The notes under the pieces: model-generated
Database searches by the model: none
Seen by the model: the letters and a program-made list of their open reading frames with translations, nothing else
Told to the model about the DNA's origin: nothing
Position numbers and translations under genes: made by a program
IMG/VR virus record: IMGVR_UViG_3300031963_000406
Coordinates: 1 to 38,015 of that record
Direction: 5' to 3' (one strand)
Source: a virus
Length of the DNA stretch: 38,015 bases
Part shown: piece after piece, positions 1 to 38,015 of the stretch
Layout: each line of letters starts with the position of its first letter
Position numbering within the stretch: the stretch's first letter is position 1

Positions 1-3000
1 TGGCCTTTTGTTTACTGCGGATTTTGCTTCCAATACCCGGCGCGAACTGGTGCAAAGCGGCCTTGATGCCGATCAGGCGCGGAAGGTCGGCGTCATGGCG
101 GCTCCGCTGCAAGCGGCTGTCGAAAGCCTATCGAACATGGTGAGCCTCGGCAAGTTCCCGGCTGTCCAGTCGGTGCTATCCCGCTTCACGCGTCCTGTCG
201 GCGGCGCGTCGCTGGTCGGTCGCTACGTCCAGAACTCGCTTATCTCCGGCGCTACGGAGTTCACCGAGGAGCAGGTGCAGGACAATGTTGTGGTGCCAGC
301 CATGCAGGAGCTTCTAGGCGCTCTTGAAAAGGACGTCCCGGACGTGGATTGGAGTTTTTACAAGACGCGGGCCGCGAATGCGACGCCTGAACTTGCGGTG
401 ACGCTGCTCCCGATGGCGCTGGTGTTTGGCGGTGTGATGACGGCGGCGGATGCGCGGCTTTCGGATCGCATGACTTCCAATGTCGATGCCCTGACGGCGC
501 TCAACTACTCGCAGGCACAGGCGACGGAAATCGTCCAAGAAAAAACGCCCGAGGCCCGCATTGCAAAGGCGGCCTCTCTGTGGCGTTCCCGCGAGGGCAA
601 CAAGACATCCTTGGAACAAGGCGCGACCAAACTGGCGGAGCGTTTGAAGGCGCTTTCTAGCGATGCTGTGGCCTATCAGGCGGAGCTTGAGCGGCGCGGC
701 GTGCTGCCTCGCGTAATGCACACGGCTGAAAATGACTGGCTGCTGACCTTCAACGACGGCTCAACGGCCCGTTTTGCCACGCATGACGAAGCCAGCACGG
801 CCCGCTGGACGTGGGCAGAAGATCAACTTGGCCGCGTGCATGCTTTGACCCGCGAGGCTTTGACCTCGATGGAACGCAACATGAGCACCAACCGCGAGCT
901 TGGCGTAGAGTTCAAGCCAGATGTTCGCATGGTGGAAGCCGGGCAAACGACGCCGGACATTCAGCGGCGCGTCGAACAGGGCAAGGTGCTTGGCGACATT
1001 GACCCGAACGAGGCCTTTGATACGGCCTCGATGGTGGATCGAGCTACGGCGGAGGCTGACGGCTTTTTGTCCAGTTATCAGATTCTCGGTTCGTCTAGGA
1101 ACGAGTTCAAAGACGGCGTTTTGCGCACGACCATCAAGCTGTGGGAAGGCTCCAACGTCCTGACGCTTGTTGAAGAAAAGCTCGAAGGCGATGCCAAGGC
1201 GATTGTGTCGAGCCGTGGCGGGCGAGGCTGGATGCTGGCGGCGTTGCGGAACTACGAACAGGAAAGCGGCGACAAGCTCTTTCGCGAAGTCCCGGACAAT
1301 CAACTGACGGACGACGATCTTGTCGAGGCATGGTCGCACTTGGGGCAGTCCTACCTAGTCGGGCGCTCGTCGTTTGGCGAGCCGTTGCAACAGAACAACA
1401 TGCGGCGCTTCTCGCGTCTGCTCATGCGTGCCGGTCTGGCCGGTGCGCTCAACTCGGAATCGACTTTCTGGCAAGCCGTCGTGAACCGCGCCCAAAAGCT
1501 CGGCGAACTCAAGGCGGCGGGCAAGCTGAATGAAGACGTGGTTGCCGAACTCGAAAAGCAGCTTGGCATTGATTCGCAGGTGAAGCATGAACAGGGCGCG
1601 ATGCAGGAAGTGCAGCAGGTGCGCGACGAGGTAGCGCAGCAGGTGGACACTTCCGGATATTCGGAGGCGACTCCGGGGCCGAATGGCGAGACGTTCTCGA
1701 TTGCGCCGTCGTTATTAAGTGTAAAGCCGCCAAGGGGCGTGGTGGCAAATACCACGGATGCTTTGCCATCATGGACGTTGCCAAAAATTAGCGGCAGCGT
1801 TTCTAAGGTTCTTAATTCTCCAAAGGTTCGGGCTGAGTTTTATGGCAAACTCGACAAGGCTATCGAGTGGCTACGGGCAGACCCTTTGCAGATTACGACT
1901 GCAAAGGGCTGGGTGACGTTTATGCGCAAGGCTGGCGTTTGGGGAGATATCCCGATGCCTCCATCTGGCCTTGCTGACATCATTGCCAATCCGGCTGCAT
2001 ACGTCGCCAAGCTAAACGGTGGATATCACGGCGCAGCATCATTGAGCGACACGCAGACTTCCGCGAAACAGGGCATGGACGGCACTGTGGAAATGCGAAA
2101 ATTAATCGGTGATGGCAAGGCTCCGGCGCCGTTCGTTGTCGCTTTGCACAATATGTGGGGTATTTTATCCCGCATGCTTTCTCCAATTGATCAAGAGGGC
2201 ATGTGGTTGCGACTGATCGCCCACCGTCCCGTGCTCGACGCGATTCAGTCATCCATCGACGGCACGTTTGCCATGACCGTGGATCAATGGAAACAGGTGG
2301 TGCAGGACGCTCGCGCATCCAGCGCAGTTGAGTCTGGCCCGATTGGCAACGCGGCGACGTCGAACGCTAACGACTTTTACCTCATGCTTTCGCGGCTCAA
2401 TGGCCGCTGGAATGACATGGCCGATGTGTATGCCGCGCCAAACAGCCGTGAAATGGGAAGGCGCTTTTGGAACATTGGGGCGGGCAAGCTCGGCATCAAA
2501 AACAAGGTTCAGCGGTTTATCGGCCTTACGTTTGGGACTCCAGGCGTAATTATGGATCGATGGAAATTTGTCGAGTTTTGGTTGCCAACGGCAATGGAAG
2601 GAATGCAGGCAAATGAGCCTTCAAGCTATTTTAATTACAGCGCAAACACTCCATCTGACCCGGTTGGCGTCTACGGCGTTTATGGCGGCATAGACAGTGA
2701 CAACGAAGCGCTTTCCTTGGCAATGTATGAAGCTTTCGAGGTCGTGCTTGAGGAGTCGATTGCCAAATCTGAGGAACTACAGTTTCACCTTGGAGAGCAC
2801 GCCAACGCGGGCGGCATGCACTGGTTTGGTTGGAATGCCATTAAAAATGAGGCTGTCGGGCACTCATCACTCGACCTGACCAAGGAATTGATTGCGACGT
2901 TTGGTCTTGATATCGACGCTGAAAAGGTTCACACTACCGTCACAAATGGCACTTACTACACAGAAGGCTCCCCTTCCGCAGGAAACACCGTCAAGTTCGT

Positions 3001-6000
3001 TCTTGAGCGCGGCAAAGTCCGAGTCGAACGCACGACCTTGGCCGGCGGATTTCAGTCAGGACAAGCCGGAAGAAACGCTAAAGCAGCGGGAAGAGGAATT
3101 GCGGAAGGCCGAACAGGAACTTCTGGGGCGATAGGCGACACTTTCAGTATTCGCAAGCCTACCAAAAAGCAGTTGGACAAGATTTTGCCCAACGCCAAAT
3201 ACATTGCGCCAGATGAGTTAATGGACGCTGAAATTCGCGGCCCCGTTGTCATTGGCGCTTATCACGGCACAACGCACACAATCGAGCAATTCACCGATGA
3301 GCGGGCCTACCTTGAAAATGACATGGGGGCAGGCGTGTATGCTTCAACTTCCATTGAAGATGTAAATGCCAACTATGCAGGCGAAGGGCCAGACCTAACG
3401 CAGCGCATCGAACTGACAAAAGAGCAGTTGGTGAACGACGGCATGGATGAAGACGAGGCGGAACGCGAGGCGCGAAGCATGCTGAAAGGTCATGGCGGCG
3501 CGGTAATTCCTTTGTTGATTCCCATGCGAAATCCGGTGGTTTTATGGAAAGGGCGCGTTGGCGATTCTACCAACAGAGGCACATTCATTGAATTTAGAGG
3601 CGACGTTGAGCAGTATCGCGATGAGGCAGAGGAACTTGTCATGGATCGCGAAGGAATTACACGCGACGAATTGCCGGACTATCAGGACCAAGTGCAAGAC
3701 GCCATGTATGAAATCGAAGCTGAAAAAGACTTTGATGGAGTATTGGCAAAGATTGCTCGCGTGGTCGATTCGTTTGATGACACCGATTCCGGCGCTTTTG
3801 TTTCATCGCTTGATCAAGATGGCATGTATGCAGCCGATTTGGAGCAAGAGCTTCGTAACAACGAAGGGACTGTTTATGCAACTTCTGGCGACAATGGACA
3901 ACTAGCAGTTGGCGAGCTTATCCGTCGTGTCTTCATGGACGCTTTGGGATTTGATGGCATCATTGATAAAAACGTGAACACTAAGTTTGGTTCACGCAGC
4001 AGAGGCAAGGCAATGGCCGGAATGGATGACAACACGGCGCATGTTATTGTTGCGACAGACACGGAATTGCGCCCGCGTTCGGCATTTAATACGGATACAA
4101 CTTTCAGCCTGCGCGTGACTCCGGCGCAAGACGCCGAATACCTCGCAGCGGTTGAGGCTGGCGACAGCGGCAGCGACAACCTCAATCAACTACTGCGTGA
4201 TGCTTCGCCAGATGAGCGTCAAGCGGTGGTCGATTCGTGGATCAAGCGCAATCCAAAGGCGGCTGCTAGGATGCAGCGGATGGTAAATGATGCGGCGAAG
4301 AAGGCGGGGTATAGTGTGGGAACTTTTATCCACAGAACAGATTCGGATTTTAATTCATTCCTGAAAAGCAAGGGATGGACATGGTTTAATACCGATGAGT
4401 CATTGGATGAAGATTTCCAATTCACTTACGGTGATAGAAGAATAGACGCATATCTTGATTTATCCAGAAAATATACTTTTGATGAAGACTTCCAACCTTG
4501 GGAAAGTGCCTATCAAAGAAATGCTGAGTTAGCTTCCTTGGAGAATAAGGGGATAACATCTATTCAGATGCCTTCGGGGGATGTTGCGGTAGCGAATCCA
4601 AGCCAAATCAAATCCGCCGACCCCGTAACCTACGACGACGCGGGCAACGTGATCCCGCTTTCTAAGCGGTTCAACCCTGCGGATGATCGCATTACATACA
4701 GCCTTCGCCCCGGCGACTTCGCCTCACGCGTGGAAGCGATGTTCTCGCCCTTTCAGCGTTCGCCGGAAGCTCGCTTAGTCATGGCTCGCGTCGCGAAGGA
4801 TCGCGCGTTGCGAGTCATGCCGCAACTGCTTGAGCTTCAAGCGCAGTTTGATAACAACGAAAAACAGCGGCAAGATTTGGAAACTAAGTTTGCAGAAGAA
4901 TCTGCACAGCTTCGAGCCGATTTAGAAGCAAATGAAAAACAAATTCGTCAGGACCGCGATTTTGAAATAAAAGGCGTTGCACAAGACAAAGGCAGCGAAT
5001 TGGATCGAGAACGCATTCGACGTGATGCCGATAACAAACTCGCCAGCTTGCGGTTGGAATATGAGCGCAACATTAGAGAACTGGAAAAACGCAAAGAATC
5101 TGAAACGGCTAAACTGTCACGCAAAGACACTTCGGCTCAACGCGAAAAAACTCGCCAACTGCTGCGCGTGCTAGATGGCATTCTTGCAGCCTCACCTCCC
5201 GAGGTCCGCGCCCGCGTGGGCGGTTTCGTCAAAATGGCCGGCATCGCCACCGATGAGGCAGCGCTGCGGTATCTCGAAGATCGCGTTGCCAAGCTCGACA
5301 AGGAGCTTGAAAAGTGGCTCAAGAAGGACGCCGCGGGTAGCATCAACCGGCTGTTCAAGAAAGCCGCTGCCGACTACACGGCGGGCAAGAAGGCCAAAGG
5401 CAAGCTCGGCCCGGATGAGCATTACCTCTTCCAGCGTGCGGAAGCGGCAACCACGATGGATGCGGCGGCGCTGCGTGGTGAACTGGCAAAGCTTGATGCC
5501 TTGTCGGTTGACGACTCGCTTTCCGACGATCAACGCGTTCTTGCGGTGCTGGAACGCGGCATTGTCGAGCTTGTGGGCGACATGAAGAACGCGGATTCCG
5601 GGCGGCTCTTTACGGCTTTTGATGAACTGACGCGGCTCTACTCTCAAGGCGTGGTCGCATGGAAGGCCAAGCAGACGGCACGACGCGAGGCGCGGCAGGC
5701 TGTGCGTGATGCCCTCAAGGCGGACGCGGGCAAATCCGGCGTGCTCAAAGAGCGGCAGGCCATGGAAAAAGCCATGACGACGCTTTTCGGCAAAGCCAAG
5801 TCCGCCTGGCTGTCGGTGTCGTCGTTCTCCGAGGTGTTGCGCTACGCTTTCGGCTCCAAGTCGCAGCAGGCTACGGAATTGATCGACGGCGAGCGCGAAG
5901 CCTCGAATGATTACGAGGACGAGCAGCAGGCCATTGCTGACGAACTCGAAACCCTTTTTACCTCGATGGCTGGCGGTAAAGTGCTCGACGGCGAACGGCT

Positions 6001-7660
6001 GCGCTTTGACATGGCGCAACGGACCATCAAGGCTGGAGACGTAGAGCTTTCGCAATTTGAGGCCATCACAGCACTTCTAATGTGGCGGCAAGAGGATGGT
6101 CGCAGGCACATGGAAGGCACGTTTGACGAGAACGGGCAACGCACTTCTGGCTGGTCCTACGATCAGGCATGGATTGACGAGGTAGAGAAGCAACTCACGC
6201 CGGAAGGGCGTAGCTTCATGGCATGGTTGGCAGCCAAATACGGCAGCGAACACGGCGAACTCAACGCGCTCTATCGCGAACGGCACGGCGTGAACCTGCC
6301 TGCGCACGACAACTATGCGCCCCTAACCGTAAAACCGATGCAGGCAAAGGCGGGCGAAATCGTCGATCCTGTATCCGGCGCGGCGGTGTCTGGCTCGATT
6401 CTGACGCCGGGCAGTCTCCGCACGCGGTCCCGCATGGCTATTGCTGAACCTGAGTTCCGCGACGCTCTACAAACCTTCGTCGCTCACAAGAAGCAAATGG
6501 GCTACTGGAAGGCTTACTACGACCTTGCGACGGACGTTCAGGCAGTGCTCGGCAACCGCGAGCTTATGAACTCCGTGGAGGCGGCGGCAGGTAAGGAGGC
6601 CGTCGTGACGCTGCGGAAGTGGATGGACGTTCTAGCACAGGGCGGCGTGCGCGATGCAGCGGCGGGCCTTGCCATGAATGGCATGTTCCAGCGCATGATG
6701 AACCGGGCCGCTACTGTGGGCCTCTTGGGGCGCGTCTCGACGCTCTTGGTGCAATCTACGCAGCTTGCGGCGGCCTCGGTGCAAATGCCCGTTGGCGCGT
6801 ATCTGCGGCGCTTTGGGAAGCTCTTGGCCGGTCAACTCGACTGGAAGGGCGCGATTCAATCCGACTTCATCCAGCGCCGTATCCAGTCCGCGCCGCCGAT
6901 TGTGCGGCAAGCGATGGAAAACCTCGGCACGGCTACGCGTCCAAACCTCATTAAGCAAGCCGTTCGCAAGTTGGGCAATTTGCTTACTGGCGCAGACGGT
7001 CTTTTTACGGGTGGCACTTATGCGATTCTCCTTGATTACCACCGCGAGACGGGGCGCAAACTTGGCCTGACCGGCACGGATCTCGAAGAGCACGCCCACA
7101 GGGAGGCAGAACGCGCAACCGAAGAGGTTGCACAACCAACACGCACGGCGACACGAAGCCTTGCGGAAATTACGGCGACGAATCCGCTCGCGAAGGTCTC
7201 GTTTGCCTACGCATCCGAAGCTCGGCAAAAGATCGCGCTTCTTGGATGGGCAGCGGTCAACTTCAAAGCTGACCCGGTGCGTTTTGGCAAGGCGGCGTTC
7301 CTCGTCTTTGGCGTCGGCGGCGTGATGTCGCAGGTGCTCAAAAACATCTGGAAGGAGGCCAAGGGGGACGACGACGAAGAGAAGTGGTCGCCTGAAAGGC
7401 TGGTGCGCGGATCGGTGGCAAACGCGCTTCACGGCATTCCGATGATGTCGGAAATCATGGGTGAACCTGGCATGTTCTCAAGCACCGCATGGGCGCAAGC
7501 ATCGCTCGATGACTTGCTAAAAGGCGAGGCCGACTTGCGCGACATCAACACGCTCTTGGGAACGCTCGGCCTGTTTAACGACACGGCGGCAGGCGTCGCG
7601 GCCATGTCCAATGCAGGCTACGATTTTGCCAAGATCATTGAGGCTGCTTTTTCTGAGTGA
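1..7660 (+). CDS. Giant polyvalent internal-virion protein, 3' part (continues from 36868-38015)
   Basis: This is the distal part of a gene that enters from the left edge. The first complete codon is at 2, and the frame is continuous with 36868-38015 if the ends are joined (2,935 residues; numbering here is for the joined protein). Order of parts: helical N-terminal region; a central region of unknown fold (about 945-1430); an ADP-ribosyltransferase-like module (about 1460-1745) with YHGTTH (His near 1471), GAGVYAST and FDGIIDK; a second ART-like module (about 1825-1945) with FIHRTDSDF, WFNTDE and SQIKSADPVTYDDAGN; a charged coiled coil (about 1990-2105); and a long helical C-terminal region with a hydrophobic stretch near 2813-2833. 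This resembles the polyvalent proteins described by Iyer and colleagues in phages and conjugative elements. It lies where T7 encodes gp16, so I infer an internal core protein ejected with the DNA. I saw no lysozyme or transglycosylase motif. The catalytic Glu expected in active ARTs is not evident, so activity is unproven. GC falls to about 37% in the second ART module. Confidence 0.85.
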   Translation, partial: GLLFTADFASNTRRELVQSGLDADQARKVGVMAAPLQAAVESLSNMVSLGKFPAVQSVLSRFTRPVGGASLVGRYVQNSLISGATEFTEEQVQDNVVVPAMQELLGALEKDVPDVDWSFYKTRAANATPELAVTLLPMALVFGGVMTAADARLSDRMTSNVDALTALNYSQAQATEIVQEKTPEARIAKAASLWRSREGNKTSLEQGATKLAERLKALSSDAVAYQAELERRGVLPRVMHTAENDWLLTFNDGSTARFATHDEASTARWTWAEDQLGRVHALTREALTSMERNMSTNRELGVEFKPDVRMVEAGQTTPDIQRRVEQGKVLGDIDPNEAFDTASMVDRATAEADGFLSSYQILGSSRNEFKDGVLRTTIKLWEGSNVLTLVEEKLEGDAKAIVSSRGGRGWMLAALRNYEQESGDKLFREVPDNQLTDDDLVEAWSHLGQSYLVGRSSFGEPLQQNNMRRFSRLLMRAGLAGALNSESTFWQAVVNRAQKLGELKAAGKLNEDVVAELEKQLGIDSQVKHEQGAMQEVQQVRDEVAQQVDTSGYSEATPGPNGETFSIAPSLLSVKPPRGVVANTTDALPSWTLPKISGSVSKVLNSPKVRAEFYGKLDKAIEWLRADPLQITTAKGWVTFMRKAGVWGDIPMPPSGLADIIANPAAYVAKLNGGYHGAASLSDTQTSAKQGMDGTVEMRKLIGDGKAPAPFVVALHNMWGILSRMLSPIDQEGMWLRLIAHRPVLDAIQSSIDGTFAMTVDQWKQVVQDARASSAVESGPIGNAATSNANDFYLMLSRLNGRWNDMADVYAAPNSREMGRRFWNIGAGKLGIKNKVQRFIGLTFGTPGVIMDRWKFVEFWLPTAMEGMQANEPSSYFNYSANTPSDPVGVYGVYGGIDSDNEALSLAMYEAFEVVLEESIAKSEELQFHLGEHANAGGMHWFGWNAIKNEAVGHSSLDLTKELIATFGLDIDAEKVHTTVTNGTYYTEGSPSAGNTVKFVLERGKVRVERTTLAGGFQSGQAGRNAKAAGRGIAEGRTGTSGAIGDTFSIRKPTKKQLDKILPNAKYIAPDELMDAEIRGPVVIGAYHGTTHTIEQFTDERAYLENDMGAGVYASTSIEDVNANYAGEGPDLTQRIELTKEQLVNDGMDEDEAEREARSMLKGHGGAVIPLLIPMRNPVVLWKGRVGDSTNRGTFIEFRGDVEQYRDEAEELVMDREGITRDELPDYQDQVQDAMYEIEAEKDFDGVLAKIARVVDSFDDTDSGAFVSSLDQDGMYAADLEQELRNNEGTVYATSGDNGQLAVGELIRRVFMDALGFDGIIDKNVNTKFGSRSRGKAMAGMDDNTAHVIVATDTELRPRSAFNTDTTFSLRVTPAQDAEYLAAVEAGDSGSDNLNQLLRDASPDERQAVVDSWIKRNPKAAARMQRMVNDAAKKAGYSVGTFIHRTDSDFNSFLKSKGWTWFNTDESLDEDFQFTYGDRRIDAYLDLSRKYTFDEDFQPWESAYQRNAELASLENKGITSIQMPSGDVAVANPSQIKSADPVTYDDAGNVIPLSKRFNPADDRITYSLRPGDFASRVEAMFSPFQRSPEARLVMARVAKDRALRVMPQLLELQAQFDNNEKQRQDLETKFAEESAQLRADLEANEKQIRQDRDFEIKGVAQDKGSELDRERIRRDADNKLASLRLEYERNIRELEKRKESETAKLSRKDTSAQREKTRQLLRVLDGILAASPPEVRARVGGFVKMAGIATDEAALRYLEDRVAKLDKELEKWLKKDAAGSINRLFKKAAADYTAGKKAKGKLGPDEHYLFQRAEAATTMDAAALRGELAKLDALSVDDSLSDDQRVLAVLERGIVELVGDMKNADSGRLFTAFDELTRLYSQGVVAWKAKQTARREARQAVRDALKADAGKSGVLKERQAMEKAMTTLFGKAKSAWLSVSSFSEVLRYAFGSKSQQATELIDGEREASNDYEDEQQAIADELETLFTSMAGGKVLDGERLRFDMAQRTIKAGDVELSQFEAITALLMWRQEDGRRHMEGTFDENGQRTSGWSYDQAWIDEVEKQLTPEGRSFMAWLAAKYGSEHGELNALYRERHGVNLPAHDNYAPLTVKPMQAKAGEIVDPVSGAAVSGSILTPGSLRTRSRMAIAEPEFRDALQTFVAHKKQMGYWKAYYDLATDVQAVLGNRELMNSVEAAAGKEAVVTLRKWMDVLAQGGVRDAAAGLAMNGMFQRMMNRAATVGLLGRVSTLLVQSTQLAAASVQMPVGAYLRRFGKLLAGQLDWKGAIQSDFIQRRIQSAPPIVRQAMENLGTATRPNLIKQAVRKLGNLLTGADGLFTGGTYAILLDYHRETGRKLGLTGTDLEEHAHREAERATEEVAQPTRTATRSLAEITATNPLAKVSFAYASEARQKIALLGWAAVNFKADPVRFGKAAFLVFGVGGVMSQVLKNIWKEAKGDDDEEKWSPERLVRGSVANALHGIPMMSEIMGEPGMFSSTAWAQASLDDLLKGEADLRDINTLLGTLGLFNDTAAGVAAMSNAGYDFAKIIEAAFSE
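1690..4710 (+). repeat. Recurrent (T)FS(I/L) boundary motif in the giant protein
   Basis: Four short related peptides mark the edges of the central modules: GETFSIAPS near 1690, GDTFSIRKP near 3137, DTTFSLRVT near 4096 and RITYSLRPG near 4691. Each lies between regions of different composition or fold. Similar short strings recur at module ends in other polyvalent phage proteins. They may be linker or recombination seams, or processing sites. Only the repetition itself is seen here. Confidence 0.5.
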
Positions 7661-7774
7661 TCCAGTAAATGAGCGCGGCCGGCATCATGCCAAGGCACAC
7701 GGACCTACCAAAAAAGGTGCGGTGAAATTCAGCCCTTGACTTTTGGCGCTGTATTCCCCGATCTGCGCTTCAGG

Positions 7775-8056
7775 ATGACTCTCGAAGCTGCTCTCATCAC
7801 TGCCATCTCCGCCGTCGTCGGCGCACTGTGCTATTTTTTCAAGCTCCTATGGGACAGGTCATTGCAATGCGAACAATGGCGCAAGGAGAAGGAACCTCTT
7901 TTGCAGGAGATGGCGGAAAAACTCGGACTCCTGACGGGCGTTGCCCGACTCGTTCAGGATTGCAAGACTTCGGGCTGCATGTTTGCCGGAAAGATCGTGG
8001 AAACGTTCAGCCTGCAGAAATTAAAACACGACCTCCCAAACCAGAATAAACTATGA
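7775..8056 (+). CDS. Small membrane protein, possible holin or spanin component
   Basis: This encodes 93 residues. A hydrophobic segment at about residues 5-22 (ALITAISAVVGALCYFF) is followed by a charged helical soluble part containing three cysteines. I chose ATG 7775 over TTG 7736 because it opens directly at the membrane segment. No clear Shine-Dalgarno is seen for either start. The stop overlaps the next start as ATGA at 8053, implying translational coupling. Together with the next gene and the nearby endolysin, this suggests a lysis cassette. One N-terminal anchor plus a soluble tail would suit an inner-membrane spanin or a small accessory holin. No family is recognised, so the role is inferred from position and topology. 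Confidence 0.7.
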   Translation: MTLEAALITAISAVVGALCYFFKLLWDRSLQCEQWRKEKEPLLQEMAEKLGLLTGVARLVQDCKTSGCMFAGKIVETFSLQKLKHDLPNQNKL

Positions 8057-8535
8057 AAGAGTTTCTTCTACCGCTCATCTCATCTCGCAACGGTTGGATT
8101 TTTCGCCAATTGCTCAAAGGTATTTCCATCGCGTCGGCATCGCTGACTACGTGGCTTATGTCGCAAGGCGTCGATGGTAACACAACCGGCGCAATTGTAG
8201 TTGGTGTAGCTGCTGCTTTGTCGTGGGGTGTTGAGTTTGGCCTTTCAAAGCTGGCCCGCCACATTGCCACGCCCTGCTTGGCGTTTTGCTGCCTGCTGCT
8301 GGTGTCGTGCTCAAACGGGCAGTTCCTTGGCATGGACGGCAAAGCTTGGGGCCAGATTGCGCTTGAAACCGGCGTGACGGTAGGGAAACAAATCCCTTCC
8401 GCTGCCTCGCAAGCTTACGCAAATCAACGCGCCAAGATTAACGCCAAGCAACCGGTCAATGTCCAGCCTGTCGGGGGAAACTTGCCTGCCGATCAAAACA
8501 ACTGGCTCAACTCTTTTTTGAACATCTTCAACTAA
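8053..8535 (+). CDS. Holin-like membrane protein with an internal lipobox
   Basis: This encodes 160 residues with three hydrophobic segments (about 20-36, 45-62 and 71-85). The third ends in LLLVSC (Cys86), which matches a lipoprotein signal peptidase II lipobox. The remaining C-terminal part (87-160) is polar and rich in Ala, Asn and Gln. The first two segments look like a small holin, while the third plus the tail looks like a lipoprotein, so this may be a fused holin/outer-membrane lipoprotein or simply a three-pass holin. I found no in-frame ATG or GTG just before residue 71 that would allow separate expression. The start overlaps the previous stop (ATGA). The role in lysis is inferred from topology and from the downstream endolysin. 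Confidence 0.7.
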   Translation: MKEFLLPLISSRNGWIFRQLLKGISIASASLTTWLMSQGVDGNTTGAIVVGVAAALSWGVEFGLSKLARHIATPCLAFCCLLLVSCSNGQFLGMDGKAWGQIALETGVTVGKQIPSAASQAYANQRAKINAKQPVNVQPVGGNLPADQNNWLNSFLNIFN

Positions 8536-8539
8536 CACT

Positions 8540-8806
8540 ATGCCCATGAATCGAGAACACGCCTCCAAGGGCTACAAAGTCCTGACTACCACGGACGCCA
8601 CGACCTTTGCCTTCTACGGCTTCACGGTCATTTCCGAAGCCACTATTTCCAGCATCACGGCCCCGACAGTGGTCGGCGCTGAGAACACCGCTTACGACGG
8701 CGACGAAGACGGGCTTGCTGGTGATGCCCTTCCCGTTGGCTACTATCCCGTGCGCGGTTCTGCAATCACCCTGACGAGCGGCAAAGTGATTCTCTGGAAA
8801 GAATAA
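8540..8806 (+). CDS. Small probable virion protein upstream of tail fibre
   Basis: This encodes 88 residues with no membrane segment. The sequence is rich in Thr, Ala and Gly and looks all-beta, ending in ITLTSGKVILWKE. Short proteins of this style, with a final strand pattern of SxTLTSGxVIxY/W, are common beside phage fibre or capsid genes, but I cannot name a family. The ATG at 8540 is followed by a second in-frame ATG at 8546, and either could be used. It lies 4 nt after the lysis-like gene and 7 nt before the glycine-rich adhesin, so all are probably co-transcribed. A tail-associated or decoration role is inference only. Confidence 0.65.
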   Translation: MPMNREHASKGYKVLTTTDATTFAFYGFTVISEATISSITAPTVVGAENTAYDGDEDGLAGDALPVGYYPVRGSAITLTSGKVILWKE

Positions 8807-8813
8807 CCGCGTT

Positions 8814-10070
8814 ATGCCTGCCATTGGAAATGCCATCAGCCTGCCGTTTGCTCGAATGCCAACAGCAGCAGGAGGCGGTGGAGAACCGCTTAACTGGTTC
8901 CGCACGTCGTTGAATAGCGATGATTTTGACGCTACATTAGCGGCTGCGTTGGCCTCGGAGCATGCGGATGATTATGTGCTGGTGGTTGATTCAATAAATG
9001 CAGGCATTAACAATGTCGATAAAGATTTGTTCATTAGCGGCAGCGCGGCGGCGACAGCTGAGCTTCGTATGGAGGCTCCTGGTTCTATTACCACTTGGGG
9101 CAATGGGAAACTAAACATTGCTGGACCTGCTTCGGGCGAGCGAACGCTAAGTCTCGACATGGATATTACGATTCCCGTTGTGGCTATTGTAGCTAATCAA
9201 GGATCAGAAATTGTCGGCACGGTGCGCATTGAGGGAGTTGGCGAAACCAAACAAGCAATCAGTGATATTGAAGCCGCATGGCAAACTGAAGAATTGCATT
9301 TGACTCATTTGAATGTAACCAACGTGTTTGCCGATGGATCGGAGGGTGATGGTGAAAGTGGTGAAACAGGAGCTAACGGTGGTGATATAATTAACGGTGC
9401 AGCAGGGTCCAATGGGACAAATGGTGACTATAACTCCACTCCAGCGACAAATGGAGCAGACGGTGAAAGTGTAAGCACATCCTCGCATGGTAGCGCCGGA
9501 GGTGCTGGAAGTGCTGGTGGAAACAGAGCTGTGCAGGACATTTATTTGAATGGCTGCCTCATTGATACTTTGCGTGCTCGCAACAGCAACGGAGGTACGG
9601 GTGGAAGCGGCGGCCAAGGACAAAGCTGCTTTGGAGGAGCTGGCGGTGTGGGTGGTGACAGTTTTTACTACGGTGACTATCCAACTCCAGGCAACGGCGG
9701 CAACGGCGGCAATGGAACTTGTTCTTCAAACGGCGGCGCTGGTGGCTCGGGTGGTAATGCTAACCAAACGGTTTGCACAACTCATGGTCAAGGTTCGCCC
9801 TCAACAGTATCTGCTTATTACAAAACAGCTTCCGGTGGCTCTGGTGGGATAGGTGGAAGTAAAGGTGTAGGCACAGGAGGTGCTGGCGGTGCAGCTGGTA
9901 ACGGTTATGATGATGAAAGTCCGCCTGGTGTAATCTCAACAGGAAATCCTGGCACAACTGGCACTGGCTCTAGCACTGGAACAAATGGAGCAAACGGCAC
10001 AGCCGGATCAAACTACGTCCGCGCCCTGTCCGATCCTAACAACAAGATCACCTTCACAAATCAAATTTAA
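8814..10070 (+). CDS. Glycine-rich tail fibre / receptor-binding adhesin
   Basis: This encodes 418 residues. Residues 1-170 are mixed and probably beta-rich. From about 175 to 400 the protein is dominated by short Gly runs (GGAGGVGG, GGNGGNGT, GGAGGSGGNAN, GGSGGIGG) separated by variable loops. It ends with YVRALSDPNNKITFTNQI. Gly-rich tracts with variable loops are the hallmark of the polyglycine-II sandwich in gp38-type distal adhesins of T4-like phages such as S16. Collagen-like fibre domains are an alternative. Its place among virion and lysis genes supports a host-binding role. Base composition is less GC-rich than in the capsid genes, and local GGC/AAC/GGT codon repeats could drive variation. 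The fold assignment is inference from composition. Confidence 0.75.
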   Translation: MPAIGNAISLPFARMPTAAGGGGEPLNWFRTSLNSDDFDATLAAALASEHADDYVLVVDSINAGINNVDKDLFISGSAAATAELRMEAPGSITTWGNGKLNIAGPASGERTLSLDMDITIPVVAIVANQGSEIVGTVRIEGVGETKQAISDIEAAWQTEELHLTHLNVTNVFADGSEGDGESGETGANGGDIINGAAGSNGTNGDYNSTPATNGADGESVSTSSHGSAGGAGSAGGNRAVQDIYLNGCLIDTLRARNSNGGTGGSGGQGQSCFGGAGGVGGDSFYYGDYPTPGNGGNGGNGTCSSNGGAGGSGGNANQTVCTTHGQGSPSTVSAYYKTASGGSGGIGGSKGVGTGGAGGAAGNGYDDESPPGVISTGNPGTTGTGSSTGTNGANGTAGSNYVRALSDPNNKITFTNQI

Positions 10071-10072
10071 CT

Positions 10073-10105
10073 ATGGGAGACCACAGCGCCAAATCGCCAG
10101 CATGA
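10073..10105 (+). other. Micro-ORF 1 of an ATGA ladder (MGDHSAKSPA)
   Basis: A 10-codon frame starts 2 nt after the adhesin stop and ends with TGA at 10103-10105. That stop overlaps the ATG of the next micro-ORF at 10102. It is too short to judge as a protein. The exact chaining suggests translational coupling toward the endolysin. Confidence 0.4.
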
Positions 10106-10134
10106 ACGCCGGCGAAAGTTTTTCTGTCCGATGA
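10102..10134 (+). other. Micro-ORF 2 of an ATGA ladder (MNAGESFSVR)
   Basis: A second 10-codon frame. Its TGA at 10132-10134 overlaps the ATG at 10131 of the small membrane protein gene. It may act only to pass ribosomes from the adhesin gene to the lysis genes. Coding function is unproven. Confidence 0.4.
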
Positions 10135-10247
10135 TCCTCGCTTTGACATGGCCTAAATGGCTGACGTTCTGCGTCTCCTTTGCCGCTGTGTGGCTGTTGG
10201 TATTTAGCATCCTCTGTTTCCTCCGGCTGCCACCTCCTGATGCATGA
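10131..10247 (+). CDS. 38-residue single-pass membrane peptide upstream of endolysin
   Basis: This encodes 38 residues with one strongly hydrophobic segment (about residues 11-33, LTFCVSFAAVWLLVFSILCF) and a short PPPDA tail. It starts at ATG 10131, which overlaps the preceding micro-ORF stop. Its own TGA at 10245-10247 overlaps the endolysin ATG at 10244. Its size, single transmembrane segment and direct coupling to the amidase suggest a small pinholin or holin regulator. It could alternatively be an unused remnant. No homologous family is recognised. Evidence for its being a gene is the coherent membrane segment and exact coupling on both sides. Confidence 0.55.
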   Translation: MILALTWPKWLTFCVSFAAVWLLVFSILCFLRLPPPDA

Positions 10248-10822
10248 CCATCAATGACAAGCATCTGCTCGATGGCGTAAAACGTGATCTTTTGCCGGGC
10301 GGTTTGGAAATGCGCGTGCAACGTTTCCTTGTGATCCACTTCACGGCAGGCGCATCCGGGCAATCGAGCATCAACTTTTGGAAAACGCCCGACGCCAAAG
10401 GCGCGTCTGCTCATCTGGTGATTGAGCGTGACGGGACCGTGATCCAGTGCCGTTCGTTCAACCGCACTTGCTGGCACGCCGGGAAATCGCGCTGGAAAGG
10501 TTTCAACGGCCTCAACGCGTGTTCTATTGGCATCGAGCTAGCCAACGCAGGCGACAACGCCAAACTGGCTGCAAAATGGTCCAAACTGCCACTCTTCAAG
10601 GCGCGGCACAAGAAAGGCGGGCCGGTTACGAATTGGGAAGCGTTTCCCGATGAGCAGGTTGCGGCCTGCATCCAAGTCGCCCGGGCGCTCGTTGCCCGCT
10701 ACAAGCTCGATGACGTGATCGGTCACGACGACATTGCGCCGGATCGCAAAAACGACCCCGGCCCCGCGTTCCCAATGGGAAGGCTTAGGGTAGCATGTGG
10801 CTTTCCTGCGGGCTTAAAATAA
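10244..10822 (+). CDS. N-acetylmuramoyl-L-alanine amidase (endolysin)
   Basis: This encodes 192 residues and should cleave the amide bond between N-acetylmuramic acid and L-alanine in peptidoglycan at the end of infection. The Amidase_2 (AmpD/T7 lysozyme type) signature spans most of the protein: VIHFTAG with zinc ligand His32, GASAHLVIERDG near 53-64, CWHAGKSRW near 76-84, SIGIELAN near 94-101, and GHDDIAPDRKNDPGPAF near 160-175, which supplies His161 and probably Asp171 as the remaining ligands. The length is typical of a single-domain phage amidase, and no separate cell-wall-binding domain is seen. There is no signal peptide, so it needs a holin. The membrane genes at 7775, 8053 and 10131 are candidates, the last directly ATGA-coupled. 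Confidence 0.95.
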   Translation: MTINDKHLLDGVKRDLLPGGLEMRVQRFLVIHFTAGASGQSSINFWKTPDAKGASAHLVIERDGTVIQCRSFNRTCWHAGKSRWKGFNGLNACSIGIELANAGDNAKLAAKWSKLPLFKARHKKGGPVTNWEAFPDEQVAACIQVARALVARYKLDDVIGHDDIAPDRKNDPGPAFPMGRLRVACGFPAGLK

Positions 10823-10852
10823 GAAACGCAAAAAACAAGTTGCGCTGATAAA

Positions 10853-10881
10853 CATGAGTGCTCTCATGCACCCATGAGCAC
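10853..10881 (+). promoter_or_regulatory. Competing hairpins and a 7-codon leader ORF over the 10874 start
   Basis: CATGAG (10853-10858), CTCATG (10863-10868) and CATGAG (10873-10878) are spaced by 4 nt each, so the middle copy can pair with either neighbour. Pairing with the downstream copy buries the ATG at 10874 and can extend through GTG (10858-10860)/CAC (10879-10881) with a two-base bulge. A micro-ORF, MSALMHP (10854-10877), runs through the hairpin and ends in TGA overlapping that ATG. This resembles a translational switch; regulation is inferred. Confidence 0.45.
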
Positions 10882-11095
10882 CCCTTTAACTATTTTCCTT
10901 CCCGGCACGCGAAGCGATCTCGCCGCATGGCTTCGCGAGCACCGCCGCAAGTATGAATTGGCTTTGGCTGCACGCTGGACTTGGGAGCATGATGAGAAAC
11001 GCACTTATTTCTCGCGGCTCAAGATGAAGCCTTTTCGCAACCCGGAAACGGGACGCGCCTCCTTTTTTCTTGATGCGTGCATTACACCTTTTTGA
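10874..11095 (+). CDS. Hypothetical protein, 73 residues
   Basis: This encodes 73 residues, basic and rich in Arg and aromatic residues (AWLREHRRKYELALAARW and KRTYFSRLKMKPFRNPETGR). No domain is recognised. The first half looks helical and the second half looks like short beta strands. It is the first gene after the endolysin and may begin the early recombination operon. It has no Shine-Dalgarno. Instead its ATG overlaps the stop of a 7-codon upstream frame and lies inside a possible hairpin (10853-10881), so translation may be coupled or regulated. A nucleic-acid-binding role is possible from the charge but is not supported by a motif. Confidence 0.65.
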   Translation: MSTPLTIFLPGTRSDLAAWLREHRRKYELALAARWTWEHDEKRTYFSRLKMKPFRNPETGRASFFLDACITPF

Positions 11096-11123
11096 TCTTC
11101 TACTAACCACACACCAAACAAAT

Positions 11124-12080
11124 ATGCCACCAACCACACTCATTATACCACACAGCGAATCATTGCCTCAATCCATGCTGTCTAACATCCGCGAAGGATA
11201 TGCGGCAGCATTTGAGCAGGCCGAAGCATGGCGCGAAAAGGCTCTTGCTATCAAGGTTACGTCCTTGGCCGACAAGGAAGCGATGAAGCAGGCCCGCGAA
11301 ATGCGCCTGACGCTGAAAAACATCCGCATCGAAGCCGAGAAGAAGCGCAAGGCTTTGAAGGAAGACGCCCTTGTTATGGGCCGCGCCATCGACGGCGTAA
11401 ATAACCTGCTTCTTGCCGCCATCACGCCGCTCGAACGCCACTTGGAGGAACAGGAAAAATATGCGGAACGCCTTGCCGAGCAGGAACGCCAGCGCCGCCT
11501 TTCCGAGCGCACGGAAGCCTTGCAACCCTACATTGAGGCTGGTCAAGTTGTCCCGGCGCTTGATACCATGACGGACGACCAGTTCGCCAAGTATCTTGAA
11601 GACGCGAAACTGCTGCACGCCGCCAAGATCGAAGCCGCCAAGAAGGCCGAGGCTGAGCGCATCGCCCGCGAGCAAGCTGAAGCCGCTGAACGTGAACGTC
11701 TCCGCATTGAGAACGAACGCCTGAGAGCGGAGGCTGCTGAACGCGAAGCGAAGGCGAAAGCCGAACGCGAAGCCGCTGAAAAGGCTCAACGTGAAGCCGC
11801 TGAGCAGGCCCGCAGAGAGCGCGAGGCCCGCGAGAAGTTGGAGCGCGAGCTTGCTACCAAGAAGGCCGAGGAGGAAGCCGCTGCTGTTAAGAAGGCCGCT
11901 GCTGCCAAGAAGGCCGCTGCCGCGCCGGACAAGACAAAGCTCCGCACCATTGCGGCGTCTGTCCGCGCCATCCAGTTCCCCACCGTTTCCACGCCAGAAG
12001 CTAGCGCAATCTTGGCTAACATTGACGCCAAACGCGAGTCCTTTGCGAAGTGGATTGAAACGCAAATTTCTACTCTTTAA
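11124..12080 (+). CDS. Coiled-coil protein of the recombination operon
   Basis: This encodes 318 residues. ATG 11124 is preferred over an upstream ATG at 11070 because the upstream start overlaps the previous gene and 11124 follows an A/C-rich leader (ctaaccacacaccaaacaaa) like those of other genes here. Residues about 20-120 are helical and charged. Residues about 165-280 form a long Ala/Glu/Arg coiled coil (repeated EAAERERLRIENERL-like units), followed by a lysine/alanine-rich hinge and a compact C-terminal domain (about 281-318). Similar charged coiled-coil proteins often sit beside phage RecT and exonuclease genes, where their function is unclear. It may scaffold the recombination complex. 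The repetitive GAAGCCGCTGA-type codons could recombine. Function is inferred from context only. Confidence 0.8.
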   Translation: MPPTTLIIPHSESLPQSMLSNIREGYAAAFEQAEAWREKALAIKVTSLADKEAMKQAREMRLTLKNIRIEAEKKRKALKEDALVMGRAIDGVNNLLLAAITPLERHLEEQEKYAERLAEQERQRRLSERTEALQPYIEAGQVVPALDTMTDDQFAKYLEDAKLLHAAKIEAAKKAEAERIAREQAEAAERERLRIENERLRAEAAEREAKAKAEREAAEKAQREAAEQARREREAREKLERELATKKAEEEAAAVKKAAAAKKAAAAPDKTKLRTIAASVRAIQFPTVSTPEASAILANIDAKRESFAKWIETQISTL

Positions 12081-12083
12081 CCC

Positions 12084-12332
12084 ATGAAAACACCCCTGAG
12101 CACACTCCTGAAAAAAGCAGTTAAAGCGGTTGCGCCACAACGCGACGACAAGAGCAGCTACAAGCCGCTGTTGCCTGCCGTGCAAACGCTGCTGGATCGC
12201 GGCTTCATCCTCAAGGATGCCGTTCGCTGGCTGCAAGAGCAAAAACAAATACCCGAGGGCGAGGAAGCATTGCACCGCGCCTATTGCGCAATCCGGCAGG
12301 CGCTTTCTCGGCGCGACGGCAAGGCGGCGTAA
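12084..12332 (+). CDS. Small hypothetical protein, possible HTH-type DNA binder
   Basis: This encodes 82 basic residues. The N-terminus is Lys-rich (KTPLSTLLKKAVKAVAPQRDDK). Residues 28-75 are helical with a pattern like 'LLxxGFxLKDAVRWLQEQK...EEALHRAYCAIRQAL', reminiscent of small helix-turn-helix proteins that read DNA with a two-helix core. The family is not recognised. It starts 3 nt after the coiled-coil gene stop and is probably translated with it. The following 25 nt are the A/C-rich leader of the next gene. Confidence 0.65.
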   Translation: MKTPLSTLLKKAVKAVAPQRDDKSSYKPLLPAVQTLLDRGFILKDAVRWLQEQKQIPEGEEALHRAYCAIRQALSRRDGKAA

Positions 12333-12357
12333 CCTGTCACCATCAACCACCAACATT

Positions 12358-12606
12358 ATGCCTTGGCAAAACTATCGAGACGAGTCCCGCAAACAATGGG
12401 GCGTCACTCAAAATGGAAGTTTGGATATTGAGCAGATCAACTGCGGAGCCATTCTCCGCATTGCGGATGCTGTCGAAAAGATGGCGCCAAGCGTCACTGC
12501 CCTCTCCGCCGAAAATGTTAGGCTGAAACAGCAAAACGAAACGCTTATTCGATCTAATCGCGCACTGAGAGCGATCAACCAAAAACACAAAATCAACCAC
12601 GCATGA
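12358..12606 (+). CDS. Small coiled-coil hypothetical protein upstream of recT
   Basis: This encodes 82 residues. ATG 12358 is chosen because it follows an A/C-rich, G-free leader (caccatcaaccaccaacatt). A longer open frame exists upstream but overlaps the previous gene. The N-terminus is polar with Trp and Tyr; residues about 28-77 are a probable coiled coil (IADAVEKMAPSVTALSAE, then NVRLKQQNETLIRSNRAL). The stop overlaps the recT start (ATGA at 12603), implying coupling. It may be an accessory factor of the annealase, but no family is recognised. Confidence 0.65.
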   Translation: MPWQNYRDESRKQWGVTQNGSLDIEQINCGAILRIADAVEKMAPSVTALSAENVRLKQQNETLIRSNRALRAINQKHKINHA

Positions 12607-13466
12607 GCACAGAAACACAACTCGCGGCAGCGCCGCAAAAAGCATCAGCCCTCGCCGTCATGGCGGGCAAATACAACGTCGAGCCGTGCAAACTGCTCGA
12701 CACTCTCAAGAACACCGTATTCAAGAACGCTACCAATGACGAGCTTTTGGCGCTTGTCGTTGTTTCGAACGAATACGGGCTGAATCCGCTCACGAAGGAA
12801 ATCTATGCCTTCCCCGCCAAAGGCGGCGGCATCGTGCCGGTTGTCAGCATCGACGGCTGGATTCGGATGATGAACGACCATCCGCAGTTCGACGGCATCG
12901 ACTACCAGTTTGAGCACGATGAACAGGGTAGGCTCATTGCCTGCACTTCGATCATCTACCGCAAAGATCGCAGCCACCCTACCCGTGTGACGGAATACCT
13001 TGCCGAGTGCAAGCGCAACACGGAGCCGTGGAAAATGGAACGGCGCATGCTGCGTCACAAGGCTACCATCCAAGGCGCTCGCGTGGCATTTGGCTTTTCT
13101 GGCATTACAGACGAGGACGAGGCCGCCGCAACACCTGGGCTTGCAAATGCCCGCGATGTGACACCGGCACGCAGCGTGCCGATTGATCCCTTCGCGGAAG
13201 TGCCCGCCGAGCCTGCCGCGCCAGTTGTCGAGGCCGAGGTTGTCGATCAACCCGCCGAAGCTGACCCGATGGATGACGGCCAACTCGTCGATTTCCTCGA
13301 CATGGTGCAAGGCTGCGAAGATGCGGCCTCGCTGACGAAGCTCGTCACGGCTGCCAACGCGGGCTTTCAAGACGCGAAGCAGACCATCGCAAAACGTGCA
13401 ATCAACAACAAGGCGAAGGAACTTGGCGTTACGTGGTCGAAGGAGAAGGGAGGGTTTGAGGCATGA
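12603..13466 (+). CDS. recT: RecT/Bet family single-strand annealing protein
   Basis: This encodes 287 residues. The core (about 15-180) matches the RecT/Bet annealase pattern: an N-terminal helical part, 'LLALVVVSNEYGLNPLTKEIYAFP', 'GIVPVVSIDGWIRMMNDHP', then 'EYLAECKRNTEPWKMERRMLRHKATIQGARVAFG', which covers the arginine-rich end of the family core. Such proteins coat 3' single strands left by the partner exonuclease and anneal complementary strands. Residues about 185-287 are an Ala/Pro/Glu-rich linker and a small C-terminal helical domain. The gene is ATGA-coupled on both sides and lies two genes before the YqaJ-type nuclease, the usual pairing for phage recombination and concatemer formation. 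Confidence 0.92.
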   Translation: MSTETQLAAAPQKASALAVMAGKYNVEPCKLLDTLKNTVFKNATNDELLALVVVSNEYGLNPLTKEIYAFPAKGGGIVPVVSIDGWIRMMNDHPQFDGIDYQFEHDEQGRLIACTSIIYRKDRSHPTRVTEYLAECKRNTEPWKMERRMLRHKATIQGARVAFGFSGITDEDEAAATPGLANARDVTPARSVPIDPFAEVPAEPAAPVVEAEVVDQPAEADPMDDGQLVDFLDMVQGCEDAASLTKLVTAANAGFQDAKQTIAKRAINNKAKELGVTWSKEKGGFEA

Positions 13467-13885
13467 GCGCACGTCACCCCAAACTTGCGACCATGATCGA
13501 AGAGGCGAGGCCGCACATGAAGCACCACGGCAAAGGCGACTGGAACGATAACCAGCTTCTTGCTAGTTTTGCCCTTGCTCGTCTTAAAGGAGGCTATCAC
13601 CACCTCGGTAAAATCAAGGAGTGCGGCAATCATGGCGTCGAGACGAGCATTTACAACACGATTTCGACATTCGACTTTACCGATATGACGGATGCTGTCT
13701 TGATCGCGCATCAAATGGGCGTGCGACTTGAGGTCAAGTCGAGCGGCCCTCGCATGCTCAAAATCATGGCTCACGTTCGCGTTTCGTCCGACGATAAGGA
13801 GCTTGGAACGCCACACAGACACCCGACGATTGACGGACTGATTGAGCGGGCGACAAAATTTCGCTGGGAAGGAGGCCAAGCATGA
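13463..13885 (+). CDS. Hypothetical protein between annealase and exonuclease
   Basis: This encodes 140 residues, soluble, with many His in the first third (ARPHMKHHGKGDWND) and no recognised domain. The middle part (DFTDMTDAVLIAHQMGVRLEVK) looks alpha/beta. Its start overlaps the recT stop and its stop overlaps the exonuclease start (ATGA both sides), so it is made together with the two recombinases. It may be an accessory factor of that complex. No catalytic motif can be supported. Confidence 0.75.
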   Translation: MSARHPKLATMIEEARPHMKHHGKGDWNDNQLLASFALARLKGGYHHLGKIKECGNHGVETSIYNTISTFDFTDMTDAVLIAHQMGVRLEVKSSGPRMLKIMAHVRVSSDDKELGTPHRHPTIDGLIERATKFRWEGGQA

Positions 13886-14538
13886 AAATTCATCAAGGCT
13901 TTCTTCAAGGCTCCGAAGAATGGTTTGCTTTGCGCCGCGGCCGAGTGACTGCATCGCAATTCTCGCGAATCATTACGCCTGCCAAAGGCGAATACTCCAA
14001 GCAGGCAGCCGGTTACATGCGCGACCTAGTCGTTGAATGCTTCTGCCCTGACTACGCGAAGTTCCTTGGCAACAAGTGGACGGATCGTGGAACCGAAATG
14101 GAGCCGGAAGCACGCAAGGCTTTTGAGGCGCATACGGGGTTGCAAACCGAGCAAGTCGCGTTTGTGACCGCTGACCGTTGGAAACACGTTGTTGGCTGCT
14201 CGCCTGATTCACTGCTCAAAGACGCGGCAGGCAATTACGTCGCGGGCTTAGAAATCAAATGCCCGTCGCCGTTCACACATGCGGAATACATCGAGGCTGG
14301 TGTTCTGCCTGACGAATACAAAACGCAAGTGCATGGCTCGATGGCTGTCACGGGGCTGAACAAGTGGCACTTCTGGTCTTACTTTCCAAATCTCGCCCCT
14401 TTCCATCTTGTCGTGGAGCGCGACGCCTACACGGAAAAGCTAACCGCCGCCATTGACCAGTTCGTGATCGAATACGGAGCTTACCGCCAACGCATGACCC
14501 CGAAGCTGCAAACCACACCCAACCACACCCTGCCATGA
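13882..14538 (+). CDS. YqaJ / lambda-Exo family recombinase exonuclease
   Basis: This encodes 218 residues and is predicted to resect double-strand ends 5' to 3', leaving tails for the RecT protein. YqaJ signatures are in order: GSEEWFALRRGRVTAS (10-25), GTEMEPEARKAFEAHTG (about 70-86), GCSPDSLL with catalytic Asp109, LEIKCPSP with Glu124 and Lys126 completing the PD-(D/E)xK site, and QVHGSMAVTG near 145-158. The length is normal for the family. Start and stop overlap the flanking genes (ATGA), placing it firmly in the recombination operon. Confidence 0.93.
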   Translation: MKIHQGFLQGSEEWFALRRGRVTASQFSRIITPAKGEYSKQAAGYMRDLVVECFCPDYAKFLGNKWTDRGTEMEPEARKAFEAHTGLQTEQVAFVTADRWKHVVGCSPDSLLKDAAGNYVAGLEIKCPSPFTHAEYIEAGVLPDEYKTQVHGSMAVTGLNKWHFWSYFPNLAPFHLVVERDAYTEKLTAAIDQFVIEYGAYRQRMTPKLQTTPNHTLP

Positions 14539-14735
14539 CCTTACTTACGATTGAACAACTCATCGACCAACTTGCCAACCTCGGCCAAGTCGTCGGCCTC
14601 GACGCCAAGGTTGAAGCCTGGAACATTCACGAAGCCATGCAGCCGCTTGAAACACGCGGCATCAGCGGTGTCTCGGCTGGATGGGACAAGGTTGCCAACA
14701 AAGCCAACGCAACCCTTCGACTTTCTGACGCATGA
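14535..14735 (+). CDS. Small hypothetical protein, 66 residues
   Basis: This encodes 66 residues, mostly helical, with no recognised motif (LLTIEQLIDQLANLGQVVG at the start and a Trp-containing C-terminal half). It is ATGA-coupled to the exonuclease upstream and to the RusA gene downstream, which supports it being translated. It may be a small modulator of the recombination genes. Nothing more can be said. Confidence 0.65.
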   Translation: MTLLTIEQLIDQLANLGQVVGLDAKVEAWNIHEAMQPLETRGISGVSAGWDKVANKANATLRLSDA

Positions 14736-15181
14736 AGCTGACTTTTTTCGTTCCCGGCATCCCGGCCCCAGGTGGATCGAAGCGCTTTGTCGGCCACAGC
14801 AAAAAGACAGGCCGCGCTATTCTCATCGACGCGGCAGGCGAGCGAAACAAAAACTGGCGTTCGATTGTTGGCGTGTGTGGAAGTGAGGCGATTCGCAAAG
14901 GTGGCAATCCGGTTTTTCACGGGCCTCTGCGCGTGCGCTTTGACTTCATCATGCCGCGCCGCAAGTTGGACCTGAACAGCAAGGGCGAGGTGAAAGCCTC
15001 CGCGCCTTTCTACCACACGACCAAACCCGACGCGCTCAAGCTGGCGCGATCCACCGAAGACGCTTTGACCGGCATCGTGTGGGCCGACGACGCTCAAACG
15101 GCGGTGCTCGAAATATCGAAACGCTATGCTTGCGCGGGAGAACCGTGCGGCTGCCAGATTGTCATTCAACCCCTCGACTAA
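14732..15181 (+). CDS. rusA: RusA family Holliday-junction resolvase
   Basis: This encodes 149 residues. RusA endonucleases cut Holliday junctions with paired nicks as dimers and help debranch phage DNA before packaging. The family pattern is visible: FFVPGIPAPGGSKR at the N-terminus, RVRFDFIMPRR in the middle, and KPDALKLARSTEDALTGIVWADDAQ (about 98-122) carrying the acidic residues expected to bind metal (Asp100, Asp110, Asp119 and Asp120). It is slightly longer than E. coli RusA, with a Cys-containing C-terminal end. It is ATGA-coupled to the gene upstream and completes an annealase, nuclease and resolvase set. Confidence 0.92.
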   Translation: MKLTFFVPGIPAPGGSKRFVGHSKKTGRAILIDAAGERNKNWRSIVGVCGSEAIRKGGNPVFHGPLRVRFDFIMPRRKLDLNSKGEVKASAPFYHTTKPDALKLARSTEDALTGIVWADDAQTAVLEISKRYACAGEPCGCQIVIQPLD

Positions 15182-15203
15182 CCACATCCTACCACCTAGC
15201 ACC

Positions 15204-15524
15204 ATGGCAAAAGCAACAAACAAGATCGTCGCCACCATTGGCACCTACAAAGACCGCCAGACTGGCGAGGAAAAGAAACGATACCTGACAGTTGGAACGG
15301 CATTCACGGACGACCAAGGGCGCGTGTCGCTGAAAATCGACGCCATGCCCGTATCGCCTGAATGGTCTGGCTGGCTGTCACTGTATCCGCTCGATGAAGA
15401 TCGGCAGCAACAGCCGCGCCCCAAGTATCAAGGCGACGGCAGAAGCGAGCGCGGGCCAGCGCCGAAACGCGAAGAAGAACCGCCGATGCGCGACGGCATG
15501 GAGGATGATGATATTCCTTTCTGA
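15204..15524 (+). CDS. SSB-like single-stranded DNA-binding protein
   Basis: This encodes 106 residues. ATG 15204 is chosen for its A/C-rich leader (catcctaccacctagcacc). Residues 1-70 form a compact beta-rich region (KIVATIGTYKDRQTGEEKKR, then YLTVGTAFTDDQGRVSLKI) that would suit a small OB-fold. Residues 70-98 are a disordered, Arg/Pro/Gln-rich linker, and the protein ends in MEDDDIPF. That acidic tip is the hallmark of bacterial SSB C-termini, which dock host replication and repair proteins. The domain is shorter than a standard SSB, so it may be a divergent or tip-mimicking form. It follows recT, exo and rusA, consistent with a role on single-stranded DNA. Confidence 0.75.
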   Translation: MAKATNKIVATIGTYKDRQTGEEKKRYLTVGTAFTDDQGRVSLKIDAMPVSPEWSGWLSLYPLDEDRQQQPRPKYQGDGRSERGPAPKREEEPPMRDGMEDDDIPF

Positions 15525-15729
15525 GCAACGCAGTAAACGAAGCCACGATAAAGCACGATATGTGACATTGCGGTGACGCGCTTCTTTGCTCAAAATCTCC
15601 TTGCTGACTGAAAACAGCACACATTCAAATGACAGATCAACACACATCGCCCCTGCTTGCGCGTGCCTATAAGGCATCCGGTTTCTGTCCCGGTTTTTCA
15701 GCGTGCAACGGGGGCGGCCTTTTTCTGTA
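15525..15729 (+). promoter_or_regulatory. Gene-free junction between recombination and replication blocks
   Basis: About 205 nt hold no credible gene. A possible promoter, TTGCGG with 17 nt to CAAAAT, lies near 15568-15597. A short CCGG...CCGGTTTTT element near 15679-15700 could be a weak terminator. Neither is strong. A break in transcription between the operons is plausible here. Confidence 0.3.
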
Positions 15730-16521
15730 ATGCACCATTACCCGTTTCATCCCGGCGATTACATGCTCGACACGGCCCACTTAGAGCCGTTGGAGGATTT
15801 GGCCTATCGCCGCCTGTTGGACCTGTATTATTCCTCTGAAAGCCCTATCCCACTGGAAACCGAGTTGGTTTCTCGTCGGTTACGTTTGGGTTCCGAAGTG
15901 GTTAGCAAAGTGCTTGCTGAGTTCTTCGAGCACCGCGCAACGGGCTGGCATCAGGCGCGTTGTGACGCTGAAATTGCCGATTACAAGGCCCGTGCGGATC
16001 GAGCAAGGCAGAACGGCAAAAACGGTGGAAGGCCGAAAACACAGGGCAAAAAACCCACCGGGTTATTTCTGGGTTCCGACAAGAAACCAACTGGCAACCC
16101 AGAAGAAACCGAATTGAAAGCTAACCAGAACCAGAACCAGAACCAAGAACCAAATACTAAACCCCTACCCCTTACCGCTCCGGCTCCGCCTGCGCTGGTG
16201 GATGAGCAGAAGCTGGAAGTCGGCTCATGGTTTGGACGCAGAGCATCGACGCAATGGAGCGCGAAGGAACTCAAGGCATGGAAGGCCATTTATCCCGACG
16301 ACCTAGCGGAAGGCATTGCGATCCTGAAAGCGCCCTACGAAGCCAAGGCCAAGTTCACGCGGAAAGATCTTCAAACCTTGCTCAACAACTGGACGGGCGA
16401 GATTGACCGCTGGCGCAACTGGCAGGCTCCCGCTGCATCCGACGTGACGAACCGCCAGCACGACGAACTGCCTGCATTCCTCGAAGACGAGAACGCCATT
16501 TTTCACCCCAAAGCAGCATGA
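15730..16521 (+). CDS. DUF1376 (YdaU-like) replication-associated protein
   Basis: This encodes 263 residues. ATG 15730 begins the conserved block (MHHYPFHPGDYMLDTAHLEP, then DLAYRRLLDLYYSSESPI), and the in-frame region before it adds nothing conserved. Residues 1-85 match DUF1376, a winged-helix-like domain common in phage replication initiators placed before DnaC-type loaders. A basic linker follows (ADRARQNGKNGGRPKTQGKK), then an (NQ)n run from repeated AACCAG codons near 16123-16146, and a C-terminal helical domain (about 165-263) with several Trp. By position it may recognise the origin and hand over to the helicase loader encoded by the next gene (ATGA overlap). Confidence 0.85.
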   Translation: MHHYPFHPGDYMLDTAHLEPLEDLAYRRLLDLYYSSESPIPLETELVSRRLRLGSEVVSKVLAEFFEHRATGWHQARCDAEIADYKARADRARQNGKNGGRPKTQGKKPTGLFLGSDKKPTGNPEETELKANQNQNQNQEPNTKPLPLTAPAPPALVDEQKLEVGSWFGRRASTQWSAKELKAWKAIYPDDLAEGIAILKAPYEAKAKFTRKDLQTLLNNWTGEIDRWRNWQAPAASDVTNRQHDELPAFLEDENAIFHPKAA

Positions 16522-17303
16522 ACCTTCACGACAAAATCGCCCTCATGGCATCGAGAACCCCGGAAACCGGCCTAGAAAGCGTCGATGGCGCTTCGGGCTG
16601 CATTATCCCTGCCGAGTTCCTACAACGCCTAGAAGCCCGGTTTCTGCGCAAATGCGCGGACTGTGGCGACGAGTTCGAGGCGGTCGGATTCCAAGGCTAC
16701 TGCGACGCATGCAGCATCAAGGTGGACGAAAGGGCTGCGCTGCCTCCGGTGCGGAAGCTGGATTCGTCCTGGCCTCGGCTGCATGCCGGCAAGCTCGATG
16801 AAATGACCGGACCCGGCAAGGTCATGGCCGAAAAGCTTGCCCCTCGCATCTTTGGGAACCGGCTGCTGGTTCTGGCCGGCGATCGCGGGCGAGGCAAAAC
16901 GCAGATTGCGGCTTTCATTGCCTATTATCGACTGACCAAAGGCCACGATTCCGGCGTTTACGTCCGCGCCTTTGATCTCCTGACGGCCATTTCTGGCCAC
17001 GACAAGCAGGCACGTCTGTTTGCCTTCCAGCGCATCCCGTTCCTCTGCATTGACGAGGTTCACACCGTCGAGGCGAAACACCTGCCCGTGCTGGAAAGCA
17101 TCATGGATGATCGCTACGGCAACCGGAGGCCGACGATGTTGATAGGCAACTGGATGACACCGGAAGGCATTTGCAGCGGCGAGACGATCAACGGCAGGCG
17201 TATCAACGGCCTAGGCGAGACGATCATGGACCGCATCAACGAGCACACGAAGCACAAGACGGGCGGCGTCGTTTGGTGCCGTTGGGATTCTTACCGCCAG
17301 TAA
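16518..17303 (+). CDS. DnaC-like AAA+ helicase loader with N-terminal zinc finger
   Basis: This encodes 261 residues. An N-terminal zinc finger uses Cys46, Cys49, Cys62 and Cys65 (KCADCGDE and YCDACSIK). The AAA+ core has Walker A GDRGRGKT (121-128) and Walker B FLCIDE (175-180), followed by sensor-like residues near GNWMTPEG and a terminal arginine-rich part. This arrangement is that of DnaC/IstB-type ATPases that load replicative helicase. No helicase gene is present, so the phage presumably loads the host DnaB. The start overlaps the stop of the DUF1376 gene. Confidence 0.9.
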   Translation: MNLHDKIALMASRTPETGLESVDGASGCIIPAEFLQRLEARFLRKCADCGDEFEAVGFQGYCDACSIKVDERAALPPVRKLDSSWPRLHAGKLDEMTGPGKVMAEKLAPRIFGNRLLVLAGDRGRGKTQIAAFIAYYRLTKGHDSGVYVRAFDLLTAISGHDKQARLFAFQRIPFLCIDEVHTVEAKHLPVLESIMDDRYGNRRPTMLIGNWMTPEGICSGETINGRRINGLGETIMDRINEHTKHKTGGVVWCRWDSYRQ

Positions 17304-17317
17304 AACCACAAACAACC

Positions 17318-17947
17318 ATGAGAAACATTAACACACCAAAAACCAAAGTGTATGTGCGCGGCGATGCGTTTGGCGAAAACGCGAGTGAATTTGAGCCGGC
17401 GTGGCTGGTGAGTGTGCGGGCGCTGAGGCACCGGCCGCTGTGCTGGCAGGTGTGGGTGCCGAGGTATGCGGCCTGCTTTGACAAGGTGCCGCCGCACTGC
17501 CTGTATTGGTATGAGCCGGAAAAAGATCACAGGACGCTGGATCTGCATCAAGTCCAGATGTGGGAATGCCTGTCCGGCAGCATCGAGCTGTGGCGGAAAG
17601 ACCAACTCACCGATGTGCCGGTCATCGTGAATTTAGGCAAAGGCCATACCATCCGCGGCCACTACCTGTGGACCATCGACTACATCCCCGAGGGCCAACA
17701 CTTGGGAGTCATCGACACCGCCGATGCGGATTTGCTCGATGAGCACAAGGAGGGGAACGTGGTGCGGCTCAGCAACGGGCAGATCGCCATCTACCCGAAC
17801 AACCGGCTCAAGTGGCTGCCTGTGAGCCTTACGCCCGAAGGTGCCGCGGCACGCATTCCGCAGTGGGAGGCCGCCAGCAATGAGCGCTGGGACGAGTGGT
17901 GGCACGACTCCGATGAGGTGCTGGGAAATGCCAAGTGGGCCTATTGA
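17318..17947 (+). CDS. Trp-rich hypothetical protein with atypical GC-rich composition
   Basis: This encodes 209 residues. ATG 17318 follows the A/C-rich leader gtaaaaccacaaacaacc. The protein is unusually rich in Trp (for example LCWQVWVP, YWYEPEKD and DEWWHDSDE) and acidic at the C-terminus. It looks all-beta with no signal peptide or membrane segment, and I do not recognise a family. Base use differs from its neighbours: 17401-17460 is 44 of 60 G or C (73%) and strongly G-rich on this strand, which suggests recent acquisition. It sits just after the helicase loader and may be an accessory or host-takeover gene. Confidence 0.75.
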   Translation: MRNINTPKTKVYVRGDAFGENASEFEPAWLVSVRALRHRPLCWQVWVPRYAACFDKVPPHCLYWYEPEKDHRTLDLHQVQMWECLSGSIELWRKDQLTDVPVIVNLGKGHTIRGHYLWTIDYIPEGQHLGVIDTADADLLDEHKEGNVVRLSNGQIAIYPNNRLKWLPVSLTPEGAAARIPQWEAASNERWDEWWHDSDEVLGNAKWAY

Positions 17948-17985
17948 GTCTCCAATCCGACACTTGAAGACAACCTTCACATACC

Positions 17986-18303
17986 ATGAGCACGACCTTA
18001 TTTGACCTAAATACATTTCAACCAACTTACCCCTACGCAGCAGGCTACCGCGACACGGACACAAGCCGCGCCGCTGCTGCTACGCTAGATGCGGCTACAA
18101 TCCGCGCCCAGGTGCTCCAGACGTTTCGCACCGTGGGTGCCATGACTGCCGACGAGTGCGCCGAACGCATGGATATGTCCGTGCTCACGATCCGCCCGCG
18201 ATGCACCGAACTCAAACGGCTCGGACACCTGCACGACTCAGGGAAGCGCCGACCGAACGCCTCCGGCAAAAGTGCCATGATCCTTACCACCCGCAAACCA
18301 TAA
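17986..18303 (+). CDS. Winged-helix DNA-binding protein
   Basis: This encodes 105 residues. After a variable N-terminus and the motif YRDTDTSRAAAATLDAATIR, residues about 42-85 form a winged helix: RAQVLQTFRTVGAMTADECA, ERMDMSVLTIRPRCTELKRL, then GHLHDSGKRRPNASGKSA as the wing. Short 'DTSxAAA' winged-helix proteins are frequent in phage replication and control regions. No effector domain is present. It may regulate the early genes or bind near the origin. It is separated by 38 nt from the previous gene with no clear terminator. Confidence 0.8.
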   Translation: MSTTLFDLNTFQPTYPYAAGYRDTDTSRAAAATLDAATIRAQVLQTFRTVGAMTADECAERMDMSVLTIRPRCTELKRLGHLHDSGKRRPNASGKSAMILTTRKP

Positions 18304-18388
18304 ACATCGACACCCCCCCCTGACACCTGCCCGCAACTCGGCATCCCGTGGACGGACCTCCCCATGTGCCTCTGAAACCAACACCACT

Positions 18389-18898
18389 ATGTCACTCTTA
18401 ATTAATCAAATCCAACTCGTCTCCGCCATCTTCACCGAACTGGACCGCCAACACCCAGGCGCACAAGTGTCACCCCGCCAACTCAACGAGTGCATTCGCG
18501 CCGCCAACATCATCGTAGAGGCGATGCGGATCGACGACAAACTGGCCCAGCAAGGAATGGGCCTAGCTGCATGGCTTGCCAGCGATGACACGGGCATCAG
18601 TAGCCTGACGATGGCTGCCGTCATGTATCAGGACGGGCGTTTGCGCGATGCAAAGAACCGATGGTGCCACCCGTGGGACGCCGGCGATTTTGGCCGATGC
18701 CATCGTTTCCTCGAAGCCGTGCCCGGCTCTCGCGACCTGTTGCCCAAGATGCGCGACGTGAGCCCCGTGTGGGCCGCATTGGTGGACCGATGGGACGACA
18801 TCACGGCCCTGTATTTGGAGGAAAAGGCCACGGGCACCAAAGCCCCCAAGTGTTACGCGCTCATCAACGAACTCGTCGAAGCCAATCGCAACAAATGA
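18389..18898 (+). CDS. Hypothetical helical phage protein, 169 residues
   Basis: This encodes 169 residues, helical throughout. Residues 1-70 (LLINQIQLVSAIFTELDRQH, then PRQLNECIRAANIIVEAMR) resemble an oligomerising helical bundle. The C-terminal half has a Trp-rich pattern (WDAGDFGRCHRFLEAV, PVWAALVDRWDDITALY). Similar patterns occur in uncharacterised phage early genes. ATG 18389 follows an A/C-rich leader. The 85 nt before it contain a run of nine C residues near 18310-18318 and no gene. The stop overlaps the next start. Confidence 0.7.
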   Translation: MSLLINQIQLVSAIFTELDRQHPGAQVSPRQLNECIRAANIIVEAMRIDDKLAQQGMGLAAWLASDDTGISSLTMAAVMYQDGRLRDAKNRWCHPWDAGDFGRCHRFLEAVPGSRDLLPKMRDVSPVWAALVDRWDDITALYLEEKATGTKAPKCYALINELVEANRNK

Positions 18899-19101
18899 CC
18901 GATTATGAACGCATCCGCAGCCAGTTCAACGCAACCGCCGTTTGCCACCTCCAACAGCGCCCCGTGCTCGACTACGAGTCTGGATGCGCCTTCATCCAGT
19001 GCGAACGCGGCGACGCCTGCAAGTGCCAACTTCTCGACGGCGAAGGCGGATCAACAACCGCGCTCCTTATCGCATGGCGAACAAAATACGCTGCCCGCTA
19101 A
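18895..19101 (+). CDS. Small Cys-rich hypothetical protein
   Basis: This encodes 68 residues. ATG 18895 overlaps the previous stop (ATGA). Five cysteines (CHLQ, and CAFIQCERGDACKC) could form a small zinc-binding or disulphide-bonded unit. The protein ends in a basic helix (LLIAWRTKYAAR). No family is recognised. Confidence 0.6.
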   Translation: MTDYERIRSQFNATAVCHLQQRPVLDYESGCAFIQCERGDACKCQLLDGEGGSTTALLIAWRTKYAAR

Positions 19102-19122
19102 AACCTGCCCACTTTGCTCTCG

Positions 19123-19551
19123 ATGAAAGCCCATCCAGTTATTTTCAAACAACACGTTCTCGACCTGCGCCAAAAAGGCAAAAGCGCAAGGCAGATTGCA
19201 CGGGAAACCGGCCTGCATTTTGGCACGATCAAAACGTGGCTTTTTCGAGGACATGAATCCCGACATGAATCCAGCACAACAGTAGACAAAATTGCTAGAC
19301 ATGAACCCCGGCATGAACCACACTCTGCCACGTCGTGGCAACAATGCCTTCATTTCGATTCCGCTCACTTGTTCCGCCACGGAAACAGCAAACCCGTTTG
19401 CGCCGACTCGCCCCCCGGCCTCTCCACAACGCCCGGCATGCTCTGGCTGCCGCACGACGGTTGCGTGAGGAAGTGCAAGCGGTGCGCAAAATGGGAGGTG
19501 GAGAACAACCAGCGTCAAGCGACGGCGGGCGCTGGATTTCCGAAACCATAG
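19123..19551 (+). CDS. HTH DNA-binding protein with C-terminal Cys motif
   Basis: This encodes 142 residues. Residues 8-40 hold a clear helix-turn-helix (DLRQKGKSARQIARETGLHF, then GTIKTWLFRG), like the HTH of resolvases, sigma factor region 4 or small terminases. Next comes a repeated basic stretch (RHES and RHEP, two copies each) encoded by spaced direct DNA repeats at 19252-19319. The C-terminus has CVRKCKRCAKW, a possible zinc-binding turn. ATG 19123 is used rather than TTG 19114. It lies among small control genes and could be a transcriptional regulator. Low-complexity DNA in the middle may mark an insertion. Confidence 0.7.
   Translation: MKAHPVIFKQHVLDLRQKGKSARQIARETGLHFGTIKTWLFRGHESRHESSTTVDKIARHEPRHEPHSATSWQQCLHFDSAHLFRHGNSKPVCADSPPGLSTTPGMLWLPHDGCVRKCKRCAKWEVENNQRQATAGAGFPKP
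19252..19319 (+). repeat. Four phased direct repeats of CATGAAYCC
   Basis: Copies of CATGAA(T/C)C(C) begin at 19252, 19264, 19300 and 19312. They form two pairs with 12-nt spacing, and the pairs lie 48 nt apart, so all are multiples of 12. They lie inside the HTH gene in frame and encode RHES and RHEP. They could be iteron-like sites for a DNA-binding protein or simply a coding repeat. Confidence 0.5.
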
Positions 19552-19586
19552 ACAGTTCTCCGAACCGTAATCAACAACCTATATCA

Positions 19587-19850
19587 ATGACTTCAATTCC
19601 CACATCTCTCATCATCAAGTGCTTTAACTCAAGCGGTAGAGACATGCGTGCTGCAGCCACAATCCCCTGTCTTGCAGTCGTCTACCAACTTGAAAAAACT
19701 ACTCTCGACGACGTCGCCACGCGCCTCAACATAGTCAAAACCACTGCACGCGGTTGTCTCATTGCCCTCGAAAAAGCTGGACTAATTACTGTCCAGCGTA
19801 GTTCCAACGGCAACGCAGGCAAAGCTAAAAACATTTATCAAATCAAATGA
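19587..19850 (+). CDS. Small winged-helix regulator
   Basis: This encodes 87 residues. ATG 19587 follows an AT/C-rich leader (cgtaatcaacaacctatatc). Residues about 20-80 are a MarR- or HTH-type winged helix: VVYQLEKTTLDDVATRLN, IVKTTARGCLIALEKAGL and ITVQRSSNGNAGKAKNIYQI for the wing. It is a candidate regulator of the adjacent early or late genes. Its size indicates DNA binding without a ligand domain. The stop overlaps the next gene start (ATGA). Confidence 0.75.
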   Translation: MTSIPTSLIIKCFNSSGRDMRAAATIPCLAVVYQLEKTTLDDVATRLNIVKTTARGCLIALEKAGLITVQRSSNGNAGKAKNIYQIK

Positions 19851-20062
19851 GCACACCACATAAAACCAACAACGGCGACATGCTGAAACTTATGCGCAGG
19901 CTGCATCTTGCCATCACGGCGAGGATGTCCGAAGAAAATCCAAGCGATGATCAGCGCTTGGAATTGCGCCTTGCTTGGGAGGAGGCTGGCAAGTTTTTGG
20001 AAGGCTCCATGCCTTTGGCTCAAACCATGAACACGAACGATAAAGCTGAACTGCGGCCATGA
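19847..20062 (+). CDS. Small hypothetical protein, 71 residues
   Basis: This encodes 71 residues, helical and mildly acidic, with no recognised motif (MLKLMRRLHLAITARMSEEN, RLELRLAWEEAGKFLEGS). It is ATGA-coupled on both sides. Function unknown. Confidence 0.65.
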   Translation: MSTPHKTNNGDMLKLMRRLHLAITARMSEENPSDDQRLELRLAWEEAGKFLEGSMPLAQTMNTNDKAELRP

Positions 20063-20382
20063 AAGACTTTCACCCATGCCAAACGTGCCCGAACTACGGG
20101 AAGTGCGCTACAAACGGAATGGCGTGCGAAAGGCCGTCAGTTCCAGCGGCTGGTTCAGCTTCGGTTGCCGCGATATTGGCCGCCGACACTGGCGACAGTT
20201 CACTCATTCACAATCTCGCCAACCGCGCCCGCGAAATGGAAGCGCTCGCCACCGCGCTAATGCGGACATGCTACGACGAAGCGAATCGCCTAGCAAACCA
20301 CGGCAGCAGCGGACTTGAAAAACTGGTCATGTCGCAACTCTACGATGCCGCCAACGCTGCCAAGGAAAAGCTGAACAAATAG
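20059..20382 (+). CDS. Small protein with N-terminal CxxC...C zinc-type motif
   Basis: This encodes 107 residues. The N-terminus has CQTCPNYGKC and a further Cys (MACERP), suggesting a small zinc knuckle. Residues 45-107 are helical (LIHNLANRAREMEALATALM, LEKLVMSQLYDAANAAKEKL). It is ATGA-coupled to the previous gene and is the last gene before the terminase block. The 87 nt that follow contain short inverted repeats (for example GCAAG/CTTGC near 20423-20438) but no convincing terminator. No family is recognised. Confidence 0.65.
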   Translation: MKDFHPCQTCPNYGKCATNGMACERPSVPAAGSASVAAILAADTGDSSLIHNLANRAREMEALATALMRTCYDEANRLANHGSSGLEKLVMSQLYDAANAAKEKLNK

Positions 20383-20469
20383 CTGAGCCGCAAGCGAGCC
20401 GAGGCGAGTCTGTCGGATCCAGCGCAAGTTCGCCTTGCAAATTACCATTACAAACCACGCATTAACACA

Positions 20470-20874
20470 ATGCCAGCACTCAAAAACCCAAAGCACGAAG
20501 CCTTTGCGCAATCGGTGGCTGCTGGAATGCCAGCAAGCCAAGCCTACATCAAGCACGTCTCTCGAGCTGGAAATTGTTCAAACCGAACAGCGGAGGTCAC
20601 TGGCTCAAAGTTGCAAAACATTTCTGAGGTTAGTCTGAGAATTTCAAAATTAAAAAAAGCCGCTGGTGATATGGCTGACAAGAAATGGCAACTGAATCGG
20701 GAAACGTGGCTTGAACGGCTTGAAGGGCTGGCTACAAAAGCAGAGGCAGCGGAGGATTTTAGTGCGTCAACTAAAGCTCTTACGGAGGTAGGCAAAGCGT
20801 CGGGCTGGTATGAACCGGAGAAACACGAACTCACGATTAACGTCACAATCGGCGGCAACACGGCGGAGGAATAG
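20470..20874 (+). CDS. Probable terminase small subunit
   Basis: This encodes 134 residues. The N-terminal pattern NPKHEAFAQSVAAGMPASQA followed by NRTAEVTGSKLQNISEVSLR is typical of Terminase_2-type small subunits, whose HTH recognises the packaging site. The middle is helical and the C-terminus is a beta-like tail (HELTINVTIGG). It is immediately followed by the large subunit (2 nt gap), the usual order. The family match is by pattern, but the context is strong. Confidence 0.82.
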   Translation: MPALKNPKHEAFAQSVAAGMPASQAYIKHVSRAGNCSNRTAEVTGSKLQNISEVSLRISKLKKAAGDMADKKWQLNRETWLERLEGLATKAEAAEDFSASTKALTEVGKASGWYEPEKHELTINVTIGGNTAEE

Positions 20875-20876
20875 CC

Positions 20877-22208
20877 ATGCAGACTGTTAACTTGACGATC
20901 AACCCGAGGCAACAGTTTCGGCCTTACCTTGAATCGTCTGCACGCTGGTCTGTGCTGGTAGCGCATCGACGGGCAGGAAAAACGGTGGGCGTGGTGCAAA
21001 AGCTCATCAAGTGCGCCCTGACGCACAAGCGCAAAGGGCCGCCGCTCCGGTATGCCTACATTGCGCCGACGCGTGACCAAGCCAAAGACATCGCTTGGGC
21101 TTATCTCAAGGACTACGCGGGCAAGATTCCCGGCACGATCATTAACGAGTCGGAACTCAAGATCACGTTCGTCAACAAGGCGGTGGTCCGTCTTTACTCG
21201 GGCGAGAACTATGAGCGCATGCGCGGCCTCTATTTCGACGGCGTAGTTTCTGACGAGGACGCCGACATTCCTCCGCAGGCTTTCGATTACGTCATTCTTC
21301 CGTGTTTGCTCGATTACGACGGCTGGCATACCCGGATCGGCACGCCGAAGGGCAAAAACGCGTTCTATAAGGCGTTTGTGAAGGCACAAAGCGCACCTGA
21401 TAGCTTTGCTCTCATGCTCAAGGCCAGCGAGTCGGGCATTCTGTCGGAATCCGCTCTTGGGGCTTTACGCTCGCAGCTCACGGCAGAAGCCTACGCGCAG
21501 GAAATGGAATGCGACTTCAACGTCGGCAGGCCGGGGGCGATCTATGCCCGGCTCATCGAGGCCGCCTATCGGGAAAAGCGCATTGTCGAGTTTCCGGTTG
21601 TTGACACGCTCGTTCACACCACTTGGGATTTGGGCAGCCCGTCAAACACAACCGTTTGGTATTGGCAAATTGCAGGCCGGGAAATCCGCGTCATTGACTG
21701 CGATGTGGGTTACATCGAGGGCGTCGAGACTGTGACGCAACGAGTCGCCTGGATGCTGGCAAAAGGCTACGCCTACGGGAAGCACATTCTTCCGCACGAT
21801 GCCGAGCAGACCGAGCGCAGCGGCAGGACGTTCGTGCAAGACTTGCGCGATGCCGGGTTTCAAAACGCCGTTGTTCTTCCTCGAACAGCTGACATCTGGA
21901 ACGGCATTAATGGCCTCAAAGGCTTGTTCCCGTCGATGGTGTTTCACGCTCGCAAATGTGAGAAAGGCATCGAAGCCCTTGAAGCCTACCACACGAAAGA
22001 GGTCGAGCTTGGCAAGCTCATTTCCAGCGAGCCGGTGCATGACTGGTCGAGTCACACGGCAGACGCGGCGCGATACATCGCGGAAGCTCTCGGGTGTGGG
22101 CTGGTGAAGTTCAACACTCAAACGGTGACGCGGGCCTTTGAGGACGACGACGACAAGCCGCGCAACCGCAGGCAAGCAAAATTCAGCTTTGGAGGGTGGA
22201 GACGATGA
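20877..22208 (+). CDS. terL: Terminase large subunit
   Basis: This encodes 443 residues. The N-terminal ATPase has Walker A HRRAGKT (30-36) and Walker B VVSDE (123-127). The coupling motif lies near RIGTPKG. The C-terminal RNase H-like nuclease has candidate metal acids in TTWDLGSPSNT, ILPHDAEQTERSGRT and DWSSHTADAARY. It powers DNA translocation into the capsid through the portal and cuts the concatemer. It is close to terminases of podoviruses with T7-like portals. The length is slightly short but within the family range. It ends with an ATGA overlap to the next gene. Confidence 0.93.
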   Translation: MQTVNLTINPRQQFRPYLESSARWSVLVAHRRAGKTVGVVQKLIKCALTHKRKGPPLRYAYIAPTRDQAKDIAWAYLKDYAGKIPGTIINESELKITFVNKAVVRLYSGENYERMRGLYFDGVVSDEDADIPPQAFDYVILPCLLDYDGWHTRIGTPKGKNAFYKAFVKAQSAPDSFALMLKASESGILSESALGALRSQLTAEAYAQEMECDFNVGRPGAIYARLIEAAYREKRIVEFPVVDTLVHTTWDLGSPSNTTVWYWQIAGREIRVIDCDVGYIEGVETVTQRVAWMLAKGYAYGKHILPHDAEQTERSGRTFVQDLRDAGFQNAVVLPRTADIWNGINGLKGLFPSMVFHARKCEKGIEALEAYHTKEVELGKLISSEPVHDWSSHTADAARYIAEALGCGLVKFNTQTVTRAFEDDDDKPRNRRQAKFSFGGWRR

Positions 22209-22588
22209 CGCCCTACGCTCAAGCCCTCGCGCTTTACCAAGGCGACACGCGGCGCTTCACGGATGAGTTAGAGCAGCATTTTCTGTTCGGCTACGTCGTG
22301 GCGACTCCTGACGCGTTTGCGATGGCAAGGCCGGTGCTGTCCACTTGGGAGCCGTCGAGGATTGCGGACATTGCCGAGGTCGAGCCGTTGGAGACGGCAG
22401 ACGCGTGGTATATCTGGCTGCTGGCTGGCAAACTGTCCGTTGCGGTGCGCTGGCTGCCGGCGGAATTGCCGCTCATCGGCTTGGCTCAACGTGGTAGCCC
22501 GGCGCGTTTTGTGGTATGGGAGCGGTTGAAAAGGCTTGCGGTTAGTGGTAAGGTTGAACGCTATGGTTCGGGCTTGCGCGTCTCCTGA
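22205..22588 (+). CDS. Terminase-adjacent hypothetical protein
   Basis: This encodes 127 residues. ATG 22205 overlaps the terminase stop and has a GGAGG at 22191-22195, one of the few good Shine-Dalgarno matches in this genome. An in-frame GTG at 22196 is possible but less likely. The protein is helical with a hydrophobic middle (ADAWYIWLLAGKLSVAVRWL) and a basic C-terminus (VVWERLKRLAVSGKVERYGS) that looks like part of a winged helix. A packaging or head role is inferred from position only. Confidence 0.7.
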   Translation: MTPYAQALALYQGDTRRFTDELEQHFLFGYVVATPDAFAMARPVLSTWEPSRIADIAEVEPLETADAWYIWLLAGKLSVAVRWLPAELPLIGLAQRGSPARFVVWERLKRLAVSGKVERYGSGLRVS

Positions 22589-22618
22589 TTTCGGTCACAC
22601 TACTGGCCTCTACAATCA

Positions 22619-22651
22619 CTCCGAATCTACGGAGGTATCCCCATGAAATAA
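22619..22651 (+). promoter_or_regulatory. SD-sequestering hairpin with two-codon ORF (Met-Lys-stop)
   Basis: CTCCG (22619-22623) pairs with CGGAG (22630-22634), hiding a GGAGG at 22631-22635. Seven bases later ATGAAATAA forms a complete Met-Lys frame. Strong ribosome-binding sequences are rare here, so this site is conspicuous. It resembles phage minigenes such as lambda bar, but could be a decayed gene start. Confidence 0.4.
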
Positions 22652-22711
22652 CCAACACCGACTGCCCATCATTACCGAGTCGCCGATGGGAGGAAGTAGG
22701 CTCAAGGTATC

Positions 22712-22750
22712 AGCCCCGTGTCTCTGTGAGTGCAGAGAGCGGGGCTTTGT
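22712..22750 (+). terminator. Intrinsic terminator after the packaging genes
   Basis: AGCCCCG (22712-22718) pairs with CGGGGCT (22740-22746), with an inner TCTCTG/CAGAGA stem and a TGAGTG loop, followed by a short T-rich tail (TTTGT). The long GC-rich stem supports factor-independent termination of the upstream transcript. Confidence 0.75.
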
Positions 22751-22884
22751 ATTGCCCGAACGACCAAGATCAGCCATGAAGGCGGGCGATAGATACCCGC
22801 TGACACGACGACTCCGCCCCGCCGAATTGGCTGCATCCTGCTTGTTCTGCTCCGTTGGTGAGAATATGCAAAATGCCGCTTGCG

Positions 22885-22901
22885 TCATAAGCCGCTTATG
22901 A
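22885..22901. promoter_or_regulatory. Operator-like inverted repeat TCATAAG-CCG-CTTATGA
   Basis: A perfect 7-bp inverted repeat with a 3-bp centre lies 13 nt before the start at 22915. It contains or abuts a TATGAT (22897-22902) that resembles a -10 element, although no -35 at normal spacing is evident. It is a good candidate binding site for one of the phage HTH proteins. Confidence 0.5.
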
Positions 22902-22914
22902 TAAAGTCACACAC

Positions 22915-23112
22915 ATGAACGCTGAATACATCGCCGACGCCAAAGCCCTTATGTCCACCGCTGACCGGTGCGACTCAACCCCTGAGCAGGCCCGCCGCCT
23001 CTACACTCAGGCCGCCCGCATCCTTCGCGCCTGCCCTCGGTCAACTGACTGGTCGGAGGCATCACGCATCAACAATCTCATCCAGGAGGCCGACTACAAT
23101 GCAAGCCTCTGA
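22915..23112 (+). CDS. Small hypothetical protein, 65 residues
   Basis: This encodes 65 residues, all helical and resembling a short two-helix repeat (AKALMSTADRCDSTPEQARR, LYTQAARILRACPRSTDW). It is the first gene after the terminator and the operator-like repeat. It overlaps the next gene by 14 nt. No family is recognised. Confidence 0.65.
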   Translation: MNAEYIADAKALMSTADRCDSTPEQARRLYTQAARILRACPRSTDWSEASRINNLIQEADYNASL

Positions 23113-23290
23113 ATCGGTGGCGGAAATCTCCGTCAATGGAGTGCTCGAATCAGTGGTCCGCGTGCCGTCTGACTGCGTTCCGTCTCTCATGGCCTACCTC
23201 GAAAAGCGAGGGGCATCATTCCCGATGGCGATCTTGCTACGCATCTTCGTGGCGAACTGGAAAACTGGCGTCGATCTCTCGAAGGCATGA
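23099..23290 (+). CDS. Small hypothetical protein, 63 residues
   Basis: This encodes 63 residues. The N-terminal half is beta-like (VAEISVNGVLESVVRVPSDC) and the C-terminal half contains a hydrophobic helix (FPMAILLRIFVANW). The stop overlaps the next start as ATGA at 23287. Function unknown; the overlaps on both sides support translation. Confidence 0.6.
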   Translation: MQASESVAEISVNGVLESVVRVPSDCVPSLMAYLEKRGASFPMAILLRIFVANWKTGVDLSKA

Positions 23291-23460
23291 AAAAGGAACT
23301 CAAGAAATACCTCGCGGAGATCGGCAGCAAAGGTGGCAAGGCCAGCCGCCGCAAGATCACACCAGCACAGCAGGCGGCGATGCAGGAAGCTCGAAAGGCC
23401 GCAAGACTCCGCAAGGAGCAGAACAAGGACGCTCATCAACCGAGCCGAAGCGAGGCTTGA
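23287..23460 (+). CDS. Short, highly basic protein (57 residues)
   Basis: This encodes 57 residues, very rich in Lys, Arg, Ala and Gln. The part GSKGGKASRRKITPAQQAAM resembles short KGGxA(x)R basic proteins often found in phages and plasmids that may bind nucleic acid. ATG 23287 overlaps the preceding stop. No fold assignment is possible. Confidence 0.6.
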   Translation: MKKELKKYLAEIGSKGGKASRRKITPAQQAAMQEARKAARLRKEQNKDAHQPSRSEA

Positions 23461-23497
23461 TGCAGCAGGCGTTCGGCAGTCCGTGGTAATTTCTGGT

Positions 23498-23526
23498 TTG
23501 ACAAACGCCAAATGATTCCCGCTATC
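23498..23526 (+). promoter_or_regulatory. Possible promoter upstream of the portal operon
   Basis: A perfect TTGACA (23498-23503) is followed 17 nt later by GCTATC, a poor -10. A similar GTTTGACA lies before the capsid gene (29303-29310). The intervening 73 nt (23461-23533) carry no gene. This is a candidate late promoter only. Confidence 0.3.
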
Positions 23527-23533
23527 CAGTTGC

Positions 23534-23809
23534 ATGTGGAACATTTGTCTCCTGAACGATCCTCGCGGCTTGTCTGGCGCTTTGCATTTTGGCGGCGGCG
23601 CTTCTGCTCCCCCGACTGTGGCGCAACCTGCAGCCCCTGCAGCTGACACTGAGGCAGCCAAGCAAAAAGTAAGCGACGCCAATCGTCGGCGCGTCGGCGG
23701 CATGGATGCCCTGCAAGGCAATGTCCTTGGCTCTCTGCGCGATCAAACTAAAGCGCGAACACTTGGAGCTTCGGCAACCTCACAGACACCTTACACGGGC
23801 GAGCAATGA
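23534..23809 (+). CDS. Small Gly/Pro/Ala-rich protein before the portal
   Basis: This encodes 91 residues. It has a GGGASAPPTVAQPAAPAADT stretch followed by a short charged helix and VSDANRRRVGG. Small Gly/Pro/Ala-rich proteins of this type are common just before portal or capsid genes in podoviruses, with unknown function. The Cys-containing N-terminus (MWNICLLNDPRGLSG) is odd. If the promoter at 23498 is real, the start would be almost leaderless; the next in-frame ATG is only at 23702. The stop is ATGA-coupled to the portal. Confidence 0.6.
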   Translation: MWNICLLNDPRGLSGALHFGGGASAPPTVAQPAAPAADTEAAKQKVSDANRRRVGGMDALQGNVLGSLRDQTKARTLGASATSQTPYTGEQ

Positions 23810-25506
23810 GCGATTACGCCGATAAGCCGAAACCCAAGCAAGATACGGCGCTAGCTGAAAAGCTTTGCCGTCGCTGGCAGGTCATGCAGGCGGATCGAAT
23901 GCCGTTCATGTCCATCTGGCAAGAAATTGCGGACCTCATGGCTACGCGTTCCGGTGGCATCAATACCAAAGTCGAAATGCCAGACACGGCCAAAGACTCG
24001 GCTCTTTTTGACACGACGGCAGGCGACGCCCTGCTGACTATGGCCGGCGGCCTCATGTCGTGGACGATGCCGGTGAATGAACCGTGGTTTAGTTTTGAGC
24101 CGATTCGCGAGCTTCGAGGTTCCGATCGAACACGGCGCTGGTCGATGGAGTGCTCGGAACTTGCTCGAGAATATCTAGGCAATTCGGCCTATTACACCGA
24201 GGCACATGAGGATCTTTTGAGCCATTGCGGCTTTGCAACCTCGGCGATGTATTTCAACATCGAAGAGGGCAAGTTGCGCTTCGAGCACCTGCCAACCGGC
24301 TCTTACTGCATCGAGGAAAACGCCTTCGGTGTGGTCGATACGCTGTTCCGTGAATTTGAATGGACGGTGGAGAAAGCCGAAGACTACTTTGGGAAAGAAA
24401 ACCTGTCCGAAGCCACGCAAAAGCTGTGCGAGGGCGACAAAGAGCGGCAAAGCAAAATCAAGATTCTGCATGCTGTCTATCGTCGTTCCGACAGTGAACG
24501 GCCTTCTGACTCGCTGGCGCGTCGTGCTGGATGGGGGAAAGAGTTCGCCTCCTACTACGTCGAGTCAGCGCAAAAGCACATCTTGCGCGAGGGTGGTTTC
24601 GACTACTTTCCTTTCAGTGTGGGCCGTTACCTCAAATGGACGGCGCTTTCGGGCAACGCACCTTACGGCTACGGGCCAGGCTTTGCTGCGCTCCCTGACA
24701 CGCGGCAAATCAATTTCCTCCAAATGGTCATGGACTGCGAGGCGGAAAAGCGCGTGCGGCCGCCGATGATCGCAGACGAGCGAATGGAAGGCGATTTGAT
24801 CCTATCGGCGGGCGGCATCAACTACATCGCGCAGGGCATGTTTGAGCCGCGCCCTATTCCGGTTGAGGGCAATTACCAGATTGGCGTGGATCGCTACAAG
24901 ATGCGGCAGGACATGATTCGAGCCAAGTTTCACGCCCAACTCTTCAACATGTTTGAAGGGCTGGACGGCATCAGAACCGCGACGGAAATCAACGAGCGTG
25001 CTGCCGAAAAGATTACGACCATTACGCCCGCATTCTCCCGCATCGCCAACGAAAAACACACGCCGATGTTTCAAGCCCTGTTTGCCATGTGGCTTGAAAA
25101 CGGCATGCTGCCGAGACCGCCGCAAGAAGCCATCCAGCCCGTTTCGGATACGATGGGCTTTGTCCCGGCTCCGGTGGTCACGTTCTCGTCGCGGCTGGCG
25201 CTGGCAATCAAGAACCTGCGCAACGTCCAGGCGGATCGCCACATTCAACGCATCGTCTCGATTGCACCCCTGCGCCCCGAAGTGCTCGAACCTTTTGACT
25301 GGATCAAATGGGCGCGAGGCAGTGCCGAAGATTCAGGCGTGCCGAGTGAATACCTGCTTTCCGAAGAAGTCGTGCAGCAAAACATGCAGGCCAAAGCACA
25401 AGCTGCCGCGACACAAATGCAAATGCAGATGATGGAGCAAGGCGCAAAGGCTGTTGGCTCTATTGGAGGTGCTGAAGGCATCAAACAACTTACGCAAGCT
25501 GCATAA
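23806..25506 (+). CDS. Portal protein (T7-type head-to-tail connector)
   Basis: This encodes 566 residues matching the podovirus head-tail connecting protein family (T7 gp8 type): an N-terminal helical part (LAEKLCRRWQVMQADRMPFM, IWQEIADLMATRSGG), 'LFDTTAGDALLTMAGGLMSW', the wing/stem region (LRFEHLPTGSYCIEENAFGV, DTLFREFEWTVEKA), FAALPDTRQINFLQMVMDCE, and a Gln/Met-rich helical C-terminus (MQAKAQAAATQMQMQMMEQG) typical of the barrel end. The dodecamer forms the DNA channel, binds the terminase, and anchors the gp11-like adaptor. This family argues for a short-tailed phage. Confidence 0.92.
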   Translation: MSDYADKPKPKQDTALAEKLCRRWQVMQADRMPFMSIWQEIADLMATRSGGINTKVEMPDTAKDSALFDTTAGDALLTMAGGLMSWTMPVNEPWFSFEPIRELRGSDRTRRWSMECSELAREYLGNSAYYTEAHEDLLSHCGFATSAMYFNIEEGKLRFEHLPTGSYCIEENAFGVVDTLFREFEWTVEKAEDYFGKENLSEATQKLCEGDKERQSKIKILHAVYRRSDSERPSDSLARRAGWGKEFASYYVESAQKHILREGGFDYFPFSVGRYLKWTALSGNAPYGYGPGFAALPDTRQINFLQMVMDCEAEKRVRPPMIADERMEGDLILSAGGINYIAQGMFEPRPIPVEGNYQIGVDRYKMRQDMIRAKFHAQLFNMFEGLDGIRTATEINERAAEKITTITPAFSRIANEKHTPMFQALFAMWLENGMLPRPPQEAIQPVSDTMGFVPAPVVTFSSRLALAIKNLRNVQADRHIQRIVSIAPLRPEVLEPFDWIKWARGSAEDSGVPSEYLLSEEVVQQNMQAKAQAAATQMQMQMMEQGAKAVGSIGGAEGIKQLTQAA

Positions 25507-25518
25507 ATAATTACGACC

Positions 25519-25866
25519 ATGAGCAACGAGCACGAACCCCAACGTCCCAAGCTGGATCTCGCGAAAGATTTTTCGAAAGGCAACGACCTGTTTGAGTTTG
25601 AGTTCAACGAGAAATCAATGAAGCACCAGACAGCGCACACGGTCAAAAATGCGTTCGTGGAGGGCTTCACCTGCTTTCTCTTCAAGTTCACGTTCAAGAA
25701 GCGGCATTTCGAGTGGCGCGTTGCCATGCCTCCTGCGGCTGGCTTCGATAAACTCGACGCCTACGAAATGGGCCTGCAAGCGTTCGCTCGCTTTCTGAAC
25801 ACAGTGGCAAAGCTTGTGGAGCAGGAAAAGCTCGGAATCGTGGAAACCATTAACGCCGATGACTGA
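25519..25866 (+). CDS. Hypothetical protein after the portal
   Basis: This encodes 115 residues, charged, with a beta-rich middle (AFVEGFTCFLFKFTFKKRHF) and a helical C-terminus. It lies between portal and Bbp19-like gene, suggesting a head-assembly or accessory role. The stop overlaps the next start (ATGACTGA at 25859). No family is recognised. Confidence 0.65.
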   Translation: MSNEHEPQRPKLDLAKDFSKGNDLFEFEFNEKSMKHQTAHTVKNAFVEGFTCFLFKFTFKKRHFEWRVAMPPAAGFDKLDAYEMGLQAFARFLNTVAKLVEQEKLGIVETINADD

Positions 25867-26143
25867 GACGCAAGCCAAGAAGATCGACCATGAGGCCAAG
25901 GTGAAAGCCGCCTGGGCTTCTCTCGCGCTGTCTCCCGAGTTTCAAACCGTCTTCACGGATCTGCAAATCAGGTTCGGTTTCCTCGCGCCGTCGTTCTCGG
26001 CTCAAGACAATTTCAACCCGACAGCGGCAGCGGTTCGCGACGGGGAAAAGAACGTGCTTCGACACATCGCCAAGAAACTGAGCTTCGGCTTGGCGGTGTC
26101 CGAAGATGACGCAGCACCAGAAAAGCAACGCGAGGCTCTTTAA
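25859..26143 (+). CDS. Bbp19-like phage protein
   Basis: This encodes 94 residues. ATG 25859 overlaps the previous stop by 8 nt. The core LSPEFQTVFTDLQIRFGFLA, then NFNPTAAAVRDGEKNVLRHI, matches the short Bbp19-type pattern of podoviruses (helix, FG turn, 'A..dG...V...I...L'). These proteins are encoded beside portal and scaffold genes. Their exact job is not settled and they are often listed as virion-associated. The charged C-terminal tail is variable. The match is by pattern. Confidence 0.65.
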   Translation: MTETQAKKIDHEAKVKAAWASLALSPEFQTVFTDLQIRFGFLAPSFSAQDNFNPTAAAVRDGEKNVLRHIAKKLSFGLAVSEDDAAPEKQREAL

Positions 26144-26157
26144 CCACCACCACGACC

Positions 26158-26730
26158 ATGATCGAAATTCAAGGCACGGCCATCCTTCGCGATGGCAAAA
26201 ACATCGGCACCATCACGGGAGACACGGCCTTTTTGCCGAAGAAACCCGGCCCGGCCATTCTCGGCCAGATTCGCAAGGCAGCAGGCAAGCCGGAATTGGC
26301 GTTTGAATACGTCGCCGCTCCCGTGGCTGCTTCCACCCCTCAAAACATCGCCCCCGTCGTTCCGTCCGGCCAGACTGAGAACAACGAGGGCGAGAGCATT
26401 TCCGGGAAACCGGCAAGCGTTTCGGGCGCTGCCGTTGCGCCGGAAGAATCCAGTCAATCGGCGGGCGATGCAAGCTCGAAAACGGGGCTAGACCGGCTGC
26501 TCGATTTGGCTGCCGAGGGCAAGATTCCGGCACCTCCCGCTCACAATCCGGCAATGGGCGACAAGGCTCCCGAGTTTGTCGAGTGGTTCAAAGCGCACGC
26601 AACGGCGGAAGAGATTGCAGCCAAGTATCCGGCTACGCGTCGCTTGCCAAAGCTCGGTGACTTCGAGGCCGCTGAACTGCGCCGCATGAACCGCAAGCTA
26701 GATGGCGAAGTCGAGGACAAGGCCGACTAA
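26158..26730 (+). CDS. Hypothetical protein of the head module
   Basis: This encodes 190 residues. It has a short beta-rich N-terminal unit (EIQGTAILRDGKNIGTITGD), a Pro/Ser/Ala-rich linker (about 58-105), and a C-terminal helical domain (LDRLLDLAAEGKIPAPPAHN, PEFVEWFKAHATAEEIAAKY). The leader is G-poor (taaccaccaccacgacc). Placed between the Bbp19-like and scaffold genes, it may be an assembly factor or minor head protein. No family is recognised. Confidence 0.65.
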   Translation: MIEIQGTAILRDGKNIGTITGDTAFLPKKPGPAILGQIRKAAGKPELAFEYVAAPVAASTPQNIAPVVPSGQTENNEGESISGKPASVSGAAVAPEESSQSAGDASSKTGLDRLLDLAAEGKIPAPPAHNPAMGDKAPEFVEWFKAHATAEEIAAKYPATRRLPKLGDFEAAELRRMNRKLDGEVEDKAD

Positions 26731-26746
26731 TCCCGCATTCACTCCA

Positions 26747-26974
26747 ACCACAAACCACCACGATAACACAATGAAATCCACAATTGCTCCCATGCTTTAC
26801 ATCGCCAGTTTTGCCCAATTCTCCAGCGCTTTGCGAATGACGCGCCTGAGCGGGCCGCCAGCTCCCAGCTACGGCCCGGGCCTGAACCAACGCCAGCGCC
26901 GGAAATACAACCGCCAACGTAACGCCAACGGCATCAAAAACGCGTTTGCATAATCACACCACAAACCACCACGA
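26747..26974 (+). repeat. Duplicated A/C-rich leader ACCACAAACCACCACGA
   Basis: An identical 17-nt string occurs at 26747-26763 and 26958-26974, each just before a start (26771 and 26981; 7 and 6 nt upstream). Related A/C-rich leaders precede 11124, 12358, 15204, 17318, 18389, 20470 and 26158, and the minus-strand starts 28811 and 29216. It may be a translation-initiation element used instead of Shine-Dalgarno. Confidence 0.6.
26771..26953 (+). CDS. Small basic protein, 60 residues
   Basis: This encodes 60 residues. The first 25 are hydrophobic (TIAPMLYIASFAQFSSALRM) and the rest is Arg/Asn/Gln-rich (GPGLNQRQRRKYNRQRNANG). The leader is the 17-nt A/C-rich repeat. It could be a small membrane or RNA-binding peptide. 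Function unknown. Confidence 0.55.
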   Translation: MKSTIAPMLYIASFAQFSSALRMTRLSGPPAPSYGPGLNQRQRRKYNRQRNANGIKNAFA

Positions 26975-26980
26975 CAAAGC

Positions 26981-27982
26981 ATGAAACTCCACAACAGGTT
27001 CTTTTTCAATCAGGCAGGCGATGCAGGCAGCGGCGACGGCGGCGGATCGGGCGGAGGCTCGACGCTTCTCGGCGGCGCCGCTGGCTCACAGGGCGGCGCA
27101 GGCGATGCCACGCAGCAGCGGCAGGTATCCAGTTCCTCCGGCGATGATGACGAGCACAGCAAGGGCGGCGCGTTTGATTTCCGCGCCTCGCTCGATGACA
27201 AAGGCAACTTCAAACAGGACTGGACGAAAAGCCTTCCTGACGACCTCAAGCAAGCCGAAGGCGTGCTAAGCAAGTATCCAAACCCGGTCGAAGCCCTGCG
27301 CGGTCTGGCGAACGCTCAAAAGCTCATCGGCCAAAAGAGCACCCTCAAGGCTCCAGCTCCTGATGCCAAGCCCGAAGAAGTCGAGAAGTTCAACATCCAG
27401 CTTCGCGACGTGCTCGGCATTCCGCAGAAGGCCGAAGATTACAAGCTGACCAAACCCGAAAAACTGCCCGAGGGGCTGACATGGGACGACGCAAAAGCAG
27501 GCGATTTCGCCAAGCTGGCGCATTCCCTCAACATTCCACCGGCTGCCGCCGACAAGATCGCGGCATGGCAGATACAACAAATGACCGGCATGGTGGACGC
27601 TGGCAAGGCCAAGCTCGACCAGTGGATTCAATCGCAAACTGCCGAACTTAAAAAGGATTGGGGAGGGGATTTTGACGCCAACCTGGGCAAAGCTGCCAAA
27701 GCTGCGCAGATTGCAGGCTTCGACCTCAACGACGGCGAGCTTGCCAACAACGCGAAGTTCATCAAGGCCATGCTGACCGTCTCTAATCTCATCAAGCCCG
27801 ACGCCCTCGTCGGTGCTGACAAGGCCGGAAACGTGATGGACGGCAAAGCGCAAGCCGAGGACATTCGCAGAAATCCTGCAAATCCGTGGCATAACGCCTA
27901 CAACGGCAAAGAAGGCTCCGCACGCCAGAAAGAGGCTGCTGCCCTTATGGCGAGGCTGCAAGGCGTTCAAATGACGGCATAA
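26981..27982 (+). CDS. Scaffolding-like protein
   Basis: This encodes 333 residues. An N-terminal Gly/Ser-rich disordered part (about 1-60) precedes a helical region with phage-scaffold features: 'SLPDDLKQAEGVLSKYPNPV', 'GLANAQKLIGQKSTLKAPAP', 'VLGIPQKAEDYKL' and a long helix with an acidic C-terminal part. This organisation is common to capsid-assembly scaffolds of podoviruses. It lies between head genes and the minus cassette that precedes the capsid gene, which fits a role guiding capsid assembly. Assignment is by pattern and context. Confidence 0.8.
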   Translation: MKLHNRFFFNQAGDAGSGDGGGSGGGSTLLGGAAGSQGGAGDATQQRQVSSSSGDDDEHSKGGAFDFRASLDDKGNFKQDWTKSLPDDLKQAEGVLSKYPNPVEALRGLANAQKLIGQKSTLKAPAPDAKPEEVEKFNIQLRDVLGIPQKAEDYKLTKPEKLPEGLTWDDAKAGDFAKLAHSLNIPPAAADKIAAWQIQQMTGMVDAGKAKLDQWIQSQTAELKKDWGGDFDANLGKAAKAAQIAGFDLNDGELANNAKFIKAMLTVSNLIKPDALVGADKAGNVMDGKAQAEDIRRNPANPWHNAYNGKEGSARQKEAAALMARLQGVQMTA

Positions 27983-27985
27983 CGC

Positions 27986-28471
27986 ATGGATTTCCTGACC
28001 TACACCTGCCCGCGTGAACTCGAAACCGTGACCGGCAAAGCGGCAGCGGTTTGGAACGAGGTCATGCGGGATTTAGTTCACATCCGCAAATGGCAACCAC
28101 TGCCTCTTGGCATCACGAAAACAGCATGGCCATTGCAAGCCGATGTGGTGATTGAATGGTCATTGAAAGTGCGATCTGCAATGCACCCTGACCGTGTGGC
28201 AGTCTGCCAACGCATTGCGCCTAGTCGCTGGTTAATTCGCCTCGATGAATCTCGCAAGTGGGCAGTGTCAACTTGGGCGCGGTGGATTGGCAACGGTGAA
28301 GACGCTTTGGCGTGTTTGGTGCATGAGTTTGGTCATGTCTTCCAGCTTCCGCACGCAGACGATCCATTTTATGTCATGCACCCGCAAATCGGCGGCAATG
28401 GCAAGCTATCGAAACAAGAAAAAAAACTGTATCGCGAATGGTTTTTGAATCTGCTCGAAAACGAGCAATAA
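27986..28471 (+). CDS. Matrixin-like zinc metalloprotease (metzincin)
   Basis: This encodes 161 residues. The C-terminal half has HEFGHVFQLPH (113-123) followed eight residues later by Met131 in YVMHP, the spacing of matrixin/metzincin active sites (HExxHxxGxxH with a Met-turn, and 'DPxxxMxP'). His113, His117 and His123 would bind zinc and Glu114 would be catalytic. The usual Gly of the motif is Gln120 here. No signal peptide is present. It starts 3 nt after the scaffold gene and precedes the capsid gene across the minus cassette, so it may process scaffold, capsid or the giant protein. Substrate is unknown. A serine-type prohead protease is not seen. Confidence 0.82.
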   Translation: MDFLTYTCPRELETVTGKAAAVWNEVMRDLVHIRKWQPLPLGITKTAWPLQADVVIEWSLKVRSAMHPDRVAVCQRIAPSRWLIRLDESRKWAVSTWARWIGNGEDALACLVHEFGHVFQLPHADDPFYVMHPQIGGNGKLSKQEKKLYREWFLNLLENEQ

Positions 28472-28500
28472 AAAGCCCCGCTTGCTAGGCGGGGCTTTTG
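28470..28500. terminator. Strong bidirectional intrinsic terminator
   Basis: AAAAGCCCCGC (28471-28481) and GCGGGGCTTTT (28489-28499) form an 11-bp stem with a TTGCTAG loop. It has U-tracts on both strands, so it can end the scaffold/protease transcript on the + strand and the three-gene cassette on the minus strand. Confidence 0.9.
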
Positions 28501-28650
28501 TCATTTCTTCCAGCGTGCAAGAGCGGCTTTTTGCGCGGCTTCTCGTCGTTGTTGGGCAGTTTTGCCTTTCCAGCGTTCCTTGCCACCTTTGATTTGATTG
28601 ACGGCTGGTTGGTCGAAATGGTGACCGCATTTAGGGCAGATGCATTTCAT
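28501..28650 (-). CDS. Small zinc-ribbon basic protein (cassette gene 3)
   Basis: This encodes 49 residues on the minus strand. CICPKCGHHF at the N-terminus gives a CxCPxC zinc-ribbon start, then a very basic helix (KGGKERWKGKTAQQRREAAQ). Its ATG (complement of 28648-28650) overlaps the stop of the preceding minus gene as ATGA. It is the last gene before the shared terminator. It could bind nucleic acid or act as an adaptor; the family is unknown. Confidence 0.7.
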   Translation of the reverse strand: MKCICPKCGHHFDQPAVNQIKGGKERWKGKTAQQRREAAQKAALARWKK

Positions 28651-28811
28651 AGATAATTTTCGTTGAGGTTTGCGATGCGCGGAGAAAGACCGAGCTTGGC
28701 GCGTTGGTGCGCTTGCCAACGGTTAGCGAACTCGACGCGGCGGTCGGTGATGCGAGGTTTCGGGTAGCGCCCGCCGGTGTGCGGCAGGCGAGATTTGGGG
28801 AGGTTGCTCAT
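28647..28811 (-). CDS. Small basic protein of the minus cassette (gene 2)
   Basis: This encodes 54 residues on the minus strand, rich in Arg and Pro (LPKSRLPHTGGRYPKPRITD, then RRVEFANRWQAHQRAKLGLS). The start follows an A/C-rich leader (cccaaacacacaccacact read on the minus strand). The stop is ATGA-coupled to gene 3. No family is recognised. Being part of a compact opposite-strand operon supports expression. Confidence 0.65.
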   Translation of the reverse strand: MSNLPKSRLPHTGGRYPKPRITDRRVEFANRWQAHQRAKLGLSPRIANLNENYL

Positions 28812-28843
28812 AGTGTGGTGTGTGTTTGGGTGTGGGGTAAAAT

Positions 28844-28867
28844 GGGGCGGCCCGTGAGAGCCGCCCC
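28844..28867 (-). terminator. Intrinsic terminator within the minus cassette
   Basis: GGGGCGGC (28844-28851) pairs with GCCGCCCC (28860-28867) with an 8-nt loop. On the minus strand it follows the stop of the first cassette gene (28878) and leads into ATTTTA. It could reduce expression of the two downstream small genes. Confidence 0.7.
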
Positions 28868-28877
28868 GGTGAATGGT

Positions 28878-29216
28878 TTAAAGCGGCGTCGCGTCGGGGA
28901 TGAAGCTCACTGGATCAAAGAAGTTTTCGCCGACTACCCGCACAGTGTAGTGACGGCCTTCGATTTCGATTTGCTGACCGTTTTCAATCTCAACAGCGGC
29001 AGCTATCTCGGCACGCTTTGCATCAAGATCCGCCTGCTTGCCGGTATAATTGGCGGTGAGCACGCTTGATTCTTGGATCGTCCACGCCAATTCGCCATGC
29101 TCGTTGCAGGGCTTTGGCCCAAACTGAGCAGTCACGCCCTGCTGAGTGCGGACACGGATGCGGTTGAAATTGCGGAAGCTTTTGACGCGGATGAGTTGAT
29201 CGTGGGTAAGTGTCAT
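28878..29216 (-). CDS. Hypothetical protein (minus cassette gene 1)
   Basis: This encodes 112 residues on the minus strand. The start at 29216 (complement of CAT 29214-29216) is preferred over longer in-frame options because an A/C-rich leader precedes it (cccaaacactgcaccaccga on the minus strand) and because the promoter at 29259-29287 lies just upstream; longer versions would start at or before the promoter. The N-terminus is Arg-rich and beta-like (IRVKSFRNFNRIRVRTQQGV) and the C-terminus is alpha/beta (EIENGQQIEIEGRHYTVRVV). No motif is recognised. Its separate promoter suggests constitutive expression, as in moron genes. Confidence 0.75.
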   Translation of the reverse strand: MTLTHDQLIRVKSFRNFNRIRVRTQQGVTAQFGPKPCNEHGELAWTIQESSVLTANYTGKQADLDAKRAEIAAAVEIENGQQIEIEGRHYTVRVVGENFFDPVSFIPDATPL

Positions 29217-29258
29217 ATCGGTGGTGCAGTGTTTGGGTTTGTGTCTCTCGACGCTGCA

Positions 29259-29287
29259 CTTATACAAGCTAGCTCGCATAGCGTCAA
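29259..29287 (-). promoter_or_regulatory. Sigma70-type promoter of the minus cassette
   Basis: On the minus strand TTGACG (29287-29282) is followed by a 17-nt spacer and TATAAG (29264-29259), each one mismatch from consensus. An A-rich tract (29290s to 29305) lies upstream like an UP element. The spacer contains the palindrome AGCTAGCT (29268-29275), which could be an operator. Confidence 0.8.
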
Positions 29288-29485
29288 CAAGAAAGTTTTT
29301 TTGTTTGACATTCCACGCCTTACACCACGTCATACCATTCAGAGCCAAGCGGCCCGTTTGTGACGGATACCCGCAGCACACCTAGTAGCGGCCTCAAATG
29401 AGATACCCGCGAGAAGGACTCACCTCCCCGGCAAGCCATCGGCTCAACGGCAAGCCTCTCGCAACTCCTTACTCATTCACAGGCC
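29288..29485 (+). promoter_or_regulatory. Capsid operon leader with possible promoter and repeated GATACCCGC
   Basis: Between the minus promoter and the capsid gene lies a leader of about 200 nt with no gene. It has a TTGACA (29305-29310) without a convincing -10, and GATACCCGC at 29366-29374 and 29402-29410. The same 9-mer occurs in the other gene-free region at 22792-22800. Shared regulatory sites are possible. Confidence 0.35.
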
Positions 29486-30379
29486 ATGCCTGACCAAATC
29501 ACATCATACTACGAAACCGAGTTCTCGAAGAACTGGGAAATGCTCGCGCAGCAAAAAGAAAGCCGCCTCGGCGGTGCCGCTACTCCTACCACCATCACCG
29601 GCAAACGCCGGAAGTTCAACCAACTTGAAATCGGCTCCTTGCAGGAAGTCACTACCCGCAAGGGAGACACGCCAGACGGCGACAGCACCGGTTACGCCTA
29701 CTGGATCTACCGCCGCAAGTTCGAGCGCGTCATCATCTTCGATGAAGACGATGAAATGCAGCTTGGCACCATCGCCCTTCCCGACTCCGACGAAGTGACA
29801 AGCATGATGGCTGCGAGCAATCGCACCAAGGATGACGTTATCATTTCGGCCATGGACGCCACTCGCTACATTGGCGAAAACGGCACGACCACCGACGCTT
29901 TCGACACGGCCAATCAGGTCGCCGTCAATTACGTCGCCAGCGGCTCGACTGCTAACAGCGGCATCACAGTAGCGAAAATTCTCGCAGCCAAGCGCATCCT
30001 CGATGAAAACGAAGTAGACGACAATGATCGCTATTTCGCCATCTCGGCGCAGGGCTTGCAAGACATGCTGCTCACGACTGAGATCACCTCGGCAGACTTC
30101 AACACAGTTCGAGCACTGGCTGCTGGCTCCGTCGATATGTTCGCCGGGTTCAAGTTCATCCGCACTGAGCGCCTGAGCCTGAACAGCGGCACAGACGTTC
30201 GCACCTGCTTTGCTTGGGCGAAGTCGGGCATCAAGTTTGCCGATGGCGGTCGTCAGACCTACATCGACGTGCTGCCCTCTCGCCGTCACGCGAAACAGAT
30301 TCGCGGCGTTTATCGCTGCGGTGCTGTCCGCACTGAGAACAAGCGTGTCGTTCGCGTCTATGCGGACGAAAGCCCGTAA
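29486..30379 (+). CDS. Major capsid protein
   Basis: This encodes 297 residues. It matches the HK97-fold capsid proteins of many podoviruses (the Phage_capsid_2-type pattern): N-terminal FSKNWEMLAQQKESRLGGAA, 'GKRRKFNQLEIGSLQEVTTR' with the following acidic 'GD..DG', 'YWIYRRKFERVIIFDEDDEM' in the P-domain, 'AAKRILDENEVDDNDRYFAI' with 'SAQGLQDML' in the long helix and A-domain, and C-terminal 'RTENKRVVRVYADESP'. No large N-terminal delta domain is seen, consistent with a separate scaffold. The gene is preceded by a long leader and followed by a hairpin, so its level is probably set independently. Confidence 0.88.
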   Translation: MPDQITSYYETEFSKNWEMLAQQKESRLGGAATPTTITGKRRKFNQLEIGSLQEVTTRKGDTPDGDSTGYAYWIYRRKFERVIIFDEDDEMQLGTIALPDSDEVTSMMAASNRTKDDVIISAMDATRYIGENGTTTDAFDTANQVAVNYVASGSTANSGITVAKILAAKRILDENEVDDNDRYFAISAQGLQDMLLTTEITSADFNTVRALAAGSVDMFAGFKFIRTERLSLNSGTDVRTCFAWAKSGIKFADGGRQTYIDVLPSRRHAKQIRGVYRCGAVRTENKRVVRVYADESP

Positions 30380-30386
30380 TCCTTCG

Positions 30387-30411
30387 GGGCGCTGGTGAGT
30401 AGCCAGCGCCC
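30387..30411 (+). terminator. Hairpin after the major capsid gene
   Basis: GGGCGCTGG (30387-30395) pairs perfectly with CCAGCGCCC (30403-30411) around TGAGTAG, followed by TTCCTTC. The weak U-tract suggests partial termination or an mRNA-stabilising stem that keeps capsid expression above the tail genes. Confidence 0.65.
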
Positions 30412-30449
30412 TTCCTTCAACCTTCGAACCCTTTTCCTTTTCGCATTAT

Positions 30450-30914
30450 ATGCCTAACACCTACACCACCTTTGGCTCGTCTCAGAACGATGCCGTCAAC
30501 GACATGAGCGCAGCCCCCAACCTCAAGCAGGCTGGCGGCAACCTTCACGTCGTGCAAGTCAGCAAGAGCAGCTACACCGCTGCGACGGCTGATCCGCTCT
30601 ACCTCGTCCGCCTTCCCAAGGGTGCTCGAGTTCTCCCGCATCTCTGCGTGGTCGATCACGGAGACCCCGGCGACGCCTGCACGGGAACTGTCGGCTACAT
30701 CTACGACGACGGCACCGGCGACGCGGACGGCTACAGCACCGGCATTCAGCTTGGCGGCTCGGCGGGCTATGAGTCGTTCAGTGCCACCGCTGGCGCCGCG
30801 GCTCTTACGCCGGTCACGCTGGCCGATGACGCCTGGGTTTATGTGACGTGGGGCACCGTGACGAACGGCGCTTCTCACACGCAAACCTGGACCATCGCAT
30901 ATACGCTGGCCTAA
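30450..30914 (+). CDS. Probable head decoration / minor structural protein
   Basis: This encodes 154 residues, beta-rich and short of Cys and charge. It has AAPNLKQAGGNLHVVQVSKS, 'YLVRLPKGARVLPHLCVVDH' and a C-terminal WTIAYTLA strand. Small proteins with this 'PKGARV' turn directly after the capsid gene are common in podoviruses and are likely capsid cement or minor head proteins. It is flanked by hairpins on both sides (30387 and 30947). Confidence 0.65.
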   Translation: MPNTYTTFGSSQNDAVNDMSAAPNLKQAGGNLHVVQVSKSSYTAATADPLYLVRLPKGARVLPHLCVVDHGDPGDACTGTVGYIYDDGTGDADGYSTGIQLGGSAGYESFSATAGAAALTPVTLADDAWVYVTWGTVTNGASHTQTWTIAYTLA

Positions 30915-30946
30915 TCCGCTTTCCTCCGTGGTTGGTGGAATCCTCG

Positions 30947-30982
30947 CCCTCGTCGCCTCTCGTGCTCAGGGGGCGGCGAGGG
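30947..30982 (+). terminator. Hairpin before the tail genes
   Basis: CCCTCGTCGCC (30947-30957) and GGCGGCGAGGG (30972-30982) form an 11-bp stem with one U-G pair, then TTCTCCTTTT. It is likely a leaky terminator that lowers tail and core transcription compared with head genes. Confidence 0.6.
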
Positions 30983-31006
30983 TTCTCCTTTTGAGCACTT
31001 CGCGCC

Positions 31007-31840
31007 ATGACCAAGACTGAAATTTGCAACCTCGCCCTCTCCCTCTTGTCCGCGAACACGGCGACGGACATTGACACGGATTCGACGCCACAGGCGGAGG
31101 CGGTGCGGCGCTGGTTCGCACCGGCGCGTGACGAGTGCCTTGCCTCGCATCCGTGGAATTTCGCGACAAAGCGAGCACGACTGACGCTGACATGGACTGC
31201 GCTTTCAGGCGTGGCGTTAACTGACGCTGGCGCTTCCGATGAAATTCGCGTGAATTATACAAGCCACGGCCTGTCAACCGGTCAACGAATACACATGCAG
31301 GACGTGCAAGGCGTGCCGGCTGCAAATGGAACATGGTATGTGACGCAAATCAATGCCAACACGTTTGACCTTGATGATTCCGTTTTTTCCGGCGCACATA
31401 CAAGTGGCACGGGCGAGTGGATCGTGGCACCGTTGCACGGATGGGATTATAGGCACACGCTGCCAAACGATTGCCTGCGCGTTGTGCGTGTGAACGGTTA
31501 CGAGGGCAACGAAGAAGATTCCGCGCCTTACGCCATCGAAGAGGGCGTGCTGCTCTCCGATGACGACATTATCGAACTGCAATATGTCTATCAGCACACA
31601 ACAGTAGCAAACTGGACGCAAGACTTCATCAACGCGTTTGCGGCTTTGCTCGCCTCCTATGTTGCGGCAGAAATCACCGAAAGCGTCGGCAGGGGAGAAA
31701 CCCTCCGCAAGCAGTTCGAAGCCATCGTGGCACCGCAAAAGCGCCGGAATGATGCACGCACCGGCAAGGGACGCACGCTTCAACCCACATACAATTCTCA
31801 ACTGGTCGCCGCTCGACGCTCTTCGATAACCAACTGGTAA
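31007..31840 (+). CDS. gp11-like head-to-tail adaptor (tail tubular protein A) with inserted domain
   Basis: This encodes 277 residues. The N-terminus (TKTEICNLALSLLSANTATD, 'AVRRWFAPARDECLASHPWN', FATKRA) and C-terminus (WTQDFINAFAALLASYVAAE) match the T7 gp11 family, which sits under the portal and receives the nozzle. Residues about 74-130 (YTSHGLSTGQRIHMQDVQGV, then WYVTQINANTFDLDD) look like an inserted FCCH-type beta domain (first named in ubiquitin-activating E1), a module often inserted in phage tail proteins. The next gene begins 3 nt after the stop, the standard gp11-gp12 order. Confidence 0.85.
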   Translation: MTKTEICNLALSLLSANTATDIDTDSTPQAEAVRRWFAPARDECLASHPWNFATKRARLTLTWTALSGVALTDAGASDEIRVNYTSHGLSTGQRIHMQDVQGVPAANGTWYVTQINANTFDLDDSVFSGAHTSGTGEWIVAPLHGWDYRHTLPNDCLRVVRVNGYEGNEEDSAPYAIEEGVLLSDDDIIELQYVYQHTTVANWTQDFINAFAALLASYVAAEITESVGRGETLRKQFEAIVAPQKRRNDARTGKGRTLQPTYNSQLVAARRSSITNW

Positions 31841-31843
31841 GCC

Positions 31844-34588
31844 ATGCCTCATTCACTTCACGTCAATTTCAACGGCGGCATCTATTCGCCGCTTATGGAA
31901 GGCCGAGTTGATTTTGAGCAATATCGCACCGGCTGCCTCCAAATGAAAAACTTCATTGTGCGTCCCTACGGCGGCGCGTTTAAGGCTCCAGGCACACAAT
32001 ACATTGGCGAGGTCAAAACGTCTTCAAAAAAAACACGGCTCATCCCGTTGCGTGTTTCGACTGCAGAAAACTACTTTATTGAAGTAGGCGAAGGCTATTT
32101 TCGATTTTGGCGCGACAGTGATCCGGGTGGTTACCTACAAATCAAAAGCGGATATTCCGTCACGGCGCATTCGACGGCAACGACGTATTACCTTGGCGAT
32201 GTGGCATCAAGTGGCGGCACAAATTACCTGCGCGTTGACAATGATGAGGCAAAAGATTCGAGTTTTGCGGCGGCTCTTTCGGCTGGCTATTGGCACGCTT
32301 TGACTGGCAGCATCTACGAATGGCCGAACGAATACACCGAGAGCGAACTGGCGGTCATCCAGATCCAGCAAATCAACCGGCTGCTTGTGCTTGTTCATCC
32401 AAATCATCCGCCGCAGTTGATCGAGTCAATTCCGGTGGACAGCCTAACTTCGAATTTTATCCGCAACGCCGCATGGAGTGACGCCAACACAACGAACGTA
32501 ACGCACTCGTTCCTCGTCCAGCCGATTAGTTACGTTTTTCCGCCTCTCAAAGAACACGAACTGAGTCGTTCTGGCTACACGGTAACACTCAATTTCGACC
32601 ATGCAGCATGGTTGACTTCGACGGCTTACGTTGTGGGCGACATCCGCACGGTTTCGAGCGTGGCTTACTACTGCACGACGGCGCACACCAGCGGCACGTT
32701 TGCCACGGATCTTGCGGCCAATCGCTGGCGGCTGGCTACAGGGGCAGAAGTTGATTACAAGCTCACAGCAAGCAATTCTTCAGTGTTTAGCGGCCTCGAC
32801 GTTAGCGACCAATTTATCATTGAGCCGTCGCTGTATCGCACGACAAGCGCAAGCTCTCCGCGTGGAGCATCGCTCAAATTGGGCGGCACGTCTCCAAGCG
32901 GATCGCCGGGATCGGAATACACTGCGTCACAGCCTATTTTCATTCAGGGATCTTACAGTGTAACCTCAAGCTGGAAAGCCAACGAATCGCCGCTTGGAAC
33001 CCTGCGGCTTGAGCGTGCTCTCGATGGCGTCAATTGGGAAGTAGTGAAGGAATGGACGCAAAACGACACCTCACAAGGCACATTTGTTTATGAAGACGAC
33101 GCCGCAAAAGCGGGGGAATGGTATCGGCTTGGCGGTTACTGCGAAGCCCTGTCAGGATCACCCGCGAGCGTGTTGCTTGAATCGGCTGACGCACAGGTAA
33201 AGCTGCCGTTTACGATCCGCGCTTTGACTTCATCGACGGTGCTGCAAGTGCGTTCTGCTTTGCCTCGGCAAAGCTTGGCTCCCAAGCCTGCTGTTGGTGT
33301 GGCTGCGTCGGCCTTTTATGTTCATGCCTTTTCGCAGGATAACGGCTATCCTGGAGCTGTCGGGCTGCACAATCTGCGCTTGTGGTTTGGTGGCACCAGC
33401 AAAGAGCCAAATCGAGTTCGTGGCAGCGTGGTAGACGACTTTTTCAACTTTTCGACAGGCGAGGGGGATTCTGACGGATTCGACATTGTGTTGAACTCAA
33501 ACGAATCAAACCTAGTTCGATGGATTGCCAGCTACCGACAAGGGCTGGTCGTTGGGACAACGGGTGAAGAATGGACCATTCAAGGTGGTGGCGACGGCTC
33601 CGAAGTGCTCAAGCCATCAAACGTGCAAGCCATACGGCGCAACCGAGCAGGCTCGACCACGCTGCAGCCCGTGCAAACGAAAGACGCGCTTTTGTGGGTT
33701 TCACCTACCGGGCGCAAGGTCTTTGAGTTCGCCTATGTATTTTCTTCCGACGCCTACGAAGCCAACGACATGACGCTTCGAGCTGAAAACGTAACAGACG
33801 GCGGCATTGTGGCGCTGGCTTACCAAAGTGAACCGGACCCTATTTTGTGGGCCGTGACTGGCGACGGGCGGCTTTTGGGCTTTTCCTACAATCGAGCCAA
33901 CCAAATCACCGCATGGTTCGAGCGCACCACGCAAGGCACGTTTGAAAGCATCGCAGCTGTGCGAGGATCAGCGGAAGCCGATCGCGTTTGGATGATTGTC
34001 AACCGCACTGTGAACGGTTCAACAAAGCGGTATATCGAGCGGTTTTACCCTACTGCGCAGGCTTTCGATTTCGACACGGCCACGGATTTCTGTTACCTCG
34101 ACTGCGCGAAAAAAATCACGCAAGCGAGCAGCACGGCGGTTTCCGGGCTTTCGCACCTCGAAGGGCTGACGGTGAAGGTGTGGCGTTCTGGCACGACCAG
34201 CGAAAGCAAAACGGTTGCGAGCGGGGCGATTACCCTTGGGGCTGCGGCGACGACTCTTTTTGTCGGTTTGCCTTATATTTCGACTCTTCAACCGATGCCG
34301 TTGGAGTTCCAGCTTCAAGACGGAACGGCACAAGGCCGTAAGTTTAACAGCCAGCGGACGCAACTGCTGCTCCACAAAAGCCTTGGAGGCACCATCAAAC
34401 ACGCGACGAGCGGAACGGCTTATGCTATCGAATACCCAGCAGGAACAACTACGGTGTTTTCAGGTCGGAAAGAACAGCACGTTAAAGCGGATTGGACCGA
34501 TGCTGTGACCTTGACTTTTGCGCATGCAGACCCAACGCCTTTCAACATGCTCGGTTACGTTCTCAAATGTGAAATCTCAGGCAAATGA
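31844..34588 (+). CDS. gp12-like tail nozzle (tail tubular protein B)
   Basis: This encodes 914 residues. The start HSLHVNFNGGIYSPLMEGRV and 'GCLQMKNFIVRPYGGAFKAP' are typical of T7 gp12-type nozzles, as is the later 'LYSGTSKEPNRV'-like block (RLWFGGTSKEPNRVRGSVVD) and the C-terminal beta-rich end. Two small repeats of a carbohydrate-binding-like pattern (Y..GDV....G..Y / W) lie near residues 102-152 and 255-302 (for example AAWLTSTAYVVGDI and TTAHTSGTFATDL). The protein forms the distal tail tube. The last codons overlap the next gene (ATGA at 34585). Confidence 0.88.
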   Translation: MPHSLHVNFNGGIYSPLMEGRVDFEQYRTGCLQMKNFIVRPYGGAFKAPGTQYIGEVKTSSKKTRLIPLRVSTAENYFIEVGEGYFRFWRDSDPGGYLQIKSGYSVTAHSTATTYYLGDVASSGGTNYLRVDNDEAKDSSFAAALSAGYWHALTGSIYEWPNEYTESELAVIQIQQINRLLVLVHPNHPPQLIESIPVDSLTSNFIRNAAWSDANTTNVTHSFLVQPISYVFPPLKEHELSRSGYTVTLNFDHAAWLTSTAYVVGDIRTVSSVAYYCTTAHTSGTFATDLAANRWRLATGAEVDYKLTASNSSVFSGLDVSDQFIIEPSLYRTTSASSPRGASLKLGGTSPSGSPGSEYTASQPIFIQGSYSVTSSWKANESPLGTLRLERALDGVNWEVVKEWTQNDTSQGTFVYEDDAAKAGEWYRLGGYCEALSGSPASVLLESADAQVKLPFTIRALTSSTVLQVRSALPRQSLAPKPAVGVAASAFYVHAFSQDNGYPGAVGLHNLRLWFGGTSKEPNRVRGSVVDDFFNFSTGEGDSDGFDIVLNSNESNLVRWIASYRQGLVVGTTGEEWTIQGGGDGSEVLKPSNVQAIRRNRAGSTTLQPVQTKDALLWVSPTGRKVFEFAYVFSSDAYEANDMTLRAENVTDGGIVALAYQSEPDPILWAVTGDGRLLGFSYNRANQITAWFERTTQGTFESIAAVRGSAEADRVWMIVNRTVNGSTKRYIERFYPTAQAFDFDTATDFCYLDCAKKITQASSTAVSGLSHLEGLTVKVWRSGTTSESKTVASGAITLGAAATTLFVGLPYISTLQPMPLEFQLQDGTAQGRKFNSQRTQLLLHKSLGGTIKHATSGTAYAIEYPAGTTTVFSGRKEQHVKADWTDAVTLTFAHADPTPFNMLGYVLKCEISGK

Positions 34589-35121
34589 ATCTTTTTCCTT
34601 TTCCAATTCTGGCCGTTGTCGATTGGGGTGTTATAATTTACTGGACACTTTTTGCGGGTTTAACGGCAGCCTCGACGTATGCCGGATATTCCGCACAACA
34701 GCAGGCCGCCAAGCAAGCCAATCTTAACGCGGAATCGGCAGCGCAACAAGAAGCCGCAAGAAAGGCAGCCGAGCTGGAAGCGGCTACACGGCAACGGTTG
34801 GCGGAGCAACGTCGATTTCGGCAGACTCAAGCGGCAGCAATCTCCGGGCAAGGCATCCAAATGACCGGCACGCCGCTGGACATTTTGGCGGATACGGAAG
34901 TGCAAACGCAACTTGAGCTTCAAAACCTCGCCTTTTCGAACGACCTGCAACAGCAAGACATTCAAAACCGGCGATTATCTGCTTTGTCGGCAGCCGATGC
35001 GGCCAAGCCTAGCACGGGCGCAACGTTGCTTTCCGGCGCGTCATCCATGCTTAACGCTTACGGCAACCTTTCCAGCAATCGGCCTCAAACGGCTAAACCC
35101 GCCACCACGACCACGGGCTAA
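34585..35121 (+). CDS. gp14-like internal virion protein (membrane/coiled-coil)
   Basis: This encodes 178 residues. One hydrophobic segment (about 5-30, FPILAVVDWGVIIYWTLFAG) is followed by a long Ala/Gln-rich coiled coil (QQQAAKQANLNAESAAQQEA, ATRQRLAEQRRFRQTQAAAI), 'SGQGIQMTGTPLDILADTEV', and a Thr-rich tail. By size, membrane segment and position before gp15-like and gp16-position genes it resembles T7 gp14, which helps form the ejection channel in the outer membrane. ATGA-coupled to the nozzle gene. Confidence 0.8.
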   Translation: MNLFPFPILAVVDWGVIIYWTLFAGLTAASTYAGYSAQQQAAKQANLNAESAAQQEAARKAAELEAATRQRLAEQRRFRQTQAAAISGQGIQMTGTPLDILADTEVQTQLELQNLAFSNDLQQQDIQNRRLSALSAADAAKPSTGATLLSGASSMLNAYGNLSSNRPQTAKPATTTTG

Positions 35122-35135
35122 ACAACTTTCTGACC

Positions 35136-36890
35136 ATGCCCCTTGTTCCTCTCGCACCCATCGCTCGCGCTCCAGCTTTTGGCAACGTCGCACCGGTTCA
35201 ACTGACTTCGAACGCCAATCGCACGGCACAAATCGGGCGGGCGATCGGGCAAGCGGGTGAAACGCTGGTCAATTTGCAGGCCAAATACGCCGAGCTTGTG
35301 GACGCTCGCAGCATGATCGCAGCCGAGAACGTCATGCGGCAGACCACGAACGACTTCAACGCGTGGCGGCTTGATCCTCAGAACGCCGACGAATCCGCAT
35401 GGCTGCCTAAGTGGCAGGAAATGCAGTCCACAGCACAGAAGCAAATCGACGGCCTCAAGATGACGGAAGGGGCGCGGCTCAATACAACGCGCTCCTGGGG
35501 CCGGTGGAACGATGCGCAAACCATCAGCGTGCAGGGCGATGTGTTCAAGCAAGGGGTGAAACGCACAAAAGACGCGCTCGACCTCCGCATGAAGCAGGCA
35601 ATTGACTTCGGCGATGATTCCATGATTCGCAGCACCGTAGAGCATGGCGTGAAACTTGGCGTCTTCACTCCCGAAGAAGGGGCGCTTGTTGAATACGACG
35701 CCAGCAAGGCAGCCAAAGGAACGCGCCGGGAGCGGTTCAACCTCGAACTTAAGACGATGCTGGACGCGCCCACGGCCAAAGCTGACGAGGTGAAGGCGTC
35801 GATTCAAAGCAATGCGGATCTGACGGACTCGGAAAAGTCGAGCTTGCTCATGCAGGTGGAGAACCGCTTCAAGGACGCGGAGCTTGAACACTTGATCGAC
35901 ACCAATCCCGTTCACGGTCTCGAAGTTGCACAGAACGACTTTTCACGCGGGCGCATCACCGCAAACCGGCTGGACGAATTGAAACGCCGCAGTGAAACCG
36001 TGCAGACCCGCGAGCGAGGCAAGCAATACGCTGGCATTGCCGACGCCATGAAGGCCAAGGCATCCAAGGCGGAAATCGTGAAGTTGCTCGATGAAGGCAA
36101 CTTTTTGACTCCAGGCGACAAGGCAGAAATTATGACAGCCATCGACAACAAAATGGATGATGAGTTTGTGCTTTCGACGCTGGCGAAAGAAGCCGCAAAC
36201 TTCCAGCACGCGCCGGATTCTCCCGAGTATTTCCTCTTCACCAAGCGCGTCGATGCGCTGGCGACGGGCAATCATCGCTCTCACATTCTCGGGCTGCGTG
36301 ACAAGGCGCTGGCGGGTGAGCAAGACGGCGGATCATTCTCGCGCTCTTGGGGCAAGGTGTTTACTCAAGCGGACGACGATTTGAAGAACGGCGTGTTTGG
36401 TCCAACGACGAGCACGCTGGACGATCCCAAGGCGACGCTGCCGCCGAAAATGCGGGCGGAAGTGGACGCGTTCAAAAAGAACCTCACGAAAGAAACCGGC
36501 ATGATGTGGAGCCGTCGCCCCAAGACTGCCGACGAACTCGAAATGGAGGCACGCGCCTTGTGGCTGTCCGAAGAAAACAAAGGCAAAACGAATCCCGTCA
36601 AAATCGACAAGTTCGTTTTTGAAGACGAGGCCAAGATTCGGTCGGCTAATGCGCTTCGTGTGCAGGCCACGCAAGAGCTTGAAGCCTTCCAAAAAGCCAA
36701 TCCCAACAAGCCCGGCACAGATGCGGCAGCGGAATATGATCGCATCACAGCCAAGCTGCGGTCACAGAAAAACCTGCCGCCTGTGGCACCGACTGGCGGG
36801 GTGAATCCCGCTGGCGTTTTACTGCCATCTCTCGAAGCTCCAGACCTGAACGCCATCCGCCAACGTCATGCCCAAGATTCTCGAAAGTGA
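35136..36890 (+). CDS. gp15-like internal virion protein
   Basis: This encodes 584 residues, almost entirely helical. The N-terminus PIARAPAFGNVAPVQL leads into 'IGRAIGQAGETLVNLQAKYA', followed by amphipathic helical repeats and a C-terminal Pro-rich end. Its place between the gp14-like and giant proteins matches T7 gp15, a core protein that crosses the periplasm with the DNA. No enzymatic motif is seen. It overlaps the start of the giant gene by 23 nt. Confidence 0.8.
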   Translation: MPLVPLAPIARAPAFGNVAPVQLTSNANRTAQIGRAIGQAGETLVNLQAKYAELVDARSMIAAENVMRQTTNDFNAWRLDPQNADESAWLPKWQEMQSTAQKQIDGLKMTEGARLNTTRSWGRWNDAQTISVQGDVFKQGVKRTKDALDLRMKQAIDFGDDSMIRSTVEHGVKLGVFTPEEGALVEYDASKAAKGTRRERFNLELKTMLDAPTAKADEVKASIQSNADLTDSEKSSLLMQVENRFKDAELEHLIDTNPVHGLEVAQNDFSRGRITANRLDELKRRSETVQTRERGKQYAGIADAMKAKASKAEIVKLLDEGNFLTPGDKAEIMTAIDNKMDDEFVLSTLAKEAANFQHAPDSPEYFLFTKRVDALATGNHRSHILGLRDKALAGEQDGGSFSRSWGKVFTQADDDLKNGVFGPTTSTLDDPKATLPPKMRAEVDAFKKNLTKETGMMWSRRPKTADELEMEARALWLSEENKGKTNPVKIDKFVFEDEAKIRSANALRVQATQELEAFQKANPNKPGTDAAAEYDRITAKLRSQKNLPPVAPTGGVNPAGVLLPSLEAPDLNAIRQRHAQDSRK

Positions 36891-38015
36891 AGCCCTCACA
36901 ATAGCCCGCTCGATTGACCAAGCGCCTGAAACGGATCGCCCGTGGATGCTTGATCTTTTGGACCGCTATCAGCAGCAGCAGCGTGACGACGGGGAGCCTG
37001 ACTGGCCTTCTGTCGAACGTGCTCGCGTGGAGCGTGAAACCAATTTGCGCGGCATGTTTGAGTCACCGGACAAAATCACCTATGATCCGGGGCCGTTTTC
37101 ACAGAATCCGCAAGAAGCGAAGATGCTTCACGCCAACATGGCTTTGCTGTCCGCTCGATACCAGAAAGAACCACGGGAAGTTGCGGAGCGGTATGATTTT
37201 CTCATCAACGACTTTGCCCGGCAGAAGTTCGGCGCGTCTGAGGATGTGGACACGGCCAAGTTCTATGCGCTGGCACAAAAGGACATGCAGCGGATCAAAC
37301 TGCTCGAGGACACGCAACGCGAGGGCGTCAACGCGGCCCTGCGCGGCGAGGATGGCGTGAAGGCGCTGGCGGCATGGCAGGCCAAGAACGCGGATCGAGC
37401 CAAAGAAGACGCCGGGCTTTTCATGCGTGGATACCAGCAGGCGCTCGAACAGGACGGCGAAATGCTGCCGATTGCTGACCGGCTTTTGCCATTGCTCGAA
37501 GCGCAATCCACCAAAAAATACGGACAAGCCTTTGACCAGACCAAAGCGCAAGAGCTTGGCGGCATGATCGAACAGCTTGCGGGCATGAAGAAAGCGCAGC
37601 GCAAGAGCGTGTATCGCTCCATTGCTGCCCGGATCGAGGCCGCTGGCTACGATCAGAAAGGCTTCTGGTCGCAGATGCTCGGCTTTCTCGACCAACAACT
37701 TTATGCGGCAGCATCGTCTGTGGGAGAAACGGGCGGCATTGCTGTTGATGCGTCTATTGCGTTAGCGCAAGCGTCGGGCCGTTCGGTGGATATGCTGGAC
37801 GGCACTCCCATTGCAACGCCTGTTTTGTCTCCTGAGCAACAACAAGCGTTAATGCGGCAACGTGATTATCGTGAACGCATTGGCGATGTGGAGGGTGAAA
37901 TCATACAGATTGTTTCCGGCGAACTCGACCCGGTAAAGCCAACAACGGGCTGGATGAACGAGACGATTGAAACCGGCTTGATTAAAGCTCCTGGGGCTAT
38001 TTTGCCTTCAATGGG
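36868..38015 (+). CDS. Giant polyvalent internal-virion protein, 5' part (continues at base 1)
   Basis: ATG 36868 opens inside the end of the gp15-like gene and the frame runs off the right edge with 382 complete codons plus GG. Adding the T at base 1 makes GGT (Gly) and continues as GGC CTT TTG TTT ACT, the frame that ends at 7660. This N-terminal part is helical and charged (ILESEALTIARSIDQAPETD, ARYQKEPREVAERYDFLIND, 'QKDMQRIKLLEDTQREGVNA'), as in gp16-position core proteins of related podoviruses. No lytic transglycosylase motif is seen in these 382 residues, unlike T7 gp16. It reads into a hydrophobic stretch (LIKAPGAILPSMGG). Confidence 0.85.
   Translation, partial: MPKILESEALTIARSIDQAPETDRPWMLDLLDRYQQQQRDDGEPDWPSVERARVERETNLRGMFESPDKITYDPGPFSQNPQEAKMLHANMALLSARYQKEPREVAERYDFLINDFARQKFGASEDVDTAKFYALAQKDMQRIKLLEDTQREGVNAALRGEDGVKALAAWQAKNADRAKEDAGLFMRGYQQALEQDGEMLPIADRLLPLLEAQSTKKYGQAFDQTKAQELGGMIEQLAGMKKAQRKSVYRSIAARIEAAGYDQKGFWSQMLGFLDQQLYAAASSVGETGGIAVDASIALAQASGRSVDMLDGTPIATPVLSPEQQQALMRQRDYRERIGDVEGEIIQIVSGELDPVKPTTGWMNETIETGLIKAPGAILPSM

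Follow-up and report, generated by a model that had tools for sequence, protein, structure and literature searches.

A giant phage protein at the T7 gp16 position with ADP-ribosyltransferase-fold modules in an exchangeable middle

Whether a phage protein in the position of an ejected core protein also carries enzymes destined for the host is the question raised by a giant gene in the viral DNA analysed here (38,015 nt, referred to as the window). The gene appears as an open reading frame at 2-7660 of the plus strand, with an open 5′ end and a stop codon at 7658-7660. An earlier note had claimed that its product harbors two ADP-ribosyltransferase (ART)-like modules, that the protein might hold the place of T7 gp16, and that the catalytic completeness of both modules is doubtful because the conserved glutamate could not be placed. 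The peptides quoted in that note are all in frame in the open reading frame, those of the first module starting at nt 3260 (YHGTTH), about 3326 (GAGVYAS) and 3950 (FDGIID) and those of the second at about 4325 (FIHRTDSDF), 4382 (WFNTDE) and about 4598 (SQIKSADPVTYDDAGN).

The contig L002, which is 99.97-100% identical to the window, spans the junction between the last and the first bases of the window, adding 30 bases and keeping the frame. Joining the two yields a complete giant protein of 2945 aa with its ATG at 36868. The record represents a circular or circularly permuted genome cut within the giant gene, its ends lacking the 30 bases present in L002. Residue numbers refer to the open reading frame of the window (P0001); adding 393 converts them to the numbering of the 2945-aa protein. 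The giant gene is divided as follows:

36868..38015, plus strand: beginning (5′ part) of the giant gene, 382 codons from the ATG to where the window stops (join with L002)
1..7660, plus strand: rest (3′ part) of the gene (P0001, 2552 aa), open reading frame with its stop at 7658-7660
1..1702, plus strand: remainder of the constant N-terminal segment, to residue 960 of the full protein (46-58% identity in L171, L174, L181 and L184, up to the TFS motif)
1703..3151, plus strand: module X, about 485 aa (65% identical in L179)
3239..4096, plus strand: ART1, P0001 residues 1080-1365 (ART-PolyVal in homologues, AlphaFold, VIA-align, conservation)
3263, 3338, 3374, 3953 and 4040, plus strand: ART1 key codons H1088, Y1113, Y1125, D1318 and H1347, respectively
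4253..4702, plus strand: ART2, P0001 residues 1418-1567 (AlphaFold, VIA-align, hhalign to the ART1 profile)
4331, 4382 and 4580, plus strand: ART2 key codons H1444 (in HRT), W1461 and D1527, respectively
5057..7654, plus strand: constant C-terminal segment, about 865 aa (27-73% identity in 15 other phage contigs)

The giant protein is a polyvalent protein, that is, a large phage protein combining unrelated domains (module X and two ARTs) in a virion gene context. No match for it was returned by a PHROGs search, and Pfam revealed no lytic domain in it. Module X matched no known family; its counterpart occupies residues 1066-1552 of the giant open reading frame of L179, which lacks both ART modules.

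Against Pfam ART-PolyVal (PF18760), the profile with which the earlier note had suggested comparing the modules, the isolated ART1 segment reached E 4.8e-5 and 24.6 bits, though this is under the curated cut-off of 31.2 bits. At 35 bits, reached in two stretches of which the second ART of L003 is the better, the L003 protein exceeds this value, the homologue in L009 matches the entire profile at 64.8 bits, and all 60 aligned ART1 homologues match it at E 0.1 or better (best E 1e-22), 39 of them also matching the ART-clan family DUF3990. With an alignment as the query, ART1 relatives were retrieved at 79 viral and 4 bacterial-genome loci. ART1 is the sole segment that the window protein has in common with most other carriers and is thus a mobile module. 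It represents a subfamily, GEGPDL, featuring a long, mostly helical insert at about residues 1130-1310. In Myxococcus phage Mx1 (L004) and Tunturiibacter phage Tunturi_5 (L005), ART1-family domains are hidden under an annotation as NUDIX/MutT hydrolase.

The AlphaFold model of ART1 (pLDDT 89.8, pTM 0.85) found its best PDB match by VIA-align in chain B of the cyanophage A4 pre-ejectosome (9k3a; Z 9.2, 173 residues), followed by tankyrase 2 (Z 7.5), NatT (7.4) and the anti-CRISPR 6kyf, which is AcrIF11 (7.0). The VIA-align lists are nearly pure ART, dominated by tankyrase/PARP, NatT, MbcT, ParT and AcrIF11, although Z values of 5-9 are moderate. Foldseek alone gave no PDB match for the ART1 model below E 0.001, and sequence searches of solved structures recovered no ART. 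The predicted fold of ART1 is that of the ART superfamily (H-Y-x clades).

The active site of ART1 can be read from 67 distinct aligned sequences, including that of the window. H1088, G1109, Y1113, D1120, D1131 and H1347 are invariant (67/67), 66 sequences retain Y1125 and 59 retain D1318, and the active-site positions stay invariant across otherwise unrelated giant proteins. The Glu-bearing strand of PARP1 reads NEYIVYD. The corresponding strand of the ART1 family reads T.H.IVF...; a PARP-type H-Y-E catalytic Glu before the YIV strand is absent, a His being found there in 67/67 sequences. Judged by this sequence pattern, His1347 occupies the position of the PARP catalytic Glu. Elsewhere among polyvalent cassettes this position is filled by Glu more often than by any other residue, yet in just 14/69. 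While PARPs use H-Y-Y-E (PMC7955679), the ARTs of polyvalent proteins have been described as H-Y-D enzymes (Iyer et al. 2017, PMC5512222), which is why no Glu could be placed in ART1. By its residue pattern ART1 fits the H-Y-D arrangement of Tox-ART-HYD2, with H1088 in strand 1, Y1113 in strand 2 and D1318 in strand 5; equating D1318 with the published strand-5 Asp is an assignment made here, from its location in the G-[FY]-D-G-I strand. The missing Glu thus does not speak for an incomplete ART1, a member of an H-Y-D family that retains H, Y and D in addition to the invariant His; the incomplete module is ART2. The requirement of AcrIF11 for H/Y and Asp residues in ADP-ribosylation (PMC12421852) concerns the same type of residues. 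The replacement of the PARP Glu by H1347 could nonetheless mean that transferase activity is altered or lost. In the comparison of the window with L003, for which synonymous sites are saturated, pN amounts to 0.19 for ART1; it is 0.31 in the C-terminal part and 0.36 in ART2, and in the N-terminal parts it reaches 0.39-0.50. Its amino-acid divergence being the lowest in the protein, ART1 is the most constrained part.

ART2 is more divergent in its active site. The isolated segment matches Pfam ART-PolyVal marginally (14 bits, E 0.09), and hhalign pairs it with the ART1 profile at a probability of 99.2 across the C-terminal parts. Its AlphaFold model (pLDDT 86.7) was matched by VIA-align to ART folds in all of the best 50 listed PDB matches (Z 4.8-6.1), among them NatT, MbcT, ParT, PARPs, cholix toxin and exotoxin A. 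The claim of two ART-like modules is thereby borne out by Pfam matches of homologues, AlphaFold and VIA-align: structure prediction returned an ART-like fold for both, of the polyvalent-protein type. A single-sequence scan with ART2 retrieved a near-identical contig only, and its relatives were reached with an alignment query; they form a family of highly diverse cassettes that start with AQRMVDEAAKAAGY-type sequences and end in the tail QIKSADPVTYDDxGNVIPLSxRFNP. Within ART2, H1444 is retained and followed by Arg in place of Gly (HRT), the family Tyr position is taken by W1461, and the Asp of GYDGI by T1519, so that the H-Y-D triad of Tox-ART-HYD2 and polyvalent ARTs is absent. Extending the VIA alignment without gaps beyond its last pair (model residue 143/PARP1 residue 1001) puts D1527 at the PARP Glu position. 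With the fold kept and the family triad lost, ART2 is probably a weak or inactive enzyme, or a binding or spacer domain.

The genes directly upstream of the giant gene place it within a virion gene cluster:

31844..34588, plus strand: position of a gp12-like tail tube protein (the L020 gene at the same position is a phrog_376 tail protein, E 6e-209)
34585..35121, plus strand: gp14-like internal virion protein (phrog_418 internal virion protein, E 2.2e-10), two genes upstream of the giant gene
35136..36890, plus strand: gp15-position gene, 584 aa, immediately upstream of the giant gene (order kept in relatives)

The order tail tube, gp14-like, gp15-position and giant gene is that of T7 and is kept in many ART1 carriers as well as in relatives with the constant ends; the proposed T7 gp16 position is thereby matched by synteny. 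The gp15-position gene of the window has no match in PHROGs; the corresponding genes of L009 and L020 hit PHROG families that carry an endolysin label. In an hhalign comparison with shallow profiles, the constant segments displayed no similarity to T7 gp16, and the label gp16 is therefore a positional one.

A search with the C-terminal part identified 17 loci. Most giant proteins at these loci resemble the window protein at both ends (22-73% identity), over the C-terminal 865 residues and over all or part of the first 960, while their middles differ, harboring other ART-PolyVal types, MuF_C, DUF7178, or module X without an ART. The two ends of the L171 protein, for example, are 51% and 73% identical to those of the window protein, and its middle is unrelated except for an ART tail. 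LPD22, LPD23, MuF_C, GNAT-like and DUF7178 domains were found in the proteins of relatives. The giant protein is thus laid out as constant-variable-constant, its relatives keeping both ends and exchanging the middle. A tblastn search of cultured phages with the C-terminal part gave no matches. The giant open reading frame of L003, the closest relative, carries between its two ARTs, at about residues 1346-1610, LPD23 followed by a HEIQHWIQ metallopeptidase-like stretch, an arrangement that the window lacks.

Short peptides of the type T-[FY]-S-[LI]-R sit exactly at the segment borders of the window protein:

1682..1711, plus strand: junction motif 1, GETFSIA, S566, between the constant N-terminal segment and module X
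3131..3160, plus strand: junction motif 2, GDTFSIR, S1049, between module X and ART1
4091..4120, plus strand: junction motif 3, DTTFSLR, S1369, between ART1 and ART2
4685..4714, plus strand: junction motif 4, RITYSLR, S1567, between ART2 and the C-terminal part

Within the constant-end clade, 34 such peptides were observed against 3.2 expected from shuffles, a ratio to be read with the motif having been picked post hoc and copies inherited in related sequences having been counted repeatedly. Most carriers outside this clade lack the motif. A related motif, the D-I-R-[FY]-S end of polyvalent ART tails, was observed 60 times against 18.4 expected. The junction motifs were considered as DNA recombination seams and rejected in this role, since the copies vary at synonymous codon positions, which argues for selection on the peptide; a protease site or a docking peptide is possible. 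A matrixin-like metallopeptidase gene (HEFGHVFQLPH) lies at 27986-28471 in the head cluster, before the major capsid gene. As a candidate for processing the junction motif it was rejected: among records many of which are fragments, the gene occurs in 1/15 constant-end records (that of L184) and 1/24 searched, and a link between protease and motif is therefore unsupported. It may tentatively be speculated that the giant protein acts as a reloadable launcher, in which the conserved ends are ejection machinery and effectors, in this case an ART with an unusual H-Y-D/H active site, are swapped between T-[FY]-S-[LI]-R motifs, to be cut or docked there and released in the host.

The ejection-gene position, together with ART folds in a swappable middle, suggests a protein that probably brings an exchangeable enzyme for host modification into the infected cell. 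The reading preferred here, at a probability of roughly 0.6, is that of a polyvalent gp16-position protein whose ART1 is probably an NAD+-binding enzyme that mono-ADP-ribosylates a host target early, after entry with the DNA. The gene, its predicted folds, the conservation, the gene order and the exchange of modules are observed, and from them we infer presence of the giant protein in the virion, its injection, its catalysis and a target. The protein would enter the cell together with the phage DNA, with module X, ART1 and ART2 as the putatively interchangeable modules in this case; H1088 and Y1113 would serve to bind NAD+, with Y1125 stacking on the nicotinamide and D1318 and/or the invariant H1347 providing the catalytic group, and a host molecule would be mono-ADP-ribosylated by ART1 as infection starts.

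It is unlikely, though worth weighing, that the ART-like modules are pseudoenzymes, structural parts of the ejectosome kept for assembly or binding rather than catalysis. The H-W arrangement of ART2 with its HRT and lost family Asp, the His in place of the PARP Glu in ART1, and the apparent inclusion of an ART1-like fold in the assembled cyanophage A4 pre-ejectosome would all agree with such a role. However, ART1 retains H, Y, Y and D at positions that are invariant over 67 sequences, and the loss or swapping of modules in relatives argues against a needed structural part. The conserved order of gp12-, gp14-, gp15-position and giant genes, the phrog_418 neighbour and the pre-ejectosome fold match likewise make it quite improbable that the giant protein, instead of being ejected, remains inside the virion or acts at a late stage of infection, a notion which the missing sequence similarity to T7 gp16 would allow.

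ART1 might instead be a hydrolase or phosphorylase of NAD+ that targets the NAD+ pool or some small molecule. The best fold matches include two ART-fold toxins from toxin-antitoxin systems, NatT and MbcT, and the substrate is unreadable from sequence. However, AcrIF11 and ParT, both ADP-ribose transferases, give matches of much the same quality. Moreover, each virion would be expected to carry few copies, as with T7 gp16, and these would be too few to drain NAD+ unless turnover were fast. A hydrolase or phosphorylase is accordingly considered very unlikely, and mono-ADP-ribosylation of a host molecule by ART1 is retained as the preferred reading.

If the preferred reading holds, the ARTs that phages are predicted to inject gain a fixed place in an ejection apparatus of T7 type, ART1 offers an active site that can be tested and that has an unusual invariant His, and related phages exchange the payload but keep the launcher; the constant ends would then serve to find effector payloads in uncultured phages, and each module could be tested by itself. 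Injected ARTs of polyvalent proteins, of which ARTs are the commonest modifying domains, have already been proposed (PMC5512222, PMC9503650), and the window protein is therefore a variant of a known theme. New here are the constant-variable-constant layout with its junction motif and a distinct invariant-His ART subfamily in a gp16-position protein.

Several known systems share features with this protein. T7 gp16 is alike in its gene position after gp14- and gp15-type genes; it has 1318 aa, whereas the window protein, without detectable similarity to it, has 2945 aa and carries ART modules. Alt of phage T4 resembles ART1 in its working, as a phage ART that is packaged in the head and injected, but belongs to the R-S-E clade and is a separate protein rather than a module of an ejectosome protein. 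AcrIF11 is likewise a phage ART that needs H, Y and Asp for activity and matches the ART1 fold, but it is a small free anti-CRISPR protein and not part of a giant virion-type protein. The best ART1 fold match, 9k3a chain B of cyanophage A4 (A-4L), probably shares the gene position as well. Residue numbering and gene order suggest that this chain is ORF27 of Anabaena phage A-4L (1717 aa), which has the same gene position and reads YHGT...GSGTYFSKS from residue 1425 and GVDAL at 1578; the match spans residues 468-1606 of the chain, a range that takes in these motif positions but is too wide to pin the ART within it. Literature on the cyanophage A4 ejectosome was not found. In contrast to ART1, the A-4L protein has no Pfam ART match, weak profile similarity and different flanking sequence. 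Also comparable are the ART-PolyVal/Tox-ART-HYD2 domains (Iyer et al. 2017, PMC5512222), which have in common with ART1 the ART fold with H in strand 1, Y in strand 2 and an Asp, a KSA-type C-terminal tail, and embedding in giant phage proteins predicted to be injected. ART1 differs from these in forming the GEGPDL subfamily with its helical insert, in its score below the Pfam cut-off, and in the invariant His at the PARP Glu position.
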